Positions 1 to 64,000 of a stretch of DNA of 64,000 nt are shown here, piece after piece. Each line of letters begins with the position of its first letter. Position 1 is the stretch's first letter. Both the position numbers and the translations under genes were made by a program. The DNA is from Archangium gephyra. Its GTDB lineage: Bacteria; Myxococcota; Myxococcia; Myxococcales; Myxococcaceae. Under the pieces are notes generated by a model. The model did no database searches. It was given only the letters and a program-made list of their open reading frames with translations, and had not been told where the DNA came from. Location: NCBI RefSeq assembly GCF_001027285.1, contig NZ_CP011509.1, forward strand, positions 3,356,501-3,420,500. Reading direction: 5' to 3'.

Positions 1-498
1 GGGTGGTTCGAGCTCAACGAGGCCATCCGCTCGGCGCTGCGCATCGCCCAGATGGAGACGATGCGGCAGGCGAATGTCGAGACGGAGCTGCCCGGAGGGC
101 TCGAGGTGAGGGGGAGCCCGGGCCCGGTGTCGCAGGTCTTCGTGAACCTGCTCGTCAACGCGGCCCAGGCGCTGGAGGCGGGGGTGGGGCCGCGCAAGGA
201 GATCCGCGTCACCGCCCGGCGCGAGGCGGGCATGGCCGTCATCGAGGTCAGCGACACGGGGCCTGGAATCCCGGCCGAGGTGCTGTCCCGGCTCTTCCAG
301 CCCTTCTTCACCACGAAGGGCTCGACGGGGACGGGACTGGGACTGTCCATCAGCCGGAACATCGTGCGCCGGTTCGGAGGCGACATCTCCGTGCGCAGCG
401 TCCCGGGGGATGGGACGGTGTTCACCGTTTCGTTGCCGGCGCGTCCCGCGGAGGGGGAGGTGCAGGTTCCGGTGGTGCCGTCGCGTTCAGCGGGTTAA
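1..498 (+). CDS. Sensor histidine kinase, C-terminal part (truncated by window start)
   Basis: The frame is open from base 1 to the TAA at 496-498, so the N-terminal sensor and His-box lie outside the window. What remains is a GHKL ATPase domain. The N-box reads VNLLVNAAQAL, the G1 box VSDTGPGIP, and the G2 box TGTGLGLSISRNIV, followed by a typical final strand GTVFTVSLP. This domain binds ATP and phosphorylates the missing His-box of a two-component sensor. No cognate regulator is visible downstream; the next gene starts 9 bp later on the same strand and is a metabolic reductase. Input signal and partner cannot be told from here. Confidence 0.9.
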   Translation, partial: GWFELNEAIRSALRIAQMETMRQANVETELPGGLEVRGSPGPVSQVFVNLLVNAAQALEAGVGPRKEIRVTARREAGMAVIEVSDTGPGIPAEVLSRLFQPFFTTKGSTGTGLGLSISRNIVRRFGGDISVRSVPGDGTVFTVSLPARPAEGEVQVPVVPSRSAG

Positions 499-507
499 TG
501 CTGGCGC

Positions 508-1512
508 ATGAACTTCCGGCATCTCGGCAGCAGCGGTCTGATGGTCAGTGAGATCTCCTACGGGAACTGGCTGACCCATGGCTCCCAGGTCGAAGAGGTG
601 GCGGCGCTCGCATGCGTCCGCGCCGCACTCGACGAGGGCATCACCACCTTCGACACCGCGGACGTCTACGCGGCCACGCGCGCCGAGGAGGTGCTCGGCC
701 GCGCGCTCCAGGGCCAGCGCCGCGAGGGCCTGGAGATCTTCACCAAGGTGTACTGGCCGACCGGGCCGGGGCCGAATGACCGGGGCCTGTCGCGCAAGCA
801 CATCCTGGAGTCCATCAACGGCTCGCTGCGGCGGCTGAAGACGGACTACGTGGACCTGTACCAGGCGCACCGCTACGACACCGAGACGCCGCTCGAGGAG
901 ACGATGCAGGCGTTCGCGGATGTGGTGCGCCAGGGCAAGGCGCTCTACATCGGCGTGTCCGAGTGGACGGCGGAGCAGATCCGCGCGGGCGTGGCGATGG
1001 CGAAGCAGCTGGGCTTCCAGCTCATCTCCAGCCAGCCGCAGTATTCGATGTTGTGGCGGGTCATCGAGGGCGAGGTGATTCCGGCGTCGCAGGAGTTGGG
1101 GGTGGGGCAGATCGTCTGGTCGCCGATCGCGCAGGGCGTGCTGACGGGCAAGTACAAGCCGGGACAGAAGCCGCCGGAGGGGAGCCGGGCGACGGACGAC
1201 AAGGGCGGCTCGCGGTTCATCCAGCGCTTCATGACGGATGACGTGCTGACGCGGGTGCAGCAGTTGAAGCCGGTGGCGGACGGGGTGGGGCTGTCGCTGG
1301 CGCAGCTGGCGGTGGCGTGGGTGCTGCAGAACCCGAACGTCTCGTCGGCGATCATCGGCGCGTCCAGGCCGGATCAGGTGAAGGAGAACGTGAAGGCCGC
1401 CGGGGTGAAGCTGAGCGGGGACGTGATGAAGAAGATCGACGAGCTCCTCGGTCCCATCGTGGAGAGGGATCCAGCGAGGACGCGTCAGGGCGCCCCGGAA
1501 AAGCGTCCGTAA
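508..1512 (+). CDS. Aldo/keto reductase (Kv-beta-like)
   Basis: A 334-residue NAD(P)H-dependent aldo/keto reductase, full family length. The catalytic tetrad is visible: D49 and Y54 in FDTADVY, K80 in IFTKVYW, and H121 in YQAHRYD. The C-terminal cofactor region contains SAIIGASRPDQV, typical of the voltage-gated K-channel beta-subunit-like branch of the family. It probably reduces carbonyl substrates in the cytoplasm; the substrate cannot be inferred. The start ATG at 508 lies 9 bp after the kinase stop, so the two may be co-transcribed. A strong hairpin follows at 1598-1623. Confidence 0.93.
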   Translation: MNFRHLGSSGLMVSEISYGNWLTHGSQVEEVAALACVRAALDEGITTFDTADVYAATRAEEVLGRALQGQRREGLEIFTKVYWPTGPGPNDRGLSRKHILESINGSLRRLKTDYVDLYQAHRYDTETPLEETMQAFADVVRQGKALYIGVSEWTAEQIRAGVAMAKQLGFQLISSQPQYSMLWRVIEGEVIPASQELGVGQIVWSPIAQGVLTGKYKPGQKPPEGSRATDDKGGSRFIQRFMTDDVLTRVQQLKPVADGVGLSLAQLAVAWVLQNPNVSSAIIGASRPDQVKENVKAAGVKLSGDVMKKIDELLGPIVERDPARTRQGAPEKRP

Positions 1513-1535
1513 ACCAGTACCCGTCGATCCACGGT

Positions 1536-1578
1536 CCCCCCTCTCCCTCGCCCTCCGGGAGAGGGTCGGGGTGAGGGT
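1536..1578. repeat. Dispersed GC-rich palindromic repeat, copy 1
   Basis: A 43-bp element built from CTCTCCC, a CCTCCGGGAG core, GAGAGGG and a GGGGTGAGGGT tail. Its reverse complement closely matches copies at 62338-62370 and 62404-62440. All three lie between genes, which fits a REP-like mobile or structural repeat. Confidence 0.7.
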
Positions 1579-1597
1579 GCCCGGACCCGTATTCCCA

Positions 1598-1623
1598 CCC
1601 GTGGCCCTCTACCGGGCCACGGG
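1598..1623. terminator. Hairpin between convergent genes
   Basis: A perfect 10-bp stem (CCCGTGGCCC paired with GGGCCACGGG) encloses the six-base loop TCTACC. It sits between the convergent aldo-keto reductase and lipoprotein genes, so it can serve both strands. There is no long T-tract, as is common in this GC-rich genome. Confidence 0.65.
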
Positions 1624-1661
1624 TTCCCATCACGCGAATCAACCCGGTGCACTCCCCGGAG

Positions 1662-3308
1662 CTACTCGCGCATCCGGTAGCGGCGGGAGGACTTGATGCC
1701 CGGCTCCAGCTCCAGCTCCAGCTCGAACGACGGTTCCGGCTCGACGAGTGCTTCCGGTGCGAGCGCCGCGGGAGCGGAGAGAATGCTGCTCACGGTGCTC
1801 GCGCTGGCGATGTCGACGAGGGACTCCAGGACGTAGGGCCGCGTGGCGTGGGAAGCGCTGGGGGTGAGGTAGGCGTAGACGATGATGGCGTACTTCTGGC
1901 CGACCTGGAGGATGCCGGGAGGAACGTCGACGGACGTCGAGGTCGTGTGGAGCGTGGCCACGTTGTACGGGGTGGTCCGCGTCCCGCTCACGGCGAGCCG
2001 GGAGATGCGGACCTGGTAGGCGGAGGGCGTGCCCACGAGGGGGGCCTTCCAGGTGATGCGCGGGGTGAGCGAGCCGAGCGTGAGCGCCTGCTGGGCGCCG
2101 CGCCCGTCCACGGCGAGGTCCCACGGCGGGGTGACGCGCGGGGCGATGGGCCCGGCGGTGGCGGCCGACAGCGGCCGCGTATCGGACAGGATGCCGTAGA
2201 GGCCGCCGGTCGTGGTTCCAGGCAGGAGCGTGGCGGTGACCTGGAAGCGGTGGGTGATGGCGGTCACGGCGCCCCAGCTGAAGGGATAGGGATTGCCGTA
2301 GGTGACGTTCGCGACGAGGTCGGTGATGCCCGAGAGACTGGCGAACATCAGGTCCCCCGAGTAGCCGTACCAGGAGCCCGAGGTCCAGGGCGTGGGCGAG
2401 ATGCTGAGCCACTGGACGTTGGGACGCGACTGCGGGTGCACCTGGACCTGATAGGCCTCGAAGCGCGAGCGCCACCACTCGAAGCGAGCCGTGTACTGGG
2501 GCGCGAGCTGGAACGCGCCGCTCAGGTCGGTGCTGACGGTGGGGCTCATGGTGAGGGGGCCCGGGGTGAAGAACCGATCGATGGTGGTGTAGCTGAAGGC
2601 GCCCGCGTCACGGGTGGTGGACTGGTTGACGTACAGGCGGTCGCCTCGCGAGACGTCCACGAGCTGCGGCTCCGTGGTGGTCATCGAGTAGTGGCCCATG
2701 GGGAGCTTGTCCACGGACGTCACACCCGCGGCCACGGGGGCGTTGGCGTACAGGGACGCGGCCGAGCCGAGGTTGGAGCTGATGGCCTCGAAGCTTGGAT
2801 AGTCCTCGTACGGCTGGGGCGTGAGGTTGGATGCGGAGAGCGTCACGGGGATGGAGGGGGCGCTCACCCGATCCCGGCGGCCGAGGTCATAGCGGTCGAG
2901 GTCCATCGTGCGCGAGTCGGACACGACGTAGAAGGTGCCGAGCTGCAGGTAGTACTGGCCGGCGGGGGCGTCGGTGACACGGAAGGTGCCGTCCGGGGAC
3001 GTCTGCACCGTGAGCGGGCGCGTGCCGCCGTCCGAGAGCGTGAAGGCCCTCAGCTCGGGCGAGTACGGATCCACGGGCTGGGTGAAGTCGCCGATGTCGA
3101 GGCGGTAGTGCATGACGCGGCTGCCGCGCACTTCATAGGGGTTGCCGCCATCGACACCACCGTCCGCGGCGAGGCTGGTGCCCTCGGGGAAGACGATGGG
3201 GTCACGTCCATCATGGAAGTCATCCGGCTGCCCCTCGGCGCCGGAGCCGCAGCCCACCAAGGCCAGCGAGGACAGCAGGACGGAGAACAACGACCTTTTG
3301 AGAGACAC
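1662..3308 (-). CDS. Large lipoprotein with fibronectin-III-like region
   Basis: A 548-residue exported protein starting at GTG (3306-3308) with a GAGGGG ribosome site 6 bases upstream. The first 20 residues form a lipoprotein signal (basic SLKRS, hydrophobic stretch, lipobox ALVGC with C20). The remainder is rich in beta-strand-like Ser/Thr/Val sequence. Near residues 390-500, a stretch with ITWKAPLVGTPSAYQVRISRL resembles a fibronectin type III domain, followed by YAIIVYAYL. The C-terminus is acidic (ELELELEPG). No catalytic motif is visible. It is probably a cell-envelope structural or binding protein. Function unknown. Confidence 0.82.
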   Translation of the reverse strand: MSLKRSLFSVLLSSLALVGCGSGAEGQPDDFHDGRDPIVFPEGTSLAADGGVDGGNPYEVRGSRVMHYRLDIGDFTQPVDPYSPELRAFTLSDGGTRPLTVQTSPDGTFRVTDAPAGQYYLQLGTFYVVSDSRTMDLDRYDLGRRDRVSAPSIPVTLSASNLTPQPYEDYPSFEAISSNLGSAASLYANAPVAAGVTSVDKLPMGHYSMTTTEPQLVDVSRGDRLYVNQSTTRDAGAFSYTTIDRFFTPGPLTMSPTVSTDLSGAFQLAPQYTARFEWWRSRFEAYQVQVHPQSRPNVQWLSISPTPWTSGSWYGYSGDLMFASLSGITDLVANVTYGNPYPFSWGAVTAITHRFQVTATLLPGTTTGGLYGILSDTRPLSAATAGPIAPRVTPPWDLAVDGRGAQQALTLGSLTPRITWKAPLVGTPSAYQVRISRLAVSGTRTTPYNVATLHTTSTSVDVPPGILQVGQKYAIIVYAYLTPSASHATRPYVLESLVDIASASTVSSILSAPAALAPEALVEPEPSFELELELEPGIKSSRRYRMRE

Positions 3309-3384
3309 GAGGCACCCCTCTTGGGAGCATGAGTGAGGCGCCCGAAGCTACTACAAGGGGTGCTGTTATTCCTCGAAAGGCAGT

Positions 3385-4512
3385 TTAAACCGGGAGTGAA
3401 CTGTCGATGGGGAAGGGGACCACCTCACCGCCGAGCCGCTTCGTGCGCGCGAGCAGTTGGTGGAAGCGGTCCGTGCCGTTGCGCGAGTCGAACTTCGCCG
3501 CGATGCCCTCGGCCTGGGAGGCGAGCCAGCCGCGCAGCGTGCGGGTCTCGTAGGTGTCCCCGGGCGAGTACAGCGCGAAGGAACGGGGCAGGCAGAGCTC
3601 CACCCGCTCCCGTCCCGCCTCCACGGCCCGCTCCAGGAGGGCGAGCGCGGCCGAGTGGAAGGTGAAGCGGTCGCGGTGGCTCGCGTGCTCCAGCGCCCAG
3701 CCCACATGGCGCTCGAAGAGCTTCAGCCCGCGCTCCACGTTGCCGGTGAGCGCGAGGAACTCCAGGTGCTCGCCCACGGTGGCGAGGAACTCGCGGTTGC
3801 GCTGCACCAGGGCATAGCCGCGCAGGTGGCTGTCCCTGGCCTGCTCCAGCCGTCCCAGCTTGAAGAGCGGGTAGAGCACGCTGCCGAGCGTCAGGTGCGG
3901 CACCTCCGCGCACCCGCTGCGCCCCTCGAGCAGGGGCCGGGCCTTCTCCAACACCACGGCGTACTCGCCCTGGTCGATGTGGTGGTCCAGCTCATCATCG
4001 AGCTCGCAGGCGCGGCAGTCCGTGAGGTGGTCGCGCGGCTCGCGCACCCACTGGGCCCAGAAGTCCTCCGCCAGCGCGGCGTCGCCCATGTCCCGGGCGG
4101 CCTGGTAGCGCAGCTTCAGCACCGCCCGCCGTCCCGCCCCCGCCTTCGCGAAGCACTGCTCCACGTCGTCCAGCGCGCCCGCTATCTGCTTGCGGCTGAT
4201 GTGGGGGAACTCGTCGAGCCGGCCCACCACCCACTTCTGCTTCCAGAGCAGCGGCTCCGGGGGGTAGCGCACCGGGTCGCGCTGCTGCTGGCCCCGGCAC
4301 CAGGCGAAGGCCACCAGGGCCCGGTCCGGGAAACCCCCGAAGGTGGCCGCGTCGATGAGCGCGTCCCGCACCTCGAAGGCGAGCGGTACGTCCGCGTGTG
4401 CGTCCGCGAGCCGGGCGGCTTCCTCGAGCGCCATCACCTTGGCCTCGCCCGGCTCCAGCCTCTCCGCGCGCCCGAGCAGGTGCTTCACCTGCTCGCGCCA
4501 GTCCTGCTCCAT
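3385..4512 (-). CDS. Helical-repeat (TPR-like) protein paired with Hsp90-like gene
   Basis: A 375-residue, mostly alpha-helical protein with no signal peptide. Repeated patterns of Ala/Leu/Arg helices (for example ARPLLEGRSGCAEVPHLTLG and LFKLGRLEQARDSHLRGYAL) suggest degenerate tetratricopeptide repeats. Its ATG (4510-4512) overlaps the TGA stop of the Hsp90-like gene by one base (TGATG), so the two are almost certainly translationally coupled. Pairs of a short Hsp90 and a TPR-type protein are also known from actinobacteria. It may be a co-chaperone or client adaptor; this is inference. A TTG at 4515 is an alternative start but has no advantage. Confidence 0.8.
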   Translation of the reverse strand: MEQDWREQVKHLLGRAERLEPGEAKVMALEEAARLADAHADVPLAFEVRDALIDAATFGGFPDRALVAFAWCRGQQQRDPVRYPPEPLLWKQKWVVGRLDEFPHISRKQIAGALDDVEQCFAKAGAGRRAVLKLRYQAARDMGDAALAEDFWAQWVREPRDHLTDCRACELDDELDHHIDQGEYAVVLEKARPLLEGRSGCAEVPHLTLGSVLYPLFKLGRLEQARDSHLRGYALVQRNREFLATVGEHLEFLALTGNVERGLKLFERHVGWALEHASHRDRFTFHSAALALLERAVEAGRERVELCLPRSFALYSPGDTYETRTLRGWLASQAEGIAAKFDSRNGTDRFHQLLARTKRLGGEVVPFPIDSSLPV

Positions 4513-6341
4513 CAATGCATGCCCCCAGTGCCTTCGTCGTCATCCAGGCGCGCGGCGATGAGGCCGAGCAGCCCGCGGTTCAGCAGCGCCATCTCCCGCG
4601 CGTTGAGCGGGCGGTGTCCCAGCAGCAGCGCCTGCACGTACAGCATCTCCACCGACAGCTTGAGCTGCGCGTCGTCCCGTACCCGCGCCAGCCGGCGCAC
4701 CACGGGGTTGCGGAGGTTGAAGCACAGCTGCGGCCGCTCCTCCTCGCGGGACTCGGCCAGTGCTCCCTCCAGCACCGAGGCGTACAGCTCGTCCGTCTCC
4801 TCGCGGGCGCGCTCCACGTCGCGCCGGAAGGCCCCGTCGTCCACGTCCCCGTAGAGCGTGGGCACCTCGGGCGGGAGGAACTTCTTGATGCTCACCTCGC
4901 AGCGGAACGGCTCCAGCGCCTCCGTGGCCACCTGCCGCAGCCGCGCCACCGTCTGGCGCTCCTCGGCCGTCAGCTCCTCGAAACCCTGGGGGAGCTGCGC
5001 CGCGGAGAAGAGCTCCACCTGGGCGTCCGGCAGCAGGCGCGGCAGCTTCTCCAGCAGCGCGGTGTCATGCGTGTAGGCGCCGTTGAGGATGCACAGCCCC
5101 TGTGCCGCCGCCACGCGCGCCACCTGCCGGAAGGCGTCCAGCGTGTTGACGTAGCGCACCGAGGCGAAGGACTGGCGGTATTGCCCCAGCGTCATCATCC
5201 CCAGCGTCGTCTCGAAAGGCAGCCAGTGGATGACGAGCCGGTAGAAGTCGTCGTCATCCAGCGCGAGCGCCTTCACCGACAGGCCGTGCAGGGCGATGAG
5301 CCGCTGCAGGGTGCGAGGGTCGCCGTGGGCCAGCTCCACGAGGTACTGGCGCAGACACTGGCCAAGCGCGTCGCGGGCGCGCGCCAGGGTGGCGTCCTCG
5401 TAGAAGGCCTCGCGGCTGGCGGTGGGGCGCAGGCCCTGGGCATTCACCACGCACTTGACGAAGAAGGCCCACTCCGGGAGCAGGTTCTCCGCGCTCTCGG
5501 ACAGCAGCATGTCCTTGAGGTAGACGCGGTGCTTCTGGCGCGCGTTGAAGTGGGGCGAGAAGGGCAGCACGAAGGCCACCCCCTCCACCTGGCCCGCCTC
5601 GGTGCGCAGGGGGATGCAGTCCACGAAGTCCTGGCCGAACACCTCGCGCCCGTAGGCCAGCAGCGCCGCACGGCGCTCTCCCGCGCTCGCGTACTCGCTG
5701 CGCCAGGGCGGCGGGGCCGGGTTGAGGTGCTCGGCGCGGCCGTCCACGGTGAGGTGGATGGGGAAGGGCAGCAGGCCCCCGTAGTGCACCGCGAGCTGCC
5801 GCACCCGCTCCGCGGTGAAGTACTCGGCCGCGTCCGCCCGGGCGACGAGGAAGACCTGGGTGCCCGGGTGCTCCAGCGGATGCTCGGACGGCCGCACGGC
5901 GTAGGTGCCGTCATGCCGGCCCCGCCACTCCATGGTGCGCCCGTCCCCCTTCGCCGAGCGCGTCACCACCAGCAGCTCGTCGCACACCATGAAGCAAGAC
6001 AGCAGGCCGATGCCGAACTGGCCGATGAAGTCGTCGCGGCGTGCCTCCAGCGTCTCGCGCTTGGAGCTCTCGCCGATGGTGGCCAGGAAGCGGTGCAGCT
6101 CCTCCTCCGTCAGCCCCACGCCGTCGTCACTGAAGAGCAGGGTGGGCAGCCCGCCGTCCTGTTTCTCGATGAGCTCCAGCCGCACCGTGCCCGGGTGGGA
6201 GGGCTCCAGGTGCCGCCGGGCGCGGATGGCGTCGGTGGCGTTCTGCAACAGCTCGCGCACGAACACGCCAGGCGTGCTGTAGAGGTGGTGGGAGAGGAGG
6301 TCGATGACCCCTCGGAGATTGACCTGGAAGCGATGGTCCAC
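4512..6341 (-). CDS. Hsp90-family (HtpG-like) ATPase
   Basis: A 609-residue protein of the Hsp90 family. The N-terminal Bergerat ATP-binding fold is clear: E30-LLQNATDAI, SDDGVGL around residues 71-77, and GQFGIGLLSCF at 107-117. The middle domain contains the VYLKDMLLSESAENLLPEW stretch, matching the family's RVFI..D...LLPEYL region. It is near HtpG length but diverged: the usual DNGIGM and GTIAKSGT motifs read DDGVGL and ATIGESSK, and the C-terminal dimerisation part is unlike HtpG. It starts at GTG (6339-6341). It is coupled to the downstream helical-repeat gene by a TGATG overlap. It looks like an accessory Hsp90 rather than the housekeeping one. Confidence 0.9.
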   Translation of the reverse strand: MDHRFQVNLRGVIDLLSHHLYSTPGVFVRELLQNATDAIRARRHLEPSHPGTVRLELIEKQDGGLPTLLFSDDGVGLTEEELHRFLATIGESSKRETLEARRDDFIGQFGIGLLSCFMVCDELLVVTRSAKGDGRTMEWRGRHDGTYAVRPSEHPLEHPGTQVFLVARADAAEYFTAERVRQLAVHYGGLLPFPIHLTVDGRAEHLNPAPPPWRSEYASAGERRAALLAYGREVFGQDFVDCIPLRTEAGQVEGVAFVLPFSPHFNARQKHRVYLKDMLLSESAENLLPEWAFFVKCVVNAQGLRPTASREAFYEDATLARARDALGQCLRQYLVELAHGDPRTLQRLIALHGLSVKALALDDDDFYRLVIHWLPFETTLGMMTLGQYRQSFASVRYVNTLDAFRQVARVAAAQGLCILNGAYTHDTALLEKLPRLLPDAQVELFSAAQLPQGFEELTAEERQTVARLRQVATEALEPFRCEVSIKKFLPPEVPTLYGDVDDGAFRRDVERAREETDELYASVLEGALAESREEERPQLCFNLRNPVVRRLARVRDDAQLKLSVEMLYVQALLLGHRPLNAREMALLNRGLLGLIAARLDDDEGTGGMH

Positions 6342-6527
6342 GGGCGGCGCAGCCTATAGCGGGTATGCCGCGAGCCGTACGCCCTCACTGGTAGTGCTGT
6401 CCACCGGACTATGAGCCGCCAGATTTGCCGCTGGACGATTGCCCGCCCGCCGAATATGCGGCCCCTCGACCGCGGGGTGCCCGGGTGGCACCGCGGGAGA
6501 CCTGACTCGTTTCGAGAGGAGTACGCA

Positions 6528-7370
6528 ATGCGCAACAAGCTCATGGCAGTGACGGTGGGAGCGCTCCTGGGGTTGTCCGGTATGGCCGCCGCGCAGCCGC
6601 CCGAGGGGAGGGGTCCGCCCGCCGGCAAGGGTCCGGCGAAGAAGGAGGCCGCGGCCACGGCCGGCAAGGCGGAGCTCACCTGGTGGGGCCACGCGGCCTT
6701 CGTCCTGCGCACCCCCGGTGGCGCCACGCTGGCCATCGACCCGTGGTTCTCCAACCCCAAGGCCCCGCAGGGCGCCCAGTGGCCGGAGCAGGTGGACGCC
6801 ATCCTCGTCTCCCACGGGCACTTCGACCACGTGGGGGAGACCAAGGCGCTGCAGCAGAAGACCGGTGCGCAGGTGTTCGGCTGCTACGAGCTGGTCAGCC
6901 TCCTGGGCGTGCCCCAGGACAAGGCCATGGGCGGCAACGTCGGCGGCACCTTCAAGGTGAAGGACGCCACCATCCACTTCGTGGAGGCGGTGCACTCCAG
7001 CAGCTACGCCGCGGACGAGAAGAGCCCGGCCCAGTACGCGGGCGCGCCCATGGGCTTCGTCATCCAGATCGACAACGGCCCCACGCTGTACCACGGCGGT
7101 GACACCGGCCTGTTCGGTGGGATGAGCCAGATCGCCGAGCGCTTCAAGCCCACCTACGCCCTGCTGCCCATCGGCGGCCACTTCACGCTGGACCCGGCGG
7201 GCGCCGCCCAGGCCGCTCGTCTGCTCGGCAACCCCACGGTGGTGCCCATGCACTACGGCACGTTCCCCCTGCTGGCCGGCACGCCCGACAAGCTGGAGGC
7301 GGACCTGAAGAAGGCGAAGAGCAACGCGAAGGTGAAGTCGCTCGAGATCGGCAAGGCCACCGCGCTGTAG
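6528..7370 (+). CDS. Exported metallo-beta-lactamase-fold hydrolase (UPF0173-like)
   Basis: A 280-residue protein with a GAGAGGAG ribosome site before the ATG at 6528 and a signal peptide (MRNKLMAVTV, hydrophobic core, AAAQ cleavage region). After a Pro/Lys/Gly linker (about residues 25-48) the metallo-beta-lactamase fold begins. Zinc ligands H96, H98, D100 and H101 are in SHGHFDHVG; further ligands are VHSSS, the GGDTG aspartate and the final MHYGTF histidine. The order matches the YtkL/UPF0173 metal-dependent hydrolases. An exported version is unusual, since most UPF0173 members are cytoplasmic. Substrate unknown. A longer upstream frame from 6411 lacks a ribosome site and was not used. Confidence 0.9.
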   Translation: MRNKLMAVTVGALLGLSGMAAAQPPEGRGPPAGKGPAKKEAAATAGKAELTWWGHAAFVLRTPGGATLAIDPWFSNPKAPQGAQWPEQVDAILVSHGHFDHVGETKALQQKTGAQVFGCYELVSLLGVPQDKAMGGNVGGTFKVKDATIHFVEAVHSSSYAADEKSPAQYAGAPMGFVIQIDNGPTLYHGGDTGLFGGMSQIAERFKPTYALLPIGGHFTLDPAGAAQAARLLGNPTVVPMHYGTFPLLAGTPDKLEADLKKAKSNAKVKSLEIGKATAL

Positions 7371-7381
7371 TCCGCTGTACT

Positions 7382-7408
7382 GGCCCCGCCTCCTCGGGGG
7401 GTGGGGCC
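7382..7408 (+). terminator. Hairpin after the metallo-hydrolase gene
   Basis: GGCCCCGCC pairs with GGTGGGGCC (nine pairs including one G-T) around an eight-base loop, starting 11 bp after the stop at 7370. There is no clear T-tract. Confidence 0.5.
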
Positions 7409-7481
7409 GTTGGCGCCGGGACGGTAAGTGGGGTATTTCCTGGCTGTCTGTCTGGTGCGCGGCACCCGGGGTGGACTTCCG

Positions 7482-8885
7482 ATGGATCTAGGCAAGGCGG
7501 GTTGGCTCTCCTCGATGCTCGAGGAGTCGGTCGCGGCCCACGTGCGTGCGCCCGCGCCGGTGGTGCCCCCGGGACTCTCCGACTCCAGCTCCGGCCGCGC
7601 CCGCGCCCGCTCGTACCTGCGCCGGATGCTGCGCGCCAGTGGGTTGCTCTACGGCACGCCCGCTGACGGTGGGGCGCCCGCCGAGGGGGCCTCCTCCGAG
7701 TCCTCCGGGGCGGTGGCTCCCGAAGAGGTGCTCTTCCGCGCGGTGGTGCGGACCTTCGCGCGCATGGCCTTGGACATCGCGGCCCTGGCCGGCACGCCCC
7801 TGGGGCCCCGCCGCGAGCAGCTGTTGCTCCTCTTCGCCGTGCTCACCGGCCAGCTCGATGAGGCCCAGGCCATCGAGGAGAAGGTGCGTCTGGGGCACGA
7901 GGCTCCGAAGCGGCTGTGGGGCAGGGTGGAGGACGCGCTGGAGCGCCGCGCCCTCTCGCTGTCGGGAGATCCGGCGTATGGGCTCGTCCTGCACAACGGG
8001 GCGCTCTACGCGGACGCGCACATGTTCGGCCGGCAGGCGCTCGACTATTTCTCGCGTGGGGGATTGAACCGCGAGATGGCCCGGCGGCGCATCGACTTCG
8101 CGGCGCGGCAGAAGGCGCTGCTCGTGGAGGTGCTCACGGGCCTGGCCTGCGTGGACCGGCAGCCCACGTTCTCCGCGCGCCGCGCCATCCTCCGGCAGGT
8201 GGAGGACCTGGGGCTGCCGGATGCGCTCGAGAGCGAGCTGCGGACGGCCGTGAGGCAGTCCTTCGAGCGCCGCGGCTCCTTGAGCACGGCGGTGAAGGGC
8301 GTGCGCAGCGTGGACCTGAGGCGGTTCATCCTGGAGCAGACGCTGCTGGCCTCGCTGGTGGATGGCAGGAAGACGCGGGGCGAGCGGGCCTTCATCGATC
8401 AGCTCGCGCATGCGCTCCGGGTGCCGGAGAGCACGGTGCACCAGTTGGAGCTGGAGGTGGCCGAGTTCTACGCGAAGAACCGCTCGGTGGTGGATGTGTT
8501 CACGGTGTCCTCCGCCGCGAATCTGATGGGCGAGGACATGGTGTCCCGCATGCAGAACACGCTCGAGCGGAACTTCCACCGGCTGATGCAGGAGGTCCGC
8601 GAGACGGGCGAGCTGTACCAGTTGCTGACCAAGGCCGCGCGAGGGCAGACGCTGACGGCCGAGGAGCGCCAGCGGATGCGGGCGCAATTGATTGACGTGG
8701 CGAAGGCGATTCCGGCGCTCGCCATCTTCGCGGCGCCGGGAGGGATGTTGTTGCTGGTGGCCCTGGCGAAGGTGCTGCCCTTCAACCTCCTGCCGAGCTC
8801 CTTCCAGGACGAGCCCGAGCCCGTGAGCCCCGAGGGGGATGGCACGGGCGGCGGGGACGAGCCCCCGGCCCGCAAGGTGGGCTGA
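7482..8885 (+). CDS. TerB-like / LETM1-like domain protein
   Basis: About 467 residues from ATG 7482 (MDLGKAGWLSS). A GTG at 7428 in the same frame would add 18 residues. The central part (ILEQTLLASLVDGRKTRGER and following, about residues 285-320) resembles a TerB-like acid-sensing helical module. The C-terminal part (LTAEERQRMRAQLIDVAKAI, then ALAIFAAPGGMLLLVALAKV, then LPFNLLPSSF) matches the LETM1-like motif: a charged helix, a membrane segment and a conserved LLPSSF end. It is probably an inner-membrane protein connected with ion or membrane homeostasis; this is inference. The C-terminus is Asp/Glu/Pro rich. Confidence 0.82.
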   Translation: MDLGKAGWLSSMLEESVAAHVRAPAPVVPPGLSDSSSGRARARSYLRRMLRASGLLYGTPADGGAPAEGASSESSGAVAPEEVLFRAVVRTFARMALDIAALAGTPLGPRREQLLLLFAVLTGQLDEAQAIEEKVRLGHEAPKRLWGRVEDALERRALSLSGDPAYGLVLHNGALYADAHMFGRQALDYFSRGGLNREMARRRIDFAARQKALLVEVLTGLACVDRQPTFSARRAILRQVEDLGLPDALESELRTAVRQSFERRGSLSTAVKGVRSVDLRRFILEQTLLASLVDGRKTRGERAFIDQLAHALRVPESTVHQLELEVAEFYAKNRSVVDVFTVSSAANLMGEDMVSRMQNTLERNFHRLMQEVRETGELYQLLTKAARGQTLTAEERQRMRAQLIDVAKAIPALAIFAAPGGMLLLVALAKVLPFNLLPSSFQDEPEPVSPEGDGTGGGDEPPARKVG

Positions 8886-9016
8886 GCTCCAACTCGGAGT
8901 GGATGTCTCCCTTCCTCCCTAAAATTCATGGGTCCGCGTCCGGTCCGCGCGGCTCGATGGGGAGGTGCGGTTTGTCCGTTCGTCTCGTGGGCGCTTGTCT
9001 GACAGGTGCGTGGCCG

Positions 9017-10357
9017 TTGTCTCGCGTCACCGTGCTGGCGGTGGTGGCTCTGTGGCTGGTGCCGCTCGTGGGATGTGGCACGGCCAGCCATGGGATGCAC
9101 CCGGACACGGGTGAGGACAGGCCGAGCGTCTTCACTTCGCGGGGCGGCGAGCAGCCCGTGGAACTGCGCGTGGGCGAATTCAAGGAGTCACTGGCCGGAT
9201 TGGTACGGGATGTGCGGCCTGCCTCCCATCCGCTGCAATACGCCCGGCGGTTGATGCTCGATTCGCTGTGGCACGAGGACGTCTACCTGAAGTGGACGGG
9301 GCGTCGCTTGGAGCTGGACTCCGAGGCAGACGTGGCGCAGCGGACGGCCCCGGAGTGCCTCGAACTGACGCATGCCTACGGGCGCTGGTGTGAGCGTCAG
9401 GGACGCGCTCGGGACTGCCTCTCACTGCTGACGGAGGGGTCCGTGCTCACCGCGGATGGACGGTACGCCCTGGCCATGCAGTTCGCTCTCGGCTCGGTGT
9501 GGAACGAGACGACGGGCGCTTTCAAGGACATGGCCAGTCCGGAGGCGGTGCGGGCCACCCTCGTGTCCGCGATGGCCATGTACATGTCGCTCTGGCTGCT
9601 GCCCGAGCCCGTCTCCAAGGGCCTCGCGGCCACGCTGACAGCCGGCCTCATCGTCTACCTGGGCGTGGACACCGTCTGGAGCCTCATCCAGGGTTGGAGG
9701 CTGCTGGTGGCGGAGGTGGATCGGGCCACCACTTTCGACGAGCTGCGCGAGGCGGGCGAGCGTTTCGGCAGGGTGATGGGAAAGAACTCCGCGCGTGTCT
9801 TCCTGTTGCTGGCGACAGCGGCGATTGGGAACACGGCGGGGCTGGTGGTGAAGGGGCCGGGGTTGCCTGGTGCCGCACGCGCCACGGTCCTGGCGGAGTC
9901 ACAGGCGGGCTTCCGGTGGGCCGCGGTGGGCGAGGTGCGGTCCGTGGCCGTGTCCGCTGAAGGCGCTTTCACCATTGCCCTCGCTCCAGGCGCGGTGGCC
10001 ATGTCGGCCCAGCAACCGGGTGGTGGCGACATCTCGCCCAGGAGGACGTTCGTTTACGTCTCCAGGAACAAGGCGACCAACGCAGTCGACTATGTGGGCA
10101 TCACTCATCACCTGGCGAAGCGTGCTGCCTTTCACCTCAGGACCAAGGGGATCAGGGTCGAAAAGCTCATGGGCAATCTATCGAGAGAAGATGCTCGGGC
10201 CGTAGAACAGGCGCTGATTGAAATCCATGGACTCAGCAAGAACGGAGGGACGTTGATGAACCGTATCAACAGCATTGCCCGCTCCAACCCGGACTACGCC
10301 GCGCTGCTTCGTCGCGGGCTGGAGCTTCTCGAGTCCATCGGCTACATGGGAAGGTGA
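9017..10357 (+). CDS. SitA-like polymorphic lipoprotein toxin with GIY-YIG-like C-terminus
   Basis: The TTG at 9017 gives 446 residues with a normal lipoprotein signal (LSRVTVLAVVALWLVPLVGC, Cys at 20). The ATG at 8903 has a GGAG site but would put 38 residues before the signal. The middle region (CERQGRARDCLSLL, PEPVSKG, TTFDELREAGERFGRV, ATAAIGNTA) aligns with the toxin at 60898-62307, so it is a shared delivery or carrier region. The last ~100 residues differ: FVYVSRNK, DYVGITHHLAKRAAFHL, then ARAVEQALIEIHGLSKNGGT and LMNRINSI, as in GIY-YIG-like nuclease toxins of contact-dependent systems. By analogy with Myxococcus SitA it may be passed between kin by outer-membrane exchange. The immunity gene starts 3 bp after its stop. 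Confidence 0.82.
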   Translation: MSRVTVLAVVALWLVPLVGCGTASHGMHPDTGEDRPSVFTSRGGEQPVELRVGEFKESLAGLVRDVRPASHPLQYARRLMLDSLWHEDVYLKWTGRRLELDSEADVAQRTAPECLELTHAYGRWCERQGRARDCLSLLTEGSVLTADGRYALAMQFALGSVWNETTGAFKDMASPEAVRATLVSAMAMYMSLWLLPEPVSKGLAATLTAGLIVYLGVDTVWSLIQGWRLLVAEVDRATTFDELREAGERFGRVMGKNSARVFLLLATAAIGNTAGLVVKGPGLPGAARATVLAESQAGFRWAAVGEVRSVAVSAEGAFTIALAPGAVAMSAQQPGGGDISPRRTFVYVSRNKATNAVDYVGITHHLAKRAAFHLRTKGIRVEKLMGNLSREDARAVEQALIEIHGLSKNGGTLMNRINSIARSNPDYAALLRRGLELLESIGYMGR

Positions 10358-10359
10358 AG

Positions 10360-11154
10360 ATGACAACCGGACGCAAGCGGGCTCGGCCCGGAGATATTCT
10401 TGAAGTCAGTACGCCTCGAGGGCTCGCTTACGTCCATTACAGTGCCAGGGATCCGGAGTACGGGGATGCCATTCGCGTCCTGCCCGGCTTCTTTACTGCG
10501 CGTCCTGTGGACTTCACGCTCCTGGCCAGCAGCCCAGCGGCTTACTTCACCTTCTACCCAGCGGGTGCGGCTGTGTCCCAGGGACTTGTCGAGGTCGTCG
10601 CCAGGGTTCCGGTGCAGCCAGGACAAGCGCTTCCATCCGTGTACCGGCGACCTGGAGCGAGTGATCGAGACGGAAGGATCCTGGCCTGGATCATCTGCGA
10701 GGGAACGAAGGAAACATTGGTCCGGGAACTCAGTGAGGAACAGCTCCACTTGCCCATCGCCGCCATCTGGGTGCACGACACGCTGGTGTCATACTTGTCA
10801 GAGGAGTGGCGGCCCGAGCACGAAACGGGTGTGCCTCCCCCTCGACCAGCCGCTACCACGCCAGAGGTGCCGAAGCCTCCGGACGACCCGGCTCCGCAGC
10901 GCGTCCAGCACTTCCTCTATTTCCCGAAGGCGAAGGACAGCAAGGCGGTGGCGGACCAGCTCTCCGCGCAAGGCTTCACGGTGGAGCGCCGCAAGAGCGC
11001 CGAGGGGAAGAACTGGCTCGTCCTGGCCACGCACACCGTGAGCCCGGAATCGCAGGACCTGGACTCCGTGCGCGACACCCTGGAGCGCCTCGCTCAAGCG
11101 CACTCCGGGGAGTACGACGGTCACGAGACAACTGTCACCCCCGCTCCAGGGTGA
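10360..11154 (+). CDS. Two-domain immunity protein (Imm26-like + RraB-like)
   Basis: 264 residues from ATG 10360, 2 bp after the toxin stop, with AAGGTGAAG as ribosome site inside the toxin's end. The N-terminal half (GDILEVSTPRGLAYVHYSAR, then IRVLPGFF) resembles Imm26-type immunity proteins. After a Pro-rich linker (PPPRPAATTPEVPKPPDD, about residues 155-172) the C-terminal ~90 residues (QHFLYFPKAKDSKAVADQL, GFTVERR, WLVLATHTV, GEYDGHET) match the RraB/DUF695-like fold, also frequent next to toxins. The position immediately behind the toxin makes immunity the best call. The two-domain form could mean one protein neutralises two toxin types, or that two immunity genes fused. Confidence 0.78.
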   Translation: MTTGRKRARPGDILEVSTPRGLAYVHYSARDPEYGDAIRVLPGFFTARPVDFTLLASSPAAYFTFYPAGAAVSQGLVEVVARVPVQPGQALPSVYRRPGASDRDGRILAWIICEGTKETLVRELSEEQLHLPIAAIWVHDTLVSYLSEEWRPEHETGVPPPRPAATTPEVPKPPDDPAPQRVQHFLYFPKAKDSKAVADQLSAQGFTVERRKSAEGKNWLVLATHTVSPESQDLDSVRDTLERLAQAHSGEYDGHETTVTPAPG

Positions 11155-11163
11155 CAATCCCTC

Positions 11164-12759
11164 TCACGTCTTCTGCCGCTGAAGCCTCGCCACCAGCCGC
11201 CGCAGGTCCTCGTTCGCCCTCACGTACTCCGTGCTGCTCTTCTCCTCGGTGAGCTGCTTCTCCAGCGTGGGCAGTGCACTGCGCGCCAGGGCCGCCGCGT
11301 CCTTCGCGTCCTCCACCAGCCACTCCGTCCCGAGGATGAGCGCCATCCGCGTGTCCGGGTCCTTCTCCGTCATCCGCGCCAGCAGCGCCCCCACGTGCGC
11401 CGCCGCCCTGCCGCGTCCCACCTCCATCGCCGCGCGGGCCACCACGCCCTTGTCCGCGTCCTCCAGCTTCTTCACCCAGCAGCCCGTGTCCGTCCCACAC
11501 GCCTTCGCCGCCTCCAGCCGCTTGCCGTGCCGCGCGATCGTCTCCACCCGCTTCTTCCCCAGCGCCGCCGGGTCTCCACACCCCTCGCCTCCCAACGCCT
11601 CGCACTCGGCCGCCGTCTTCGCCGGCTCCGCCGCCGCCAGCTTCTCCAGCAACGGCTGCTCCCTCGCGTCCCCGAGCATCGTCAGGGCCTCCAGCGCCGC
11701 CTCGCGCGCGTACCAGTTCCCCTGGCCCGCAGCCTTCTCCAGCGCCGGCAGCGCGTCGCGTCCGCCCAGCCGCGCCAGCGCGTACGTGTACTCCCCACGC
11801 ACCCCCGCATCCGGCTCGGACACCAGCGCCGCCAGCGGCTTCACCGCCGCCGCCGAGCGCATCCGCGCCAGTGCATCCGCCGCCCGCGTCCGCACGATGG
11901 CCTGGATTCGCGGATCCTCGTGTTTGAACTCGAGCTGCTTCACCAGCGCCGCCTCCGCCCGCCGCTCCCTCAGGTCTCCCAGCAGCTGCGCCGCCTTGAA
12001 GGAGTAGCTCGCGGGGTTGATGCCGTTGCGCTGCGCCCAGCTCGACAGCTCCGTGTCCTTGCCCTCCAGCACCGCGAGCAGCGCGTCCGACGCCGGCTGG
12101 CCCAGCTGGAAGAGCGAGAACGAGCTCTCCATGTAGAAGGACACCCCCCGGCGCTCCTTCGTCAGCATCCGCACCAGCGTCGGCACCGCCCGCGCGTCCC
12201 CGATACGGCCCAGCGCCTCGATCGCCTTCTTGTTCAGGAAGAGCTCCGCTCCCTCATCCGTGGCCAGCGCCATGAGCGGCTCCACCGCTTCCTTCACGCG
12301 CATCTGCCCCAGGGCCTCCACGGCTTCGATCCGCGTGTAGTTGTCCCTCGCCTTCAGCAGCTTCAGCAGCACGGGCACGGCCTTGGGGTCTCCAATCTCT
12401 CCCAGCGCCGAGGCCAGCTCCTTGTTCAACTGATTGCCGGCCGAGTCCGTCGCGCTCAGGTCCACCGCGTTGCCCAGCGGCTCCACCGAGGCGGGGCTCT
12501 TCACGTCGGCGAGCGCCCGCGCCACCGCGGCCTTCACCTCGGGCTTCTGGTCCGAGGCGAGCTGCCCATGCAGGAAGGGCAGGAAGCTCGCGTTGAGCTT
12601 GCCCGAGCCACGCAGCGTCTCGAGCACCCGCACCTTGTCCTGGGCCCGCCGCGCCTTGCCCAGCGTCTTTTCCCAGTAGTCCGGGGAGGTCGGGTCCACC
12701 TTGCACCCGGAGAGAAGGAGCACGAGCGCGAGGCTCGTTGCGGCAAGTAGGCGAGACAT
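11164..12759 (-). CDS. HEAT-repeat lipoprotein
   Basis: 531 residues from ATG 12759; the frame upstream to 12882 lacks a signal and was rejected as start. Residues 1-19 are a lipoprotein signal (MSRLLAATSLALVLLLSGC, C19). Most of the rest is tandem HEAT-like helices, for example VEPLGNAVDLS, AVPVLLKLLKARDNYTRIEA, AVEPLMALATDEG and AVPTLVRML. Such arrays form superhelical protein-binding scaffolds. A C-rich segment (ECEALGGEGCGDPAALG ... CGTDTGC) may form disulfides in the periplasm. It is divergent from the gene at 12857 with 97 bp between the starts. Partner unknown. Confidence 0.85.
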   Translation of the reverse strand: MSRLLAATSLALVLLLSGCKVDPTSPDYWEKTLGKARRAQDKVRVLETLRGSGKLNASFLPFLHGQLASDQKPEVKAAVARALADVKSPASVEPLGNAVDLSATDSAGNQLNKELASALGEIGDPKAVPVLLKLLKARDNYTRIEAVEALGQMRVKEAVEPLMALATDEGAELFLNKKAIEALGRIGDARAVPTLVRMLTKERRGVSFYMESSFSLFQLGQPASDALLAVLEGKDTELSSWAQRNGINPASYSFKAAQLLGDLRERRAEAALVKQLEFKHEDPRIQAIVRTRAADALARMRSAAAVKPLAALVSEPDAGVRGEYTYALARLGGRDALPALEKAAGQGNWYAREAALEALTMLGDAREQPLLEKLAAAEPAKTAAECEALGGEGCGDPAALGKKRVETIARHGKRLEAAKACGTDTGCWVKKLEDADKGVVARAAMEVGRGRAAAHVGALLARMTEKDPDTRMALILGTEWLVEDAKDAAALARSALPTLEKQLTEEKSSTEYVRANEDLRRLVARLQRQKT

Positions 12760-12856
12760 GGGACCCCCCAATGGGTTTGTAGGTGCTTTCCCTGTAAACC
12801 CATCCTGTCGGAAGGAGCAAACCGACCCGGGAGATTGGAGTACGCTGCTCAACGCC

Positions 12857-13456
12857 ATGTCCGTCGATACCCAACCTTCCACCCGTCCTCATGTCGTGCG
12901 CCGGAAATACCTGGTCGATCCCGGGTTCCAGCTCCGGTACATGCTCCGGCTCGCCGCGCTCGGCGGAGGCGGGGTGTTGCTCGTGGGCGTGCTGGCGTAC
13001 CGGGCACACCGTGCCGCTATGGACAGTGGCGCCTCCCCCCTGGACCTGGCCACCAGTGGCGAGACGATTCTCTGGCTCACCGGGCTCGGCGCGCTGTGCA
13101 TGGCGGGGCTGATGGTCCTCATGGGGCTGGTGCTCACCCACCGCGTGGCTGGCCCCGTGTATGTGATGAGCCTCTACATCGCGACGCTCGCCGCCGGCCG
13201 CTACCCGCGCATGCGCCCGCTGCGCAAGAAGGACGAGCTGCGCGGCTTCTTCGACCGCTTCAGCGAGGCCGTGGACCGCATCCGCGAGCGCGAGGCCGAG
13301 GAGGCCCGGCTCCTCTCCGAGGTCATCGAGACCCTGGAGCCCCTGGCCACCACCCAGGAGACCCAGGCCGCGCTCAGCATCCTCGGCTCCATTCGTGCCC
13401 GGAAACGTCAGGCCACCGAAGGTCCCACCTCGGGGGCGCTGAAGACCGTTGCTTGA
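12857..13456 (+). CDS. Two-helix membrane protein with HAMP-like region
   Basis: 199 residues from ATG 12857 (MSVDTQPSTRP). Two transmembrane segments are evident, around residues 30-50 (LAALGGGGVLLVGVLAY) and 72-97 (ETILWLTGLGALCMAGLMVL). They are followed by a HAMP-like stretch (HRVAGPVYVMSLYIATLAAG) and a charged coiled-coil helix with REREAEEARLLSEVIETLEP. There is no kinase, cyclase or receiver domain, so it is a stand-alone HAMP-type membrane protein, possibly a signalling adaptor. It lies 31 bp upstream of fmt and may share its transcript. Confidence 0.8.
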   Translation: MSVDTQPSTRPHVVRRKYLVDPGFQLRYMLRLAALGGGGVLLVGVLAYRAHRAAMDSGASPLDLATSGETILWLTGLGALCMAGLMVLMGLVLTHRVAGPVYVMSLYIATLAAGRYPRMRPLRKKDELRGFFDRFSEAVDRIREREAEEARLLSEVIETLEPLATTQETQAALSILGSIRARKRQATEGPTSGALKTVA

Positions 13457-13487
13457 AGCCCCCGGGTACAGCAGAAGGCTCTCCCCT

Positions 13488-14423
13488 ATGACCCGCCCCC
13501 GCATCGTCTTCATGGGCACGCCCGAGTTCGCCGTGTCCTCCCTGGCCGCCCTCTTCGACATCGGAGACGTGGTGGCCGTCGTCACGCAGCCGGACAAGCC
13601 CAAGGGCCGTGGCCAGGCGCTCGCCATCTCCCCGGTGAAGGCCTATGCGCTCGAGCGCGGCGTGCCCGTGCTCCAGCCCCAGAAGCTGCGCACCCCTCCC
13701 TTCTCCGAGGAGCTGCGCAAGCTCGCCCCGGACGTCGCGGTGGTGACGGCCTACGGAAAGATTCTCCCCAAGGACCTGTTGGAGACGCCGGCCAAGGGGT
13801 GCCTCAACGTGCACGCCTCGCTGCTGCCGCGCTTCCGCGGTGCCGCTCCCATCCAGTGGGCCATCGCCCATGGCGACAAGGAGACGGGCGTGGCGTTTAT
13901 GGTGATGGACGAGGGCCTGGACACCGGCCCGGTGCTGGCCGAGAAGCGCCTGCCCATCGCTCCGGACGAGACGAGCGCGACGCTGCACGACAAGCTCTCC
14001 AAGCTGGGCGGAGAGCTGCTGCGGGAGTGTCTCCCCGCGTACCTGCGCGGCGAGCTGAAGCCGAGGCCGCAGCCCTCGGAGGGCGTGGTGCTCGCCCCCA
14101 TCATCGAGAAGGAGGAGGGGAAGCTCGACTTCACGCGGCCGGCGGTGGAGCTGGAGCGGCGGCTGCGGGCCTTCACCCCGTGGCCCGGGGCCTTCACCAC
14201 GCTGGAGGGCAAGCTGTTCAAGGTGCACCGGGCGCAGGTGGGGCAGGGCGGTGGTGCGCCGGGCACGGTGGTGTCCGCGGGGCCGCAGGGGCTGGAGGTG
14301 GCGTGTGGCGAGGGCTCCCTGGTGCTGCTGGAGGTGCAGCCCGAGGGCAAGCGGGTGATGACGGCGGGCGAGTTCCTCGCGGGCCGCAAACTGGCGCCGG
14401 GCAGCCGGCCCTTCGAGTCATAG
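13488..14423 (+). CDS. fmt: Methionyl-tRNA formyltransferase
   Basis: 311 residues, normal Fmt length. It transfers a formyl group from 10-formyl-THF to Met-tRNAfMet for translation initiation. The N-terminus MTRPRIVFMGTPEFAV is diagnostic. The loop TQPDKPKGRG, the active-site stretch CLNVHASLLPRFRGAAPIQW (N107, H109) and D145 in DEGLDTGP are all present, followed by the C-terminal OB-like domain. The ATG at 13488 was chosen over an upstream frame start at 13449 because it begins the conserved sequence. It leads a run of three same-strand genes (dehydroquinase-like, rsmB). Confidence 0.97.
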   Translation: MTRPRIVFMGTPEFAVSSLAALFDIGDVVAVVTQPDKPKGRGQALAISPVKAYALERGVPVLQPQKLRTPPFSEELRKLAPDVAVVTAYGKILPKDLLETPAKGCLNVHASLLPRFRGAAPIQWAIAHGDKETGVAFMVMDEGLDTGPVLAEKRLPIAPDETSATLHDKLSKLGGELLRECLPAYLRGELKPRPQPSEGVVLAPIIEKEEGKLDFTRPAVELERRLRAFTPWPGAFTTLEGKLFKVHRAQVGQGGGAPGTVVSAGPQGLEVACGEGSLVLLEVQPEGKRVMTAGEFLAGRKLAPGSRPFES

Positions 14424-14446
14424 GAAACAGGAAGAGGACACGCGAC

Positions 14447-15490
14447 ATGGGCAAGAGGCTGCTGGTCCTGCATGGGCCGAACCTGAACCTGTTGGGTGAG
14501 CGGGAGGGGAAGCAGGGAGGACGGCTCGCGGACCTCGATGCCGCGCTGACGGCCCGGGCCACGGAGCTGGGGTTGGAGTTGAAGGTGGTGCAGTCCAACC
14601 ACGAGGGCGTCCTCATCGACACCCTGCAGGCCGAGCGCTCCCGGCTGGACGGCGTGGTGGTGAGCCCCGCGGGACTCTTCGGCTCCCATCCCCTCATGGA
14701 GGCGCTCGAGCTGGTGGGCGTGCCCGCCATCGAGGTGTACCTGGAGCGGCTCGGTGAGCGCGAGTCCGTGGTGGCCGACGTCTGCGCCGCCACCATCGAG
14801 GGCCAGGGCTTCCACTCGTACCTCGAGGCGCTCGAGCGCTTCGCCAATGGCGACCTCACCGGGGAGCTGACGGAGGAGGAAGAGGACGAGGAGGCGGAGG
14901 ACGAGGACGTCGAGGGCGACGAAGAGGCGGAGGACGAGGCGGCGGAGGACGAGGACGGCGTGGTGGATGCCGCCTGGTCCGGGGAGGACGACGAAGCCGG
15001 GGAGCCGGAGGGGAAGGGGAAGGGGAAGACGCTCGGCCGCCGCGAGAAGGACATTCCCCGCGAGAAGTCCCTGGCGGTGAGGCAGCCGGGAGCCCTGGCG
15101 CGCGCCGCCGATGCACCGGCGAAGGCGCTGGCCTCTTCGGGCGGGAGCCGCAAGACGCTGGGCCGCAAGGTGGAGGCACCGGCGGCCTCCCCCGCGCCCT
15201 CGAAGACGCTGGGCCGCAAGGGGAAGGGCGCGCAGGGCACGCCCGCGGCGGACTTCCTCTCCCGGGCCCTGGTGCGGCAGAAGATCGCCGACCGGCTGGC
15301 GGGCAGGCTGACCCAGGCGGAGCTGGCGGCGTGGGCGCGCTCGAAGTGGTCGGACGTGCAGCGCGGGGCCTCGGCGGAGAGCGGCTACGAGGACATGCTG
15401 GAGGACTCCCTGCTCACGCTCTCCTCCCTGCCCGCAAGCAAGCTGTCGGACTCGGAGCTGGTGAACATGATGACCCGGTTGGACAGGTGA
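14447..15490 (+). CDS. Degenerate type II dehydroquinase fused to acidic and KTLGRK-repeat tail
   Basis: 347 residues. Residues 1-145 have the type II 3-dehydroquinase (AroQ) fold: VLHGPNLNLLGERE, QSNHEGVLID and GVPAIEVYLE. The usual catalytic features are missing. The loop REPxxYGG, which carries the active-site Tyr, reads REGKQGG; the substrate loop NxGxxTHTS reads SPAGLFGSH; the conserved His of IEVHxSN is Tyr. Next come an acidic stretch (about 145-185, almost all Glu/Asp with Ala/Val), four copies of a (K)TLGRK/R motif between about 190 and 265, and a ~75-residue helical end domain. AroQ is normally ~150 residues. It is probably not an enzyme; a binding or structural role is inferred. 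Start ATG 14447, 23 bp after fmt. Confidence 0.85.
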   Translation: MGKRLLVLHGPNLNLLGEREGKQGGRLADLDAALTARATELGLELKVVQSNHEGVLIDTLQAERSRLDGVVVSPAGLFGSHPLMEALELVGVPAIEVYLERLGERESVVADVCAATIEGQGFHSYLEALERFANGDLTGELTEEEEDEEAEDEDVEGDEEAEDEAAEDEDGVVDAAWSGEDDEAGEPEGKGKGKTLGRREKDIPREKSLAVRQPGALARAADAPAKALASSGGSRKTLGRKVEAPAASPAPSKTLGRKGKGAQGTPAADFLSRALVRQKIADRLAGRLTQAELAAWARSKWSDVQRGASAESGYEDMLEDSLLTLSSLPASKLSDSELVNMMTRLDR

Positions 15491-15500
15491 GAGGGGAAGG

Positions 15501-16820
15501 ATGAACGCACGCGCCATCGCCATCCAGGTTCTGAGCCGTGTCCGGGCCACGGATGCGTACCTCAACGTCGTCCTCGACACGGTGCTCTCGGAGTCGCCGC
15601 CGGCGGATCCCCGCGACACGGGGCTCATCACCGAGCTGACCTACGGGACCTCCCGCCGGCAGCTCGCGCTGGACTACGCCATCACCCGCTTCGCCGACCG
15701 CAAGCTGGACGCGCTCGAGGACAAGGTCCTGGCCGCGCTGCGCGTGGGGGCCTATCAAATCTTCTACACCCGCGTTCCGGCCCGCGCGGCGGTGGCCGAG
15801 ACGGTGCAGGCGCTCAAGGAGGTGGGGCTGACTCGCGCCGCGGGCTTCGTCAACGCCATCCTGCGCAAGCTGGCCTCGCTGCCCTCGTTGCCGCTTCCTC
15901 CAGAGACGGATGCCATCGAGCTCCTGTCGGTGCGCGAGAGCCACCCGAAGTGGATGGTGGAGCGCTGGGTGCGCCAGTTCGGCCGCGAGCGCGCCGAGTC
16001 GATGCTCGTCGCCAACAACCAGACGCCCGCGGTGGTCATCCGCGCCAACAGCGCGAAGGTGACGCGCGACGCGCTGCTGGAGCAGTTGCGCGAGACGGGG
16101 CTGGAGGTGCGGCCCACGGCGGTGTCTCCGGTGGGCATCGTCCTGCCGCCGGTGGGACGGCTGGAGGACGTGTACGGCTACGCCGAGGGCCTGTGGCAGG
16201 TGCAGGACGAGGCGGCGCAGTTGGTGGGCGTGTACGGGGACATTCCGGAGACGGCGCGGGTGCTGGACGCCTGCGCGGCACCGGGCGGCAAGGCGTGCCA
16301 CCTGGCGGAGAAGCACGAGGTGGTGGCCACGGACCTCCACGCCAACAAGCTGCGGAAGATCGAGTCCGAGGCGAAGCGGCTGGGCCTCTCCGAGCGCCTG
16401 CGGGCCGAGGCGCACGACGCGTCGCAGCCCTGGCCGGAGGAGTGGGGTGAGTTCCACGCGTTCCTGGTGGACGCGCCGTGCTCGGGCCTGGGGACGCTGC
16501 GGCGGCACCCGGAGCTGCGCTACCGGCGCAAGCCGGAGGACATCGGGCGGCTGGCGGTGTTGCAGCGGCGCATCCTGGAGAACTGCCAGGAGGCGGTGCC
16601 GCCCGGAGGCCTGCTGGTGTACGCGGTGTGCACGTTGGATCCCCAGGAGGGGCAGGATCAGGTGGAGATGTTCCTGCGCAGCCACCCCGAGTGGACGGCG
16701 GAGCCGCCGGTGCTGCACGAGTCGGTGAAGCTCCCGCTCACCCAGGCGTACCTGCGCACGCTGCCGGGTCCCGAGAGCTGGGACGGCTTCTTCGCCGCGC
16801 GCCTGCGCAAGCTGTACTGA
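15501..16820 (+). CDS. rsmB: 16S rRNA (cytosine-967-C5)-methyltransferase
   Basis: 439 residues, normal RsmB length. It methylates C967 of 16S rRNA using S-adenosylmethionine. An N-terminal NusB-like RNA-binding domain (residues ~1-130, with ELTYGTSRRQ and RVGAYQIFYT) precedes the Rossmann methyltransferase domain. SAM-binding ACAAPGGKACHLAE is at 257-270. The two catalytic cysteines are C327 in DAPCSGLG and C377 in YAVCTLDPQEG. The ATG at 15501 follows GAGGGGAAGG, 10 bp after the upstream stop. It forms a run with fmt and the dehydroquinase-like gene; fmt-rsmB adjacency is a classical bacterial arrangement. Confidence 0.96.
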   Translation: MNARAIAIQVLSRVRATDAYLNVVLDTVLSESPPADPRDTGLITELTYGTSRRQLALDYAITRFADRKLDALEDKVLAALRVGAYQIFYTRVPARAAVAETVQALKEVGLTRAAGFVNAILRKLASLPSLPLPPETDAIELLSVRESHPKWMVERWVRQFGRERAESMLVANNQTPAVVIRANSAKVTRDALLEQLRETGLEVRPTAVSPVGIVLPPVGRLEDVYGYAEGLWQVQDEAAQLVGVYGDIPETARVLDACAAPGGKACHLAEKHEVVATDLHANKLRKIESEAKRLGLSERLRAEAHDASQPWPEEWGEFHAFLVDAPCSGLGTLRRHPELRYRRKPEDIGRLAVLQRRILENCQEAVPPGGLLVYAVCTLDPQEGQDQVEMFLRSHPEWTAEPPVLHESVKLPLTQAYLRTLPGPESWDGFFAARLRKLY

Positions 16821-16825
16821 GCGCG

Positions 16826-17662
16826 CTAGTGGACCGTGGGGTCGCCGGGCTCGTAGTTCGGCGGCGGGGGCGGTGGATCATCCGGCAGGGCCCTCAGTAC
16901 CGGCACCAGTGCCTTCAACGCCTCGGTGAGGCTGCCGAAGCGCCTGCCCGCCTCCGTGGCCGTGGCCCGCTCCACCCAGTGCTCCCAGCGTCCCCGCCAC
17001 GCCCCATCCCGCCGTGTGGCCAGCATGTCCCGCACGATGAGCCCGAAGGAGAAGACATCCGCGGAGGTGGGCACGGGACCCGTCTCCCCCAGCTCGGGCG
17101 CCACGTAGGCCGCACCCACCTGGGGGGGCCTGAGCCAGCTGGCGGCGTGGGTGCGCCGGAAGATCTCCAGCCCCAGGTCCAGCAGGCACAGCCGCACTCC
17201 CTTGCCCCCAGGCGCGACGAGCAACCGCGTGGGCCGCAGCCGGCCGTGGGAGACACCCGCGGCCTGGGCGGCGGTGAGCGCCTGCGCCAGCTGCTCCGCG
17301 AGCGCATACAGGTAGGGCAGATCCAGCCCTACCGGGTGGAGCCCCCCCAGCATCGAGGGCAGCGACTCGCCATTCCACCAGGGGCGCACCATCCACAGCG
17401 CCTCGCGGGCCCCGTCGTACCCCACGGCCTCCACCGGCTGGAAGGCCGGGTGGTGCGTCCTCTCACCCGAGCGCATGAGCTCCTCGAAGCGCCTCAGCTC
17501 GGCGGCGGTGGGGGGGCGCAGGGTGCGCCACAGCGTGAGCCGCCGGGCAGTCCCTCCCTCGACGGGCTCCACCCGGTACTCCGAGCCAGGCTCGTCTCCG
17601 AAGGCCGGACGGACGATGCGCCACTCTCTTCCGAGAAGGTCACCTGCGGTCAGCGCGCTCAT
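16826..17662 (-). CDS. Predicted Ser/Thr pseudokinase
   Basis: 278 residues with the overall shape of a bacterial Ser/Thr kinase but without the catalytic residues. The ATP-anchoring lysine strand reads RLTLWRTL. The catalytic loop HRDxKPxN reads SHGRLRPTRLLV. The magnesium DFG reads DLG (LLDLGLEIF). The activation segment end is intact (GAAYVAPELGE), and the following helix DVFSFGLIVRDML matches subdomain IX. There is no transmembrane segment; the C-terminus has a short poly-Pro stretch (DPPPPPPNY). It probably works as a scaffold or allosteric partner of active kinases. It converges on rsmB with 5 bp between the stops. Confidence 0.85.
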   Translation of the reverse strand: MSALTAGDLLGREWRIVRPAFGDEPGSEYRVEPVEGGTARRLTLWRTLRPPTAAELRRFEELMRSGERTHHPAFQPVEAVGYDGAREALWMVRPWWNGESLPSMLGGLHPVGLDLPYLYALAEQLAQALTAAQAAGVSHGRLRPTRLLVAPGGKGVRLCLLDLGLEIFRRTHAASWLRPPQVGAAYVAPELGETGPVPTSADVFSFGLIVRDMLATRRDGAWRGRWEHWVERATATEAGRRFGSLTEALKALVPVLRALPDDPPPPPPNYEPGDPTVH

Positions 17663-17882
17663 GAGTCAAAAGTGTAGACTGGGTGGCCTCCTGTCATGGG
17701 AGGGGGCCCGGGGCGGGACGTCCATCCCCCAACACGAGGCTGCTCCCCCGGGTCACCCCATCCCATACGTTCCCTGTTCCGGGATTACCTCGCGCACCCT
17801 GGCTTCTCCGCGCCCGGCGGGCCCAATACTCCGCCTCGTCACAGGGGACCGGGCGGAAGTCCCCCCGCTCGCCGGGGATGTA

Positions 17883-18467
17883 ATGGAGAAGGGCTCTCAG
17901 CAGGAGTTGGAGCAACGGCTGGCGCTGTGCAGGCCGGAGGACACCCTGCGCGGTTTCTTCTTCACGGGCGCGCTGGACGTGGTGCGCGGCCTGAACGACG
18001 AGGGGGCCCTGCGCCGCTGCATCGACGCGGCCGGAGGCAGCCGGTTCATGGCCTTCTTCAGCTATCCCGTGGGCGCGCTGAACCGGTTGCTCTACGCCGC
18101 GGCATGGAGCCTGAGTGAGCGCCACGGGGGCTTCGAGGGCGCCATGTGGCGCCTGGGGCACCAGGTGGCGCCGGAGTACCTGGAGTCCGGGGCGGGGCGG
18201 GTGCTGCTGATGCTGGCCGGAGGGGAGCCAAGGCGGATGCTCAACGGCTTTCCCTCGGCGTGGCGGACGTCCGTCCGTCATGGCGAGTGCTCGGTGCAAT
18301 GGACCGGGCCGGGCAGCGGGGTCGTCTCCATCAGGGGCAGCACGCTGCCGTGTGACTACCTGGTGGGCGCGGTGCGGGGCCTCTTCGAGGCGGCGAAGGT
18401 GGCGGAGGTGAGCGCCACCGGACGGCAGGTGAGCCTGAGCGAGACGGAGGTCGAGGTCTCCTGGTAG
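17883..18467 (+). CDS. TIGR02265/DUF2378 family protein
   Basis: 194 residues from ATG 17883 (MEKGSQQELEQRLALC). The pattern RPEDTLRGFFFTGALDVVR, then FFSYPVGALNRLLYAAAWSL and WRLGHQVAPEYLES with a final VSW matches the DUF2378 paralogue family, greatly expanded in myxobacteria. The function is unknown; it has no signal peptide or membrane helix. The long open frame upstream (to 17475) is the antisense shadow of the pseudokinase gene and was discarded. The next gene starts 75 bp downstream on the same strand. Confidence 0.85.
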   Translation: MEKGSQQELEQRLALCRPEDTLRGFFFTGALDVVRGLNDEGALRRCIDAAGGSRFMAFFSYPVGALNRLLYAAAWSLSERHGGFEGAMWRLGHQVAPEYLESGAGRVLLMLAGGEPRRMLNGFPSAWRTSVRHGECSVQWTGPGSGVVSIRGSTLPCDYLVGAVRGLFEAAKVAEVSATGRQVSLSETEVEVSW

Positions 18468-18542
18468 GCAGGGAGGCGTGCTGTACGGGCGGGCAGAAGC
18501 GGCGCGCGAGCGGTGTTCGGAGCGCGTTCGTGAAGGAGGCAC

Positions 18543-19301
18543 ATGCGCCGGTTCGTTGAGCTGACGGAGATGGGTCGAGGCACGGGTCCCCGGGTGTTGT
18601 TGCTCCCCGGGTTGGGCGCACGGGGCGCGGGCTTCCGGGCCCTGGCCGAGCGGCTCTCCTTCGTGGCGCGTCCCGTCCTCGTCGAGTACCCGGAAGGCAG
18701 CTCGGCCGCCTGTGGGGCAGGGGAGCTGGCGCGTCAGGTGCTGACGGCGGCGGGGCGGATGGACGCGGTGGTGGCCAGCTCCTACGGGGGCATGGTGGCC
18801 GGGCACCTGGCCGCGGCGGGGGCCGTGCGCGGGGTGGCCTTCATGGGCTCCTTCACCCGGCCCGAGCACCTGGGCTTGCGCGGCCACCTCATCCCCCTGA
18901 TGGGGCCCATCGCCGTCCTGGGCCGCCCGGGTCCGCTCACGGCCTGTGTGGCCTCGTGGAAGCGCGTCCCGGCCGAGCAGGTGGCCGACGTGGTGCCCAC
19001 CACGACGCTGGAGCGGATGACCACGCTCCGCCGCGCCTTCGCCAGCCGCGGCGAGCCTCCTCCGCCCGAGCTGCGCCCGCTGCCCGTCTCGTGTCTGTGC
19101 ATCCAGGGGGACCGGGACGTGCTGGTGCCCGCCTCCACCCTGGCTCGGCTCGCGGCCTCGCTGCCCGCGGGCACACCTCGAATCCTCCTGCGCGGCGCGG
19201 GCCACGTGCCCTACTTCACCCACCCCGAGGAGTGCGCGCGCCTGCTGACGCCCTGGCTGCACGCGCTGGCGCCCGCTCCGGGGGTCGAGACCGCCGCCTG
19301 A
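18543..19301 (+). CDS. Alpha/beta hydrolase
   Basis: 252 residues with the alpha/beta-hydrolase fold. The oxyanion region is LLLPGLGARG. The nucleophile elbow ASSYGGMVAG carries the Ser, the acid is in CIQGDRDVLVP, and the catalytic His is in GAGHVPYFTHPEE. A GAAGGAG ribosome site precedes the ATG at 18543. It is cytoplasmic (no signal peptide). The substrate is unknown; esterase or small-ester hydrolase is plausible. Transcription probably ends at the strong hairpin at 19312-19345, shared with the convergent regulator gene. Confidence 0.9.
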   Translation: MRRFVELTEMGRGTGPRVLLLPGLGARGAGFRALAERLSFVARPVLVEYPEGSSAACGAGELARQVLTAAGRMDAVVASSYGGMVAGHLAAAGAVRGVAFMGSFTRPEHLGLRGHLIPLMGPIAVLGRPGPLTACVASWKRVPAEQVADVVPTTTLERMTTLRRAFASRGEPPPPELRPLPVSCLCIQGDRDVLVPASTLARLAASLPAGTPRILLRGAGHVPYFTHPEECARLLTPWLHALAPAPGVETAA

Positions 19302-19302
19302 G

Positions 19303-19345
19303 CAAAGAAAAGGCCCCATGCCTCCCGCGAGGGGGGCACGGGGCC
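19303..19345 (-). terminator. Strong rho-independent-type hairpin, convergent genes
   Basis: GGCCCC-A-TGCCTCCC pairs with GGGGGGCA-C-GGGGCC around a GCGA loop (19312-19345), about 14 pairs with one mismatch and one T-G. On the minus strand it is followed by TTTTCTTT, so it looks like a real intrinsic terminator for the LysR gene. It may also stop the plus-strand hydrolase transcript. Confidence 0.8.
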
Positions 19346-19382
19346 GGGGCCGCGTCACCAGGGCCGGGCTCCGGGGCCGGGC

Positions 19383-20282
19383 TCAGTGCTCGTCGTTCGT
19401 GGCCTCGGCCAGCTTGAAGGCCTCGAGCACCGCGGCCGACGCGCGGTCCAGGTACTTGCCCTTGCGGATGAGCAGACCGATGGGCCGCGACACCGGGCCC
19501 TCGGCGAAGGGCTTGGAGACGACCGAGCCCTGCGCCACCTCGGCCGACACCGTGGCCATGGGGAGGATGGCCACGCCGATGCCCATCTCCACCGCGCGCT
19601 TGATGGTCTCGACGTTGTCGATCTCCATCACCGGGTTGAGGTCCAGGTTCTTCTCGCGGAAGAGCCGGTCCAGCGCCTTGCGCGTGGGCGCCTCGCGATC
19701 GAAGGCGATGAAGGGCACGCCCGAGAGCGCCGTGAGGCTCACCTTCGCCTTGGAGGCGAACGAGTGGTTGGGCGCGCACACCACCGCCAGCTTGTCGTCG
19801 CGGAACGGGTGGATGTCCACGCCCGCGCGCGGCTGCGGGTACGCCACGATTCCAATCTCCGCCGCCCCGAGGATCACATCGTCGTAGACCTGATCATTGC
19901 GCCGGTAGTTCAGGCGCATGTTCACCTTGGGGTGCGTCTTCAGGAGCTGCTTCTGCACGTTGCGCAGCTCGTGCAGGCCCACCGAGTAGATGGTGGACAC
20001 CGTCGTGGTGCCCTGCACCTCCGTGGACTGCTCGCGGATCTCGTTCTCCACCTCGGCGAAGCGGGCGAGGATCTCCTTGCACCCACGGAACAGGCGCTCG
20101 CCCGCGGGCGTCGGCGTCACCTGGCGCGCGCTGCGCGACAGGAGCTTCTGCTCGTAGCGATTCTCCAGGGCGCGGATCTGCTGGCTCACCGCGGACTGCG
20201 TCACATGGTTGAGCTGCGCGGCCCGCGAGAAGGAGCCCGTCTCCACCACGTCGCAAAACATCTTCAGGGATTCAAGCTGCAT
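19383..20282 (-). CDS. LysR-family transcriptional regulator
   Basis: 299 residues, normal LysR length. The N-terminal winged helix-turn-helix is clear (MQLESLKMFCDVVETGSFSR, HVTQSAVSQQIRALE, up to about residue 60). The ligand-binding domain follows with TVSTIYSVG, IVAYP, FIAFDRE and EMGIGVAILPMATV. It binds promoter DNA as a tetramer and responds to a small molecule that cannot be named here. There is no adjacent divergent metabolic operon; upstream (20283-20458) there is only a non-coding gap and a small membrane gene on the same strand. Confidence 0.93.
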   Translation of the reverse strand: MQLESLKMFCDVVETGSFSRAAQLNHVTQSAVSQQIRALENRYEQKLLSRSARQVTPTPAGERLFRGCKEILARFAEVENEIREQSTEVQGTTTVSTIYSVGLHELRNVQKQLLKTHPKVNMRLNYRRNDQVYDDVILGAAEIGIVAYPQPRAGVDIHPFRDDKLAVVCAPNHSFASKAKVSLTALSGVPFIAFDREAPTRKALDRLFREKNLDLNPVMEIDNVETIKRAVEMGIGVAILPMATVSAEVAQGSVVSKPFAEGPVSRPIGLLIRKGKYLDRASAAVLEAFKLAEATNDEH

Positions 20283-20416
20283 AAGAGGGGGCCTCTCCTA
20301 ACCGAAGCCTAATGTCGAGGCTAGAGCTAATTAGCCGGTCTACGCCACACCGGCAAAAGCGCTTACCCCGCTCGTCCGTCCGGCTGCTTGACGGAGGAGG
20401 GGCATGTAGGCGGAGG

Positions 20417-20440
20417 GGGGCTGCTCCCGGGAGGAGCCCC
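20417..20440 (-). terminator. Possible hairpin after small membrane gene
   Basis: GGGGCT at 20417-20422 pairs with AGCCCC at 20435-20440, and the inner CTCCC/GGGAG adds further pairing. It lies 19 bp beyond the stop of the minus-strand gene ending at 20459. There is no T-tract, so only possible. Confidence 0.4.
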
Positions 20441-20458
20441 TGGGAGGACGAAAGGCCC

Positions 20459-20773
20459 TCAGCTGGAGGCCGGGCGCGCCCGCGAGCGCAGCAGCACCAC
20501 CACGGCCGCTCCGAGTGCCAGCAGGCCGGAGCCCATGATGAGCTGCAGGCGGCCCATCTCCTGGTCGGCGTCGCGCCGGAAGCCGCACTCCATCTCCGAC
20601 ATGCCGGTGCAGTCCGCCGGTGACAGGTGCGTCTTGAGTCCCACTCCCAGCAGGAAGAGGCCACCCAGGAGGATGCCGCCGCACAGCCCCAGCAGGGCCG
20701 CCCGGGTCAATCCCTCCGCGCCCTGGGGGGCCTTGCTCTCCGGGGCCTTGATGTCCGTTGCCTCGTGTTGCAT
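20459..20773 (-). CDS. Small two-helix membrane protein
   Basis: 104 residues from ATG 20773 (MQHEATDIKAPESK). Two transmembrane segments are clear, TRAALLGLCGGILLGGLFLL at about 24-43 and LIMGSGLLALGAAVVVLL at about 79-96. The loop between them carries two Cys (ADCTGMSEMEC). No family is recognised. It is divergent from the glycosyltransferase gene, with 59 bp between the starts. Confidence 0.7.
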   Translation of the reverse strand: MQHEATDIKAPESKAPQGAEGLTRAALLGLCGGILLGGLFLLGVGLKTHLSPADCTGMSEMECGFRRDADQEMGRLQLIMGSGLLALGAAVVVLLRSRARPASS

Positions 20774-20832
20774 GGCGGGGACGCTACCGCCGCATGGGCC
20801 CGGGCGCCACATCCCGCGTATGCTGCCGCCCC

Positions 20833-21945
20833 ATGCGAATCCTCTACGGTGTCGTTGGCGAAGGCATGGGACACGCCACCCGTTCCCGCGTGCTCCTCGA
20901 GGAGCTGGCCAAGGAGCACGAGGTCCACATCGTCGTCTCGGGGCGCGCCAAGGACTACCTGGCCAAGCGCTTCGAGAACGTGCATGGCATCTGGGGCTTC
21001 ACCATCGCCTATGAGGGCAACTCGGTGAAGAAGTGGCAGACGGTGCTGCAGAACCTCACCGGGGCCGTGAAGGGCTGGCCGCAGAACGTGCGCCAGTACT
21101 TCGACCTGGTGGAGGAGTTCAAGCCGGACGTCGTGGTGAGCGACTTCGAGAGCTTCAGCTACCTCTTCGCCCGCAACCACCGCCTGCCCGTCATCAGCGT
21201 GGACAACATGCAGATCATCAACCGCGCGAAGCACGAGCCGTCGCTGCTCGCCGGTTTCGAGGATGACTTCGAGGCCACGCGCGCCCTGGTGAAGTCCAAG
21301 CTGCCCGGGTGCTTCCACTACCTCGTCACCACCTTCTTCTACCCGCCCGTCCGCAAGGAGCGCACCACGCTGCTGCCCTCCATCCTGCGGCCGGAGATCA
21401 TCGCCGCGAAGTCCGAGCCCGGCGAGCACCTGCTCGTCTATCAGACGGCCACCACCAACACGCAGCTGCCGGAGATCCTCAAGCAGAGCGGCCTGCCCTG
21501 CCACATCTACGGCCTGCGCCGCGACCTCACCGAGGACGTGCGCGACGGCAACCTCCTCTACCGCCCCTTCAGCGAGAAGGGCTTCATCGACGATCTGCGC
21601 ACCGCCCGGGCCGTCGTCGCCGGCGGCGGCTACACGCTCATGAGCGAGGCCGTCTACCTGCACAAGCCCGTGCTCTCACTGCCCGTGAAGGGCCAGTTCG
21701 AGCAGGTGCTCAACGCCCTCTACCTGGAGAAGCTGGGCTACGGCATGTACGCGCCCGAGCTCACCCTGGAGCGCCTGCGCGACTTCCTCCAGCGCGTGCC
21801 CCGGTGCCAGGAGGCCCTCGAGGGTTATGAGCAGGACGGCAACGTGAAGATGATCGAGGCGCTGCGCGAGCAGCTCGCCCGCGCCGCCGAGTACAAGGGC
21901 CGCTGGTGGGAGGAGATGGGCCCGGCCGAGCCCTCCAAGGCCTGA
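20833..21945 (+). CDS. MurG-like glycosyltransferase
   Basis: 370 residues from ATG 20833 (MRILYGVVGEGMGHATRS). The N-terminal GEGMGHATR glycine-rich loop and the C-terminal VVAGGGYTLMSEAVYLHKPV (nucleotide-sugar binding) are the signature of GT-B enzymes of the UDP-GlcNAc transferase/MJ1255 type. An intermediate SDFESFSYLFARNHRLPVIS stretch also fits. No membrane anchor. It probably transfers a sugar from a nucleotide donor to a lipid or glycan; the acceptor is unknown. A perfect hairpin at 21954-21982 follows. Confidence 0.88.
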   Translation: MRILYGVVGEGMGHATRSRVLLEELAKEHEVHIVVSGRAKDYLAKRFENVHGIWGFTIAYEGNSVKKWQTVLQNLTGAVKGWPQNVRQYFDLVEEFKPDVVVSDFESFSYLFARNHRLPVISVDNMQIINRAKHEPSLLAGFEDDFEATRALVKSKLPGCFHYLVTTFFYPPVRKERTTLLPSILRPEIIAAKSEPGEHLLVYQTATTNTQLPEILKQSGLPCHIYGLRRDLTEDVRDGNLLYRPFSEKGFIDDLRTARAVVAGGGYTLMSEAVYLHKPVLSLPVKGQFEQVLNALYLEKLGYGMYAPELTLERLRDFLQRVPRCQEALEGYEQDGNVKMIEALREQLARAAEYKGRWWEEMGPAEPSKA

Positions 21946-21953
21946 GCCTCCCC

Positions 21954-21982
21954 CCCGGCCGCCAGGAGAGCAGGCGGCCGGG
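21954..21982 (+). terminator. Perfect hairpin after glycosyltransferase gene
   Basis: CCCGGCCGCC pairs with GGCGGCCGGG (10 of 10) around the loop AGGAGAGCA, starting 8 bp past the stop at 21945. There is no T-run. Confidence 0.6.
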
Positions 21983-22182
21983 CGGAGAAGCGTTGGCTGG
22001 TCATCGGAGTCCGGGGCTGGCGAGCGCCCTGGAGGGCGATGCTCTGTCGGCTGCCGATCTGTCGGGCAGGATCCATGTTAGGAGCCGCCTTCCGGCACAT
22101 GCGTCCGGGGCCTGTTTCTCCAGAAGGCGTGCCTTCGCCAGGGCCCGCGCATGGTTCCCCTCCTTTTGCTCCGAGCCTCTTG

Positions 22183-23652
22183 ATGGACAGCCGCAACACC
22201 CAGAAGTTGTTCGAGACCGGCATCCCGAGCTTCGATCTCCTGTTGGGCGGTGGCATCCCCCGGCGTCAGACCCTCATCGTGGCGGGCAACCCCGGCTGCG
22301 GGAAGACGATCCTCTGCAGCCAGATCGCCTTCCTCGCCGCCGCGCGCGGGCTGCCGGTGGTGCTCGCCACCATCACCTCCGAGCCTCACGACAAGCTGGT
22401 GGACGCCCTCTCCGGCTTCCCCTTCTTCCGCCGCGAGCTGCTGGGCGAGAAGCTCATCCTCGTCAGTGCCTACGCCTCGCTGAAGAAGGGCGCCAAGGAG
22501 GCGCGCGAGCTGCTCCTGCACACCGTGCGCGAGCGCGGCGCGAAGATGCTCTTCCTCGACGGGCTGCGCTCCATCCGCGACCTGTGGCAGGACGAGGCCC
22601 GGCTGCGCGAGTTCCTCTATGAGCTGGGCATCGGGCTGTCCGCCATGGACTGCATCGGGCTCTTCACCACCGAGTACCCCATCGAGAAGTTGATGACGCT
22701 GCCGGAAGCCACGACGGTGGATGGCATCGTCTCGCTGTGGGTGAGCCCTCATGGGGGGCGCCGCCACCGCCGGGTGGAGGTCGTCAAGCTGCGCGGCCGG
22801 CCCCACCTGCAAGGGGAGCACCTCTTCCAGATTGGGGCCGAGGGGGTGGAGATCATCCCGCGGCTCGAGGCCCGCGTCCCCTCCGACAAGGAGTTCATCC
22901 CGCCGCGCACCCGGGCCGGTTTCGGCCTGCCCGAGTTCGACACGCTGATGGATGGGGGCCTGCCGCTGCAGAGCACCACCCTGCTGGCGGGCAGCATGGG
23001 GATTGGCAAGACGCTGCTCGCCGCGCACTTCGCGGCGGAGGGGGCCCGCCATGGAGAGAAGACGTTCTTCATCTCCTTCTTCGAGCCTCCCGCGGCGCTG
23101 CTGGCCCGGGCCCAGCGCATCGGTCTGGACGTGCGGGAAGCGATGTCGAGCGGGAATCTGACGTTGATGCACCAGCCGCCCTCCGAGCGGGAGGCGGATG
23201 TCCTGGTGGACCGCATCCTGGGCGAGGTGGCCCGGATGGGCATCCGGAGGCTGGTGATCGACGGGCTGACGGATCTCGAGCTCTCCATCGCGGACCCGGA
23301 GCGGCGGCGGACCTTCCTGGCCGCCCTCAGCGTGCACCTGCGGGCCGCGGGGGTGACGTCCCTGTTCACCAAGGAGGTGTCGAAGATCGCCGGCACCGAG
23401 CTGGACTTCAGCGACACGCCCATCGCCATCCTCGGCGAGAACCTGCTGCTGCTGCGCTACGTGGAGCTGCGCGGGCGCATCTACCGCGTCATGTCCATCC
23501 TCAAGATGCGTGACAGCAAGTACGACGGGGATCTGCGCGAGTTCGAGATCACCGACGCGGGCATCCGCGTGCTCAATCCCATGCGCTCGGCCGCGGGACT
23601 GCTGACGGGCCTGGCCCAGCCCATCGGCTCCTCCCGTGAGGATGTGGAATGA
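22183..23652 (+). CDS. KaiC-like double RecA-fold ATPase
   Basis: 489 residues from ATG 22183. It has two RecA/KaiC-like domains. Walker A of domain 1 is GNPGCGKT (35-42) and of domain 2 GSMGIGKT (270-277). The catalytic Glu region of KaiC appears as ATITSEP (E67) and ISFFEPP, and Walker B-like strands are KMLFLDGL and RLVIDGLTDLEL. Length is close to cyanobacterial KaiC (~520), but no KaiA or KaiB gene is near. The stop overlaps the next ATG (ATGA at 23649-23652), so ATPase and sensor kinase are co-translated. In non-cyanobacteria such proteins feed signals to kinases; the role here is inferred. Confidence 0.9.
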   Translation: MDSRNTQKLFETGIPSFDLLLGGGIPRRQTLIVAGNPGCGKTILCSQIAFLAAARGLPVVLATITSEPHDKLVDALSGFPFFRRELLGEKLILVSAYASLKKGAKEARELLLHTVRERGAKMLFLDGLRSIRDLWQDEARLREFLYELGIGLSAMDCIGLFTTEYPIEKLMTLPEATTVDGIVSLWVSPHGGRRHRRVEVVKLRGRPHLQGEHLFQIGAEGVEIIPRLEARVPSDKEFIPPRTRAGFGLPEFDTLMDGGLPLQSTTLLAGSMGIGKTLLAAHFAAEGARHGEKTFFISFFEPPAALLARAQRIGLDVREAMSSGNLTLMHQPPSEREADVLVDRILGEVARMGIRRLVIDGLTDLELSIADPERRRTFLAALSVHLRAAGVTSLFTKEVSKIAGTELDFSDTPIAILGENLLLLRYVELRGRIYRVMSILKMRDSKYDGDLREFEITDAGIRVLNPMRSAAGLLTGLAQPIGSSREDVE

Positions 23653-24734
23653 GCCTCGTCCTCATCGCGGAGGACGAGGAGGCGATGCTGGAGATCTTCG
23701 CCCAGGTGGTGGAGGAGCTGGGGCATCGGACCCTGCGGGCGCACAACGGCGAAGAGGCCTTGATGCTGGCCCGGACCGAGCGGCCGGACCTGGTGGTGAG
23801 CGACCACATGATGCCCCGGCGCACCGGCGTGGAGCTGTTGCGGACGCTGCGGGCCGACCCTCGCCTCGATGATGTCCCCTTCCTGCTGCTGAGCGCCGCG
23901 CAACCCAAGGGGTTGGAGGAGGCCGATGCCTTCCTCTCCAAGCCGGTGGATCTCGACACCTTCGAGGCCGCGGTGCAGCAGGTGCTGCGCTCGCGCCCCG
24001 CTGCGCCCCCGTCACGCGAGGAGGCCATGACCGCGGGGGATCGCGCGGGCCAGTCCAACGGCGCCGGTCGCGAGGAGATGCTCAACTGGGTGGCCCATGA
24101 GATCAAGACCCCCCTGAGCTCCGCGCGGCTCAATACCCAGATGCTGCTGCGCAAGCAGGGCGAGCGAGGCGACGCCGACGAGCGCAAGTGCTCCGAGGCC
24201 ATCCTCCGCCAGCTCGACCGGATGAACTCACTCGTCACCTCCATCCTCGACGCGGCGCGCCTGTCCGAGGGCAAGGTGGCGCTGCGGCGTGAGTCCGGTG
24301 AGCTCGCCGCCTTCCTCCAGGAGGTGGTCCAGGAGTGGCGTGAGCTGCAGCCCCAGGTGGACTTCTCCCTGGTGGGGGCGTCGCAGCCGGTGGCGCTGTC
24401 CTTCGACGCCGAGCGCGTGCGGTACATCCTCAACAACCTGCTCTCCAACGCGGTGAAGTACGGCGGAGCGCAGCGGCGTGTCGAGGTGTCGCTCTCGCTC
24501 ACGCCAGGCCTGGCCCTCGTCCAGGTGCGCGACTGGGGCGTGGGCATCCCCGCCTCGGAGCTGCGCAACATCTTCGAGCGCTTCCATCGCGCGGACGGCG
24601 CGGGCGGCCACGGGCATGGGCTGGGGCTGTACATCGCCGCGGCGCTCGCGAGGCTCCATGGCGGCTCGCTCACCGCCCAGTCGGAGCTGGGCATCGGCTC
24701 CACCTTCAGCCTCCGCCTTCCCCTCCCGACCTAG
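23649..24734 (+). CDS. Receiver domain - histidine kinase hybrid
   Basis: 361 residues. An N-terminal receiver domain (1-115) has the acidic pair D9/E10, phospho-acceptor D52 in VVSDHMMPRRTG, and K98 in FLSKPVD. A short linker leads to a histidine kinase: H150 in VAHEIKTPLSS, N-box LNNLLSNAVKYGG, G1 DWGVGIPASE, F-box IFERFHRADG and G2 HGHGLGLYIAAALA. There is no membrane segment, so it is cytoplasmic. The start overlaps the stop of the KaiC-like gene (ATGA). The receiver presumably controls its own kinase or relays from another sensor; no output regulator is adjacent. Confidence 0.93.
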   Translation: MSLVLIAEDEEAMLEIFAQVVEELGHRTLRAHNGEEALMLARTERPDLVVSDHMMPRRTGVELLRTLRADPRLDDVPFLLLSAAQPKGLEEADAFLSKPVDLDTFEAAVQQVLRSRPAAPPSREEAMTAGDRAGQSNGAGREEMLNWVAHEIKTPLSSARLNTQMLLRKQGERGDADERKCSEAILRQLDRMNSLVTSILDAARLSEGKVALRRESGELAAFLQEVVQEWRELQPQVDFSLVGASQPVALSFDAERVRYILNNLLSNAVKYGGAQRRVEVSLSLTPGLALVQVRDWGVGIPASELRNIFERFHRADGAGGHGHGLGLYIAAALARLHGGSLTAQSELGIGSTFSLRLPLPT

Positions 24735-24766
24735 GCTCCTGGCCGGGGGGGAGGGAGAGGGCTGCT

Positions 24767-25804
24767 TCAGTGCAGCAGATCCTCGTTGTTCTTCTGCGCC
24801 GCCTGACGCGTCAGCCGCGTCACCCAGGAGCGGGTGAGGGGCGTCTCGCTGTCCCGGCCGCGGTACCGGTCCGTGCTGCTGTCCTGCGGCATCATCCGGT
24901 TCACCTGCGCCAGCATCGCCGCCGTCAGGCCCGGCGCCAGCGTCCTCGCCAGCGCCGCCACCTTCGCCGTCAGGCCCACCAGCGCCTCCGCATCGCCCCG
25001 GCGGCAGGCCTCGAGGATCTTCCGCGCCGCCCGCTCCGCGCTCATCGACATCCCCGGCAGCGAGTCTCCCAGCACGAACCACGCGTACTCCGCCTCGTGG
25101 TCGCCCTTGAAGAACGCGTTGGGCGGGCTGCCCGTGCGCATCAACGTGGGGCACACCGTCGTCACCAGGATGCCGTCCTGTGCCAGCTCCGCCCTCATCC
25201 CGTCCGACAGGCCCACCAGCGCGAACTTGCTCGCGCAGTAGGGCACCAGGTGCGGGATGCTCACCCTCCCGCCAATGGACGAGATGTTCACGATGCGGCC
25301 CCAGCCCCGCCGCTTCATCTCCGGCAGCACCGCCAGCGACGTGTAGAGCGCCGCCCAGAAGTGCACCTTCATCGCCTCGACGAAGTCCTCCTCCGCCATC
25401 GACTCGAGCGGTCCCACCTGGATGCCGCCGGCGTTGTTCACCAGCACGTCCACCGCGCCGAAGCGCTCGTGCACCTGGGCCACCATCGCCTCCACCTGCA
25501 CCCGGTCACTCACGTCGCAGGGGATGGCCAGCACCTCGCCGCCCTGGCCCTCCAGCTCGTCGCGGGCCCGGGACAGCTCCACCTCCTCCCGGGCGCAGAT
25601 GATGACGCGCGCTCCCTCGGCCAGGAACTGACGGGCCATCACCAGTCCCAGTCCCCGCGAGCCGCCCGTCAGCAACACCGTGCGGCCCTCGAAGCTCACC
25701 TTCTCCCGAAGCATCGCCCTCAGCCCCATCACCGCTCCCATTCCAGCGGCGGTCAGGGCCCCCAGCGACAGACGGGAGGCCTCCTTCTTGTTCCGGCCTG
25801 CCAT
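24767..25804 (-). CDS. Short-chain dehydrogenase/reductase
   Basis: 345 residues, longer than the typical 250. About 40 N-terminal residues include a hydrophobic GALTAAGMGAVMGLRAML stretch that could be a membrane anchor. The cofactor site is TGGSRGLGLV, the structural NNAGG follows, and the catalytic set is S in NISSIGG with PYCASK (Tyr and Lys). A C-terminal extension of ~80 residues is basic and Arg/Thr rich. Substrate unknown. It is followed upstream on the same strand by the thioredoxin-fold gene 22 bp away, so the two are likely one transcript. Confidence 0.9.
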   Translation of the reverse strand: MAGRNKKEASRLSLGALTAAGMGAVMGLRAMLREKVSFEGRTVLLTGGSRGLGLVMARQFLAEGARVIICAREEVELSRARDELEGQGGEVLAIPCDVSDRVQVEAMVAQVHERFGAVDVLVNNAGGIQVGPLESMAEEDFVEAMKVHFWAALYTSLAVLPEMKRRGWGRIVNISSIGGRVSIPHLVPYCASKFALVGLSDGMRAELAQDGILVTTVCPTLMRTGSPPNAFFKGDHEAEYAWFVLGDSLPGMSMSAERAARKILEACRRGDAEALVGLTAKVAALARTLAPGLTAAMLAQVNRMMPQDSSTDRYRGRDSETPLTRSWVTRLTRQAAQKNNEDLLH

Positions 25805-25826
25805 GTCGTTCCTCGTGCGCGGGGGT

Positions 25827-26309
25827 TCAGGGCGCGAATGCGCCCGAGGTGGCCTCGGGGCCGGTGAGCCGCTCCAACAACCGCCTCAACTCGGGATTCG
25901 CCGCCGCCTCTCCCGCCACGCGCAGGCGCAGGATGCCGAAGGCGTCGTACACCAGGAACGTCGGGACATCCTCCACCCCGTACGCCTGCTCCATCGAGCC
26001 GTCGTCCACCGCCACCGGGTGCCGGAAGCCCATCCGCTTCACGATCGCCTCGATGTCGTTGGTGTCCAGCGCATGGCCCAGATCCTCGCCCTCCATCGGG
26101 ACGTGGACGCCAATCACCTGGAGCCCCTTGGGGATGAACTCGTCCAGCAGCGTCTTCACCAGCGGCAGCTGCTCCTGGTTCGTCTTGCTCAGCTCGGACC
26201 AGAAGTAGAGCAGCGTGGGCCGGCCGCGCAGGTCATGCACGTGCACGGGGGCATTGATCCAACCGCCTTCGGGATCCAACAGCGTCAGGGGAACATCCAT
26301 CGAGGACAT
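25827..26309 (-). CDS. Thioredoxin-fold protein without CxxC
   Basis: 160 residues with the TlpA/AhpC-like thioredoxin fold: LRGRPTLLYFWSELSKTNQE, LQVIGVHVPMEGED and GVEDVPTFLVYDAFG (the cis-Pro loop VPTF). The redox motif expected after FW as WCxxC reads WSELSKT and has no Cys, and no other Cys is present in the protein. It therefore cannot do thiol-disulfide exchange. There is no signal peptide. A chaperone-like or regulatory role is possible. It starts at ATG 26309 with GGAGGC upstream, and lies 22 bp before the SDR gene. Confidence 0.85.
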   Translation of the reverse strand: MSSMDVPLTLLDPEGGWINAPVHVHDLRGRPTLLYFWSELSKTNQEQLPLVKTLLDEFIPKGLQVIGVHVPMEGEDLGHALDTNDIEAIVKRMGFRHPVAVDDGSMEQAYGVEDVPTFLVYDAFGILRLRVAGEAAANPELRRLLERLTGPEATSGAFAP

Positions 26310-26622
26310 GGGCAGGGCCTCCTCAAAGGGTGGAGAGGACGCGATTCAAGCTAGGCATCCACGCCCCGCGCCCCGGACACCCCCCTCCGCCCGTCCCCTC
26401 CTCATCCGGCACACACGGCGCCTGCCCTCCTGCCCGGCCCCGCGCGAGGCCTGACGCACCGTGTCGTGGAATCCCGTTCTGACACGTTGAGTCAGGAATC
26501 ACCTGTTTAATGGGAATGGAAGGTTTTCGTTTTTTGAGAATGCACGAGTAGAGTGGTGTTGCCTGTCAGGCAACCAGCCGGGCGGGTACCCCCTTGGAAA
26601 CAAGAGCAGGAGGCGCTCTCTC
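26310..26622. other. Divergent intergenic region, relatively AT-rich
   Basis: 313 bp between the divergent thioredoxin-fold and secreted-hydrolase genes with no supported ORF. The stretch 26500-26560 is unusually AT-rich for this genome (GTTTAATGGG, GTTTTCGTTTTTTGAG). Two small inverted repeats lie in it: CTGAC/GTCAG at 26479-26495 and GTTGCC/GGCAAC at 26558-26574. This is probably the promoter region of the secreted protein. Confidence 0.6.
26558..26574. promoter_or_regulatory. Inverted repeat upstream of secreted hydrolase gene
   Basis: GTTGCCTG and CAGGCAAC form a perfect 17-bp palindrome centred on T26566, about 50 bp before the ATG at 26623. It could be an operator or a 5' UTR stem. No known regulator motif is recognised. 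Confidence 0.4.
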
Positions 26623-27501
26623 ATGAAGAAGCTTTTGAGCACGGCCATCATCGCCGCCACCGCCCTGGTGGGCGCGGAGGCATCGGCCACCAACTATTCG
26701 CTGTGGATCCACGGCCGTAACGGCGGCAGCACGCTGCGCGGCAACTACGCGGACTTCAGCTACTGGGGCCCGAGCAGCACCGCGGCCGGCATCAACAAGA
26801 AGTCGGTGAACTGGAACGGCACGCAGCGCATCTCGGTGGAGAACTTCCGCGTGCGTGACGCGCTGGACTGCTTCTGCACGGGCGCCAACTGGTGCTACAT
26901 CGCGGCGCACAGCGCGGGCAACCTGCAGATCGGCTACGCGCTGTCCATGTACGGCGGCTCGGCGCGCTACAAGAAGAACGCCGTCCCCAGCTCCACGGGC
27001 GTGTGCGGCAACACGGACGGCACCACCCAGGTGGGCTGGAACATCAAGTGGGTGGACGTGGCCTCGGGCGCCGGCGGCGGCAGCGAGCTGGCCAACATGG
27101 GCGACTGGGCGTCGAGCGAGCCGCTCACCAGCGACCTGGTCACCAGCACCGCGCGCGGCATGTACAACCACAACACCACGCGCGCCAAGTGGTTCTACAT
27201 GTTCGCCGGCTCCAAGGGCACGGCCTACTCCGGCACGCTGCCGGGCCAGGATGACGAGGCCGTGGCCTACCACTCCACCGGCGGTGTCTCCGGCACCGGC
27301 GGCTTCTGCAACCCCGGCGACTGGTTCTGCGACGGCACGCTGAACACCGGCACGGCGGCCACCAGCAACGGCGTGGCCAAGTGGAGCTACCACACGGTCG
27401 AGCTGCGCGATGACGGCGAGTCCTACGACCATTACGCCGCGGGTAACTGGGCCGGTATCGTCGGGCCCGTGCGCGCCGACATGGCCGCCTACGCGTACTG
27501 A
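26623..27501 (+). CDS. Secreted alpha/beta-hydrolase-like protein (esterase/lipase-like)
   Basis: 292 residues with a clear signal peptide (MKKLLSTAIIAATALVGAEA, Ala-rich cleavage region before TNYSLW). The mature protein begins with YSLWIHGRNGG, an oxyanion-loop-like HG motif. CYIAAHSAGNLQIGYAL contains an AHSAG nucleophile elbow. A late ESYDHYAAGNW could provide the catalytic His. Several Cys pairs (CFCTGANWC, FCNPGDWFC) suggest disulfides. It is strongly Gly/Ser/Thr/Asn rich, as is common for extracellular enzymes. GAGCAGGAGG precedes the ATG at 26623. The next gene begins 30 bp later, so the two form a probable operon. Confidence 0.82.
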   Translation: MKKLLSTAIIAATALVGAEASATNYSLWIHGRNGGSTLRGNYADFSYWGPSSTAAGINKKSVNWNGTQRISVENFRVRDALDCFCTGANWCYIAAHSAGNLQIGYALSMYGGSARYKKNAVPSSTGVCGNTDGTTQVGWNIKWVDVASGAGGGSELANMGDWASSEPLTSDLVTSTARGMYNHNTTRAKWFYMFAGSKGTAYSGTLPGQDDEAVAYHSTGGVSGTGGFCNPGDWFCDGTLNTGTAATSNGVAKWSYHTVELRDDGESYDHYAAGNWAGIVGPVRADMAAYAY

Positions 27502-27531
27502 GCCGTTTCTGGCAGCATTGGATGTAGCCCC

Positions 27532-28806
27532 ATGACTCAGCACCCTTCTCACCGTCGCCGTTGGCTCCTCTTGCTCGTTCCTCTCGTGGTGGGAGTGGGG
27601 GGGTTGCTGCTCTCCGTGGGGCTCATCCGTCCCGGGCCGGGTGCGGACGCTTCGTCCGCGCCCGGTTCCGGGGTTTTGTCCTCTGGCGGTGCCCAGGCCG
27701 AGCCCCCGTCGCGCGGGCCGGCACGGCCTTCCGTGCTCCCCGCGCAGCGGCCCGGCCAGGTCCCCCTGTCTCCGGAGGAGGCCGAGCGCGAGGCACAGCG
27801 TCAGTTGTGGGAGAAGCGCCTGGAGCGGGCCCGCTTCACCCTGGACTCCTACCGGAAGTCCACGCGCTACCCCCACGAGTCGCGGCCCATCGAGGAGCAC
27901 CCGGACCAGGTGTACCCGGCCTCGCCCGAGCGCAAGCAGCCGCTGGGCAAGGATCAGCGGGACATCGCGCTGACGTTGAAGCAGGAGAAGATCTACGTCG
28001 TGGGCGACGAGGTGGTGCGCTTCTTCGTGGGCTGCGAGAACGCGAGCTCCCACCAGCCGCTGCCGTGCGAGGTGCACTCGGCCGTGGCCCGCGAGGCCCC
28101 GCATATGGCGCAGGCCGGGCAGGCCGCCCCGGTCCCGCTGGACTTCAACGACACCGGCCGCAACGGCGACGAGGTGGCCGGGGACGGCACGTGGACGGGG
28201 AGCTTCCAGCCCTCGCGCCAGGGCTTCGCCATGTTCGAGGGCACGCTGCGCGTCGAGTTCCGCGTGCGCGCCAGCGGCAATGCCGAGGGCGGGGCCTTCT
28301 TCGACATCGTCTTCACGCCCGCCGCGCCCGCCACCTTCACCGGCAAGGTGCGCGAGGTGGTGGAGAAAGGCTCGCTGCAGCTCTACGTGGGCCTGCAGGT
28401 GCGCAAGGCCGGCCGCTACGTGATGGCGGGCCGCGTGGATGACGAGGCGGGTATTCCGCTGGCTTATGTGGAGTTCAACGAGGAGTTGGAGGCGGGCGCC
28501 CGCGAGGTGCGCTTCCAGGTCTTCGGGCTGCTGCTCCACGACAAGAAGCCCGACTTCCCCCTCCGGCTGCGCGACGTGGAGGGCTTCCTCCTCCGGGAGC
28601 AGGGAGATCCAGACCGCGAGCTGGTGAAGGCCCTCTACGGGTACGTGCACACCACCCAGTCCTACCCGCTGGAGCGCTTCTCCGAGGCCGAGTGGGACAG
28701 TGAGGAGCGCCAGCGCTACCTGGCGGAGTACGGCAAGGACGTGGCCCAGGCCGAGGCGGAGCTGGGAGGCCTGTCTGGACCGCCGGCGGGCTCCAAGGCA
28801 CCGTAG
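27532..28806 (+). CDS. Membrane-anchored periplasmic protein, partner of secreted hydrolase
   Basis: 424 residues. One N-terminal transmembrane anchor (RRRWLLLLVPLVVGVGGLLL) is followed by a low-complexity Pro/Ala/Ser linker to about residue 80 and an alpha-helical charged segment. A beta-rich body follows (EKIYVVGDEVVRFFVGCEN, DFNDTGRNGDEVAGDGTWTG), resembling the choice-of-anchor X type domain with a DNGxxGDExxGDG calcium-like motif. No enzyme motif is visible. It lies 30 bp behind the secreted hydrolase-like gene and may be its foldase or anchor; this is inference from gene order and the signal-anchor layout. Confidence 0.75.
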   Translation: MTQHPSHRRRWLLLLVPLVVGVGGLLLSVGLIRPGPGADASSAPGSGVLSSGGAQAEPPSRGPARPSVLPAQRPGQVPLSPEEAEREAQRQLWEKRLERARFTLDSYRKSTRYPHESRPIEEHPDQVYPASPERKQPLGKDQRDIALTLKQEKIYVVGDEVVRFFVGCENASSHQPLPCEVHSAVAREAPHMAQAGQAAPVPLDFNDTGRNGDEVAGDGTWTGSFQPSRQGFAMFEGTLRVEFRVRASGNAEGGAFFDIVFTPAAPATFTGKVREVVEKGSLQLYVGLQVRKAGRYVMAGRVDDEAGIPLAYVEFNEELEAGAREVRFQVFGLLLHDKKPDFPLRLRDVEGFLLREQGDPDRELVKALYGYVHTTQSYPLERFSEAEWDSEERQRYLAEYGKDVAQAEAELGGLSGPPAGSKAP

Positions 28807-29007
28807 AAGCCGGGCTGCTCGTCAGGGTTTTCCCTGCTCATGTGAGGACGGCGCACGATTTGCGGTCCCGTGACGCGGGGCCGCGCAGTGGTTGCGTGCC
28901 CGGGGAGACATTCCCCTGCGACTCCGGGGCGGCCCGCGCCTTGCTACGGGAGAGGGTGTTCCCGCCCCTTCCCCGGGGGCCCACATCCCCAAGAGCTGAG
29001 TGCCCGT

Positions 29008-30195
29008 ATGAGCAGCGTCCAGGCGTTCCCGAATCGCAACACCCCGCCGAGCAACGTCCGTCCATCCGACAGCCAGATCACCGACCTGCGGCTCGTTCCC
29101 GTGGAGATCGCTCCGGATACCTTCTGGGTGGGCAAGCGGGATCCCGGCAACATCTTCTACGCCAACCCGTACCTGCGCCGCTTCCGCGGCACGGATCCGA
29201 AGACGGGCCGCCCCAACGAGTTCAACCTGCTCATCGACCCGGGCTCGAGCAGTGACTTCGCCCAGGTGTCCACCAAGGTGACGTCGCTCATCGGGGGGTT
29301 GGACCGGCTCAGTGCCGTCTTCATCAACCACCAGGATCCGGACGTGGGCTCGTCGGCGAGCATCATCTCGGCGCGCTACGCGCCCAAGGCGGGCATCCTC
29401 TGCTCGGAGGACACCTGGCGGCTCATCGTCCACCAGAACCTGCCGCGCGGCCGCTTCATCGCCACGGAGAAGTTCAGCCACGGGCTCAACGTGCCCACCG
29501 GCCACCGGCTGCTGCCCGTGCCCTCGCCCTTCTGCCACTTCCGCGGCGCGGTGATGCTGTACGACCCGGAGACGCGGGTGCTCTTCACCGGAGACCTGTT
29601 CGGCGGTGTCACGGACGTCAACGCGCAGGGCCTGTGGGCGGATGAGTCGGACTGGACTGGCATCCGCGCCTTCCATCAAATCTACATGCCGGTGAACCTG
29701 GCGCTGCAGCGCGTGGTGGCCGTCATCCGCAAGCTGGAGCCGGCGGTGGAGATCATCGCGCCGCAGCACGGGCGGCTCATCCGCGGGCCGCTCATCCAGA
29801 CGTTCCTGGAGCGGATGGAGAAGCTGCCGGTGGGCCTGGACATCATGGACGAGGCGCAGGATCGCTCGCACCTGCAGGCGTGGAACGCGGTGGTGGAGCG
29901 GGTGATGGCGCTGGCGCGCGGCTACCTGGGCCAGTCGGTGGACGAGAAGCTGATGGGCAGCACGGAGCTGGCCGAGACGGCGAAGGTGCAGAACGGCCAG
30001 GTGTCCATCCAGCGGCTGGGGCGCTGGACGGTGGAGCACGTGGTGGAACTGCTGTGCCACGGGGAGCCGCCGGAGATCGCCGGTCCCATCATGATGGAGG
30101 CCACCACGGCCGCCGCCGAGTACAACCTGCCCACGCCCCACCTGGACATCGAGGGCAATGGCGTGGCCTCCAACGTGTCGCTGCTCGCGGGCTGA
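29008..30195 (+). CDS. ODP-like di-metal metallo-beta-lactamase-fold protein
   Basis: 395 residues from ATG 29008 (MSSVQAFPNRN). The N-terminal ~250 residues have a metallo-beta-lactamase fold with NHQDPDVGSS, LLIDPG, RVLFTGDLFGG and APQHGRLI. This pattern (HxDxD, then a GD and a late H) is the one in oxygen-binding di-iron proteins (ODP) and flavodiiron proteins, but no flavodoxin domain follows. The C-terminal ~100 residues are helical. It may sense O2 or redox state. The Ser/Thr kinase gene follows 27 bp later, so they may be co-expressed. The stretch upstream of 29008 is non-coding. Confidence 0.85.
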   Translation: MSSVQAFPNRNTPPSNVRPSDSQITDLRLVPVEIAPDTFWVGKRDPGNIFYANPYLRRFRGTDPKTGRPNEFNLLIDPGSSSDFAQVSTKVTSLIGGLDRLSAVFINHQDPDVGSSASIISARYAPKAGILCSEDTWRLIVHQNLPRGRFIATEKFSHGLNVPTGHRLLPVPSPFCHFRGAVMLYDPETRVLFTGDLFGGVTDVNAQGLWADESDWTGIRAFHQIYMPVNLALQRVVAVIRKLEPAVEIIAPQHGRLIRGPLIQTFLERMEKLPVGLDIMDEAQDRSHLQAWNAVVERVMALARGYLGQSVDEKLMGSTELAETAKVQNGQVSIQRLGRWTVEHVVELLCHGEPPEIAGPIMMEATTAAAEYNLPTPHLDIEGNGVASNVSLLAG

Positions 30196-30222
30196 GGCCG
30201 CGCGAGGGGAGGGGAGGCTGCC

Positions 30223-31254
30223 GTGACGGACGAGGAGCACGACAGCGGGGTGGCGTACCTGAATCCCGCGGAGGGGGCGGTGGCTCCGCCTCCCGTAGCA
30301 CCGCCGCCCTCGCGCGATTCGCGGGGGAGCGGGCCGGCGCGCACGCTGCTGCTCGGCAGCAGTGAGCACCCGGTGGACGAGCCACGGGGCCACCCGGTGG
30401 TGCGGGGCCTCATTCCGGGGCAGGTGGTGGCCGGGCGCTACCAGGTGGAGCGCTGGCTGGGCTCCGGTGGCAGCGCCATGGTGCACGAGGTGATTGAGCT
30501 CACCACGGGCGCGCATCTGGCGCTCAAGGTGTTGGCGGTGCCGGGCGCGGACGCCTCGCAGATCGCCCGCTTCCGCCAGGAGGTGGAGCACGCGCGGGCG
30601 TTGGATCATCCCAACATCGTGCGTGTCTACGACGTGGGGGTGGATGGGGACAGGCACTTCCTCACCACGGAGCTGCTGGTGGGGATGGATCTCAAACGCC
30701 GCCTGATGGGCACCCGGCCGACGCTGGCCGAGGCGCTGCGGTGGCTCACCCACGCGGCGGCCGCGCTGGAGCACGCGCACGGGCGCGGCGTGCTGCACCG
30801 GGATGTCAAACCGGGCAACCTCTTCCTCACGAAGCCGGGCATCCTCAAGCTGATGGACTTCGGGCTCGCCAAGAGCTCGCACGTGGCGGGTGTGACGGCG
30901 CAGGGCGCGGTGCTCGGGACTCCCGAGTACATGGCGCCCGAGCAGATCTCCGGCGCGCATCCGGTGACTCCCGCGACCGATCTCTATTCGCTGGGCGTGG
31001 TGGCGTATGAGCTGCTCACGGGGCAATTGCCGTTTCGCCACCCGCAGCCCGTGCCGCTCATGTTCCTGCACGTGCAACAGCCGCCCGTGCCTCCGCGCAC
31101 GCTCACCCCGAGCCTGCCCGAGCCCTTCGAGCGCGTGGTGCTCAAGCTGATGCAGAAGCACCCGGAGCAGCGCTACCCGGGCGCCGCCGCGCTGCGGAGT
31201 GACCTGGCCCGGTTGTGGCCTCTGGCTCTGCCGCCGAAGGCGACATCGAGATAA
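30223..31254 (+). CDS. Ser/Thr protein kinase
   Basis: 343 residues from GTG 30223, preceded by a GAGGGGAGGGGAGG ribosome site. After a ~65-residue Pro-rich N-terminus the Hanks-type kinase fold starts (RYQVERWLGSGGSAMVHE). The ATP-anchoring Lys is in LALKVL, the catalytic loop is VLHRDVKPGNLFL, the Mg loop is LMDFGLAKSS, and the substrate loop ends GTPEYMAPEQ. All catalytic residues are kept, so it should be active. There is no transmembrane helix, so it is cytoplasmic. Such kinases are very numerous in myxobacteria. It probably pairs with the ODP-like gene upstream. Confidence 0.95.
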   Translation: MTDEEHDSGVAYLNPAEGAVAPPPVAPPPSRDSRGSGPARTLLLGSSEHPVDEPRGHPVVRGLIPGQVVAGRYQVERWLGSGGSAMVHEVIELTTGAHLALKVLAVPGADASQIARFRQEVEHARALDHPNIVRVYDVGVDGDRHFLTTELLVGMDLKRRLMGTRPTLAEALRWLTHAAAALEHAHGRGVLHRDVKPGNLFLTKPGILKLMDFGLAKSSHVAGVTAQGAVLGTPEYMAPEQISGAHPVTPATDLYSLGVVAYELLTGQLPFRHPQPVPLMFLHVQQPPVPPRTLTPSLPEPFERVVLKLMQKHPEQRYPGAAALRSDLARLWPLALPPKATSR

Positions 31255-31461
31255 GCCTGCCGACGAGGGGTGAGCCTCGGACTCGAAGCCCAGAGACGGA
31301 ACCATGTCCGTCCCCACCCCATCCTGACGTTTGGAAGGCCCGCTTGCGAGCCGGACGGCTTGACGTCCGCTAGACGGCTCCCGGGTTTCCGCGCGGAAGT
31401 TCAACATCAACCGTGAGCAATCGGCCTACGTGTTCTCCCTTGTATGGCTTAGGCTCGCCGC

Positions 31462-32019
31462 ATGGGATTATTGACCTTCAGCCTCAACGTCACCCTGGAT
31501 GGCTGTGTCGACCACCAGGAGGGTATCGCCAACGACGAGACGCACGCCTTCTTCACCCGCCTCATGGACGAGGGCGGGGCGATGTTGTGGGGTCGTGTGA
31601 CCTACGAGATGATGGAGAGCTACTGGCCAGCCGTCGCCCGCGGCGACGAGGAAGCGCCGCCAGCCCTCCGCGAGTGGGCGGTCAAGCTGGAGACCAAGCC
31701 GAAGTACGTCGTGTCGTCGACGCGAACGGCCTTTGCGTGGACCAACAGCCACCACCTGGCCGGCGACCTGCGCACAGGGGTGCAGAAGCTCAAGGACGCG
31801 ACGCCCGACGGCGTGCTCCTGGGGAGCGGCAAGCTCGCGACGGAGCTGGACCGGCTGGATCTGATCGATGAGTACAAGTTCCTGGTCCACCCCAGGATCG
31901 CCGGCCATGGGCCGACCCTTTACCAGGGCGGTCTGCCCAGCACGCGACGGCTGGAGCTGATCTCGGCCAGGCCGCTCCATTGCGGCGCGGTCGCGATGCA
32001 TTACCGGCGCGCGCGCTGA
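31462..32019 (+). CDS. Dihydrofolate-reductase-like (RibD C-terminal) protein
   Basis: 185 residues of the RibD_C/DHFR-like family. MGLLTFSLNVTLDGCVDHQE matches the family N-terminus; WGRVTYEMMESYWP and GVLLGSGKLATELDRLDLID follow (NADPH site and conserved GSG). The C-terminus YQGGLPSTRRLELISARP fits as well. Such proteins are NADPH-dependent reductases of uncertain substrate and rarely true DHFR. The preceding 207 bp are non-coding. Confidence 0.88.
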   Translation: MGLLTFSLNVTLDGCVDHQEGIANDETHAFFTRLMDEGGAMLWGRVTYEMMESYWPAVARGDEEAPPALREWAVKLETKPKYVVSSTRTAFAWTNSHHLAGDLRTGVQKLKDATPDGVLLGSGKLATELDRLDLIDEYKFLVHPRIAGHGPTLYQGGLPSTRRLELISARPLHCGAVAMHYRRAR

Positions 32020-32290
32020 GCCAGGGCAGCCTCTTCGCTTCCCCCCTGACGAGAGCCGTACAGTCCTTTCCATGGGGCGACGCTGAACGTGTTGGCTGGG
32101 GAATGATGATCACAGGCTTCGCGAGGGTAGGTGCGGGGCTGCGGCTCCAACGCAGCTGAACCGCTTGAGGCGGCCATGGAGGACAACGCTCCAAGGCGCC
32201 TTGGGACAGAGTCCAGGGCGGGTCTCCGGTGAGTCCCCGGTACGAAAGGACCAGGAAGAACGCGGAGCACCTCGAAGACCTCGTCGTGTG

Positions 32291-33502
32291 TCAGCGGATG
32301 GTGGCCGCGAGCTGCTGCACCCAGGCCGCCAGGGACATGGCCTGGGACTCGTCGAGCAGCTGCGCGTACGTGGGCATCTGCGTGCCCGGAGCGCTGGCCT
32401 CCGGGTTGCGGATCCACCGGGCCACCTCGGCGGTGGGCTTTTCGAGGGAGCGCTTGAGCACGGCGCGGTACCTGGCACCCTCCGCATGGCACCCCACGCA
32501 GCCCAACTGGTTGAACAGCTGCTCGGGGCTGGCCTGCGACGAGGCCTTCACGCGCGGGGTCGCGCTGGTGGGGACGGGCTTGCCGGGGTGCTTGGGCAGC
32601 GTCTGCAAGAACCGGTAGAGCGCCTCCAGTTCCACGTCCTCCAGGCCGCGCACACGCAGCATCGGTTCGCGCACCACGTAGCCCTCGGCATTCACGCCCT
32701 CGCGCATCGCGCGGATGAACTGCTCCAGCGTCCACTTGCCCAGCCCGTTCTCGTGGAAGGTGAGGTTGGTGGAGACGGAGACGACGCCCGAGGGCATGGG
32801 GAACTCGAAGCCCCCCGAGAAGGCCTCCAGTCCGTCCACCTTGTCGGGCGACAGACCCGGGGTGTGGCAGTCCCCGCAGCCGTACACCGAGAAGGCCAGA
32901 TAGCGGCCGTACTCCGGCGTGGGCCCCTTGGGAGGCGCCCGCACCCCGGAGCCGGGGTGGTTGGGCAGCGGCGGCAGGAGGAAGCTGATGAGGAGCTTGC
33001 CCACGGTGGACAGCTCCGAGGGCGGCTGGACGCGCTCGTCCGGGGTGAAGATCGGATGGCCCGAGCGCATGAAGCCGATGACGGCCGACAGATCCTCGTC
33101 GGACATGCTCAAGAGGGGCATGCCCAGCGCGCGCCGCCCATCCCGGCGCACGCCGTAGCGCACCATGCGGGCGAGCTCCCCATCCTTCAGGGAGCCGATG
33201 CCCGCCGTCGGGTGAAGGGTCAGGTTCGCCGTGTACACCGTGCCGAGGAACTCGGGCATGTCCGGCATGCGGCCACCGGCGACGCGACCGCTGCCGTCCT
33301 GCATGTGACAGCTGGCACAGACATCCATGAAGAGGCGCCGGCCCCGCTCGACCGCGTGAGGCTCCGTGGCCGCCGTGACGGCGGGCATGGGCACCTCGAC
33401 GGGGCTGTTCAGCACCGAGTTGCCCCTCACGGCGAGCCCCACCACCGCGATGACCAACAGGCCCACCAGGGCACCGGCCCCCATCAGGATTTTCTTCAAC
33501 AT
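32291..33502 (-). CDS. Triheme cytochrome c, membrane-anchored
   Basis: About 403 residues. Three haem-attachment CxxCH motifs are present: CASCH (near residue 65), CGDCH (about 210) and CVGCH (about 340), each starting its own cytochrome c domain with distal Met candidates. A hydrophobic anchor (ILMGAGALVGLLVIAVVGLA) lies at residues 5-25. I chose ATG 33502 because GCGAGGTG lies at good distance; GTG 33511 and ATG 33508 are in frame but too close to it. It is periplasmic and carries electrons, perhaps to an oxidase or reductase not in this window. Confidence 0.92.
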   Translation of the reverse strand: MLKKILMGAGALVGLLVIAVVGLAVRGNSVLNSPVEVPMPAVTAATEPHAVERGRRLFMDVCASCHMQDGSGRVAGGRMPDMPEFLGTVYTANLTLHPTAGIGSLKDGELARMVRYGVRRDGRRALGMPLLSMSDEDLSAVIGFMRSGHPIFTPDERVQPPSELSTVGKLLISFLLPPLPNHPGSGVRAPPKGPTPEYGRYLAFSVYGCGDCHTPGLSPDKVDGLEAFSGGFEFPMPSGVVSVSTNLTFHENGLGKWTLEQFIRAMREGVNAEGYVVREPMLRVRGLEDVELEALYRFLQTLPKHPGKPVPTSATPRVKASSQASPEQLFNQLGCVGCHAEGARYRAVLKRSLEKPTAEVARWIRNPEASAPGTQMPTYAQLLDESQAMSLAAWVQQLAATIR

Positions 33503-33729
33503 TCCCATCACCTCGCGAGGTGGATACGGCCTGTTGGCTGGCTACACAGCGCTCTCAAGCAGCAAGCTGCGTACCAGTGACCCGCACTCCGCGAACGGGC
33601 GGGTGCTGCCGGCGTTTGCTCTCTGGTTGCCATTCGGCGGCCAGAGCCGACATGTCGAATCAGGCGCGCCGACACGTCGAACCCACTCGCCAGGACGGGG
33701 CGCGGCGCATCAGGGATAAGCTCCGGCGA

Positions 33730-34659
33730 ATGCCTCGGTACGCCACCATCGACGTAGGGACCAACGCGGTCCTCCTGCTCGTCGCCGACCGCCAGCCCGA
33801 TGGCCGCTTCCAGGCCGTCCGCGAGCGCGCTGAAATCACCCGCCTGGGCCGGGGCGTGGACAAGAGCCGCCGCCTCTCACCCGAGGGCATGGAGGACACC
33901 CTCCAGGTGCTCTCCGCTTTCGCCTCCGAGGCCCGGAACCTCGGCGCGGAGGCCATCGCCGTGTCCGCCACCAGCGCCGCGCGCGACGCGGAGAACGGTG
34001 CCGGGTTCCTCTCCGCCGCCAGACAGCGCGCTGGCGTCACCGTGGACATCATCTCCGGCGAATTGGAGGCACAGCTGTGCTTCACCTCGGCCTGGGCGGA
34101 CTTCGGGCGTGACGCCTCGGGGCCCCTCGTGGTGATGGATACCGGCGGCGGCTCCACCGAGTTCATCTACGGCGACACCCAGGGCCGCGTGTCCTTCTGC
34201 CACAGCTTCGATGTGGGCTCGGTGCGCATGAGCGAGCGCTACGTGACGTCGGATCCGCTGACCGCCGGGGACCGGGCCCGCGTGGAGGCCCACCTGCGCG
34301 AGACGTTCTCCGCCTTGCCCCCCTGCCCTCCGGGCGCCCGGCTCGTGGGCATGTCCGGCACGGTGACGACGCTCTTCGCCGTGCAGCACGCTATCGCCCC
34401 GTACGACTCAGAGCGCGTGCACGGCGGCACCCTCCTGCGCGTCCAATTGGAGGCGCTGGCGGACAAGCTATGCGGGTTGCCGCTCGCCGAGCGCCAGAAG
34501 CTGCCCGGCCTCCTGCCCAGGCGCGAGGACGTGATTCCCGCCGGCTGCCTCATCCTGCTCGAGGGCCTCCGGGCACTCGGGCTCGACCGATGCCTCGTGA
34601 GCGACCGGGGCCTGTGTTGGGGCCTGCTCGCGCACCGCTTCGGAGCCACCCGCTCCTGA
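33730..34659 (+). CDS. Ppx/GppA-type exopolyphosphatase
   Basis: 309 residues with the ASKHA ATPase-like fold of Ppx/GppA phosphatases. PHOSPHATE1 is ATIDVGTNAVLLLV, the catalytic Glu region is DIISGELEAQLCF, and PHOSPHATE2 is VVMDTGGGSTEFIYG. ADENOSINE-like GMSGTVTTL and VHGG follow. It hydrolyses polyphosphate or pppGpp. Shorter than Ppx of E. coli, it lacks the C-terminal HD-type domain, like many single-domain family members. ATG 33730 starts the conserved sequence; the longer frame from 33520 has no homology in its first 70 residues. Confidence 0.93.
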   Translation: MPRYATIDVGTNAVLLLVADRQPDGRFQAVRERAEITRLGRGVDKSRRLSPEGMEDTLQVLSAFASEARNLGAEAIAVSATSAARDAENGAGFLSAARQRAGVTVDIISGELEAQLCFTSAWADFGRDASGPLVVMDTGGGSTEFIYGDTQGRVSFCHSFDVGSVRMSERYVTSDPLTAGDRARVEAHLRETFSALPPCPPGARLVGMSGTVTTLFAVQHAIAPYDSERVHGGTLLRVQLEALADKLCGLPLAERQKLPGLLPRREDVIPAGCLILLEGLRALGLDRCLVSDRGLCWGLLAHRFGATRS

Positions 34660-35175
34660 ACACCCCTGCTGGCTGGACGGCCAGGGCCGGCGTGTGTCTC
34701 AAGAAAGGCTGAACGCTTAGGATTTGGATTGAGCTACCTCTTGGCAGAGGAGACTACCAAATTGAACGAGAGACGGGAGGCGCCTCCGGACGCGTCTTTC
34801 TCTTGCGCACTGCCAACCCTTCGCTCGTCCCTCAAACCTTCGCAGTCAAAACCATCGACTTCGACAAGGCTGACAAGGCTAAATCGCGCGGAGACACCCA
34901 TGGCGTTGAGCCGATCTGGGTTGGGCTGACATCTGGAAGGAACTTGTCGGACCAGAATTCGCTCGGAAGGCATTCCGTCCTTATCTTGCGCCCGAGCGGC
35001 TCCACGGAACTTTTGAGCGCGAACCTCAAGCCTCGCGCTTGCCTCCTCCTCACCTGCTTGAGGGACGCGCTCAACCCAGGCCCGCGCACGGGCGGGCGAA
35101 AGGTGTCCGCCTGCCTGCTTTCGGTTGCAGGAAGTGTTTCAACTGACGCGGCGAGTGGGTGTTAGCGTCCGCCGC
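34660..35175. other. Non-coding / remnant stretch
   Basis: 516 bp between the Ppx gene and the carboxylesterase. GC content is visibly lower than the surroundings. An open frame at 34803-35165 (FAVKTIDFDKADKAKSRGDT) has somewhat protein-like composition but no start site or recognised family. A 41-bp sequence at 35024-35064 recurs at 37304-37344 inside the IS91 remnant. The stretch is probably the scar of a mobile element. Confidence 0.5.
35024..35064 (-). repeat. 41-bp element repeated in an IS91 transposase remnant, copy 1
   Basis: The ends CCTCAAGC and GCTTGAGG are inverted. It differs by one base from 37304-37344. On the minus strand the 37304 copy reads PQAGAEEASARLEV, within an IS91-type transposase frame, so this is probably a scar fragment of the same element family. 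Confidence 0.6.
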
Positions 35176-36750
35176 ATGATGAGAACTTCGCCGTGGCTGC
35201 TCGTGCTCGCCGTGTCGCTGTGGGGCTGTGACAAGGGCCCCATGGAGAACCCCCCTCCGTCGATCGTCGTCGGGGAGGAGGTGGTCACCGATGATGGTCC
35301 CGTGAGGGGGCGCTTCGCGTCCGATCTGGTCCTCTTCCAGGGCATTCCGTACGCCGCACCCCCCACGGGAAACCTGCGCTGGGCACCGCCCGTGCGCCCC
35401 GAGCCCTGGACCACGCCGAGACAGGCCACCGCGTTCGGCCCCGTGTGTCCCCAGACCAAGAGCACCCCCGCGCAGTCGGAGGACTGCCTGACCCTCAACC
35501 TCTGGGCCCATCCCAAAGGCCCGGCGCGCGCCGTCCTGGTGTGGATCCACGGCGGCGGCTTCGTCGAGGGGGACGCGGGGGAGCAGTGGTACGACGGCGC
35601 GGAATTGGCGCGCCGCCAGGACATCGTCGTGGTGTCGGTGAACTACCGGCTGGGACTGCTCGGATTCCTCGCGCTTCCCCAGCTCACCGCGCCGGATGGG
35701 GGCACGGGCAACTGGGGGCTGCGCGATCAGATCGCCGCCCTGGATTGGGTGCGCCGCAACATCGCCGCGTTCGGCGGAGACCCTTCGCGGGTGATGATCA
35801 CCGGGGAGTCCGCGGGGGGCGCCTCGGTGGTGGCGCTGCTGGCGTCGCCCCCCGCCCAGGGGCTGTTCCAGCGGGCGGCGATCCAGTCGGGCCTCTACCG
35901 CTCGGTGCTGGCGAAGGACGAGCCCGTGGGCGCGTTCCCGTCCGCCTCGCTCGTGGGGCTCCAGAGCGCCATCCGCCTGGGTTGCAGCTCCGGGGACATC
36001 GCGGCCTGCCTGCGCGGCAAGACGCCCGCCCAGGTGCTCGAGGCGCAGTCGCAGCTGAGCCCGGTCTACGAGCTGGGAATCGCCCTGACGCCCACGCTGC
36101 CCGTGGTGGACGGCGTCATCCTGACGGAGCGGCCGCTCGCGCGGTTGCGCTCGGGCTCCGGGGACGTGCCGGTGTTGATGGGGGCCAATGACGACGAGCT
36201 GAGCTTCGTGATGGCCAGCTCCGGCGTGGTGGGCAACGCAGGCGACTTCGGCCGCTACGTCGACCTCATGGGCGCGGGGGCGAAGAAGGAGGAGCTCACG
36301 GCGCTCTATCAGCCGTCCGTCGTGGGCGAGGTGGTGGCCGCGACCGCGCTGGGGACGGATGTGTCCTTCACCTGCCCCGCGCGGAAGCTGGCCGAGGTGA
36401 GCGCCGCCGCGGGCTCGTCCAACGCCTGGCTCTACCGCTTTGGCCACGCGTTGCCGAATGGACCCCTGGCGGCGCTGGGCGTCGTCCATGGCACGGACCT
36501 GCTCTACCTCTTCGGGCGGTTCGATCAGGTGGCCACCACGCCGACGCAGGCGGACCTCGAGCTGTCCGCGCGGGTCCAGGACGCCTGGGGCTCGCTGGCG
36601 CGCACCGGGGTGCCGACCACCACTCCGGAGTGGCCGGCCTTCAGCCCGGCGGGCGGGTTCCTCACCTGGAACACCCCCATCTCGACGGAGACGACGTGGC
36701 GCTCCGGACGCTGCGCCACGCTGGAGGCGCTGGGGCTGCTTCCCGAGTGA
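35176..36750 (+). CDS. Carboxylesterase type B (lipoprotein)
   Basis: 524 residues from ATG 35176. Residues 1-18 form a lipoprotein signal (WLLVLAVSLWGC). The type B carboxylesterase fold is complete: FQGIPYAAPPTGNLRWAPP, SEDCLTLNLW, the oxyanion loop WIHGGGFVEG, and the nucleophile elbow ITGESAGGASV. The acid is probably in GANDDEL and the catalytic His in VHGTDLLYLF. It hydrolyses carboxylic esters outside the cytoplasm. The bases upstream contain mobile-element scars. Confidence 0.95.
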   Translation: MMRTSPWLLVLAVSLWGCDKGPMENPPPSIVVGEEVVTDDGPVRGRFASDLVLFQGIPYAAPPTGNLRWAPPVRPEPWTTPRQATAFGPVCPQTKSTPAQSEDCLTLNLWAHPKGPARAVLVWIHGGGFVEGDAGEQWYDGAELARRQDIVVVSVNYRLGLLGFLALPQLTAPDGGTGNWGLRDQIAALDWVRRNIAAFGGDPSRVMITGESAGGASVVALLASPPAQGLFQRAAIQSGLYRSVLAKDEPVGAFPSASLVGLQSAIRLGCSSGDIAACLRGKTPAQVLEAQSQLSPVYELGIALTPTLPVVDGVILTERPLARLRSGSGDVPVLMGANDDELSFVMASSGVVGNAGDFGRYVDLMGAGAKKEELTALYQPSVVGEVVAATALGTDVSFTCPARKLAEVSAAAGSSNAWLYRFGHALPNGPLAALGVVHGTDLLYLFGRFDQVATTPTQADLELSARVQDAWGSLARTGVPTTTPEWPAFSPAGGFLTWNTPISTETTWRSGRCATLEALGLLPE

Positions 36751-37064
36751 CCCGCGGTGACGGTCCGCGGTGACGGGCTGGGGCGTGGCGCCACGTCACG
36801 GGTCTGTAGCTGAAGGACCAGTTGCCGGTGCGGCTGTTGTTGCCCTGGAGGTCCTGCTCGCCACGCATGGGGAGAATAGAAGGCCTGTGGAGGGTGAGGG
36901 CAGGAGCGCAGGGGCGGAGGGGGGCCGCTGAAGGGGGCGGCCCGAGCAGTGCGCCAGGTGGAGGGAGAAGCCGCGCAGCCCCTTGGGGAACACGCCTGCC
37001 CAGGCCGCCTTCCCATGAGGAGCGCGGCAGTGGCCTGGCTCTCTTGGCTGGGGCGGCTCGGGCC
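36751..37064. other. Gene-free stretch after carboxylesterase
   Basis: 314 bp without a supported gene. The minus strand has a short open stretch (EQDLQGNNSRTGNWSFSY) that looks like the end of a beta-rich secreted protein but has no start and no continuation. A 12-bp direct repeat (CCGCGGTGACGG) lies just behind the esterase stop. Confidence 0.4.
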
Positions 37065-37346
37065 TCAACACCACGCGGTCGGGGGGAGCCCTCGCGCCGG
37101 GGCCAGGCTCGCACCTGCCGTGGCCAGGCCCAGGTGCTGCACAATCGCTCGCACTCCACCCCCTGCCTTCACGTACGTCAGCACCCGCCGCCTGCCTCCA
37201 CACCTCACGCAGACGAACACGTCGAAGTCGAACGTCCTGCTGAGCAACTCTGCCTGGTCCACTGGCGGCGTCCTCTCCTTCCTCCGCTCCTTGCTGGCCG
37301 CTACCTCAAGCCTCGCGCTTGCCTCCTCCGCACCTGCTTGAGGGAA
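37065..37346 (-). pseudogene. IS91-family transposase, C-terminal fragment
   Basis: Only the transposase end remains. The zinc-ribbon part FDFDVFVCVRCGGRRRVLTY followed by VRAIVQHLGL and LAPARGLPP is the typical C-terminus of IS91/IS1294-like rolling-circle transposases. The N-terminal two thirds (HUH and Tyr motifs) are absent. Similarity begins at a FPQAG motif, the place where the truncated IS91 copy at 44369-45643 leaves the family. So two halves of this transposase type survive 7 kb apart. Confidence 0.78.
37304..37344 (-). repeat. 41-bp element in the IS91 remnant, copy 2
   Basis: Matches 35024-35064 except for one base. It lies at the beginning of the surviving transposase sequence. 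Confidence 0.6.
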
Positions 37347-37440
37347 CAGTACCTCTGGCCGATTCGCCGACAAGCTCCTAGCTCAATCACGCTGAGCTGC
37401 TGCTACCCGCCTTTTGCGAGCGCTACCTACAAGAGGGGAC

Positions 37441-37575
37441 TGGGCCAGCCGTGACGAGCTCATCGAGCACCTCGACGCCGGCTGGCACGAGTACAACCGC
37501 TTCTACGCCCACCCCTTCACCTAGTCCTGGACTCGCGCCAAGATGCACTCGTGGGTGGACCGGCACCTGTCCTGA
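37441..37575 (+). pseudogene. IS630-type transposase, C-terminal fragment with amber stop
   Basis: The frame reads DELIEHLDAGWHEYNRFYAHPF, then T, a TAG stop, SWTRAKMHSWVDRHLS and TGA. This strongly resembles the C-terminus of IS630-like transposases (HLxxxWxEYNxxxAHPFTWSWT). The TAG stands where Trp (TGG) is expected, so a single G-to-A change destroyed the frame; the N-terminal part is missing. It is a dead fragment beside the IS91 fragment. Confidence 0.65.
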
Positions 37576-37604
37576 CTATGTTGAAAAACGTGTCGGACTC
37601 TCCG

Positions 37605-39980
37605 CTAGAACCCTTGCACCCGGACGGGGGTGGTGCGTTGGGTGGTGGTGCCGTCGCCCAGCTGGCCGTGGTCATTGAGGCCACAGGCCCAGAGGGTGCC
37701 GTCCCGTTTCAGCGCCAGGGAGTGGTAGGTGCCCGCCGCGAGGGCGATGACGTTGTAGAGGCCCGGAACCTGGACGGGAGAGGTGCGGCGGGTAGTGGTG
37801 CCGTCACCCAGTTGACCATCGTTGTTGTCGCCCCAGGCCCAGAGCGTCCCATCCTGCTTCAGCGCCAGGGTGTGCAAGACGCCCGCGGCAAGGGCGATGA
37901 CATTGGAGATGCCTGCCACCTGGACCGGGGAGGAGCGATGGGTGGTGGTGCCGTCGCCCAGCTGGCCATTGGCGTTGTTGCCCCAGGCCCAGACGGTGCC
38001 ATCCTGTTTCAACGCCAGGGAGTGGGTGCCCGCCGCGAGGGCGATGACATTGGAGAGGCCTGGCACTTGAACAGGGGAGGCGCGATAGGTGGTGGTACCG
38101 TCACCCACTTGGCCCTGGTTATTGTAGCCCCAGGCCCAGACGGTACCGTCCTGCTTTAGCGCCAGGGAGTGGGTGCCGCCTGCGGCGAGGGCGATGATGT
38201 TGGAGAGTCCGGGCACCTGGATGGGAGAGGTGCGTGGGGACAATGTGCCATCACCTAGCTGGCCTTGGCTATTGCTACCCCAGGCCCAGACGGAGCCATC
38301 CTGCTTCAGCGCCAGGGTGTGGCCATTGCCCGCAGCGAGGTCGATAATGTTTGACAGACCGGGCACCTGGGCGGGGGAGGGGCGTAGGGTGGTGGTGCCG
38401 TCACCCAGCTGGCCGCCGCTATTGTTGCCCCAGACCCAGGCGGTGCCGTCCTGCTTCAGCGCCAGGGTGTGCGCGTTGCCCGCGGCGAGGTCGATGATGT
38501 TGGAGAGGCCGGGCACCTGGACGGGGGTGGTGCGTTGGATGGTGGTGCCGTCGCCCAGCTGGCCGACGGCATTGTAGCCCCATGCCCAGAGCATTCCGTC
38601 CTGCTTCAGCATCACGGAGTAGCTATAGCCTGCGGCGAGGGTTTGTGCCGGAGCGGTGCTGCACGCGGGCAGGCCTGTGACGGTGAAGGACTGGGAGGAG
38701 GAGGCGCCCAGTGCGTTGGAAACGGTGACAGTGACAGTGGGAGTCGAGGACGAGGAGATACAGGAGGGGGCCGTCCACACCACCTCGCTGGTGCCAGCGG
38801 TGGTGGTGGGCGTGCCGGGGGTGCCCGTGGTGGAGGCCCAGGAGAAGCTCAGGGCGCTGCCCTGGGGGTCTACCGCCTTCACGCGGAACGTCACGGTGCC
38901 GTTGGCGGAAGCGGAGGCCGCGGACTGGAACGTCTCGGTGATGTCGGGAGGAAAGACGGCTGTCTTCCTGGGGCCCACGCAGAGGGAGAGGGTGCCCGTC
39001 GTCTGGCCGCCAATGGGCTGGCCATTGCGGAAGTCGGTGACGGTGACGGTGAGGTTGCAGTTGTTGCAGGTGCTGCTGCCGGGCAGTGCGGTGGCGGTGA
39101 AGCTCGCAGTGGTGGAGGTGGCGTTGGTCCAGGTGCCGGGGCAGGAGGCCGACCAGATGTAGGCCAGGGTGTCGCCGTCGTTGTCGCTGGCGGTGGTGGA
39201 GACGGTGGTGGACTCATTGACCTCCAGGGCGGTGGAAGTGGCGGAGACGTTGCCCACCTGAGGCCAGGTATTGAGAGAGGCGTTGACGGCGGCGTCACCC
39301 TTGCCCGAGGTGACGTTGACGTTGAAGGTGACCTTGCCCTGCAGGCCCTTGGAGTCCGTCACCGTGAGCGTCAGGGGAACGGTGGCGGCGGAAACAGGCG
39401 CTGTCCAGGTGGTGGAGAGGCTGGAGGATTGGGCGAAGCTACCCGAGGGAGCGCTCCAGGCGTAGGTGAGGGTGTCGCCTGGATTGGCATCGGAGGCAGA
39501 GGCATTGAGCGTCACCGTACCGCCGGGCTCGACGGTACCAGGCGCGGCGGACAGGGCGGTGATGACAGGCGCGGCATTGGAGAAGGGAGCTGCGGGGCTG
39601 ACCTCCTGCAAGGTGAGGGAAACGGCTGTCGTCTGTTTGGCGAGGATGGCGACGCCGGTGGCCGAGCCGGCGTAAAGCTTCGTACCGCTGCTGTTGAAGG
39701 CCTCGCCGGAGAAGGTGCGGCCGGTGCCGGCGGGCAACTTGCCGATGAGGCCGCTCCACTGGTTGTTTGTCTTGACGAGCTCGGCGGTGCGCGTGGGCAT
39801 GTCGGCGGCGGAGACGGTAACGCGCACCAGGGTGACGTCAGCGGAGGTGATGGCTTGCGCCATGGTGCCAAACAACTGGGCCGAGCCCGTGGTGTCTTCC
39901 TCCTGTGGGGAGGGAGCGCCACATCCGGCCACGAGGGTGGCCGTCAGGTACAGCCACACCAGCTTTGTCATTCGCGTCAT
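37605..39980 (-). CDS. RCC1-repeat lipoprotein with Ig-like domains
   Basis: 791 residues from ATG 39980 (AAAGG ribosome site). The lipoprotein signal is MTRMTKLVWLYLTATLVAGC (C20). Two or three Ig/PKD-like domains follow (PVITALSAAPGTVEPGGTVT ... LTYAWSAPSG; AYIWSASCPG; SFSWASTTGT). The last ~345 residues are seven RCC1-type repeats of ~50 residues with the pattern LAAGxxHTLALKQDGTVWAWGxNxxGQLGDGTT. They would close a seven-bladed propeller, complete at the C-terminus. It is probably an outer-surface binding protein; no enzyme motif. The repeats are near-identical in DNA, which favours slippage or recombination. Confidence 0.9.
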   Translation of the reverse strand: MTRMTKLVWLYLTATLVAGCGAPSPQEEDTTGSAQLFGTMAQAITSADVTLVRVTVSAADMPTRTAELVKTNNQWSGLIGKLPAGTGRTFSGEAFNSSGTKLYAGSATGVAILAKQTTAVSLTLQEVSPAAPFSNAAPVITALSAAPGTVEPGGTVTLNASASDANPGDTLTYAWSAPSGSFAQSSSLSTTWTAPVSAATVPLTLTVTDSKGLQGKVTFNVNVTSGKGDAAVNASLNTWPQVGNVSATSTALEVNESTTVSTTASDNDGDTLAYIWSASCPGTWTNATSTTASFTATALPGSSTCNNCNLTVTVTDFRNGQPIGGQTTGTLSLCVGPRKTAVFPPDITETFQSAASASANGTVTFRVKAVDPQGSALSFSWASTTGTPGTPTTTAGTSEVVWTAPSCISSSSTPTVTVTVSNALGASSSQSFTVTGLPACSTAPAQTLAAGYSYSVMLKQDGMLWAWGYNAVGQLGDGTTIQRTTPVQVPGLSNIIDLAAGNAHTLALKQDGTAWVWGNNSGGQLGDGTTTLRPSPAQVPGLSNIIDLAAGNGHTLALKQDGSVWAWGSNSQGQLGDGTLSPRTSPIQVPGLSNIIALAAGGTHSLALKQDGTVWAWGYNNQGQVGDGTTTYRASPVQVPGLSNVIALAAGTHSLALKQDGTVWAWGNNANGQLGDGTTTHRSSPVQVAGISNVIALAAGVLHTLALKQDGTLWAWGDNNDGQLGDGTTTRRTSPVQVPGLYNVIALAAGTYHSLALKRDGTLWACGLNDHGQLGDGTTTQRTTPVRVQGF
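37608..38640 (-). repeat. Tandem ~150-bp coding repeats (RCC1 array)
   Basis: Seven direct repeats of about 150 bp encode the propeller blades. Long blocks such as CAGGCCCAGAC and CTGCTTCAGCGCCAGG recur with few differences, suggesting recent duplication or homogenisation. Confidence 0.85.
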
Positions 39981-40083
39981 GGGGAACCTTTCCGAGAAAC
40001 TCAGGGCCGGGCTCGTGCCGGGTTCACTTCCATAAGGCTGATCCCGTATCCCGTGAAATTTAGGAGCCAGCGAATGAGAAAAT

Positions 40084-40860
40084 GATGCGGAAAGTCCGCA
40101 TGACGCAGGAAAGCGCTCCCACCTGCTGGTGTGGGCCCGGGGGGCAGCGCTCGCCGGTTTCATGCAGTACCTGCGTGCCAACCTCTCCAGGAAGGTGGGG
40201 CGACTGGTGGACTGGAGTGGCGGCTTCTGGGAGCGGCGCTATTCAGCCGAGCCGGTACTGGATGACGAGGCGCTGGTAGGCCGGTTGCGCTACGTGCTCG
40301 CTCATGGGGTGAAGGAGGGCCTGGTGGAGAGGAGCGCCGAGTGGCCGGGGCTCACGTGCCTGCCGCAGTTGCTGGGGCCGGCGAGGCGGCTCTTCCAGTG
40401 GTTCAGCTGGACCAGGCGCTGGAGCAAGAGGGGGAGCGAGAACATGGCGGCGGGGGAGGGGCGCTTCGCCGAGGAAATTGCCGAGCCCGTGGAACTGGTG
40501 GTGGAGCCCCTACCGTGTTGGAAGGGACTTGGGGAGGAGGAGCGGCGGCGTGCGGTGCGCGGCTTGGTGGAGGCGGTGGAGTCCGAGGCTCGCGCACGGG
40601 ACATGCCTGTCATGGGGGCTTGAGCCGTGAGGGCCCAGCACCCGCATACCCGGCCCGAGCATCTCAAGCGCAGCCCGCGGCCCTTGGGTCATGCATCCAC
40701 GCGCCAGGCGCTGAGGCAGTTGCGCGAGCAGTACCGGGTCTTTGTCGCGGCGTTCCGCGAAGCGGCAACTCGGTGGAGGCGCGGGGACTTTTCGGCCCCC
40801 TTTCCACTCTACTCCTTCCCACCGCGTGTCGTTCCCAGTCCCCTCACACGAACTCTTTGA
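40084..40860 (+). pseudogene. Y1/REP-associated-type transposase, N-terminally truncated, in-frame stop
   Basis: One frame shows SHLLVWARGAALAGFMQYLR, then KVGRLVDWSGGFWERRYSAE, RYVLAHGVKEGLVERSAEWP and CLPQLL, the pattern of Y1/RAYT-like transposases common in myxobacteria. A TGA at 40621-40623 interrupts it. The same frame goes on past the stop with HLKRSPRPLGHASTRQALRQ and a closing PLYSFPP, as expected for this family, so the stop is a mutation. The beginning with the HUH motif is missing. It borders the lipoprotein/phospholipase block at 40892-44193. Confidence 0.72.
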
Positions 40861-40891
40861 CACCCTCTCCGACACCCTCTCCGCGGGTGCC

Positions 40892-41338
40892 TCAACGGTC
40901 GAGGACGAGATCCCCTTCATATGAAGGATCGTCATCCACCGCAGGGAAGCTCAGCTTCCCGGCGAAATGGTTCTGGTCGAACGTGCCAGACACACTCAGC
41001 CCGTGGGAGTCCAGTTCCCAGGCGGCGTTGCCGCCAGCCGTTCGCCTCCCCGTCACATTCCCCAACTCGATATAGTTCTTGCTGACAGGGTCCTCCAATA
41101 GGACCCGACCCTTGAGCACCCCCTGCGCTTCTTCAAGAACGAAACGGACGCCGGCCGGATTGGTGCCAGGAGAGCCGAAGGTTCCCGTCCACATTCCGGA
41201 GACATCCGCAGGCGGAGAGGGCGCGGAGGGCTGTTCAGCAGGGAGTTGCTCCGCTGGCTGCTGGAACATGCACGCGCCCATTACCACCCCACTGACGAGT
41301 GCCACGGCGAGAAGACGTCTGGATTGTCTGGCCATCAT
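40892..41338 (-). CDS. Small lipoprotein, beta-rich
   Basis: 148 residues from ATG 41338 (GTG 41341 and ATG 41335 are alternatives; GAGGG lies upstream). The lipoprotein signal ends VVMGAC (C23). A Pro/Gln/Ala linker follows, then a ~100-residue beta-rich domain: SGMWTGTFGSPG, VRFVLEEAQGVLKGRVLL and VSGTFDQNHFAGKLSF. This resembles small lipocalin-like or avidin-like barrels of envelope proteins. No function assigned. It shares orientation with the phospholipase gene 12 bp upstream, so they are likely one transcript. Confidence 0.75.
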   Translation of the reverse strand: MMARQSRRLLAVALVSGVVMGACMFQQPAEQLPAEQPSAPSPPADVSGMWTGTFGSPGTNPAGVRFVLEEAQGVLKGRVLLEDPVSKNYIELGNVTGRRTAGGNAAWELDSHGLSVSGTFDQNHFAGKLSFPAVDDDPSYEGDLVLDR

Positions 41339-41350
41339 CACACAGCCCTC

Positions 41351-41989
41351 TCATTGATTGCATTGTCCAGGCTGCGCGACCGCGCAGATGTCGGAGTAAC
41401 AACTCAACGAGGCGTCGCACGCGCCTGTACACGCCGCGATATCGTCGAAGCACGTCTTCTGACACGGGCAGTAGAAGCGCTCCTCGAGGCAGCACTCGCA
41501 GGCCTCCTTCTGCCCGTCCTCGTAAGCATTCTTTCCCCCCAACACGACCGCCAATTTGTATTCCTCGGCCATCAGGAGGCAAAAGCGCCGTTGTGGGGTC
41601 TCTATAAGGAGAGGAAAGGCTCGCTTGCAGGTGGCGCGCAGGTCTTTGCGGAATTGCTCGTCGCATGTTGCCTTGGATGCGTTGCAGGTGTTGTAGCAGG
41701 TGTCATGGCTGTTACACGCCGCCAGGAAATGCGCTTTGCCGTATTCATCCGCGATGCTGACTCCCCCCTCGGCACCGCATCCGTTGTGGTGGATGCTAGG
41801 ATCCCAACCCGGGTGTGGCGTTGGGTGGGCGCACTTCGCCAAGTCGACAATCGGGTTCTCGCAGCTCTTGCCCCACGCCAGGGGAGGGTGCAATCCCAGA
41901 CCGAAGCCGACGAACATCATGAGCAAGCCCTCCATCCATGACGAGGGCGCTTTGCCGCCACTGCGAAAGCGTTTCCGGACCGTTCGCAT
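41351..41989 (-). CDS. Secreted phospholipase A2-like protein
   Basis: About 212 residues from ATG 41989; ATG 41935 is an alternative start. A hydrophobic segment (GLLMMFVGFGLGLHPPLAWG) looks like an export signal. The mature part is Cys-rich. It has a calcium-loop-like HHNGCGAEGG (residues 67-76), then AACNSHDTCYNTC with H95-D96, the hallmark of secreted phospholipase A2 (CCxxHDxCY, first Cys changed to A). Many further Cys (CECC, CPCQKTC, CTGAC) suggest disulfides. It would hydrolyse the sn-2 ester of phospholipids. PLA2 genes are uncommon in bacteria. Neighbours are lipoproteins in the same orientation. Confidence 0.8.
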   Translation of the reverse strand: MRTVRKRFRSGGKAPSSWMEGLLMMFVGFGLGLHPPLAWGKSCENPIVDLAKCAHPTPHPGWDPSIHHNGCGAEGGVSIADEYGKAHFLAACNSHDTCYNTCNASKATCDEQFRKDLRATCKRAFPLLIETPQRRFCLLMAEEYKLAVVLGGKNAYEDGQKEACECCLEERFYCPCQKTCFDDIAACTGACDASLSCYSDICAVAQPGQCNQ

Positions 41990-42228
41990 GACCGGGAGGT
42001 AACACCTGCGGTACCGGGAAGTAAGCCTCGGAGTCAAAACGTGTTTTACACTCGACTTCACCTCCAGTCCGTATCAGCGCCTGGAACATGGAGACGAGCG
42101 TCATCTGCAGCAGGAAGCTCAAAGGGGTTGTCCGATATCTCGACGCCTCAATGGGGGCGAGCGAGACACCTCTTGGCTCAGCGTGACGACGGGGAGAAGT
42201 CGGCCTGGGCCACCCTTGGGCCGGCCAG

Positions 42229-44193
42229 TCACCCTGACTGTCCAGGTAGATGTGCGCCTTCCAAGCTCGCCCTCGACGTGGACAGCCCCAGGTGCTTTCC
42301 CGGCGCCACGGATGGAAGTGTTACGAGCCGCTTCCCAAAAAAGCGCAGGGCATCAATGGAATCGGTCAGGCTTTCAAATATATCGCCTGTCATCTCCTGG
42401 GGAGTCGCCTCGATTCGCTCCTTGAGCAGAAAGGCGACCTCTTCCCCAGTCATTCCCGCCTGTTTCGCCGCCGCCAACTCCTCCGGGGTAAATCCGTTGT
42501 CACGGAGCCGCGCTTGGTATTTTCTCGCTGTTTCGGCGGTCACCGGACGGGCTGTGACTCCTTCCGCGCGAAGTGTCTTCACCAGCGCTTCCAGACGGTC
42601 CGCGAGCACAAGCATGGACTTACCGGATTCGGCCTTGTAGTAGATGATTGCCCGCGCCTGCTCGTCCGACCAGACCTTGTCCTTGTCCTGGAGCGCACCG
42701 CCCTGGCGATCCAGGGAGATCGTCGCCGCCCGCAGCTTGGCGTTCATGTCCGTTGAGGCTTCCATGAGTGCGTTCAAGGAAGCAGCAAGGGCGGGACTGA
42801 GCCCCGCCCGCGCCTTCAGCGGTGTAAACGGAAGCCTCTCAACCGACGCGATGATCTTATAGTCCGCACGAGGCGGATCGCCTCTCAGGTCCTCCACCAG
42901 CTTGAAACCGATTGCCAGTTGGAAGTCCAGGAGCCAATCAAAGACAGCCGAGGGTATCGCCAGGACTTGCCCCCAACCGTGTTCGAACAAGCCGGTGATA
43001 TCTCTATATTTCTTCAAGGCCTCGACTGCTTTTTTTGTTTTCTTTTCCTCCGAGCCTTGGCCCGCCCCGGGTTTTCCGGAAGACTGTCCGAGGCGCTGCC
43101 CTCCCCCGGCGGGGACCGCGACATTCCCCGAAGGCTCGTACTCCTTGAGCCCACCCGAAGTACCGGGTCCCGAAGACCCGGGTGATGTCCCGCCTGCCTG
43201 AGTCATCCCAGCGGAAGCGGCAACAGGTCGGCTGCTCGCGAGCATCACCGTTCCGCCGGTGTTCGTATGGGGCTGGGGGGATTCCATGACCACACGAAGA
43301 ATGTTCCCCGCCTCGTCTCTTTCCAGTTGGAATGGCTGATCGGGCAGGTAGACCTGAATCTTGGTCTCCGTATAGGAGGAGGCGAAATAGCGAACAAAGT
43401 AGCCGTCCGGGTGGTAGGACCAACGACCCCGCTGCACCACACGTCCTCCGGCTTCCGTCGGCGCGACCCCGGCCAGCACGGCGATGCGCTCCAGTTCCTC
43501 AAAGGGGGCTTCCACGGTCTGGGTCAACTTCTCCCGAAGCTGGTTCTCCGCTTCGAACACCCTACGGACCGAGGCCGGCAGTGTTGCCAAGGCATGCTGA
43601 CGAACAATGGGCGTGAGTACCTCCACCACGCTCCGATCCAACGCCAGGAGTTCCTTCGGCGTCAACAGTTTCGCTGCCGTCAGCTGATAGCCGCGCGGCA
43701 TCTGGGTGATGGGGGTTCGTGCGAGGATGGCCCAGAGCAACACCTGCACATCGCGCTGCGGTATCTCGGGGTGGAGGGCGGAGTTTTGCAGGATGTGCTG
43801 AACGATGTCTGCCTTCGGTCCCTTCAGCGGTGCATAGGAGTGGCCGGCGCCACTGGAGGGAGCATGGGTGCCGGCCTGAAGACAGTAACTGCGAACATCC
43901 ATCTCCCAGACGCCAGGTAGAAGGAGAAAGCCACCCTCGAGGCCGCGCGGAAGCTCGCGCATCGGGGCGATCGTCTCGGGCTCAAAGCCGTCCAGCGAAG
44001 GCACCTCGGTGACGGCATCGGAGAGGCTCGTGGTGACCGGTGGGCTCTCCTTGAGAAAATCCTCCGCGGACGTCAGGCCCATGCCGGGAAGCTCGAGACC
44101 CGGCAGATTATTGATGCCGGGGAGCAGCGCACAACTGGTGGATGCAAGGAGGAGGAACAGGGTCGCGACAGTCCGCCGGGCAAAACGATTCAT
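42229..44193 (-). CDS. Large lipoprotein of unknown function
   Basis: 654 residues from ATG 44193. The signal is MNRFARRTVATLFLLLASTS with C21 in a lipobox-like STSC. The N-terminal ~330 residues include DVRSYCLQAGTHAPSSG and RDVQVLLWAILARTPITQMP, a globular part not matched to a family I recognise. It is followed by a Gly/Ser/Pro linker (about 335-390) and a helical C-terminal part with KKTKKAVEALKKYRDITGLF. GC content appears lower than in neighbouring genes. It lies between two dead transposases together with the PLA2-like and small lipoprotein genes. Membership of a secretion or toxin machinery is possible but not shown. Confidence 0.72.
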   Translation of the reverse strand: MNRFARRTVATLFLLLASTSCALLPGINNLPGLELPGMGLTSAEDFLKESPPVTTSLSDAVTEVPSLDGFEPETIAPMRELPRGLEGGFLLLPGVWEMDVRSYCLQAGTHAPSSGAGHSYAPLKGPKADIVQHILQNSALHPEIPQRDVQVLLWAILARTPITQMPRGYQLTAAKLLTPKELLALDRSVVEVLTPIVRQHALATLPASVRRVFEAENQLREKLTQTVEAPFEELERIAVLAGVAPTEAGGRVVQRGRWSYHPDGYFVRYFASSYTETKIQVYLPDQPFQLERDEAGNILRVVMESPQPHTNTGGTVMLASSRPVAASAGMTQAGGTSPGSSGPGTSGGLKEYEPSGNVAVPAGGGQRLGQSSGKPGAGQGSEEKKTKKAVEALKKYRDITGLFEHGWGQVLAIPSAVFDWLLDFQLAIGFKLVEDLRGDPPRADYKIIASVERLPFTPLKARAGLSPALAASLNALMEASTDMNAKLRAATISLDRQGGALQDKDKVWSDEQARAIIYYKAESGKSMLVLADRLEALVKTLRAEGVTARPVTAETARKYQARLRDNGFTPEELAAAKQAGMTGEEVAFLLKERIEATPQEMTGDIFESLTDSIDALRFFGKRLVTLPSVAPGKHLGLSTSRASLEGAHLPGQSG

Positions 44194-44368
44194 GTGAACC
44201 TTATCTACCGCTTCCTGGTCGAACGACCACCTTCCGGGCTCTTTCTTCCACACCGCGTCGTTGATGATCAGACAAAGACAGGGGAAGCCGGGACCCGGAA
44301 AAGCAAGCAGCCCCCTCGGGCGGCCTCAACCCACCGTCACCAAGACCGGCGCTTTCTCCTATGCTCCG

Positions 44369-45643
44369 TTACCGACTCTTTGGTGAGGACCTTGAGCTTT
44401 CAATGGCCGTCCCTTGTGTCCACGAGAGAGACATGCGGCAGGTTTTTGGGTGGATAGCGGTGGTCGTCCCGAGCAGCATCAGGACGGCGAGCCGCAGCAC
44501 GGCCTCCAGCGTGGGCACCCAGCCTGCTTGGGGGACCAGAAATGGCCGCAGTTGCGCGCCTGGAGCGAAGACTCCGTGGACCCTCGTGAGGTTTGTCCGA
44601 GGCGGAGGCACCAGGGACGCCACACGCCGTAACAGTTCCAGGCCGGTAAAGAGCAGGTGCGTGGTGCCGTCCGGCAGCGGGCGCTTCATCCTGTACGCGA
44701 TGCGGCCATCCTCCGCCCGCTTCAAACGCTCCAACGCCAGCACGCCACGCGCTTCGTAACGGCACAGTCGCTCCAGTCCATGCCTGTCGTTGGCGTGCAG
44801 GTGCGTGTTGGCGTGCAGGGAGAAGCCCTCCAGGAAGGCGCATCGGGGCTGCTTTCGGGGAGGGGGCCGCACGTCCACCTCCGTCCAGCGCAGCCGCCGC
44901 TGCAGGGAGTGCGCCTGGTACACCTGCAGCGCATCCTCGGGGCCTTGCGCGGGCAGAGCTCCTCTTTTCTCCAGCAGGCGCAGCACCCGGTGGCGCACGA
45001 CCTTCAGCAGTCGCTCCACCTCGCCTTGCGTGGGCGGCGGCAACGGCTCGAAGCGCACGCGGCCCTCCCGCGGCACGAAGACACCGTCCGGCACCAGCGA
45101 GTGGAAGTGCGGAGTCACCTGCAAGGCGGAGCCGAAGAACTGGATGAACGACACGGCCCCGGCCTGCCCACCGCGCAGGCCCTGCCGCCATGCCCTTCGG
45201 CACTGCAGGGCAAACACTGCGCGCAGGAAGACGGTGAGGACGTCCGAGAGCAGTCCCACGTCCTTGAACAGCACCCACTGGACCCGGTGCGGAAAAGACA
45301 GCGTCCACTGCCGGAAGGGCACGTGCGGCAGCACCTGCTCCACCAGGTGCATCGCCGTCACATGCGCCCGCTTCGCGCTACAGGAGGGGCACACCCCTCG
45401 TCCCTTGCACGCGAAGGCGACGAGCAGTTCGTCCTTGCAACTCTCGCAGCGAACCCGCGCGAAGCCATGCGCCAGCACTCCGCATTCCAGGTACCTGGCG
45501 AAGTCCTGCTCCACATACCGGGGCAGGCCGCGCCCTACCTCGCTGGCTTCCGCCAGCAATGTGGCCAGGTTCTCCCGCACCGCCTCATACCGCACCGTCC
45601 CCTCCGGCTGCCTTCGCCGGTACGCCCACCCGTGCGTTCCCAC
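44369..45643 (-). pseudogene. IS91-family transposase, C-terminally truncated
   Basis: A 424-residue frame. Residues 40-100 hold the zinc-binding Cys cluster ([20 protein letters not shown], then PSC). The HUH motif is HFHSL (H179, H181) and the catalytic Tyr region is [13 protein letters not shown]. This is a rolling-circle IS91-like transposase. The family continues after FLVPQAG with a helix and a zinc ribbon ending in ARGPP; here the frame runs on into unrelated sequence from [14 protein letters not shown] and ends without the zinc ribbon. The element is therefore truncated and probably inactive. Confidence 0.82.
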
Positions 45644-45731
45644 CTACCCCTCCCCAGCCACACCTCGCCAGGGCACACGCTACCGTTCGCCTCCCACGGG
45701 CCCCCGTGGAGCCCCTGCCTGCTTGTGGGAC

Positions 45732-45800
45732 CGGGGCCTATGAGAGCAAGCTACAGCAGACCCGCGCTGGAGGCGGCAGGTTCGATTCCCGCCGCCCCTA
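45732..45800 (+). tRNA. tRNA-like 3' remnant (decayed)
   Basis: The segment GGCAGG-TTCGATT-CCCGCC has the T-loop sequence and stem of a tRNA with one A-C mismatch. It is followed by GCCCCTA, which can partly pair with CGGGGCC at 45732-45738 as an acceptor stem. The total span of ~69 bases is short, and a normal D-arm and anticodon arm cannot be drawn. It may be a tRNA fragment left at an insertion site; low confidence. Confidence 0.25.
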
Positions 45801-45873
45801 CGAGATGTAGCGCACCTGTTCACCAGGGATGCCGAGCTGTCAGCCTCCCTGGATGGCATCAGACTGCCGATGG

Positions 45874-48800
45874 TTACTCGTTCGCCGTGACGGTGGCGTA
45901 GGCCGCCGCTCGGACGGCGGCGCTCGGATGCTGGCGCAGGGCTCTCAGCCGCCGGGCCGCGTCCTCTCTCCAGTGCAGGCGCTGCCCCGCCACCGAGACG
46001 AGCACCACCGCCGTCAGCGGCACCCCGGCACCCACCGCGTCCGCGACCTCCAGCAGTGTCTCGGGCTCCCACCCGGCGCTCGGGTCCTCCACCTCCGTGG
46101 CCACCACGGCCGCGAGCGACTGGGCGAAGAGCGGCTCCTCCCGCGTCTCCGCCGCCAGGGCTCGCAGCACCTCCGCGACAGCCAGGGCCTCGCGCCACTC
46201 CACGCTGGCCAGCCGCAGCGCGGCGCTCTCGGGCCACAGCGAGCCGTCCCGGAAGAGCACCTGGGCCACCTCGTCCAGCCGCGCCCTCAATCCCAGGCGG
46301 ACCGGCCGCGGCAACCCGCGCAGCGCCTGGTGGAGCCCCTTCACGCGCTGGCGCGCCGGGACGTCCCGCTCGGGCGTGGCATCGGGCGTCAGCGGCGCGG
46401 AGACGAGCTGCGCGGCGCATGCCACCACCTGCTCGAAGGCCTTGCCCTCGCGCGTGGCTTCCACCAGCGCCCCCGCGGCCTCCCTCCACTCGGCGCCTCC
46501 GGACAGGTCCAGCACCCTCGCGGCCGACTCGCGTGCCACCTGCTCCTCCACTCCGGCCGCCCAGCCCGGCAGCACCGTGAAGGCCCTCCGGCGCACGGTG
46601 AGCTCCGGATGACGGGACACCTGGAGCACGAGCGCCGCGTAGCGCGGACGGGCCTCCAGGGGCAGCTGCGTGGGGTGTGGGTCGAGCAGGCTCGCGGCCA
46701 CGTACTCGTCCGGGCTTCGCGCCATGGCGTCCAGCAGCTCCCAGGCGGCGGGGTCATCGAGCAGCTGCCTCGCGGCGTGGCCCACGGCGATGCGCACGTC
46801 CCGGTGCAGCTGGGGCTTGTCCCATTGCTGGCGCAGCAGGGCCATGCTGCGCGCGGAGCGGAAGGTGCCGAGCAGCCGCAGCGCCTCCTTGTGCACCGTC
46901 ACCTTGAGCTTCTCTCTCGAGAGGAGCGCGCCGAGCGTGGACGCGAGCGTCTCCGGGGAGACGAGCTTCGCCACGCGGGGCACCGCGTACATGGCCACCC
47001 GGGCGCGGTCTCCGTCGAGGTGCTCCAGCAGCAGGGGCAGCGCCGGCTCCGGCCTGTCCAGCCACACGAGCGCCCCGAGCGCGGCCTCCACCGTGGGCAC
47101 GTCCTTCGAGTCGAGGAAGGGCGTGAGGGTGCCCACCTCCACCACGGGCAGGTGGGGGAGGATGTGCAGCACGCTCATCCGCTCCCAGGCGCTGCGCGAG
47201 GTGTCCCGGGCGATGTGCAGCAGCAGATCCCTGAAGCGCAGTTGCTGGCGCGGCAGCCAGCGGTTGAAGCCATCGCGGGCCGGGGGCACCCAGCCCGTCT
47301 TCCCCGTGCTGAAGCGGCCCTTCAGGCTCTTTCCCTGGAGGAAGGGATCCAACCACTCCTGCCGGCGCCGGTGGAGGTGCTCGAAGACGAGGGCGAGGGT
47401 GATGGTGCTCTGGTCCCGGTCGAGCAGCTTGCGCACCCGGGCATCGCGCGTGCGCGGCGGGGCGAGCCAGAGCTGCATGGCCTGCTGCGCGAGCCACTCG
47501 GGCGTGGCCTCGGTGATGGGCTCGAGCATCGCCTGGAGCATGTCCACGTTCCACGCGCGCCGGCCGAGGGCCTGGGTGAGCGTGAGGATGAGGCCATGGC
47601 TCTCGCGCTGCGCGGCCGAGCGGATCATCGGCAGCAGGGCCGCGAAGAGGTGGTGCTCGGTGCCTCGCGGCAAGTCCCGCTCCAGCGGGGGCAGGGCGAG
47701 CGTGCCGGACTGGCCGGCCAGCCGCTTCAGCGTGTCGAGGGCGAAGCGGAACAGGGGGCTCTCGGGTGCCGGGGCGTGGGCGCGGATGAGCCGGAAGGCC
47801 AGCTCCTGCAGCGCCAGTTGCGTGCCCCGCGAGGTGTCCCGCGCCTCGACGACGTACGTCACCAGCGACTCGAGGGCGGGGATGTGTCCGGGCTCGAAGA
47901 GGGACGGAGGCACCTGGGCGAGCGTGGACAGGGCCGCCTGACGCACCGGGTCCTGATCATTCTTCAGCCGCGAGAGGTACGTGAGCGTCTCCGCGAGGCC
48001 CCGGCGGGACAGGCCCGTGCTGGACACCAGCAGCGAGAGCGCCCGGGCCCGGTCCTCGGCCTTGCTGGCGAAGGCCGCCTTCTGGAGGGGCTCGCGCGCG
48101 TGCTCGATGGTGCGCAGGGCCTGCATGGCGAGCCGCCGGTCCGGATTCTCCTGCACCTCGCGCAGGCCGAGCTGGCGCACGGCCTCGGCATCCCGCAGCT
48201 CATGGGGGAGGACCTGGAGCAGGGCCTCGGGCAGCTCGCGGGGGGAGCTCCCTCGAAGGCATGGGCGAAGAGGCCGGCGCGCTGGGAAGGAGGCAGGGCT
48301 TCCAGGAAGCGGGCGAGGTCGGAGGGAGACTCCGCCAGGAGCCGCGCGAGACCGAGGCGCTGGGCGTGGGAGAAGAAGCGGAGCTCGTGCAGCAGGCCGG
48401 CCGTCAGCTCCCGGGCGATGTGGGCCGCGCTCCAGCCGGGGCGGGTGAGGAGCGCGAAGAGCTGCTCCGGGTGACGCCGCGTGAGCCGCGGCAGCGTGTC
48501 CCGCACGAAGAGCGGCAACTCCTGGGGAGGCGCGAGGTCTCGCACGAGGAGGAGCACGGCCTCGCCATGGGAGAGCGTCAGCTCGGAGAGGGCCACGCGA
48601 TAGGCGGCGAAGAGGGCGCGGCGCTCGCGCTCCGGCGCGTGGGTGAGGCGTGAGCCGATGAAGGCCAGGACCTCGTCCGGGTGGCGGCGCACCAGCGTGC
48701 GCCAGGCGCGGAACGTGTGCTCGAGCTGCGGCAGCAACCGGCGCACCGTGTCCGCGTCGAGCGCGGGGAGGAGCAGGGCCGCTTCCGCGGCGCCATGGCG

Positions 48801-49205
48801 GCTGAGGACCAGCGGCAGGAGCCGGGCCGCGAGCGCGCTCCTCCGGGCCTGGGCCACGTCCTTGAGGAGCCGGCGGCGGACGAAGGGGGACAGCTCCGGG
48901 AGGAGCCGCTCGAGGGCGGCATCGTCCTGGAGGTGGCTTCCCGCCAGGGCGGCGGTCCGCGCGCGCACGAGACTGGAGGGGTGGGTGAGACCTCGCAGCA
49001 GCACGGACTCGTCGCGCGCGCCCCGGGCCAGCTCGAGCGCGAGGTTCGCCTCGTAGGCATCGCCGGACAGGAGCCTGGCCATGAGCTGCGTCAGCGCGGG
49101 GCTGCCCCGGCCATCGCGTCCCAGCCTGGCGACCCGCGCGAGCCGTGCTCCGTAGCCCAACGGGTCCAGCTCCGACAGCAGCGCTTCGCGCGACGGTACC
49201 TGCAT
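45874..49205 (-). pseudogene. HEAT-repeat protein gene, frameshifted at a G6 run
   Basis: It starts at ATG 49205 with a GGGAGG site and encodes ~1110 residues of helical repeats. The first frame (to about 48245) gives LARLLAESPSDLARFLEALP and FAHAFEGAP, then turns into low-complexity Arg/Pro/Ser. From 48240 onward a second frame carries on with RELPEALLQVLPHELRDAEA and HEAT-like helices to the TAA-type end at 45874. Adding one base to the G6 run at 48240-48245 fuses both frames into one protein. So it is either a recent frameshift, a slippage-controlled gene, or a sequencing error. HEAT arrays form protein-binding scaffolds; function otherwise unknown. Confidence 0.78.
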
Positions 49206-49233
49206 GGGTGCTCCCTCCCCGGAGCCGGCGACG

Positions 49234-49863
49234 TTAGACCAGACCGGGCAGGAGCACGCCCCCGAAGTCGTAGGCCTTCACGGGCACGCGGGCGGCGGGG
49301 CTCCGGGGGTACTCGCTCGCCAGCAGGGAGAAGTGCCAGGTGTCCTCCGCGGGGCCTCCATCCGCGCGAGCCCGCTGCCGCAGCGTTCCCTCCAGCGTGA
49401 AGCCCAGCTTGCGTGCCACCGCGGCACTGGCCTCGTTGCCCACCGCCGCCTGGATGTCCATGCGCTCGAGCCCGTCCACCTCGAAGCCCACCCGCACCAG
49501 CGCCGAGACCATCTCGGTGGCCACGCCCTTCCCCGTGTGCCTCGAGTCCACCCAGTACCCCAGCTCCCGTGCCTTCTCTTCCCCCCGCGCCAGCAGTGCC
49601 AGCTCGCCCCTCAGCTCCCGCTGCTCCCCATCCAGCACCGCGTGGATGCGGTCTTGATCCAGATCGAACCTGCCGCGCAGCCGGCGCACGAGCTGGAGGT
49701 GCTCCGCCACGGGACGGGGCTCGTCCTTCGCCCAGGTGAACCACGGCAGGAGGGCCTCCCGGTTGGCCGCGACGGCCGCCTGACGCAGGGGTGCCAGCTC
49801 GGGTGAGTAGCAGCGCAGCACGAGGCGCTCGGTGCGGATGAGATAGGCGGGAGGGGTGGCCAT
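49234..49863 (-). CDS. GNAT-family N-acetyltransferase (RimJ/RimL-like)
   Basis: 209 residues. LIRTERLVLRCYSPELAPL is the standard N-terminus of RimJ/RimL-type acetyltransferases. The acetyl-CoA binding stretch GYWVDSRHTGKGVATEMVSA and the following VGNEASAAVARKLGFTLEG are present. It transfers acetyl from acetyl-CoA to an amino group, substrate unknown (often ribosomal protein N-termini or small molecules). It starts at ATG 49863. It lies 28 bp upstream of the frameshifted HEAT gene on the same strand. Confidence 0.92.
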   Translation of the reverse strand: MATPPAYLIRTERLVLRCYSPELAPLRQAAVAANREALLPWFTWAKDEPRPVAEHLQLVRRLRGRFDLDQDRIHAVLDGEQRELRGELALLARGEEKARELGYWVDSRHTGKGVATEMVSALVRVGFEVDGLERMDIQAAVGNEASAAVARKLGFTLEGTLRQRARADGGPAEDTWHFSLLASEYPRSPAARVPVKAYDFGGVLLPGLV

Positions 49864-50030
49864 GGCCCGCGACGCTACCGGAGCCTCGTGCCGGGGTGGG
49901 GTCTGGAGTCCCCGGTGCGTGGACTCCCAGACGGGGAAGTGGGGACGGGAGACCCCAGGCGTCCGAGTCCTTTCGCGGGGTTGGCATCGGCCCTCGCCTT
50001 GCTCCTGTCCGGGGCGGGGAGGAAGAGCCG

Positions 50031-50777
50031 ATGCGAATCGACAGCGCGGGATGGACGCACGTGGGACGCCGCTCCCACAACGAGGATGCCTGGTTGGCCC
50101 GGGCGGACCTGGGCCTGTTCGTGGTGGCCGATGGGCTCGGCGGCTACGAGGGCGGTGAGGTGGCCAGCCGGTGCGTGGTGGAGGCCTTCTCCGGTTTCTG
50201 CGAGCGCGTGGCGAGGGACTCGGAGGCCACCTGGCCCCATCATCCGCGGCCGGGCCACTGCCGCGAGGAGGATCTGCTGCTCAACTGCACCGTGCTCGCC
50301 CAGAGGGCCGTGCTCTCGCGCCGCGTGGGACAGCTGCGCGAGATGGGCTCGACGGTGGTGGCGCTCGCCCTGGGGGCCAGGAGCGCGGCCGTGGCCCACG
50401 TGGGAGACAGCCGGCTCTACCGGCTGCGCGATGGACACCTGGAGTCGCTGACCCGCGACCACTCCCTCCTCGAGGAGATGCGGGAGGCCGGCGTCGAGAC
50501 GCCCGGGCGCGGCGAGAGTCCCTACGGGCATGTCATCACCCGCGCGCTGGGAACCCAGAACGCGGAGCCCACCGTGCGGCGGCTCGAGGTGCGGGCGGGG
50601 GATGTGTACCTGCTGTGCTCGGATGGGTTGTATGAGCCACTCGGGCCGGAGCGGCTCGCTTCACGGCTGGGGCAGGGGCGTGCGGTGGGCGTGGCGGAGG
50701 CCCTGGTGCGGGAGGCCTACGCCGCGGGCGGCCGGGACAACATCACGGCCATCGTGGTGGGCGTGGGCGCGAAGTAG
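50031..50777 (+). CDS. PP2C-type Ser/Thr protein phosphatase
   Basis: 248 residues from ATG 50031 with GGGGAGGAAG upstream. PP2C motifs are in order: GRRSHNEDAWL (E18/D19 metal ligands), VVADGLGGYEGG (D34), GSTVVALALG, AHVGDSRLYRLRDG, LTRDHS, LLCSDGLYEPL and GGRDNITAIVV. It removes phosphate from Ser/Thr using two Mn/Mg ions. The kinase gene 52149-53090 and an FHA-domain regulator lie beside it, so kinase, phosphatase and phospho-reader form a likely module. Confidence 0.95.
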   Translation: MRIDSAGWTHVGRRSHNEDAWLARADLGLFVVADGLGGYEGGEVASRCVVEAFSGFCERVARDSEATWPHHPRPGHCREEDLLLNCTVLAQRAVLSRRVGQLREMGSTVVALALGARSAAVAHVGDSRLYRLRDGHLESLTRDHSLLEEMREAGVETPGRGESPYGHVITRALGTQNAEPTVRRLEVRAGDVYLLCSDGLYEPLGPERLASRLGQGRAVGVAEALVREAYAAGGRDNITAIVVGVGAK

Positions 50778-50790
50778 GGGACACACGGTG

Positions 50791-52125
<1,335 letters not shown>

Positions 52126-52148
52126 GGTGCCGCGCTAGTCTAGGGCGG

Positions 52149-53090
52149 ATGAGGGAGTTGCCGCGACAGCTGGGCCCCTATCGCCTCGTGCGCCGGTTGG
52201 GCTCGGGGGGAATGGCCGAGGTGTTCCTCGCGCTGGCCTTCGGCGCCAGTGGCTTCGAGAAGCGCGTGGTGCTCAAGGTGCTGCGCCCCGAGCACGTGGG
52301 CAATCCCACCTACGAGCGCATGTTCCTCGAGGAGGGCCGGCTGGGGGCGAGGCTGAGCCACCGCAACCTCGTGGGCGTGCACGACCTGGGGTACGCGGAC
52401 GGCGCGTACTACGTGCGGCTGGACTACGTGGAGGGCGCGGACCTGGCGAGCCTCCTGGCGCGCGGACGTCCCGGGACGGCGCTGGCGCTCTTCGTGGCGG
52501 ATGAGCTCGCGCTGGCGCTCGCCGCGGTGCACGGGCTGGAGGACGAGGCGGGCCGGCCGCTCGGGCTGGTGCACCGGGACGTCACGCCGTCCAACGTGCT
52601 GCTGTCGCGGCTGGGCGAGGTGAAGCTGGCGGACTTCGGCATCGCCAAGGCCACGCTGCTGCGGGAGCAGACGCGGACCGGGGTGCGCAAGGGGACGTAC
52701 GCGTACATGTCTCCCGAGCAGGTGCGCGGTGGCGCGCTGGGCCCGGCGAGCGACCTTTTCTCCCTGGGCACCACGCTGCACGAGCTGCTCACCGGGCGCC
52801 GGCCCTTCGACGGGGAGACGCCCCTGGAGACGATGGAACGCATCCGCGAGGCGGACGTGGGGCCGCTCGCGGACGTGGAGGAGGACCTGCGGCCGGTGCT
52901 CCGGGCCTGTCTGGCACGGCGGCCGGAGGACAGACCGGGCTCGGCCGAGGTGCTGCGCCAGCTGCTCTCCCCGCTGCGCCGTGCGCGTGCCGAGGCCGGA
53001 CCTCCGGAGCTGGCCCGGTGGGTTCGGGAAGGGCAGGGGCAGGGCGGGGCGGGGGGCTCCACGAGCGGGACGGTGCTGGAAGACACGTGA
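52149..53090 (+). CDS. Ser/Thr protein kinase
   Basis: 313 residues from ATG 52149. The kinase fold is complete: GPYRLVRRLGSGGMAEVFLA (Gly loop), VVLKVLRPE (ATP Lys), GLVHRDVTPSNVLL (catalytic Asp), LADFGIAKA (Mg Asp), and KGTYAYMSPEQV as activation-loop end. Cytoplasmic, no transmembrane segment; the C-terminal tail is Gly/Ser rich. It is divergent from the FHA activator (24 bp between the starts), and the PP2C gene is on the far side. This makes it the natural kinase for FHA recognition. Confidence 0.95.
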   Translation: MRELPRQLGPYRLVRRLGSGGMAEVFLALAFGASGFEKRVVLKVLRPEHVGNPTYERMFLEEGRLGARLSHRNLVGVHDLGYADGAYYVRLDYVEGADLASLLARGRPGTALALFVADELALALAAVHGLEDEAGRPLGLVHRDVTPSNVLLSRLGEVKLADFGIAKATLLREQTRTGVRKGTYAYMSPEQVRGGALGPASDLFSLGTTLHELLTGRRPFDGETPLETMERIREADVGPLADVEEDLRPVLRACLARRPEDRPGSAEVLRQLLSPLRRARAEAGPPELARWVREGQGQGGAGGSTSGTVLEDT

Positions 53091-53122
53091 GGCCCGCTCT
53101 GGAGCGTCACCGCTGGCCCGGC

Positions 53123-53602
53123 TCAGTAGTCGTAGCGGGTATTGGCGTCGAGATCTCCGTAGAAGGAATAGGCGACCTTGTCATTTTCGACGTAGCCCTT
53201 GAAGTACTCGCCCCCCGCTCCCACCGGGCTCACGTACACGGAACCCTTGCACCCGGCGCAGGTGGGGTTGCCATTCTTGAACACGTCCCACTCCCCGGCG
53301 ACCTCATAGGAGTTGGTGGAGGTGGTGCGCACCAGCTTGAGCTCGAAGGTGTCGGCCTTGGTCTTCACCTGCACGTTGCCGAAGCTCTGGAGCGTGCCCT
53401 CCTGCCAGCTGAACGTCGCGTGGCTCGACGCCATCACGTGGCTGGTGTACTGCGGCAGGACGCGATCGACCTCCTCGAAGCCCTGGAGGGCCGAGGCCCT
53501 CACATTGTGGACCGGCAGCAGGTTGCTCCAGGCCAGGACAGGGATTGCCACCGTCAGGACCGCCAGGCCGTTGAAGACAGACTTGGGCATGTTGCTCAGC
53601 AT
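53123..53602 (-). CDS. Small secreted protein of unknown function
   Basis: 159 residues from ATG 53602 with an excellent site (GAGGAGAAACG). An N-terminal signal is likely (MLSNMPKSVFNGLAVLTVAI, then PVLAWS). The mature part is beta-rich with YTSHVMASSHATFSWQEGTL and a Cys pair (PTCAGCKG) that could form a disulfide. No family recognised. It is divergent from the STAND gene; the inverted repeat at 53742-53777 lies between the two starts. Confidence 0.75.
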   Translation of the reverse strand: MLSNMPKSVFNGLAVLTVAIPVLAWSNLLPVHNVRASALQGFEEVDRVLPQYTSHVMASSHATFSWQEGTLQSFGNVQVKTKADTFELKLVRTTSTNSYEVAGEWDVFKNGNPTCAGCKGSVYVSPVGAGGEYFKGYVENDKVAYSFYGDLDANTRYDY

Positions 53603-53741
53603 CGTTTCTCCTCGAGGTAGAGATGAGTGCCGGCGGGCCTTCCCCGCCGGCCGCGATGCCCTCAGCACCCGGCGTGCCAGGAGTTGAGTTCAGCCAAACC
53701 ACTGGAATCGCTGGACGCCTGCCTGCCTGCTCTCCGTGCGG

Positions 53742-53777
53742 TGACAAATCTGGACAGGGAGGTGACCAGATTTGTCA
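53742..53777. promoter_or_regulatory. Perfect 12-bp inverted repeat in the divergent promoter region
   Basis: TGACAAATCTGG (53742-53753) and CCAGATTTGTCA (53766-53777) are exact reverse complements, 12 bp apart. The site lies 70 bp before the ATG of the phosphorylase-STAND gene and 140 bp before the start of the minus-strand secreted protein gene. It could bind a dimeric regulator or form a stem in the mRNA. It is AT-richer than its surroundings. Confidence 0.65.
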
Positions 53778-53846
53778 GGAGCGCGCTCCTCGCGGTGCAC
53801 GGAGCTCCCGCTCGACTTCGCACCCGGAGCCGATACGCTCCCGGAC

Positions 53847-56800
53847 ATGTCCGCAGCCGGGGAGAGCTCGCGCGGGGTCCATGTGGTGATCCTGACCGCG
53901 ATAACGCTGGAGTACCGAGCCGCGAAGCAGGTGGAGGCCGGGGCCTGGCCTGGCAGTCGATGGGAGGAGCAGCGGAGCCCCCAGGGCCTTCCGGTGGTGT
54001 TCCGCACGTTCCAGGGGAAGGGAGGGCGGCCGCTCCGCGTGGCGATCGCTCAGGCGGGAGAGATGGGCGCGGTGGCGGCGACTAACGCGCTCCTGCCCCT
54101 GGTGGATGCCTACCGCCCCCAATGCGTGGCGATGTCTGGTGTCTGCGCGGGACGCCGAGGCAAGACGAACCTCGGTGACGTGGTCGCCGCTGAGCGGCTC
54201 TTCTTCCACGATGCCGGCAAGAAGCTCCCGGACGGGGTCCTGGGCGATCTCAAGACCTACAACCTTCGTGACGATTGGAAGGTGGCGCTCGAACAGTTCG
54301 ATTTCACCACGCGCTTTCGTGAGGAGCCCTGGTGGAAGACGCGCCCCGTGCCGTACGAGTGGCAGGAGAACTGGGTGCTGGCCCGGTTGCACGAGGGGGT
54401 TGCGGATCCCTCGGCCCTCCCCGAGTGCCAGGTGCTCTGCCCGAAGTGGGAGAGCGTCATCGACTCGCTCTGGAAGTCCGGCCACGTCCAGGACGGCATG
54501 CTCACGCTCACGGACGAGGGACGGAAGCGCATCGGCCGGCTGTTGATCCAACACCGCAACCGGCTCCCCGGCCTCTCTCCCTCGGGCGAGCTGCTTCCCT
54601 TCAAGGTCCATGTCGCGCCGATGGGGAGCGGCACCCAGGTCATCGAGGACGAGACGGTCTGGAGCTTCATCTCCGCCCCCATGCGCAAGACGCTGGGCCT
54701 GGAGATGGAGGCCGCGGCCCTTGGGATGCTGGCCCATGCCCAGCGGGAGCGGAAGCTCGACGCCCTGGTGCTCAAGGGGGTGATGGATTTCGCCGACGCG
54801 GGCCGCGACGACCACTTCAAGGAGTTCGCCGCCCGGGCTTCGGCCGAATGCCTGCTGGCCTTCCTTCGTGAGCACCTCGATGTGGAGGTGGTCCCCGGCA
54901 TCGACGACCTCCTGGTGCCGGGGACGGAGTGGGCCCTGCCGGAGGTTCCACCTCCATCGGCGCTCCTGCATGCACGCTATGAGGTCGTTCCCTTCCACGA
55001 GCGGGGGCGGGAGGCGATCCTCGCGGAGCTGGAGCGCTGGTGCGACGAGGGGCCACCCGTGGCGGGGCGGCTGCTCCATGCCGAAGGCGGGGTGGGCAAG
55101 ACCCGTCTCGCGATCGAGTGGACACGCCGCCGGCGGGCCGCGGGATGGGAGGCGGGTTTCCTGCCGAAGGACGTGCCCGGCGACTGGTTCGAGCGCTTGT
55201 GGATGCGCGGGCAGCCGGTGCTGGTGGTGATCGACTACGCCGAGAGCCGCACCGATTTGAGCGCCATCCTCTCGCGGGTGCATCGCTACTCCCAACAAGC
55301 GGGGGCGGGCGTGCTTCGCCGGATGCGCCTCTTGCTGCTCGCGCGCGGAGATGGCGACTGGTGGCAGTCTTTGCGGCAATCCGATACGTCCCTGGGGGCG
55401 TGGCTCGAAGTGACGCCTCCGCATGAACTGGCACCGCTGGCCGTGAGCGCGGCGGAGCGAGAGAAGGTCTTCCAGGAGGCCGCGGAGAAGTTCGCCGAGA
55501 AGCGAGGGAAGCGGTACGTGCCGCGAGCCCTGGTCCCGTTCACCGATGAGCGCTTCGCGCGGGTGCTCTACCTGCACATGGCGGCGCTTGCCTCCGTCGA
55601 GGAGCTCGCCTTCGAGGCGAACACGCTGCTGGACGTCATCCTCGATCATGAGGAGCACTTTTGGGCAGCCCACGCTCAGCAGGGGGATCTGGTGCTCGCA
55701 CGTCAGCGGTCGTTGGCCCGCCAGGTGATTGCCGCCGCCACCTTGCGGGGAGGGTTTGCCAGCGCCTCCGAGCTCTCCCTCGTCACGAGGAGGCTCCTCG
55801 GCCGTTCGCTCTCCGCGAGCGAGGAGGAATTGCTCCTGCTGCTTCAACGGATCTACCAGGGCACGGGTGGGGACTCCGCCGTGTACCTTCCCGCCCTGGA
55901 GCCGGACCTCCTCGGTGAGGGCATGGTCCTCCGGGTTGCTTCGCCGAAGCTCCAGGCGGACCGACCTCCGACCGACTGGATCGACCGGGTGTTCCCTCCC
56001 GACGAGCAGACGCTGGCCGTGGGCGCCGGGCTGGGGGTGCTTGGCCGTGCATCCGCCTCACGGCCGGACGTGGTACGGCCATGGATCGAGCGGCTCCTCG
56101 CCGGTCCACTCCATTCGCGTGCGGTCCTCGCGCTGGAGGCCGCGAAGGCCGTTGGACTTCGGACCGAGCTTTCGGTGCTCGGCGATGCATTGGCCGATCG
56201 GCTCGAAGCAGAGGGGGACGTCAGGCTCGCATTCAAACTGGGGACTGCCACGATTCCCATGACCGTATCGTTGAGTCGGGTTGCCGAGTGGACGACGCGC
56301 ACGCTCGTGCAAGCGCTACCGGCATCGGGGGATGTGCGGCTACTTACCAGCCGGGCAGGCCTTCTGGGTGGCCGAGGCCGGACATTGACGAATCTGGGCC
56401 GTTACGAGGAGGCACTCAAGGTCACGCGCGAGGCTGTCGGGATCCGCCGGACGCTGGCGGAGAGCGACCCCGCTGCATTCCAGGCTGACCTCGCCGAGAG
56501 CCTCAACGACCTGGGCAATGCGTTGCTCGGGCTGGGCCGTCATGAGGAGGCGCTCGCTGCGGCGCGCGAGGCCGTCGAGCTGCTTCGTCCGCTGGCACAA
56601 CGCGATCCTTATGCGTTCCAGGGCCACCTCGCTGCGAGTCTGGGCAATATGGGCAATATGTTGGGCGAGCTGGGCCGATATGAGGAGGCGCTTGCCGCCA
56701 TACAAGACGCCGTCGAATTCATGAGACCCCTGGCGCAGCGTGACCCCGACACCTTCCGGTCCAGTCTTGCCATGGGCCTCAATAACCTCGGCACAGCGTT

Positions 56801-57980
56801 GGGCACGCTGGGCCGTACTGGCGAGGCGCTCGCTGCCATGGAAGAGGCCGTCAGGCTCTATCGCCCCCTGGCGCAGCACAACCCCGATGCCTACCGGCCA
56901 GATCTGGCCAGGAGCCTCTCCAATATCGGTGCCTTGTTGGACGAGGACCACCGGCATGACGAGGCACTCTCCGCCGTGGAAGAGGCTGTCGGGCTCTACC
57001 GGCCCCTGGCGGAACGCAACCCTGAAGCCTTCGGCTCTGGCCTCTCCTCGAGCCTCAACAACCTGGGCAGCAGGTTGAGCAAGCTGGGACGTCATGAGGA
57101 GGCGCTTGAGGCTGTTCGTGAGGCCATCGCGATCCGCCGCACCCTGGCGCACAGCAACCCCGCTGCCTTCCAGCCGGACCTCGCCCAGAGCCTCTACAAC
57201 CAGGGGCACGGACTGAGGGTGCTGGGCCGTCATGAGGAGGCACTTCCGGCCATTCGCGAGGCTATCGGGCTCCTTCGCCCCTTGGCTGAGCGCCACCCGG
57301 ATGCCTTTCAAGACCACCTCGCCCAGGTGCTTGGCTCCTTGGCCACCTCACTCACCGCGCTGGGCCGCGATGAAGAAGCGTTGAAGGCCTTGCACGAAAC
57401 CGTCGTGCTCTACCGCTCCCTGATGCAGCGCAAACCCGACGCCTTCCAAGGCAAGCTCATCCAGAGCCTCTCGGAACTGGGTCTCAAGTTGGAGGCGTTG
57501 GGCCGCTCCGAGGAGTCGCTCGTGACCCTGGAAGAGGCCATGATGATTCTATCGCCTCTGGTGCGGCGCGGTTCCGATGATTTCTGGCCCACGTTCGCCG
57601 AGCAGTTGAGCAACTTGAGCACGGCGCTGAGCAGCCAGGGACGTCATGAGGGCGCACTCCCCCTCATGGAAGAGGCCATCCAGCTCTATCGGCCTCTGGC
57701 CCAGCGCGACCCCGATACCTTCCAGCCCGAGCTTGCCGTGAATCTCGGCGGCCTGGGCACCGCGTTGAGCAAGCTGGGCCGTCATGATGAGGCACTCGCC
57801 GCCACGGAAGAGGCATTGGATGCGCTCTGGCCCTTCTTCGAACGTCGCCCGTCCGACTTCGCCCAGCGCACCGCGGTCCTGATCGTCCAACTCCTGGACC
57901 TTTATACTTCCCTCGCGCGCGCTCCTGTTCCGTCCTTTCAGGAGCGCCTCGTCACCTTCAAGCGCCTCATGGAGGCTTGA
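53847..57980 (+). CDS. PNP/UDP-phosphorylase - STAND NTPase - TPR protein (NLR-like)
   Basis: 1377 residues from ATG 53847 (a TTG start at 53772 is possible). Part 1 (about 10-345): nucleoside-phosphorylase fold with VVILTAITLEYRA, GVCAGRRGKTNLGDVVAA and LEMEAAALGMLAH, LKGVMDFADAGRDDHF. Part 2 (about 375-720): P-loop NTPase with Walker A AEGGVGKTRLA (~411-421), Walker B VLVVIDYAESR and sensor LLLLARGDGDW, of STAND type. Part 3 (about 845-1350): eleven 48-residue TPRs (GRHEEALxAxREAVxLxRPL). In this layout TPRs sense, the NTPase oligomerises and the phosphorylase acts. PNP domains of the Detocs type, also found in some CBASS and Avs systems, degrade ATP. I infer an antiviral or self-recognition protein. 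Confidence 0.88.
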   Translation: MSAAGESSRGVHVVILTAITLEYRAAKQVEAGAWPGSRWEEQRSPQGLPVVFRTFQGKGGRPLRVAIAQAGEMGAVAATNALLPLVDAYRPQCVAMSGVCAGRRGKTNLGDVVAAERLFFHDAGKKLPDGVLGDLKTYNLRDDWKVALEQFDFTTRFREEPWWKTRPVPYEWQENWVLARLHEGVADPSALPECQVLCPKWESVIDSLWKSGHVQDGMLTLTDEGRKRIGRLLIQHRNRLPGLSPSGELLPFKVHVAPMGSGTQVIEDETVWSFISAPMRKTLGLEMEAAALGMLAHAQRERKLDALVLKGVMDFADAGRDDHFKEFAARASAECLLAFLREHLDVEVVPGIDDLLVPGTEWALPEVPPPSALLHARYEVVPFHERGREAILAELERWCDEGPPVAGRLLHAEGGVGKTRLAIEWTRRRRAAGWEAGFLPKDVPGDWFERLWMRGQPVLVVIDYAESRTDLSAILSRVHRYSQQAGAGVLRRMRLLLLARGDGDWWQSLRQSDTSLGAWLEVTPPHELAPLAVSAAEREKVFQEAAEKFAEKRGKRYVPRALVPFTDERFARVLYLHMAALASVEELAFEANTLLDVILDHEEHFWAAHAQQGDLVLARQRSLARQVIAAATLRGGFASASELSLVTRRLLGRSLSASEEELLLLLQRIYQGTGGDSAVYLPALEPDLLGEGMVLRVASPKLQADRPPTDWIDRVFPPDEQTLAVGAGLGVLGRASASRPDVVRPWIERLLAGPLHSRAVLALEAAKAVGLRTELSVLGDALADRLEAEGDVRLAFKLGTATIPMTVSLSRVAEWTTRTLVQALPASGDVRLLTSRAGLLGGRGRTLTNLGRYEEALKVTREAVGIRRTLAESDPAAFQADLAESLNDLGNALLGLGRHEEALAAAREAVELLRPLAQRDPYAFQGHLAASLGNMGNMLGELGRYEEALAAIQDAVEFMRPLAQRDPDTFRSSLAMGLNNLGTALGTLGRTGEALAAMEEAVRLYRPLAQHNPDAYRPDLARSLSNIGALLDEDHRHDEALSAVEEAVGLYRPLAERNPEAFGSGLSSSLNNLGSRLSKLGRHEEALEAVREAIAIRRTLAHSNPAAFQPDLAQSLYNQGHGLRVLGRHEEALPAIREAIGLLRPLAERHPDAFQDHLAQVLGSLATSLTALGRDEEALKALHETVVLYRSLMQRKPDAFQGKLIQSLSELGLKLEALGRSEESLVTLEEAMMILSPLVRRGSDDFWPTFAEQLSNLSTALSSQGRHEGALPLMEEAIQLYRPLAQRDPDTFQPELAVNLGGLGTALSKLGRHDEALAATEEALDALWPFFERRPSDFAQRTAVLIVQLLDLYTSLARAPVPSFQERLVTFKRLMEA

Positions 57981-58008
57981 CCCGGCCAGGCCAGCGAGAG
58001 GGGGGCCC

Positions 58009-59022
58009 TCACGCCACCCGGATGACGACCTTGCCGAAGTGCGCCCCGCTCTTGAGGTGCTCGAAGGCGGCGCGCGTCTCGGCGAACGGGAAGACGCGGT
58101 CCACCACCGGACGCACCCCGTGCAGCGTCAGCGCGCGGTTGAGCGCCTCGAAGGACTGACGGTGGCCCACGAAGGTGCCCTGCACGCGCAGGTTGCCCAT
58201 GAGGATGGGGGTGAGCGGCATGGCCCCCGCGCCACCACTGAGCACGCCGATGACGGACACCGTGCCCCCGAGCCGCACCGCTCGCAGGGACTTCTCGAAG
58301 GTGCCGGCGCCACCCACCTCGACGACGTGGTCCACGCCGGTGCCACCGGTGAGGGTGCGCGCCGTCTTGTCCCAGTCCGGGGTCGTCACGTAGTTGATGC
58401 CCTCGTGGGCGCCCAGCGCGCGGGCCCGCTCCAGCTTGTCGTCCCGGCTGGAGGTGAGGATGACGCGCGCCCCCATCATCCGGGCGATCTGCAGCGCGAA
58501 GATGGAGACGCCTCCGGTGCCCTGCAGCAGCACGGTGTCACCCGCCTTGAGCCCGCCCTGGGTGACGAGCGCGCTCCACGCGGTGACGGCCGCGCACGGC
58601 AGCGTGGAGGCCTCCTCGTCCGTCAGGTGCGCGGGTGTGGGGATGGCGCCGTCCTCGGAGAGCAGCATCGTGTCCGCGAGCGCTCCATCGAGCGGTCCGC
58701 CCAGCGTGGTGCCCTGCACCTGGCGCGAGGGCTCTCCGGCGAGCCACGCCTGCGCGAAGAGGCCCATCACCCGGTCCCCGGCCTTCACACGGGTGACGCC
58801 CGGTCCCACCGCGTCCACCACGCCCGCCCCATCCGAGTTGGGCACGAGCGGCAGCTTCTGCCGCGGGTTGTAGCGGCCCTCCACCATCATCAGGTCGCGG
58901 TAGTTGAGGCTCGTGGCCTTCACCCGCACCCGCACCTGCATGGGCCCCGGCACGGGGTCCGGCCTCTCGGCGTACACCAGATTCTCCAACCCGAATCCGC
59001 CTCGAATCTCGTAGACCTTCAT
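58009..59022 (-). CDS. Zinc-free medium-chain dehydrogenase (quinone-oxidoreductase-like)
   Basis: 337 residues of the MDR superfamily. The N-terminus has VRVKATSLNYRDLMMVEGRY, where zinc-type alcohol dehydrogenases have a Cys, so no catalytic zinc is expected. VVDAVGPGVTRVKAGDRVMG, the NADPH site LLQGTGGVSIFALQIARMMG and YVTTPDW follow, as in quinone oxidoreductase-like enzymes. It probably reduces quinones or enones with NADPH. It stops 29 bp from the STAND gene stop (convergent) and starts 95 bp before the caspase-like lipoprotein gene (divergent). Confidence 0.93.
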   Translation of the reverse strand: MKVYEIRGGFGLENLVYAERPDPVPGPMQVRVRVKATSLNYRDLMMVEGRYNPRQKLPLVPNSDGAGVVDAVGPGVTRVKAGDRVMGLFAQAWLAGEPSRQVQGTTLGGPLDGALADTMLLSEDGAIPTPAHLTDEEASTLPCAAVTAWSALVTQGGLKAGDTVLLQGTGGVSIFALQIARMMGARVILTSSRDDKLERARALGAHEGINYVTTPDWDKTARTLTGGTGVDHVVEVGGAGTFEKSLRAVRLGGTVSVIGVLSGGAGAMPLTPILMGNLRVQGTFVGHRQSFEALNRALTLHGVRPVVDRVFPFAETRAAFEHLKSGAHFGKVVIRVA

Positions 59023-59116
59023 GGGGCCGGGGTTCTAGCGCGCCTCATGCTTCGCGGAGAACGGTTTCGCCGGTGGGGGGCGGAAGCGTTGGATTCGCTG
59101 CGGTAGACTCCCGGGC

Positions 59117-60484
59117 ATGTCGCGCGGATTCTGGGCCCGGAGTGGTGTGGTGGTGCTGCTGTGGATGGGGGTGCAGGGGTGCGCCCGTGTTCCCGTCTCC
59201 GAGGAGGCGGATGTGGACGGGCTCGCCGACTGGCCCGAGCCCGCTCCCGAGCACGAGAAGGACATCGAGTCCCCCGAGCACGTGCCGCCCTTCGAGCCGC
59301 TCCGCGCTCCTCCCCGTGCCGCCAACCTCCTGGTGCTGGGCGGCGGCGGTGAGCCCTCCAGCAATGAGATCGCCCTGGAGAAGAATGTCCGCTACTTCCA
59401 GCGGACGCTCGAGGCGCAGGGACTCGCGCCCGCTTCCGCCACCGTCTATTTCGCCAATGGGAATGATGGGCAGGCCACGGTGCGCTACCTCGGGGAGAAG
59501 GCCGGGAAGAAGGCGCGCGAGCAGTTCAAGGTCCCGGAGATTCCCCACCTGAAGGGACCAGCCACGCTGGAGCGCTTCCTGGAGTGGGTGGACCAGAGCG
59601 CTCGCGAGACGCCCCATCAGCCGGCCTTCATCTACTTCACGGGGCACGGAGGCTTGAACGGCCGGCACCGCAACAACAACCACCTGGCGCTCTGGGAGGG
59701 GGACACGCTGACGGTGCGAGCCTTTGGCCTCTTCCTCAACCGGCTCCCGCGCACCACGCCCGTGGTCACGGTGATGTCCCAGTGCTACGCTGGCTCGTTC
59801 GCCAACTTCATCTACCAGGACGCCAATCCCAAGCGGCCGGTGGTGGCGCAGCCCCGCTGTGGCTTCTTCGCCACCGTGGACTTCCTGCCCTCGGTGGGCT
59901 GCACACCGGAGGTGGATGAGGCGGACTACAAGGATTACAGCTCCAGCTTCTTCGCGGGCCTCAGCGGGCTGGGCCGGACGGGGAAGGCGGTGGCCTCGGC
60001 CGACTATGACAAGGATGGCCGGGTGAGCTACGCGGAGGCCCACGCGTTCGCCAAGGTGGATGGCGAGACCACGGACCTGCCCATCTCCACCTCGGAGGCC
60101 TGGTTGCAGCGGCGCGCCACCCGGAAGGACCGGCGCCGCTTCCTGTCCTCGCCCATCATGCAAGTGCTGCGCGGCGGGCGCCCGGATCAGCGGCATGTCG
60201 TGGAGTCGCTCGTGGGCAAGCTGGGCTTCCTCCCCGAACTGTCCGTGCGCGACAACCTGAAGACAGCCATGCCTCGCACGGAGGAGGCCGTGGCCTATGT
60301 CGAGCGCCTCTACATGGAGCTGATCAACATCGGCATGCAGGAGAAGCTCCGTGCCTCGGGCTCGCCCCAGGCGCTCGCCATCTTCGATCGCCTGCTCCAG
60401 TGCGAGAACGGCTCCTGGGACAGGCCGCCGGGCGCGGCGCCGGTGCGGGTGGAAGCTCCCGAGGCGGCAGCGACGGCCCCGTGA
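59117..60484 (+). CDS. Exported caspase-like (C13/C14-fold) lipoprotein
   Basis: 455 residues from ATG 59117. The lipoprotein signal is VVVLLWMGVQGC (C22), then a Glu/Pro-rich linker to about 65. The protease-like fold shows AANLLVLGGGGEPSSNE (strand 1), AFIYFTGHGGLNG with H177, and VVTVMSQCYAGSF with C223. This His-Gly and Gln-Cys-x-x-Gly/Ser pair is the catalytic dyad of caspase/legumain-type cysteine peptidases. An EF-hand-like loop DYDKDGRVSYAE (D296-E307) could bind calcium. The ~150 C-terminal residues are helical with no family match. It lies between the STAND gene and a toxin-immunity pair; substrate unknown. Confidence 0.82.
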   Translation: MSRGFWARSGVVVLLWMGVQGCARVPVSEEADVDGLADWPEPAPEHEKDIESPEHVPPFEPLRAPPRAANLLVLGGGGEPSSNEIALEKNVRYFQRTLEAQGLAPASATVYFANGNDGQATVRYLGEKAGKKAREQFKVPEIPHLKGPATLERFLEWVDQSARETPHQPAFIYFTGHGGLNGRHRNNNHLALWEGDTLTVRAFGLFLNRLPRTTPVVTVMSQCYAGSFANFIYQDANPKRPVVAQPRCGFFATVDFLPSVGCTPEVDEADYKDYSSSFFAGLSGLGRTGKAVASADYDKDGRVSYAEAHAFAKVDGETTDLPISTSEAWLQRRATRKDRRRFLSSPIMQVLRGGRPDQRHVVESLVGKLGFLPELSVRDNLKTAMPRTEEAVAYVERLYMELINIGMQEKLRASGSPQALAIFDRLLQCENGSWDRPPGAAPVRVEAPEAAATAP

Positions 60485-60526
60485 GTTCGCGGCCCGCTCC
60501 GATGCTGCCGTGGTCGTCGACTGTAG

Positions 60527-60901
60527 CTAATAAGGGGGGTTGAAGGTTCCTGCCTTCCATTGCTCCAGCGTTCTCTCGGCGGAGAAACCCACCAGCCCGT
60601 CAACGTGCGCGGCGATGTCTGTCAGCACCCGCTCCCCCTCGGCGGGTGCGAACTGCAACACTGATCCCGCGACCCAGCAACGGGTTCCCGGGTCTGGATC
60701 ATCGAGTAGCTTCAACATCTGGCGCTGCGCCTCTATGCCTCTTGCTTTGAGTTCCCTTTCGATCGCCACGAGGAGATCATACATGCGATTTGCCTCTCTT
60801 GGTTTACCAGCGTAGATGGCGGGCCATCTTTCGGCGGAAAGGGTTCTGATTTTTTCGACCAACTCTTCCGTTGGGAGTTTCTTGAGCTGTGTCTTTTTCA
60901 T
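60527..60901 (-). CDS. DUF2019-like immunity protein
   Basis: 124 residues from ATG 60901, which overlaps the toxin's TGA (ATGA at 60898-60901), so the two are translationally coupled. The pattern LPTEELVEKIRTLSAERW, ANRMYDLLVAIERELKARG, RQMLKLLDDPDP and ERVLTDIAAHVDG ending TLEQWKAGTF matches DUF2019, a small helical family often behind toxins. It presumably binds and blocks the HNH-like toxin domain. The longer frame to 60976 is read inside the toxin and has no start signal. GC is lower here than in the carrier part of the toxin. Confidence 0.82.
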   Translation of the reverse strand: MKKTQLKKLPTEELVEKIRTLSAERWPAIYAGKPREANRMYDLLVAIERELKARGIEAQRQMLKLLDDPDPGTRCWVAGSVLQFAPAEGERVLTDIAAHVDGLVGFSAERTLEQWKAGTFNPPY

Positions 60902-62307
60902 GGAATGACTCCAAAGCGTTTCAGAACCACCATCCCGAAAGCGCGCTGCTCTTCGTAAGATTTTGTGCGGAGCCACTCGCGCACCACCATGCCCTCCGTG
61001 TCACGGGACTTGGTCGAGTAGTATGCGCTTATCGCGTCATGTCTGCTTTTGTTTATGGCAATTACATTTTCCGTATTGTGAAGAGCTTCCGCGCCGAAGC
61101 GCTCGACGTTGGGTTTGCGCTGTTCGACGATGTGATGCCATGCCTTGTCCTCACCCGCGGGGCCCATGGCATTCTTGAATGCGTCAAAGGACTTGAATGC
61201 GCGGTGCCTGCTCGGAAGATGCTTTTCCCCGTCGGGTGGTACACCCCTCGCGTTCGAGGAACTCTCGCCCCCACCATTTGGGGCCGTCATGGCCACAGCG
61301 GTCATCGGCAGCACGGCCCGAAGCGTGCCCTCGTTCACCGAGACGATGAGCCGCTCGGCTCCAGTCGCCGCATCCATCAGACGCAGGCCTGTGTTCAGCT
61401 CGACCGTGCGTGAAGCCTGCCCCAGGCCCGGCAGATTCGGCCCCCTTGGCATGTGTGCCGCCGTCTGGCCTATCGCCGCCGTCGCCACCATGACGAGAAC
61501 TCGTACACTGTTGGGGCCGATCACTCTTCCGAAACTCTCACCTATCTCTCGAAGCTCCGCGAAGGTGGCGGCTCGTGGAGCAGCGTCGTAAAGACGCGCA
61601 TAGGCTCGTAGCAGGTCGAAAAACTCCCACCCGAGATAGCCCCACATGAGCACGGAAAACACCGTGGCCGCGCCCTTGGTCACTGGCTCTGGTGCGAGCA
61701 AGAGCGCCATGTATGCGGTAATGGTGAAGCTGAGAGTCGCCAGCACCTGTGTGGGGTCGAGCATGGCCCGTACTTCCGCATCCACTCCGTCCAGGGCGGG
61801 CCCTACCGCCAGGGCGAGCGCGATGCTGCGGTTGTCATCGGCCTGCAGGCGGGGCCCATCCTCGAACAGCGACAGGCAGTCGCCCGGAGTGCCGCACCGC
61901 TCACAGAACTGCCCGTAGGACCGCGCCAGGTCTGATTGGCACATGTCGCCACGCCATGGCGTGGAGGCCCATGCCAACCTACGGCCGGCATACGGAGAGA
62001 CGCGGGACGTGGCCACTCGCGGCGGCAGGTGGAGCCAGAGTGTGGTCAGAGCCTCCTTGATTTCGGAGTCGCTCACCTGCACCGGCGCGAAGTCCGTGGG
62101 CAGTGCGGTGAAAATGGCTTCCACCCGGCCCTTGTCGCCGGTTCCTGAATCCATCGCCCATGTTTCGGGCGCGCCCCAGGGCGGAGGGGTGGGGTGACCG
62201 TGCGTCGTCAGCGCTCCACCCGTGGGCGCCCCCGTTGCGCAGGCTGTCACCAGCATCAATGCCACCAGCGCCAGTGCACCCACTCGCATGGGCCGCCGCG
62301 TGCCCAT
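60898..62307 (-). CDS. SitA-like polymorphic lipoprotein toxin with HNH/EndoVII-like C-terminus
   Basis: 469 residues from ATG 62307 (ATG 62289 is an alternative). The lipoprotein signal is RVGALALVALMLVTAC (C23). The carrier part (CERCGTPGDCLSLF, APEPVTKG, ATFAELREIGESFGRV, ATAAIGQTA, LPGLGQA) aligns with the toxin ending at 10357. The last ~100 residues are unrelated to that one: AWHHIVEQRKPNVERFG, LHNTENVIAINKSRHDAIS and VREWLRTKSYEEQRAFG, a pattern of HNH/EndoVII-type nuclease toxins with HH and late His. By the SitA model it is passed by outer-membrane exchange and kills cells without the matching immunity. The immunity gene overlaps its stop. Confidence 0.85.
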   Translation of the reverse strand: MGTRRPMRVGALALVALMLVTACATGAPTGGALTTHGHPTPPPWGAPETWAMDSGTGDKGRVEAIFTALPTDFAPVQVSDSEIKEALTTLWLHLPPRVATSRVSPYAGRRLAWASTPWRGDMCQSDLARSYGQFCERCGTPGDCLSLFEDGPRLQADDNRSIALALAVGPALDGVDAEVRAMLDPTQVLATLSFTITAYMALLLAPEPVTKGAATVFSVLMWGYLGWEFFDLLRAYARLYDAAPRAATFAELREIGESFGRVIGPNSVRVLVMVATAAIGQTAAHMPRGPNLPGLGQASRTVELNTGLRLMDAATGAERLIVSVNEGTLRAVLPMTAVAMTAPNGGGESSSNARGVPPDGEKHLPSRHRAFKSFDAFKNAMGPAGEDKAWHHIVEQRKPNVERFGAEALHNTENVIAINKSRHDAISAYYSTKSRDTEGMVVREWLRTKSYEEQRAFGMVVLKRFGVIP

Positions 62308-62337
62308 GGGGCGTGAATCGACACGATATCTGCACAT

Positions 62338-62370
62338 CCCTCACCCCAACCCTCTCCCAGGGGAGAGGGA
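62338..62370. repeat. Dispersed GC-rich palindromic repeat, copy 2
   Basis: CCCTCACCCCAACCCTCTCCC followed by AGGGGAGAGGGA. Same family as 1536-1578 (reverse orientation), lacking the CCGGAGGGCGAGG segment. It lies between the toxin gene start and the SDR gene. Confidence 0.65.
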
Positions 62371-62403
62371 GCATTCACAGGCGGGAACCCGGGGGACTCG
62401 ATA

Positions 62404-62440
62404 CCCTCACCCCGTCCCTCTCCCGGAGGGCGAGGGGAGA
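62404..62440. repeat. Dispersed GC-rich palindromic repeat, copy 3
   Basis: CCCTCACCCCGTCCCTCTCC then CGGAGGGCGAGGGGA. It is the closest match to the reverse complement of 1536-1578, and sits 33 bp from copy 2. Confidence 0.65.
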
Positions 62441-62461
62441 TTGGGGACAGTGGGGAGACTG

Positions 62462-63223
62462 TTAGCCCGCCTCGCCTCCGTCGATGTTGTAGGCCGCCCC
62501 CGTGATGGTCGCCGCCGCGTCCGAGCTCAGGAACACGCACAGCGCCGCCACTTCCTCCGGCTGGATCACCCGCCCCATCGCGTTCATGTTCGCCAACGCC
62601 GCGTGCGCCTCCTGCTCGCTCCGGCCCGTGCTCTTCGAGATCGCCGCCTTCGCGTTCGTGAGCATGTCCGTCTCCACCCAGCCCGGATTCACGATGTTCA
62701 CCGTCACGTTCTTGCGCGCCCACTCCGCCGCCAAGGACTTCGTCAGCCCCAGCAGCGCGTGCTTCGACGCACAGTACGCCGACGTGTATTTCACCCCCCT
62801 CGTCGCCGCCATGCTCCCGATGTTGATCACCCGGCCCCCTCCCGCCGCCGCCATCGCCGGAATCAACTCCCGGCAGAACAGGAACGGCGCCTCCACGTTC
62901 ACCTTCATCACCCGCCGGTAGTCCTCCGTCGTCGTCTTGTGCAGCGGCGCCGATACCGAAATCCCCGCGTTGTTCACCAGCACCCGCGGCGTCCCCCCCT
63001 CCAATATCCGCTTGCTCGCCGCCAGCACCGCCCCCTCGTCCGCCACGTCCACCGCCAGCGGCTTCACCGCTCCTCCCGACTCGCGCGCCAGCTCCTCCAG
63101 CGCCTCCGCCGCTCGCGCCAGCGCCCACACCTGGTAGCCCTCCTTCACGTACGCCTGCACCAGCGCCTTGCCGATTCCCCGGCTCGCTCCCGTCACCACT
63201 GCCGTCTTCTGGGTCGTCGTCAT
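62462..63223 (-). CDS. Short-chain dehydrogenase/reductase
   Basis: 253 residues from ATG 63223 (MTTTQKTAVVTGASRGIGK); the frame upstream is unrelated antisense sequence of the next gene. Cofactor motif TGASRGIG, structural NNAGISV, catalytic Ser in INIGSMAAT and YCASK (Tyr/Lys) are all present. The end GAAYNIDGG is typical of classical SDRs such as acetoacetyl-CoA or 3-oxoacyl-ACP reductases. It is divergent from an acyl-CoA dehydrogenase gene, 88 bp between the starts, which hints at a common acyl-CoA pathway. Confidence 0.95.
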   Translation of the reverse strand: MTTTQKTAVVTGASRGIGKALVQAYVKEGYQVWALARAAEALEELARESGGAVKPLAVDVADEGAVLAASKRILEGGTPRVLVNNAGISVSAPLHKTTTEDYRRVMKVNVEAPFLFCRELIPAMAAAGGGRVINIGSMAATRGVKYTSAYCASKHALLGLTKSLAAEWARKNVTVNIVNPGWVETDMLTNAKAAISKSTGRSEQEAHAALANMNAMGRVIQPEEVAALCVFLSSDAAATITGAAYNIDGGEAG

Positions 63224-63311
63224 GGTCCCCGACCTTACCCGGACCTCGTTCCCCTGGCCTCCCCGGTGATACAAGCCCCCAGCCCCCGCACTCCCCTGGA
63301 GCACCCTCCCC

Positions 63312-64000
63312 ATGCCTCGCGCGGACATCACCGACCTCTTCCGCATCGACGACCTCCTCTCCCCCGAGGAGAAGGCCGCCCGCGACACCGTCGCCCGCTT
63401 CGTCGACTCCGAGGTCCTCCCCATCATCGGCAAGCACTTCCGCGAGGGCTCCTTCCCCTCCCACCTCGTGCCCCGCCTCGGCGAAATGGGCGTGTTCGGC
63501 GCCAACCTCCAGGGCTACGGCTGCGCGGGCCTCAACACCGTCAGCTACGGCCTCATCCTCCAGGAACTCGAGCGCGGTGACTCGGGGCTGCGCTCCTTCG
63601 CCTCCGTGCAGGGCTCGCTCTGCATGTTCCCCCTCCACGCCTATGGCAGTGAGGCCCAGAAGCAGCGCTTCCTCCCCGCCATGGCCCGCGGCGAGCTCAT
63701 CGGCTGCTTCGGCCTCACCGAGGCCGACTTCGGCTCCAACCCCGGCGGCATGCGCACCCGCGCCCGCCGCGACGGTGACTCCTGGGTGCTCAACGGCTCC
63801 AAGACGTGGATCACGAATGGCTCCATCGCCGACGTCGCCATCGTCTGGGCCAAGACGGACGAGGGCGGCCCCGAGTCCATCCGCGGCTTCCTCGTGGAGA
63901 AGGGCATGCCTGGCTTCTCCGCCCGCGAGATTCCCGGCAAGTTCTCCATGCGCGCCTCCACCACCAGCGAGCTGTCCTTCCAGGACGTGCGCGTGCCCGA
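63312..64000 (+). CDS. Acyl-CoA dehydrogenase, glutaryl-CoA type (truncated by window end)
   Basis: 229 residues from ATG 63312 to the window edge. It shows the acyl-CoA dehydrogenase N-terminal and middle domains: VARFVDSEVLPIIGKHFREG, FGANLQGYGCAGLNTVSYGL, ELERGDSGLRSFASVQGSL, CFGLTEADFGSNPGGM and NGSKTWITNGSIADVAIVWA. The RSFASVQ and GLTEADFGSNP pattern is typical of glutaryl-CoA dehydrogenase. It is an FAD enzyme oxidising acyl-CoA; the catalytic Glu would lie beyond the window. Confidence 0.92.
   Translation, partial: MPRADITDLFRIDDLLSPEEKAARDTVARFVDSEVLPIIGKHFREGSFPSHLVPRLGEMGVFGANLQGYGCAGLNTVSYGLILQELERGDSGLRSFASVQGSLCMFPLHAYGSEAQKQRFLPAMARGELIGCFGLTEADFGSNPGGMRTRARRDGDSWVLNGSKTWITNGSIADVAIVWAKTDEGGPESIRGFLVEKGMPGFSAREIPGKFSMRASTTSELSFQDVRVP

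Follow-up and report, generated by a model that had tools for sequence, protein, structure and literature searches.

A single gene of the soil myxobacterium Archangium gephyra encodes a protein with the same general build as plant, animal and fungal immune sensors. The gene occupies positions 53847-57980 (+) of the window, by which we mean the whole 64,000-nucleotide stretch of DNA analysed here, as one uninterrupted frame that runs from ATG to stop and specifies 1377 residues. An N-terminal effector domain of the PNP superfamily (residues ~10-345), a central STAND NTPase (~375-840) and a C-terminal superstructure of eleven TPRs (850-1355) lie on this same chain, which is the NLR-type arrangement. 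The domain order is kept in relatives and, together with the TPR_10 match of the window protein in Pfam (E 4.1e-42), gives a pattern far above chance. We interpret the protein as a stand-alone NLR-type abortive-infection sensor-executioner whose PNP domain would hydrolyse an adenine nucleotide, most likely (d)ATP, and give this reading a probability of roughly 0.6. All four motifs that a preliminary description had placed in one 1377-residue protein are present in the frame. The features are as follows.

53847 to 57980, + strand: PNP-STAND-TPR gene, 1377 aa (open frame; 17 further full-length relatives)
53874 to 54881, + strand: PNP/MTA-SAH-nucleosidase-like effector domain, residues ~10-345 (PF01048, AlphaFold2, Foldseek, VIA-align, alignment)
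54969 to 56366, + strand: STAND NTPase, residues ~375-840 (AlphaFold2, EfAvs5 structural match, Pfam in relatives, alignments)
56394 to 57911, + strand: eleven 46-residue TPRs, residues 850-1355, the likely sensor (repeat analysis, Pfam TPR families)
53777 to 58003, no strand: stretch missing at the equivalent site of congener G043, where the flanks abut (site comparison)

The N-terminal domain matches PNP_UDP_1 (PF01048) with E 5.1e-8 and 33.0 bits, above the gathering score of 25.1, and the best structural matches of its AlphaFold2 model (mean pLDDT 78) are to MTA/SAH nucleosidase (Foldseek E 1.2e-10; VIA-align Z 20.6). The lack of a nucleoside-phosphorylase-type fold in residues 10-345 had been named beforehand as grounds for refutation, and the fold is there. 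Among solved structures, the nearest enzymes are mostly hydrolytic nucleosidases rather than phosphorylases. Residues E22, E288, K310 and D314 are unchanged in 18/18 aligned sequences, and M287 in 17/18. Compared with the PNP profiles of PADLOC, the domain carries a helical insertion of ~70 extra residues within ~137-250. Only three PADLOC profiles match the protein at E up to 1, namely PDC-M60C (2.9e-33), "Effector, PN-superfamily" (6.8e-23) and a TPR profile; PDC is short for phage defence candidate. The NCBIfam MTAN equivalog scores 46.3 bits, far under its cut-off of 169, and on this score we reject a housekeeping MTAN identity. PNP domains of CBASS, Detocs, pAgo, DRT8 and NLR-like effectors are linked to (d)ATP degradation and cell death in PMC10952713, and by analogy the domain described here would most likely hydrolyse (d)ATP-like nucleotides. 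Counting against (d)ATP, the closest solved enzymes use MTA/SAH and similar substrates, not ATP.

The central region carries a Walker A motif (GGVGKTR, 414-420), a Walker B motif (VVIDYAE, 460-466) and a sensor motif (LLLAR, 496-500), followed by a helical region, and is modelled with a mean pLDDT of 87.6. EfAvs5, a SIR2-STAND protein, is its top structural match, and MalT, NLRP9, ORC/Cdc6, NRC2 and NLRC4 are also found (Z 13.8 in VIA-align for the EfAvs5/ORC/NLR match); in such match lists, the absence of a family excludes nothing. Fold and motifs thus bear out the earlier assignment as a STAND-type P-loop NTPase. Loss of nucleotide-binding residues, the other outcome named as refuting, is not seen: Walker A, Walker B and the sensor arginine are intact, and G414, G415, G417, K418, T419, D463, E466 and R500 are unchanged in 18/18 sequences (equivalents in 16/16). 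One relative, L060, has DSAE in place of DYAE in Walker B, the sole such case among the 18. The window's own protein is matched by none of the STAND models in Pfam; with an E-value limit of 1, nSTAND_NTPase5 (PF25199) matches the STAND segments of 12 of 16 members (best 4.1e-9), the window segment not among them, and among nine relatives scanned whole L087 passes its gathering score of 34 with 34.5 bits. A sequence-profile search of the STAND part against solved chains returned nothing convincing, its best hit being a designed protein at E 0.0079, and PADLOC gave only weak matches on the 16 segments (mad8, Cas3fv and DrmC, each in one or two members).

The C-terminal repeats had been described as eleven near-identical copies of 48 residues. 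The count of eleven stands; the period is 46 residues (self-identity 0.468 at lag 46 vs 0.038 at lag 48), and pairwise identity between copies averages 46%, with a range of 26-63%. Tandem Repeats Finder detects no DNA-level tandem array at a score of at least 50, which together with these values excludes a 48-residue period with near-identical copies. Across the 18 proteins the TPR count runs from 6 to 14. No other part of the protein changes as fast as the TPRs, which vary in whole repeats as well as at the positions predicted to face the ligand. For two syntenic ortholog pairs, pN is 0.268 and pS 0.203 at the positions predicted to be concave, against 0.080 and 0.176 at other TPR positions; this concave set was chosen after the per-position counts were known. 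The concave-face omega is uneven, 0.56 in L053/L054 and 5.42 in L047/L048, the latter resting on 1.5 synonymous changes, and is 1.11 in a three-pair pool (bootstrap 0.60-2.06). PHROGs gave two weak matches, both within the TPR part.

Full-length copies number 18, in 14 of 195 genomes of the phylum. At the equivalent site in congener G043, 4227 bases are absent, comprising the gene with 70 bases before it and 23 after, and in G045 both flanks likewise adjoin without the gene, while its own copy sits elsewhere. Because the G043 site is empty and uninterrupted, and because the copies are patchy, in ~14 contexts without a constant partner gene, the gene is accessory; the lineage of the window may have gained it, or G043 and G045 may have lost it. 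Its GC3 is 0.81, against 0.87-0.95 in the eight neighbours measured. Counting against a defence role, the window neighbourhood is no defence island: the eight neighbours scanned comprise a Ser/Thr kinase, a sigma-54 regulator, a PP2C, a zinc dehydrogenase, a DUF2019 protein and three unmatched proteins. The only neighbour cluster found in more than two unrelated contexts consists of five loci that include the window's kinase, with identities of 28-37% among five pairs compared; myxobacteria carry very many Ser/Thr kinases, and we do not regard the kinase as a constant partner. Judged by eye, the junction sequences at the two ends of the insert bear no mark of a mobile element, neither target duplication nor terminal repeats. 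The idea that the inverted repeat directly ahead of the insertion point is a dispersed target was discarded, as that repeat occurs once in the genome. A phage-borne origin was likewise set aside, as viral contigs searched with two short STAND peptide patterns gave 17 pattern matches and no relative.

Modules have been exchanged in both directions, affecting effectors as well as sensors, and with known conflict modules. In relatives the effector slot holds trypsin, TIR, DUF4062 or other effector-type domains in place of PNP, and the STAND core is joined to other effectors in Planctomycetes, Acidobacteria and other bacteria, and found also on Streptomyces and Rhizobium plasmids. The three-part, single-gene reading of the preliminary description is therefore well supported, by the folds, the intact catalytic and Walker residues and the fast-evolving TPRs, and further by the lack of a constant neighbour, the empty site and the exchanged effectors.

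The same description knew of no system with exactly this order. That remark has to be corrected, since fungal NLRs of PNP_UDP-NACHT-TPR architecture are tabulated in PMC4986451, and bacterial NLR-like PNP effectors are listed in PMC10952713. The fungal proteins share effector, STAND switch and TPR sensor in identical order, together with repeat-length polymorphism, but their TPRs are mostly 42 aa (PMC4986451), whereas those of the bacterial window protein are 46 aa. At E up to 1 the 16 STAND segments match 16 Pfam families, neither NACHT nor NB-ARC being one of them, and membership of the fungal PNP_UDP-NACHT/NB-ARC-TPR class is rejected on this ground. The protein resembles Avs5 in its STAND fold and in having an N-terminal enzyme on the same chain, but has PNP where Avs5 has SIR2; PADLOC-DB includes Avs models, and no Avs profile is among the three PADLOC matches of the protein at E up to 1. 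Detocs consists of three genes whose products, a histidine kinase, a receiver and a PNP effector, form a relay, and in CBASS a CD-NTase cyclase gene adjoins the effector. Membership of Detocs is rejected, as the protein lacks a receiver or kinase domain (E up to 1), the eight neighbours scanned lack the relay as well, and no partner is constant; CBASS is rejected for the lack of a CD-NTase among those neighbours and of a constant partner across contexts. NLR-like systems of bacteria that use PNP (Cap17) as effector were reportedly described by Rousset et al. in 2023. The likeness to these lies in the PF01048 effector, which degrades (d)ATP there, and that to Detocs in the PNP effector, both according to PMC10952713; a difference lies in the ~70-residue excess of the PNP part here, as judged against the PADLOC profiles. 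A literature search that left subscription papers mostly outside found, in the text it covered, no bacterial PNP-STAND-TPR protein of exactly this kind. Since the fungal order and bacterial PNP effectors are already described, the protein is a variant of a known NLR-type design.

We envision that in the resting state the STAND module would bind nucleotide and hold the protein inactive. The concave face of the eleven-TPR solenoid would then bind an invader protein, most likely phage-derived, upon which the NTPase would swap its nucleotide and oligomerise, like Avs and NLR proteins. Gathered in this way, the PNP domains at the N-terminus could switch on as nucleosidases and cleave a common adenine nucleotide, with (d)ATP the likeliest, at its N-glycosidic bond; the cell would arrest or die ahead of invader multiplication.

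Archangium belongs to the social bacteria, and the TPRs could instead sense a polymorphic self or non-self protein in myxobacterial swarms, with PNP as the killing domain in kin recognition. Fungal NLRs of similar architecture act in allorecognition, as in heterokaryon incompatibility (PMC4986451 and PMC12881547), and repeat-number variation and patchy presence fit this role as well as they fit defence. We nevertheless consider it unlikely, as swarming cannot explain the STAND core with other effectors in Planctomycetes, Acidobacteria and on Streptomyces and Rhizobium plasmids. A signalling role is improbable too: the PNP domain would release a base, and this would act on separate effectors as second messenger, much as PMC7159879 predicts for nucleoside-phosphorylase-superfamily domains of VMAP ternary systems, but 18 copies in ~14 contexts have no constant partner gene, and relatives fill the same slot with other effector-type domains. 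That MTA/SAH nucleosidases are the nearest folds would suit a role in metabolism or regulation, as an MTA/SAH nucleosidase controlled by the NTPase. Such a role seems very improbable given the low MTAN score and the patchy, accessory gene, and housekeeping needs no sensor-like repeat array.

If our reading as an abortive-infection sensor-executioner is true, point mutants could probe trigger, switch and executioner within one compact gene, which would also be a bacterial counterpart to the PNP-NACHT-TPR receptors of fungi. L053/L054 and L047/L048, ortholog pairs that differ in their repeat arrays, offer a direct route to asking whether the gain and loss of repeats alters what an NLR-type protein recognises. 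More tentatively, the gene may be one receptor in a combinatorial, plant-R-gene-like myxobacterial repertoire, a dispersed family exchanging heads, cores and TPR sensors between loci, in which whole-repeat gain and loss and diversifying selection on the concave face might yield new specificities, while the extra helical insert of this PNP subfamily might shift the substrate from MTA/SAH to a nucleotide.

The gene at window positions 53847–57980 (+) is a single open frame of 1377 residues in a host genome that forms a single contig of 12,489,432 bases, and its domain order is PNP, STAND and TPR. All motifs quoted in the preliminary description are present in this frame, and Pfam matches it to PNP_UDP_1 (best stretch residues 14–127, E = 5.1e-8) and to many TPR families. 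The array of eleven repeat copies is likewise real; its period, however, is 46 residues rather than the 48 first given (self-identity 0.468 at lag 46 vs 0.038 at lag 48), and the copies, described there as near-identical, share a mean identity of 46% (range 26–63%). No tandem array scoring at least 50 was reported at the DNA level for the window. The GC3 of the gene is 0.81, against 0.87–0.95 in the eight neighbours measured.

The residues E22, E288, K310 and D314 of the PNP part are invariant in 18 of 18 aligned sequences (the window protein and 17 others), with M287 conserved in 17 of the same 18. An AlphaFold2 model of residues 1–350, built from 9 sequences, has a mean pLDDT of 78, falling below 50 at residues 1–7, 121–136, 245–249 and 262–281. 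With this model, Foldseek places MTA/SAH nucleosidases at the top (best E = 1.2e-10), and the best VIA-align match reaches a Z of 20.6 over 218 residues with an rmsd of 3.7; in a profile search, D314 and the EMEA motif align to their counterparts in solved MTA/SAH nucleosidases. The Foldseek list includes 1z5n and 1z5o, titled as Glu12 and Asp197 mutants of the E. coli enzyme, residues to which E22 and D314 presumably correspond, judging by eye from the sequences. When the stretches that match the PADLOC profiles are compared, the window protein and its relatives hold ~115 residues between the PNP halves vs ~40–52 positions in the profiles, and therefore the domain carries an insertion of ~70 residues, which is missing in a planctomycete relative (L080). 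The insert (window 54270–54600, residues ~142–250) is helical and by eye has a winged-helix-like look (LTxEGRxRI); PNP relatives attached to other switches, L063 and L064 among them, share it.

The STAND part was modelled over residues 351–849 from 16 sequences, with a mean pLDDT of 87.6 and a pTM of 0.89. The best Foldseek match is the SIR2-STAND protein EfAvs5 (E = 7.4e-6), the rows that follow include SAMD9, MalT, ORC/Cdc6 and NLRP9, and EfAvs5 also leads in VIA-align (Z 13.8, 191 residues, rmsd 3.7). A STAND/AAA+ fold is clear in the model, but the exact clade is not distinguished, because ORC/Cdc6, Sec18, NRC2 and NLRC4 score within ~1 of the EfAvs5 Z. Pfam finds nSTAND_NTPase5 in the STAND segments of 12 of 16 members and gives no match to it in the window's own segment; a sequence-profile search of solved chains with the STAND part returned no convincing relative.

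Across the 18 proteins, TPR counts, partial copies included, run from 6 to 14. The TPR part is the least identical of the three in seven of eight protein pairs compared (in the exception, L049/L051, STAND identity is marginally below TPR identity), its gaps lie close to multiples of 46 (45–48, 92, 184) in all eight, and its dN/dS exceeds that of both other parts in all pairs except L044/L045. Repeat positions 35, 38, 42, 45 and 46, which correspond to the ligand-facing canonical TPR positions 2, 5, 9, 12 and 13, have a pN of 0.268 and a pS of 0.203 in the syntenic ortholog pairs L053/L054 and L047/L048, against 0.080 and 0.176 at other positions; this concave set was picked after per-position variability had been seen, and 316 of 20,000 random five-position sets match or exceed its pN. 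Positions 9, 12, 16 and 20, likewise variable over the long run, have a pN of 0.068 and a pS of 0.196 in the two pairs, and the highest single-position pN (0.71) falls at position 18, outside the concave set. The concave-face omega differs by pair, 0.56 for L053/L054 vs 5.42, on 1.5 synonymous changes, for L047/L048; a three-pair pool gives 1.11 (bootstrap 0.60–2.06). These data favour relaxed or diversifying change at the ligand face, positive selection being not proved. Since synonymous divergence is unequal between parts of one pair (0.21, 0.47 and 0.69 in L044/L045, for example), recombination within the gene is also suggested.

Modules are swapped in both directions. Nine relatives sharing the STAND core without the PNP head were scanned, and in six a different head could be recognised: Trypsin_2 (L066), GT4-conflict (L070), EAD5 (L083), TIR/SEFIR (L085), DUF4062 (L086) and HD-CE (L087); no head was named in L079, L082 or L084. 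In antiphage defence, DUF4062 has been reported to be a family of TIR-like NADases (PMC13174449). Pfam finds TPRs in eight of the nine, L084 being the one without. Six PNP-carrying proteins, in which the PNP part was found by BLAST, were scanned as well: L064 matches NPHP3_N and falls slightly short of the NACHT cut-off, L065 has NB-ARC and TPRs, and the 25 families listed for each of L067 and L068 include a NACHT-associated domain and WD40 in the former and WD40 in the latter. The other two of the six are L061, a remnant, and L063 (8451–10433, −), a 661-residue frame of congener G043 in which TIR follows the PNP domain and no STAND match was obtained; L063 is possibly a two-enzyme effector or adaptor form. 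The plasmid search gave 84 matching records, of which Streptomyces contributes 61; of the best 20 of these 84 matches, 14 begin at query residues 366–386, six cover TPRs only and none includes the PNP part.

The gene is accessory. In G043, matches to window 49892–53776 and 58004–60486 abut with 0 bases between them, and therefore G043 lacks 53777–58003; the flanks in G045 (52132–53099 and 58008–60487) lie ten bases apart, and that genome's own copy is on another contig, of 70,972 bases. The congeners G044 and G047, whose two flanks lie separately, and G046, where only the right flank was found, are for these reasons uninformative on the empty site. G046 does hold a remnant (L061, 7226–9115, +), a decayed copy whose PNP part, 74% identical, is all that is kept; the unrelated tail behind it looks non-coding by eye. 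The insertion point coincides with the end of a perfect inverted repeat (window 53743–53776; arms of 11 bases, spacer of 12), of which the genome holds a single copy. In G043, the two arms of this element carry matching changes; it may be an operator for the frame 53126–53668 on the minus strand.

A protein search of the order gave a match at E ≤ 0.001 in 34 of 145 genomes, and a profile search of 195 phylum genomes gave matches at E ≤ 1e-30 in 23; among these, 14 genomes carry 18 copies that span PNP and STAND in full. By our own count, taken over frames of at least 100 aa within the fetched flanks (mostly ~7 kb per side; ~1 kb upstream for L057), these 18 loci represent ~14 neighbourhoods. 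Multi-gene flanking runs are common only to L047/L048 and to L053–L056; a few single protein families each join two neighbourhoods, and a Ser/Thr kinase cluster (five loci, including the window's kinase) alone joins more than two. The genes around the window's copy encode a Ser/Thr kinase, an FHA-sigma54 regulator, a PP2C and a zinc dehydrogenase, and the neighbourhood is not a defence island. Two further genes lie nearby:

60527–60976, minus strand, DUF2019 neighbour (PF09450, E = 1.3e-6)
60898–62337, minus strand, lipoprotein-like gene, no Pfam match

By eye, these look like a toxin-immunity pair; window 60487–62465 is missing in G043 (flanks 30 bases apart) and 60488–62332 in G045 (flanks 5 bases apart). 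The frame 59117–60481 is predicted to encode a lipoprotein; by eye it shows caspase-like motifs (GHGG and SQCYAGS), and it gave no Pfam match.

We consider a one-gene abortive-infection receptor the likeliest role of the window protein, its rivals being kin recognition, second-messenger generation and metabolism. The order of the domains, their predicted folds, the conserved residues, the accessory status and the module swapping are observed; what would trigger this receptor, the substrate it would act on and the cell death that would follow are what we infer. PNP_UDP-NACHT-TPR NLRs are listed for fungi (PMC4986451), PNP_UDP immune modules are stated to hydrolyse ATP (PMC12881547), bacterial NLR-like systems are described with PNP effectors and (d)ATP degradation (PMC10952713), and PNPase fusions are described in bacterial conflict systems (PMC7159879, PMC8195603). 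Added here is the bacterial one-gene PNP–STAND(nSTAND5-like)–TPR form, together with an empty site, module exchange both ways and fast-changing ligand-face positions.
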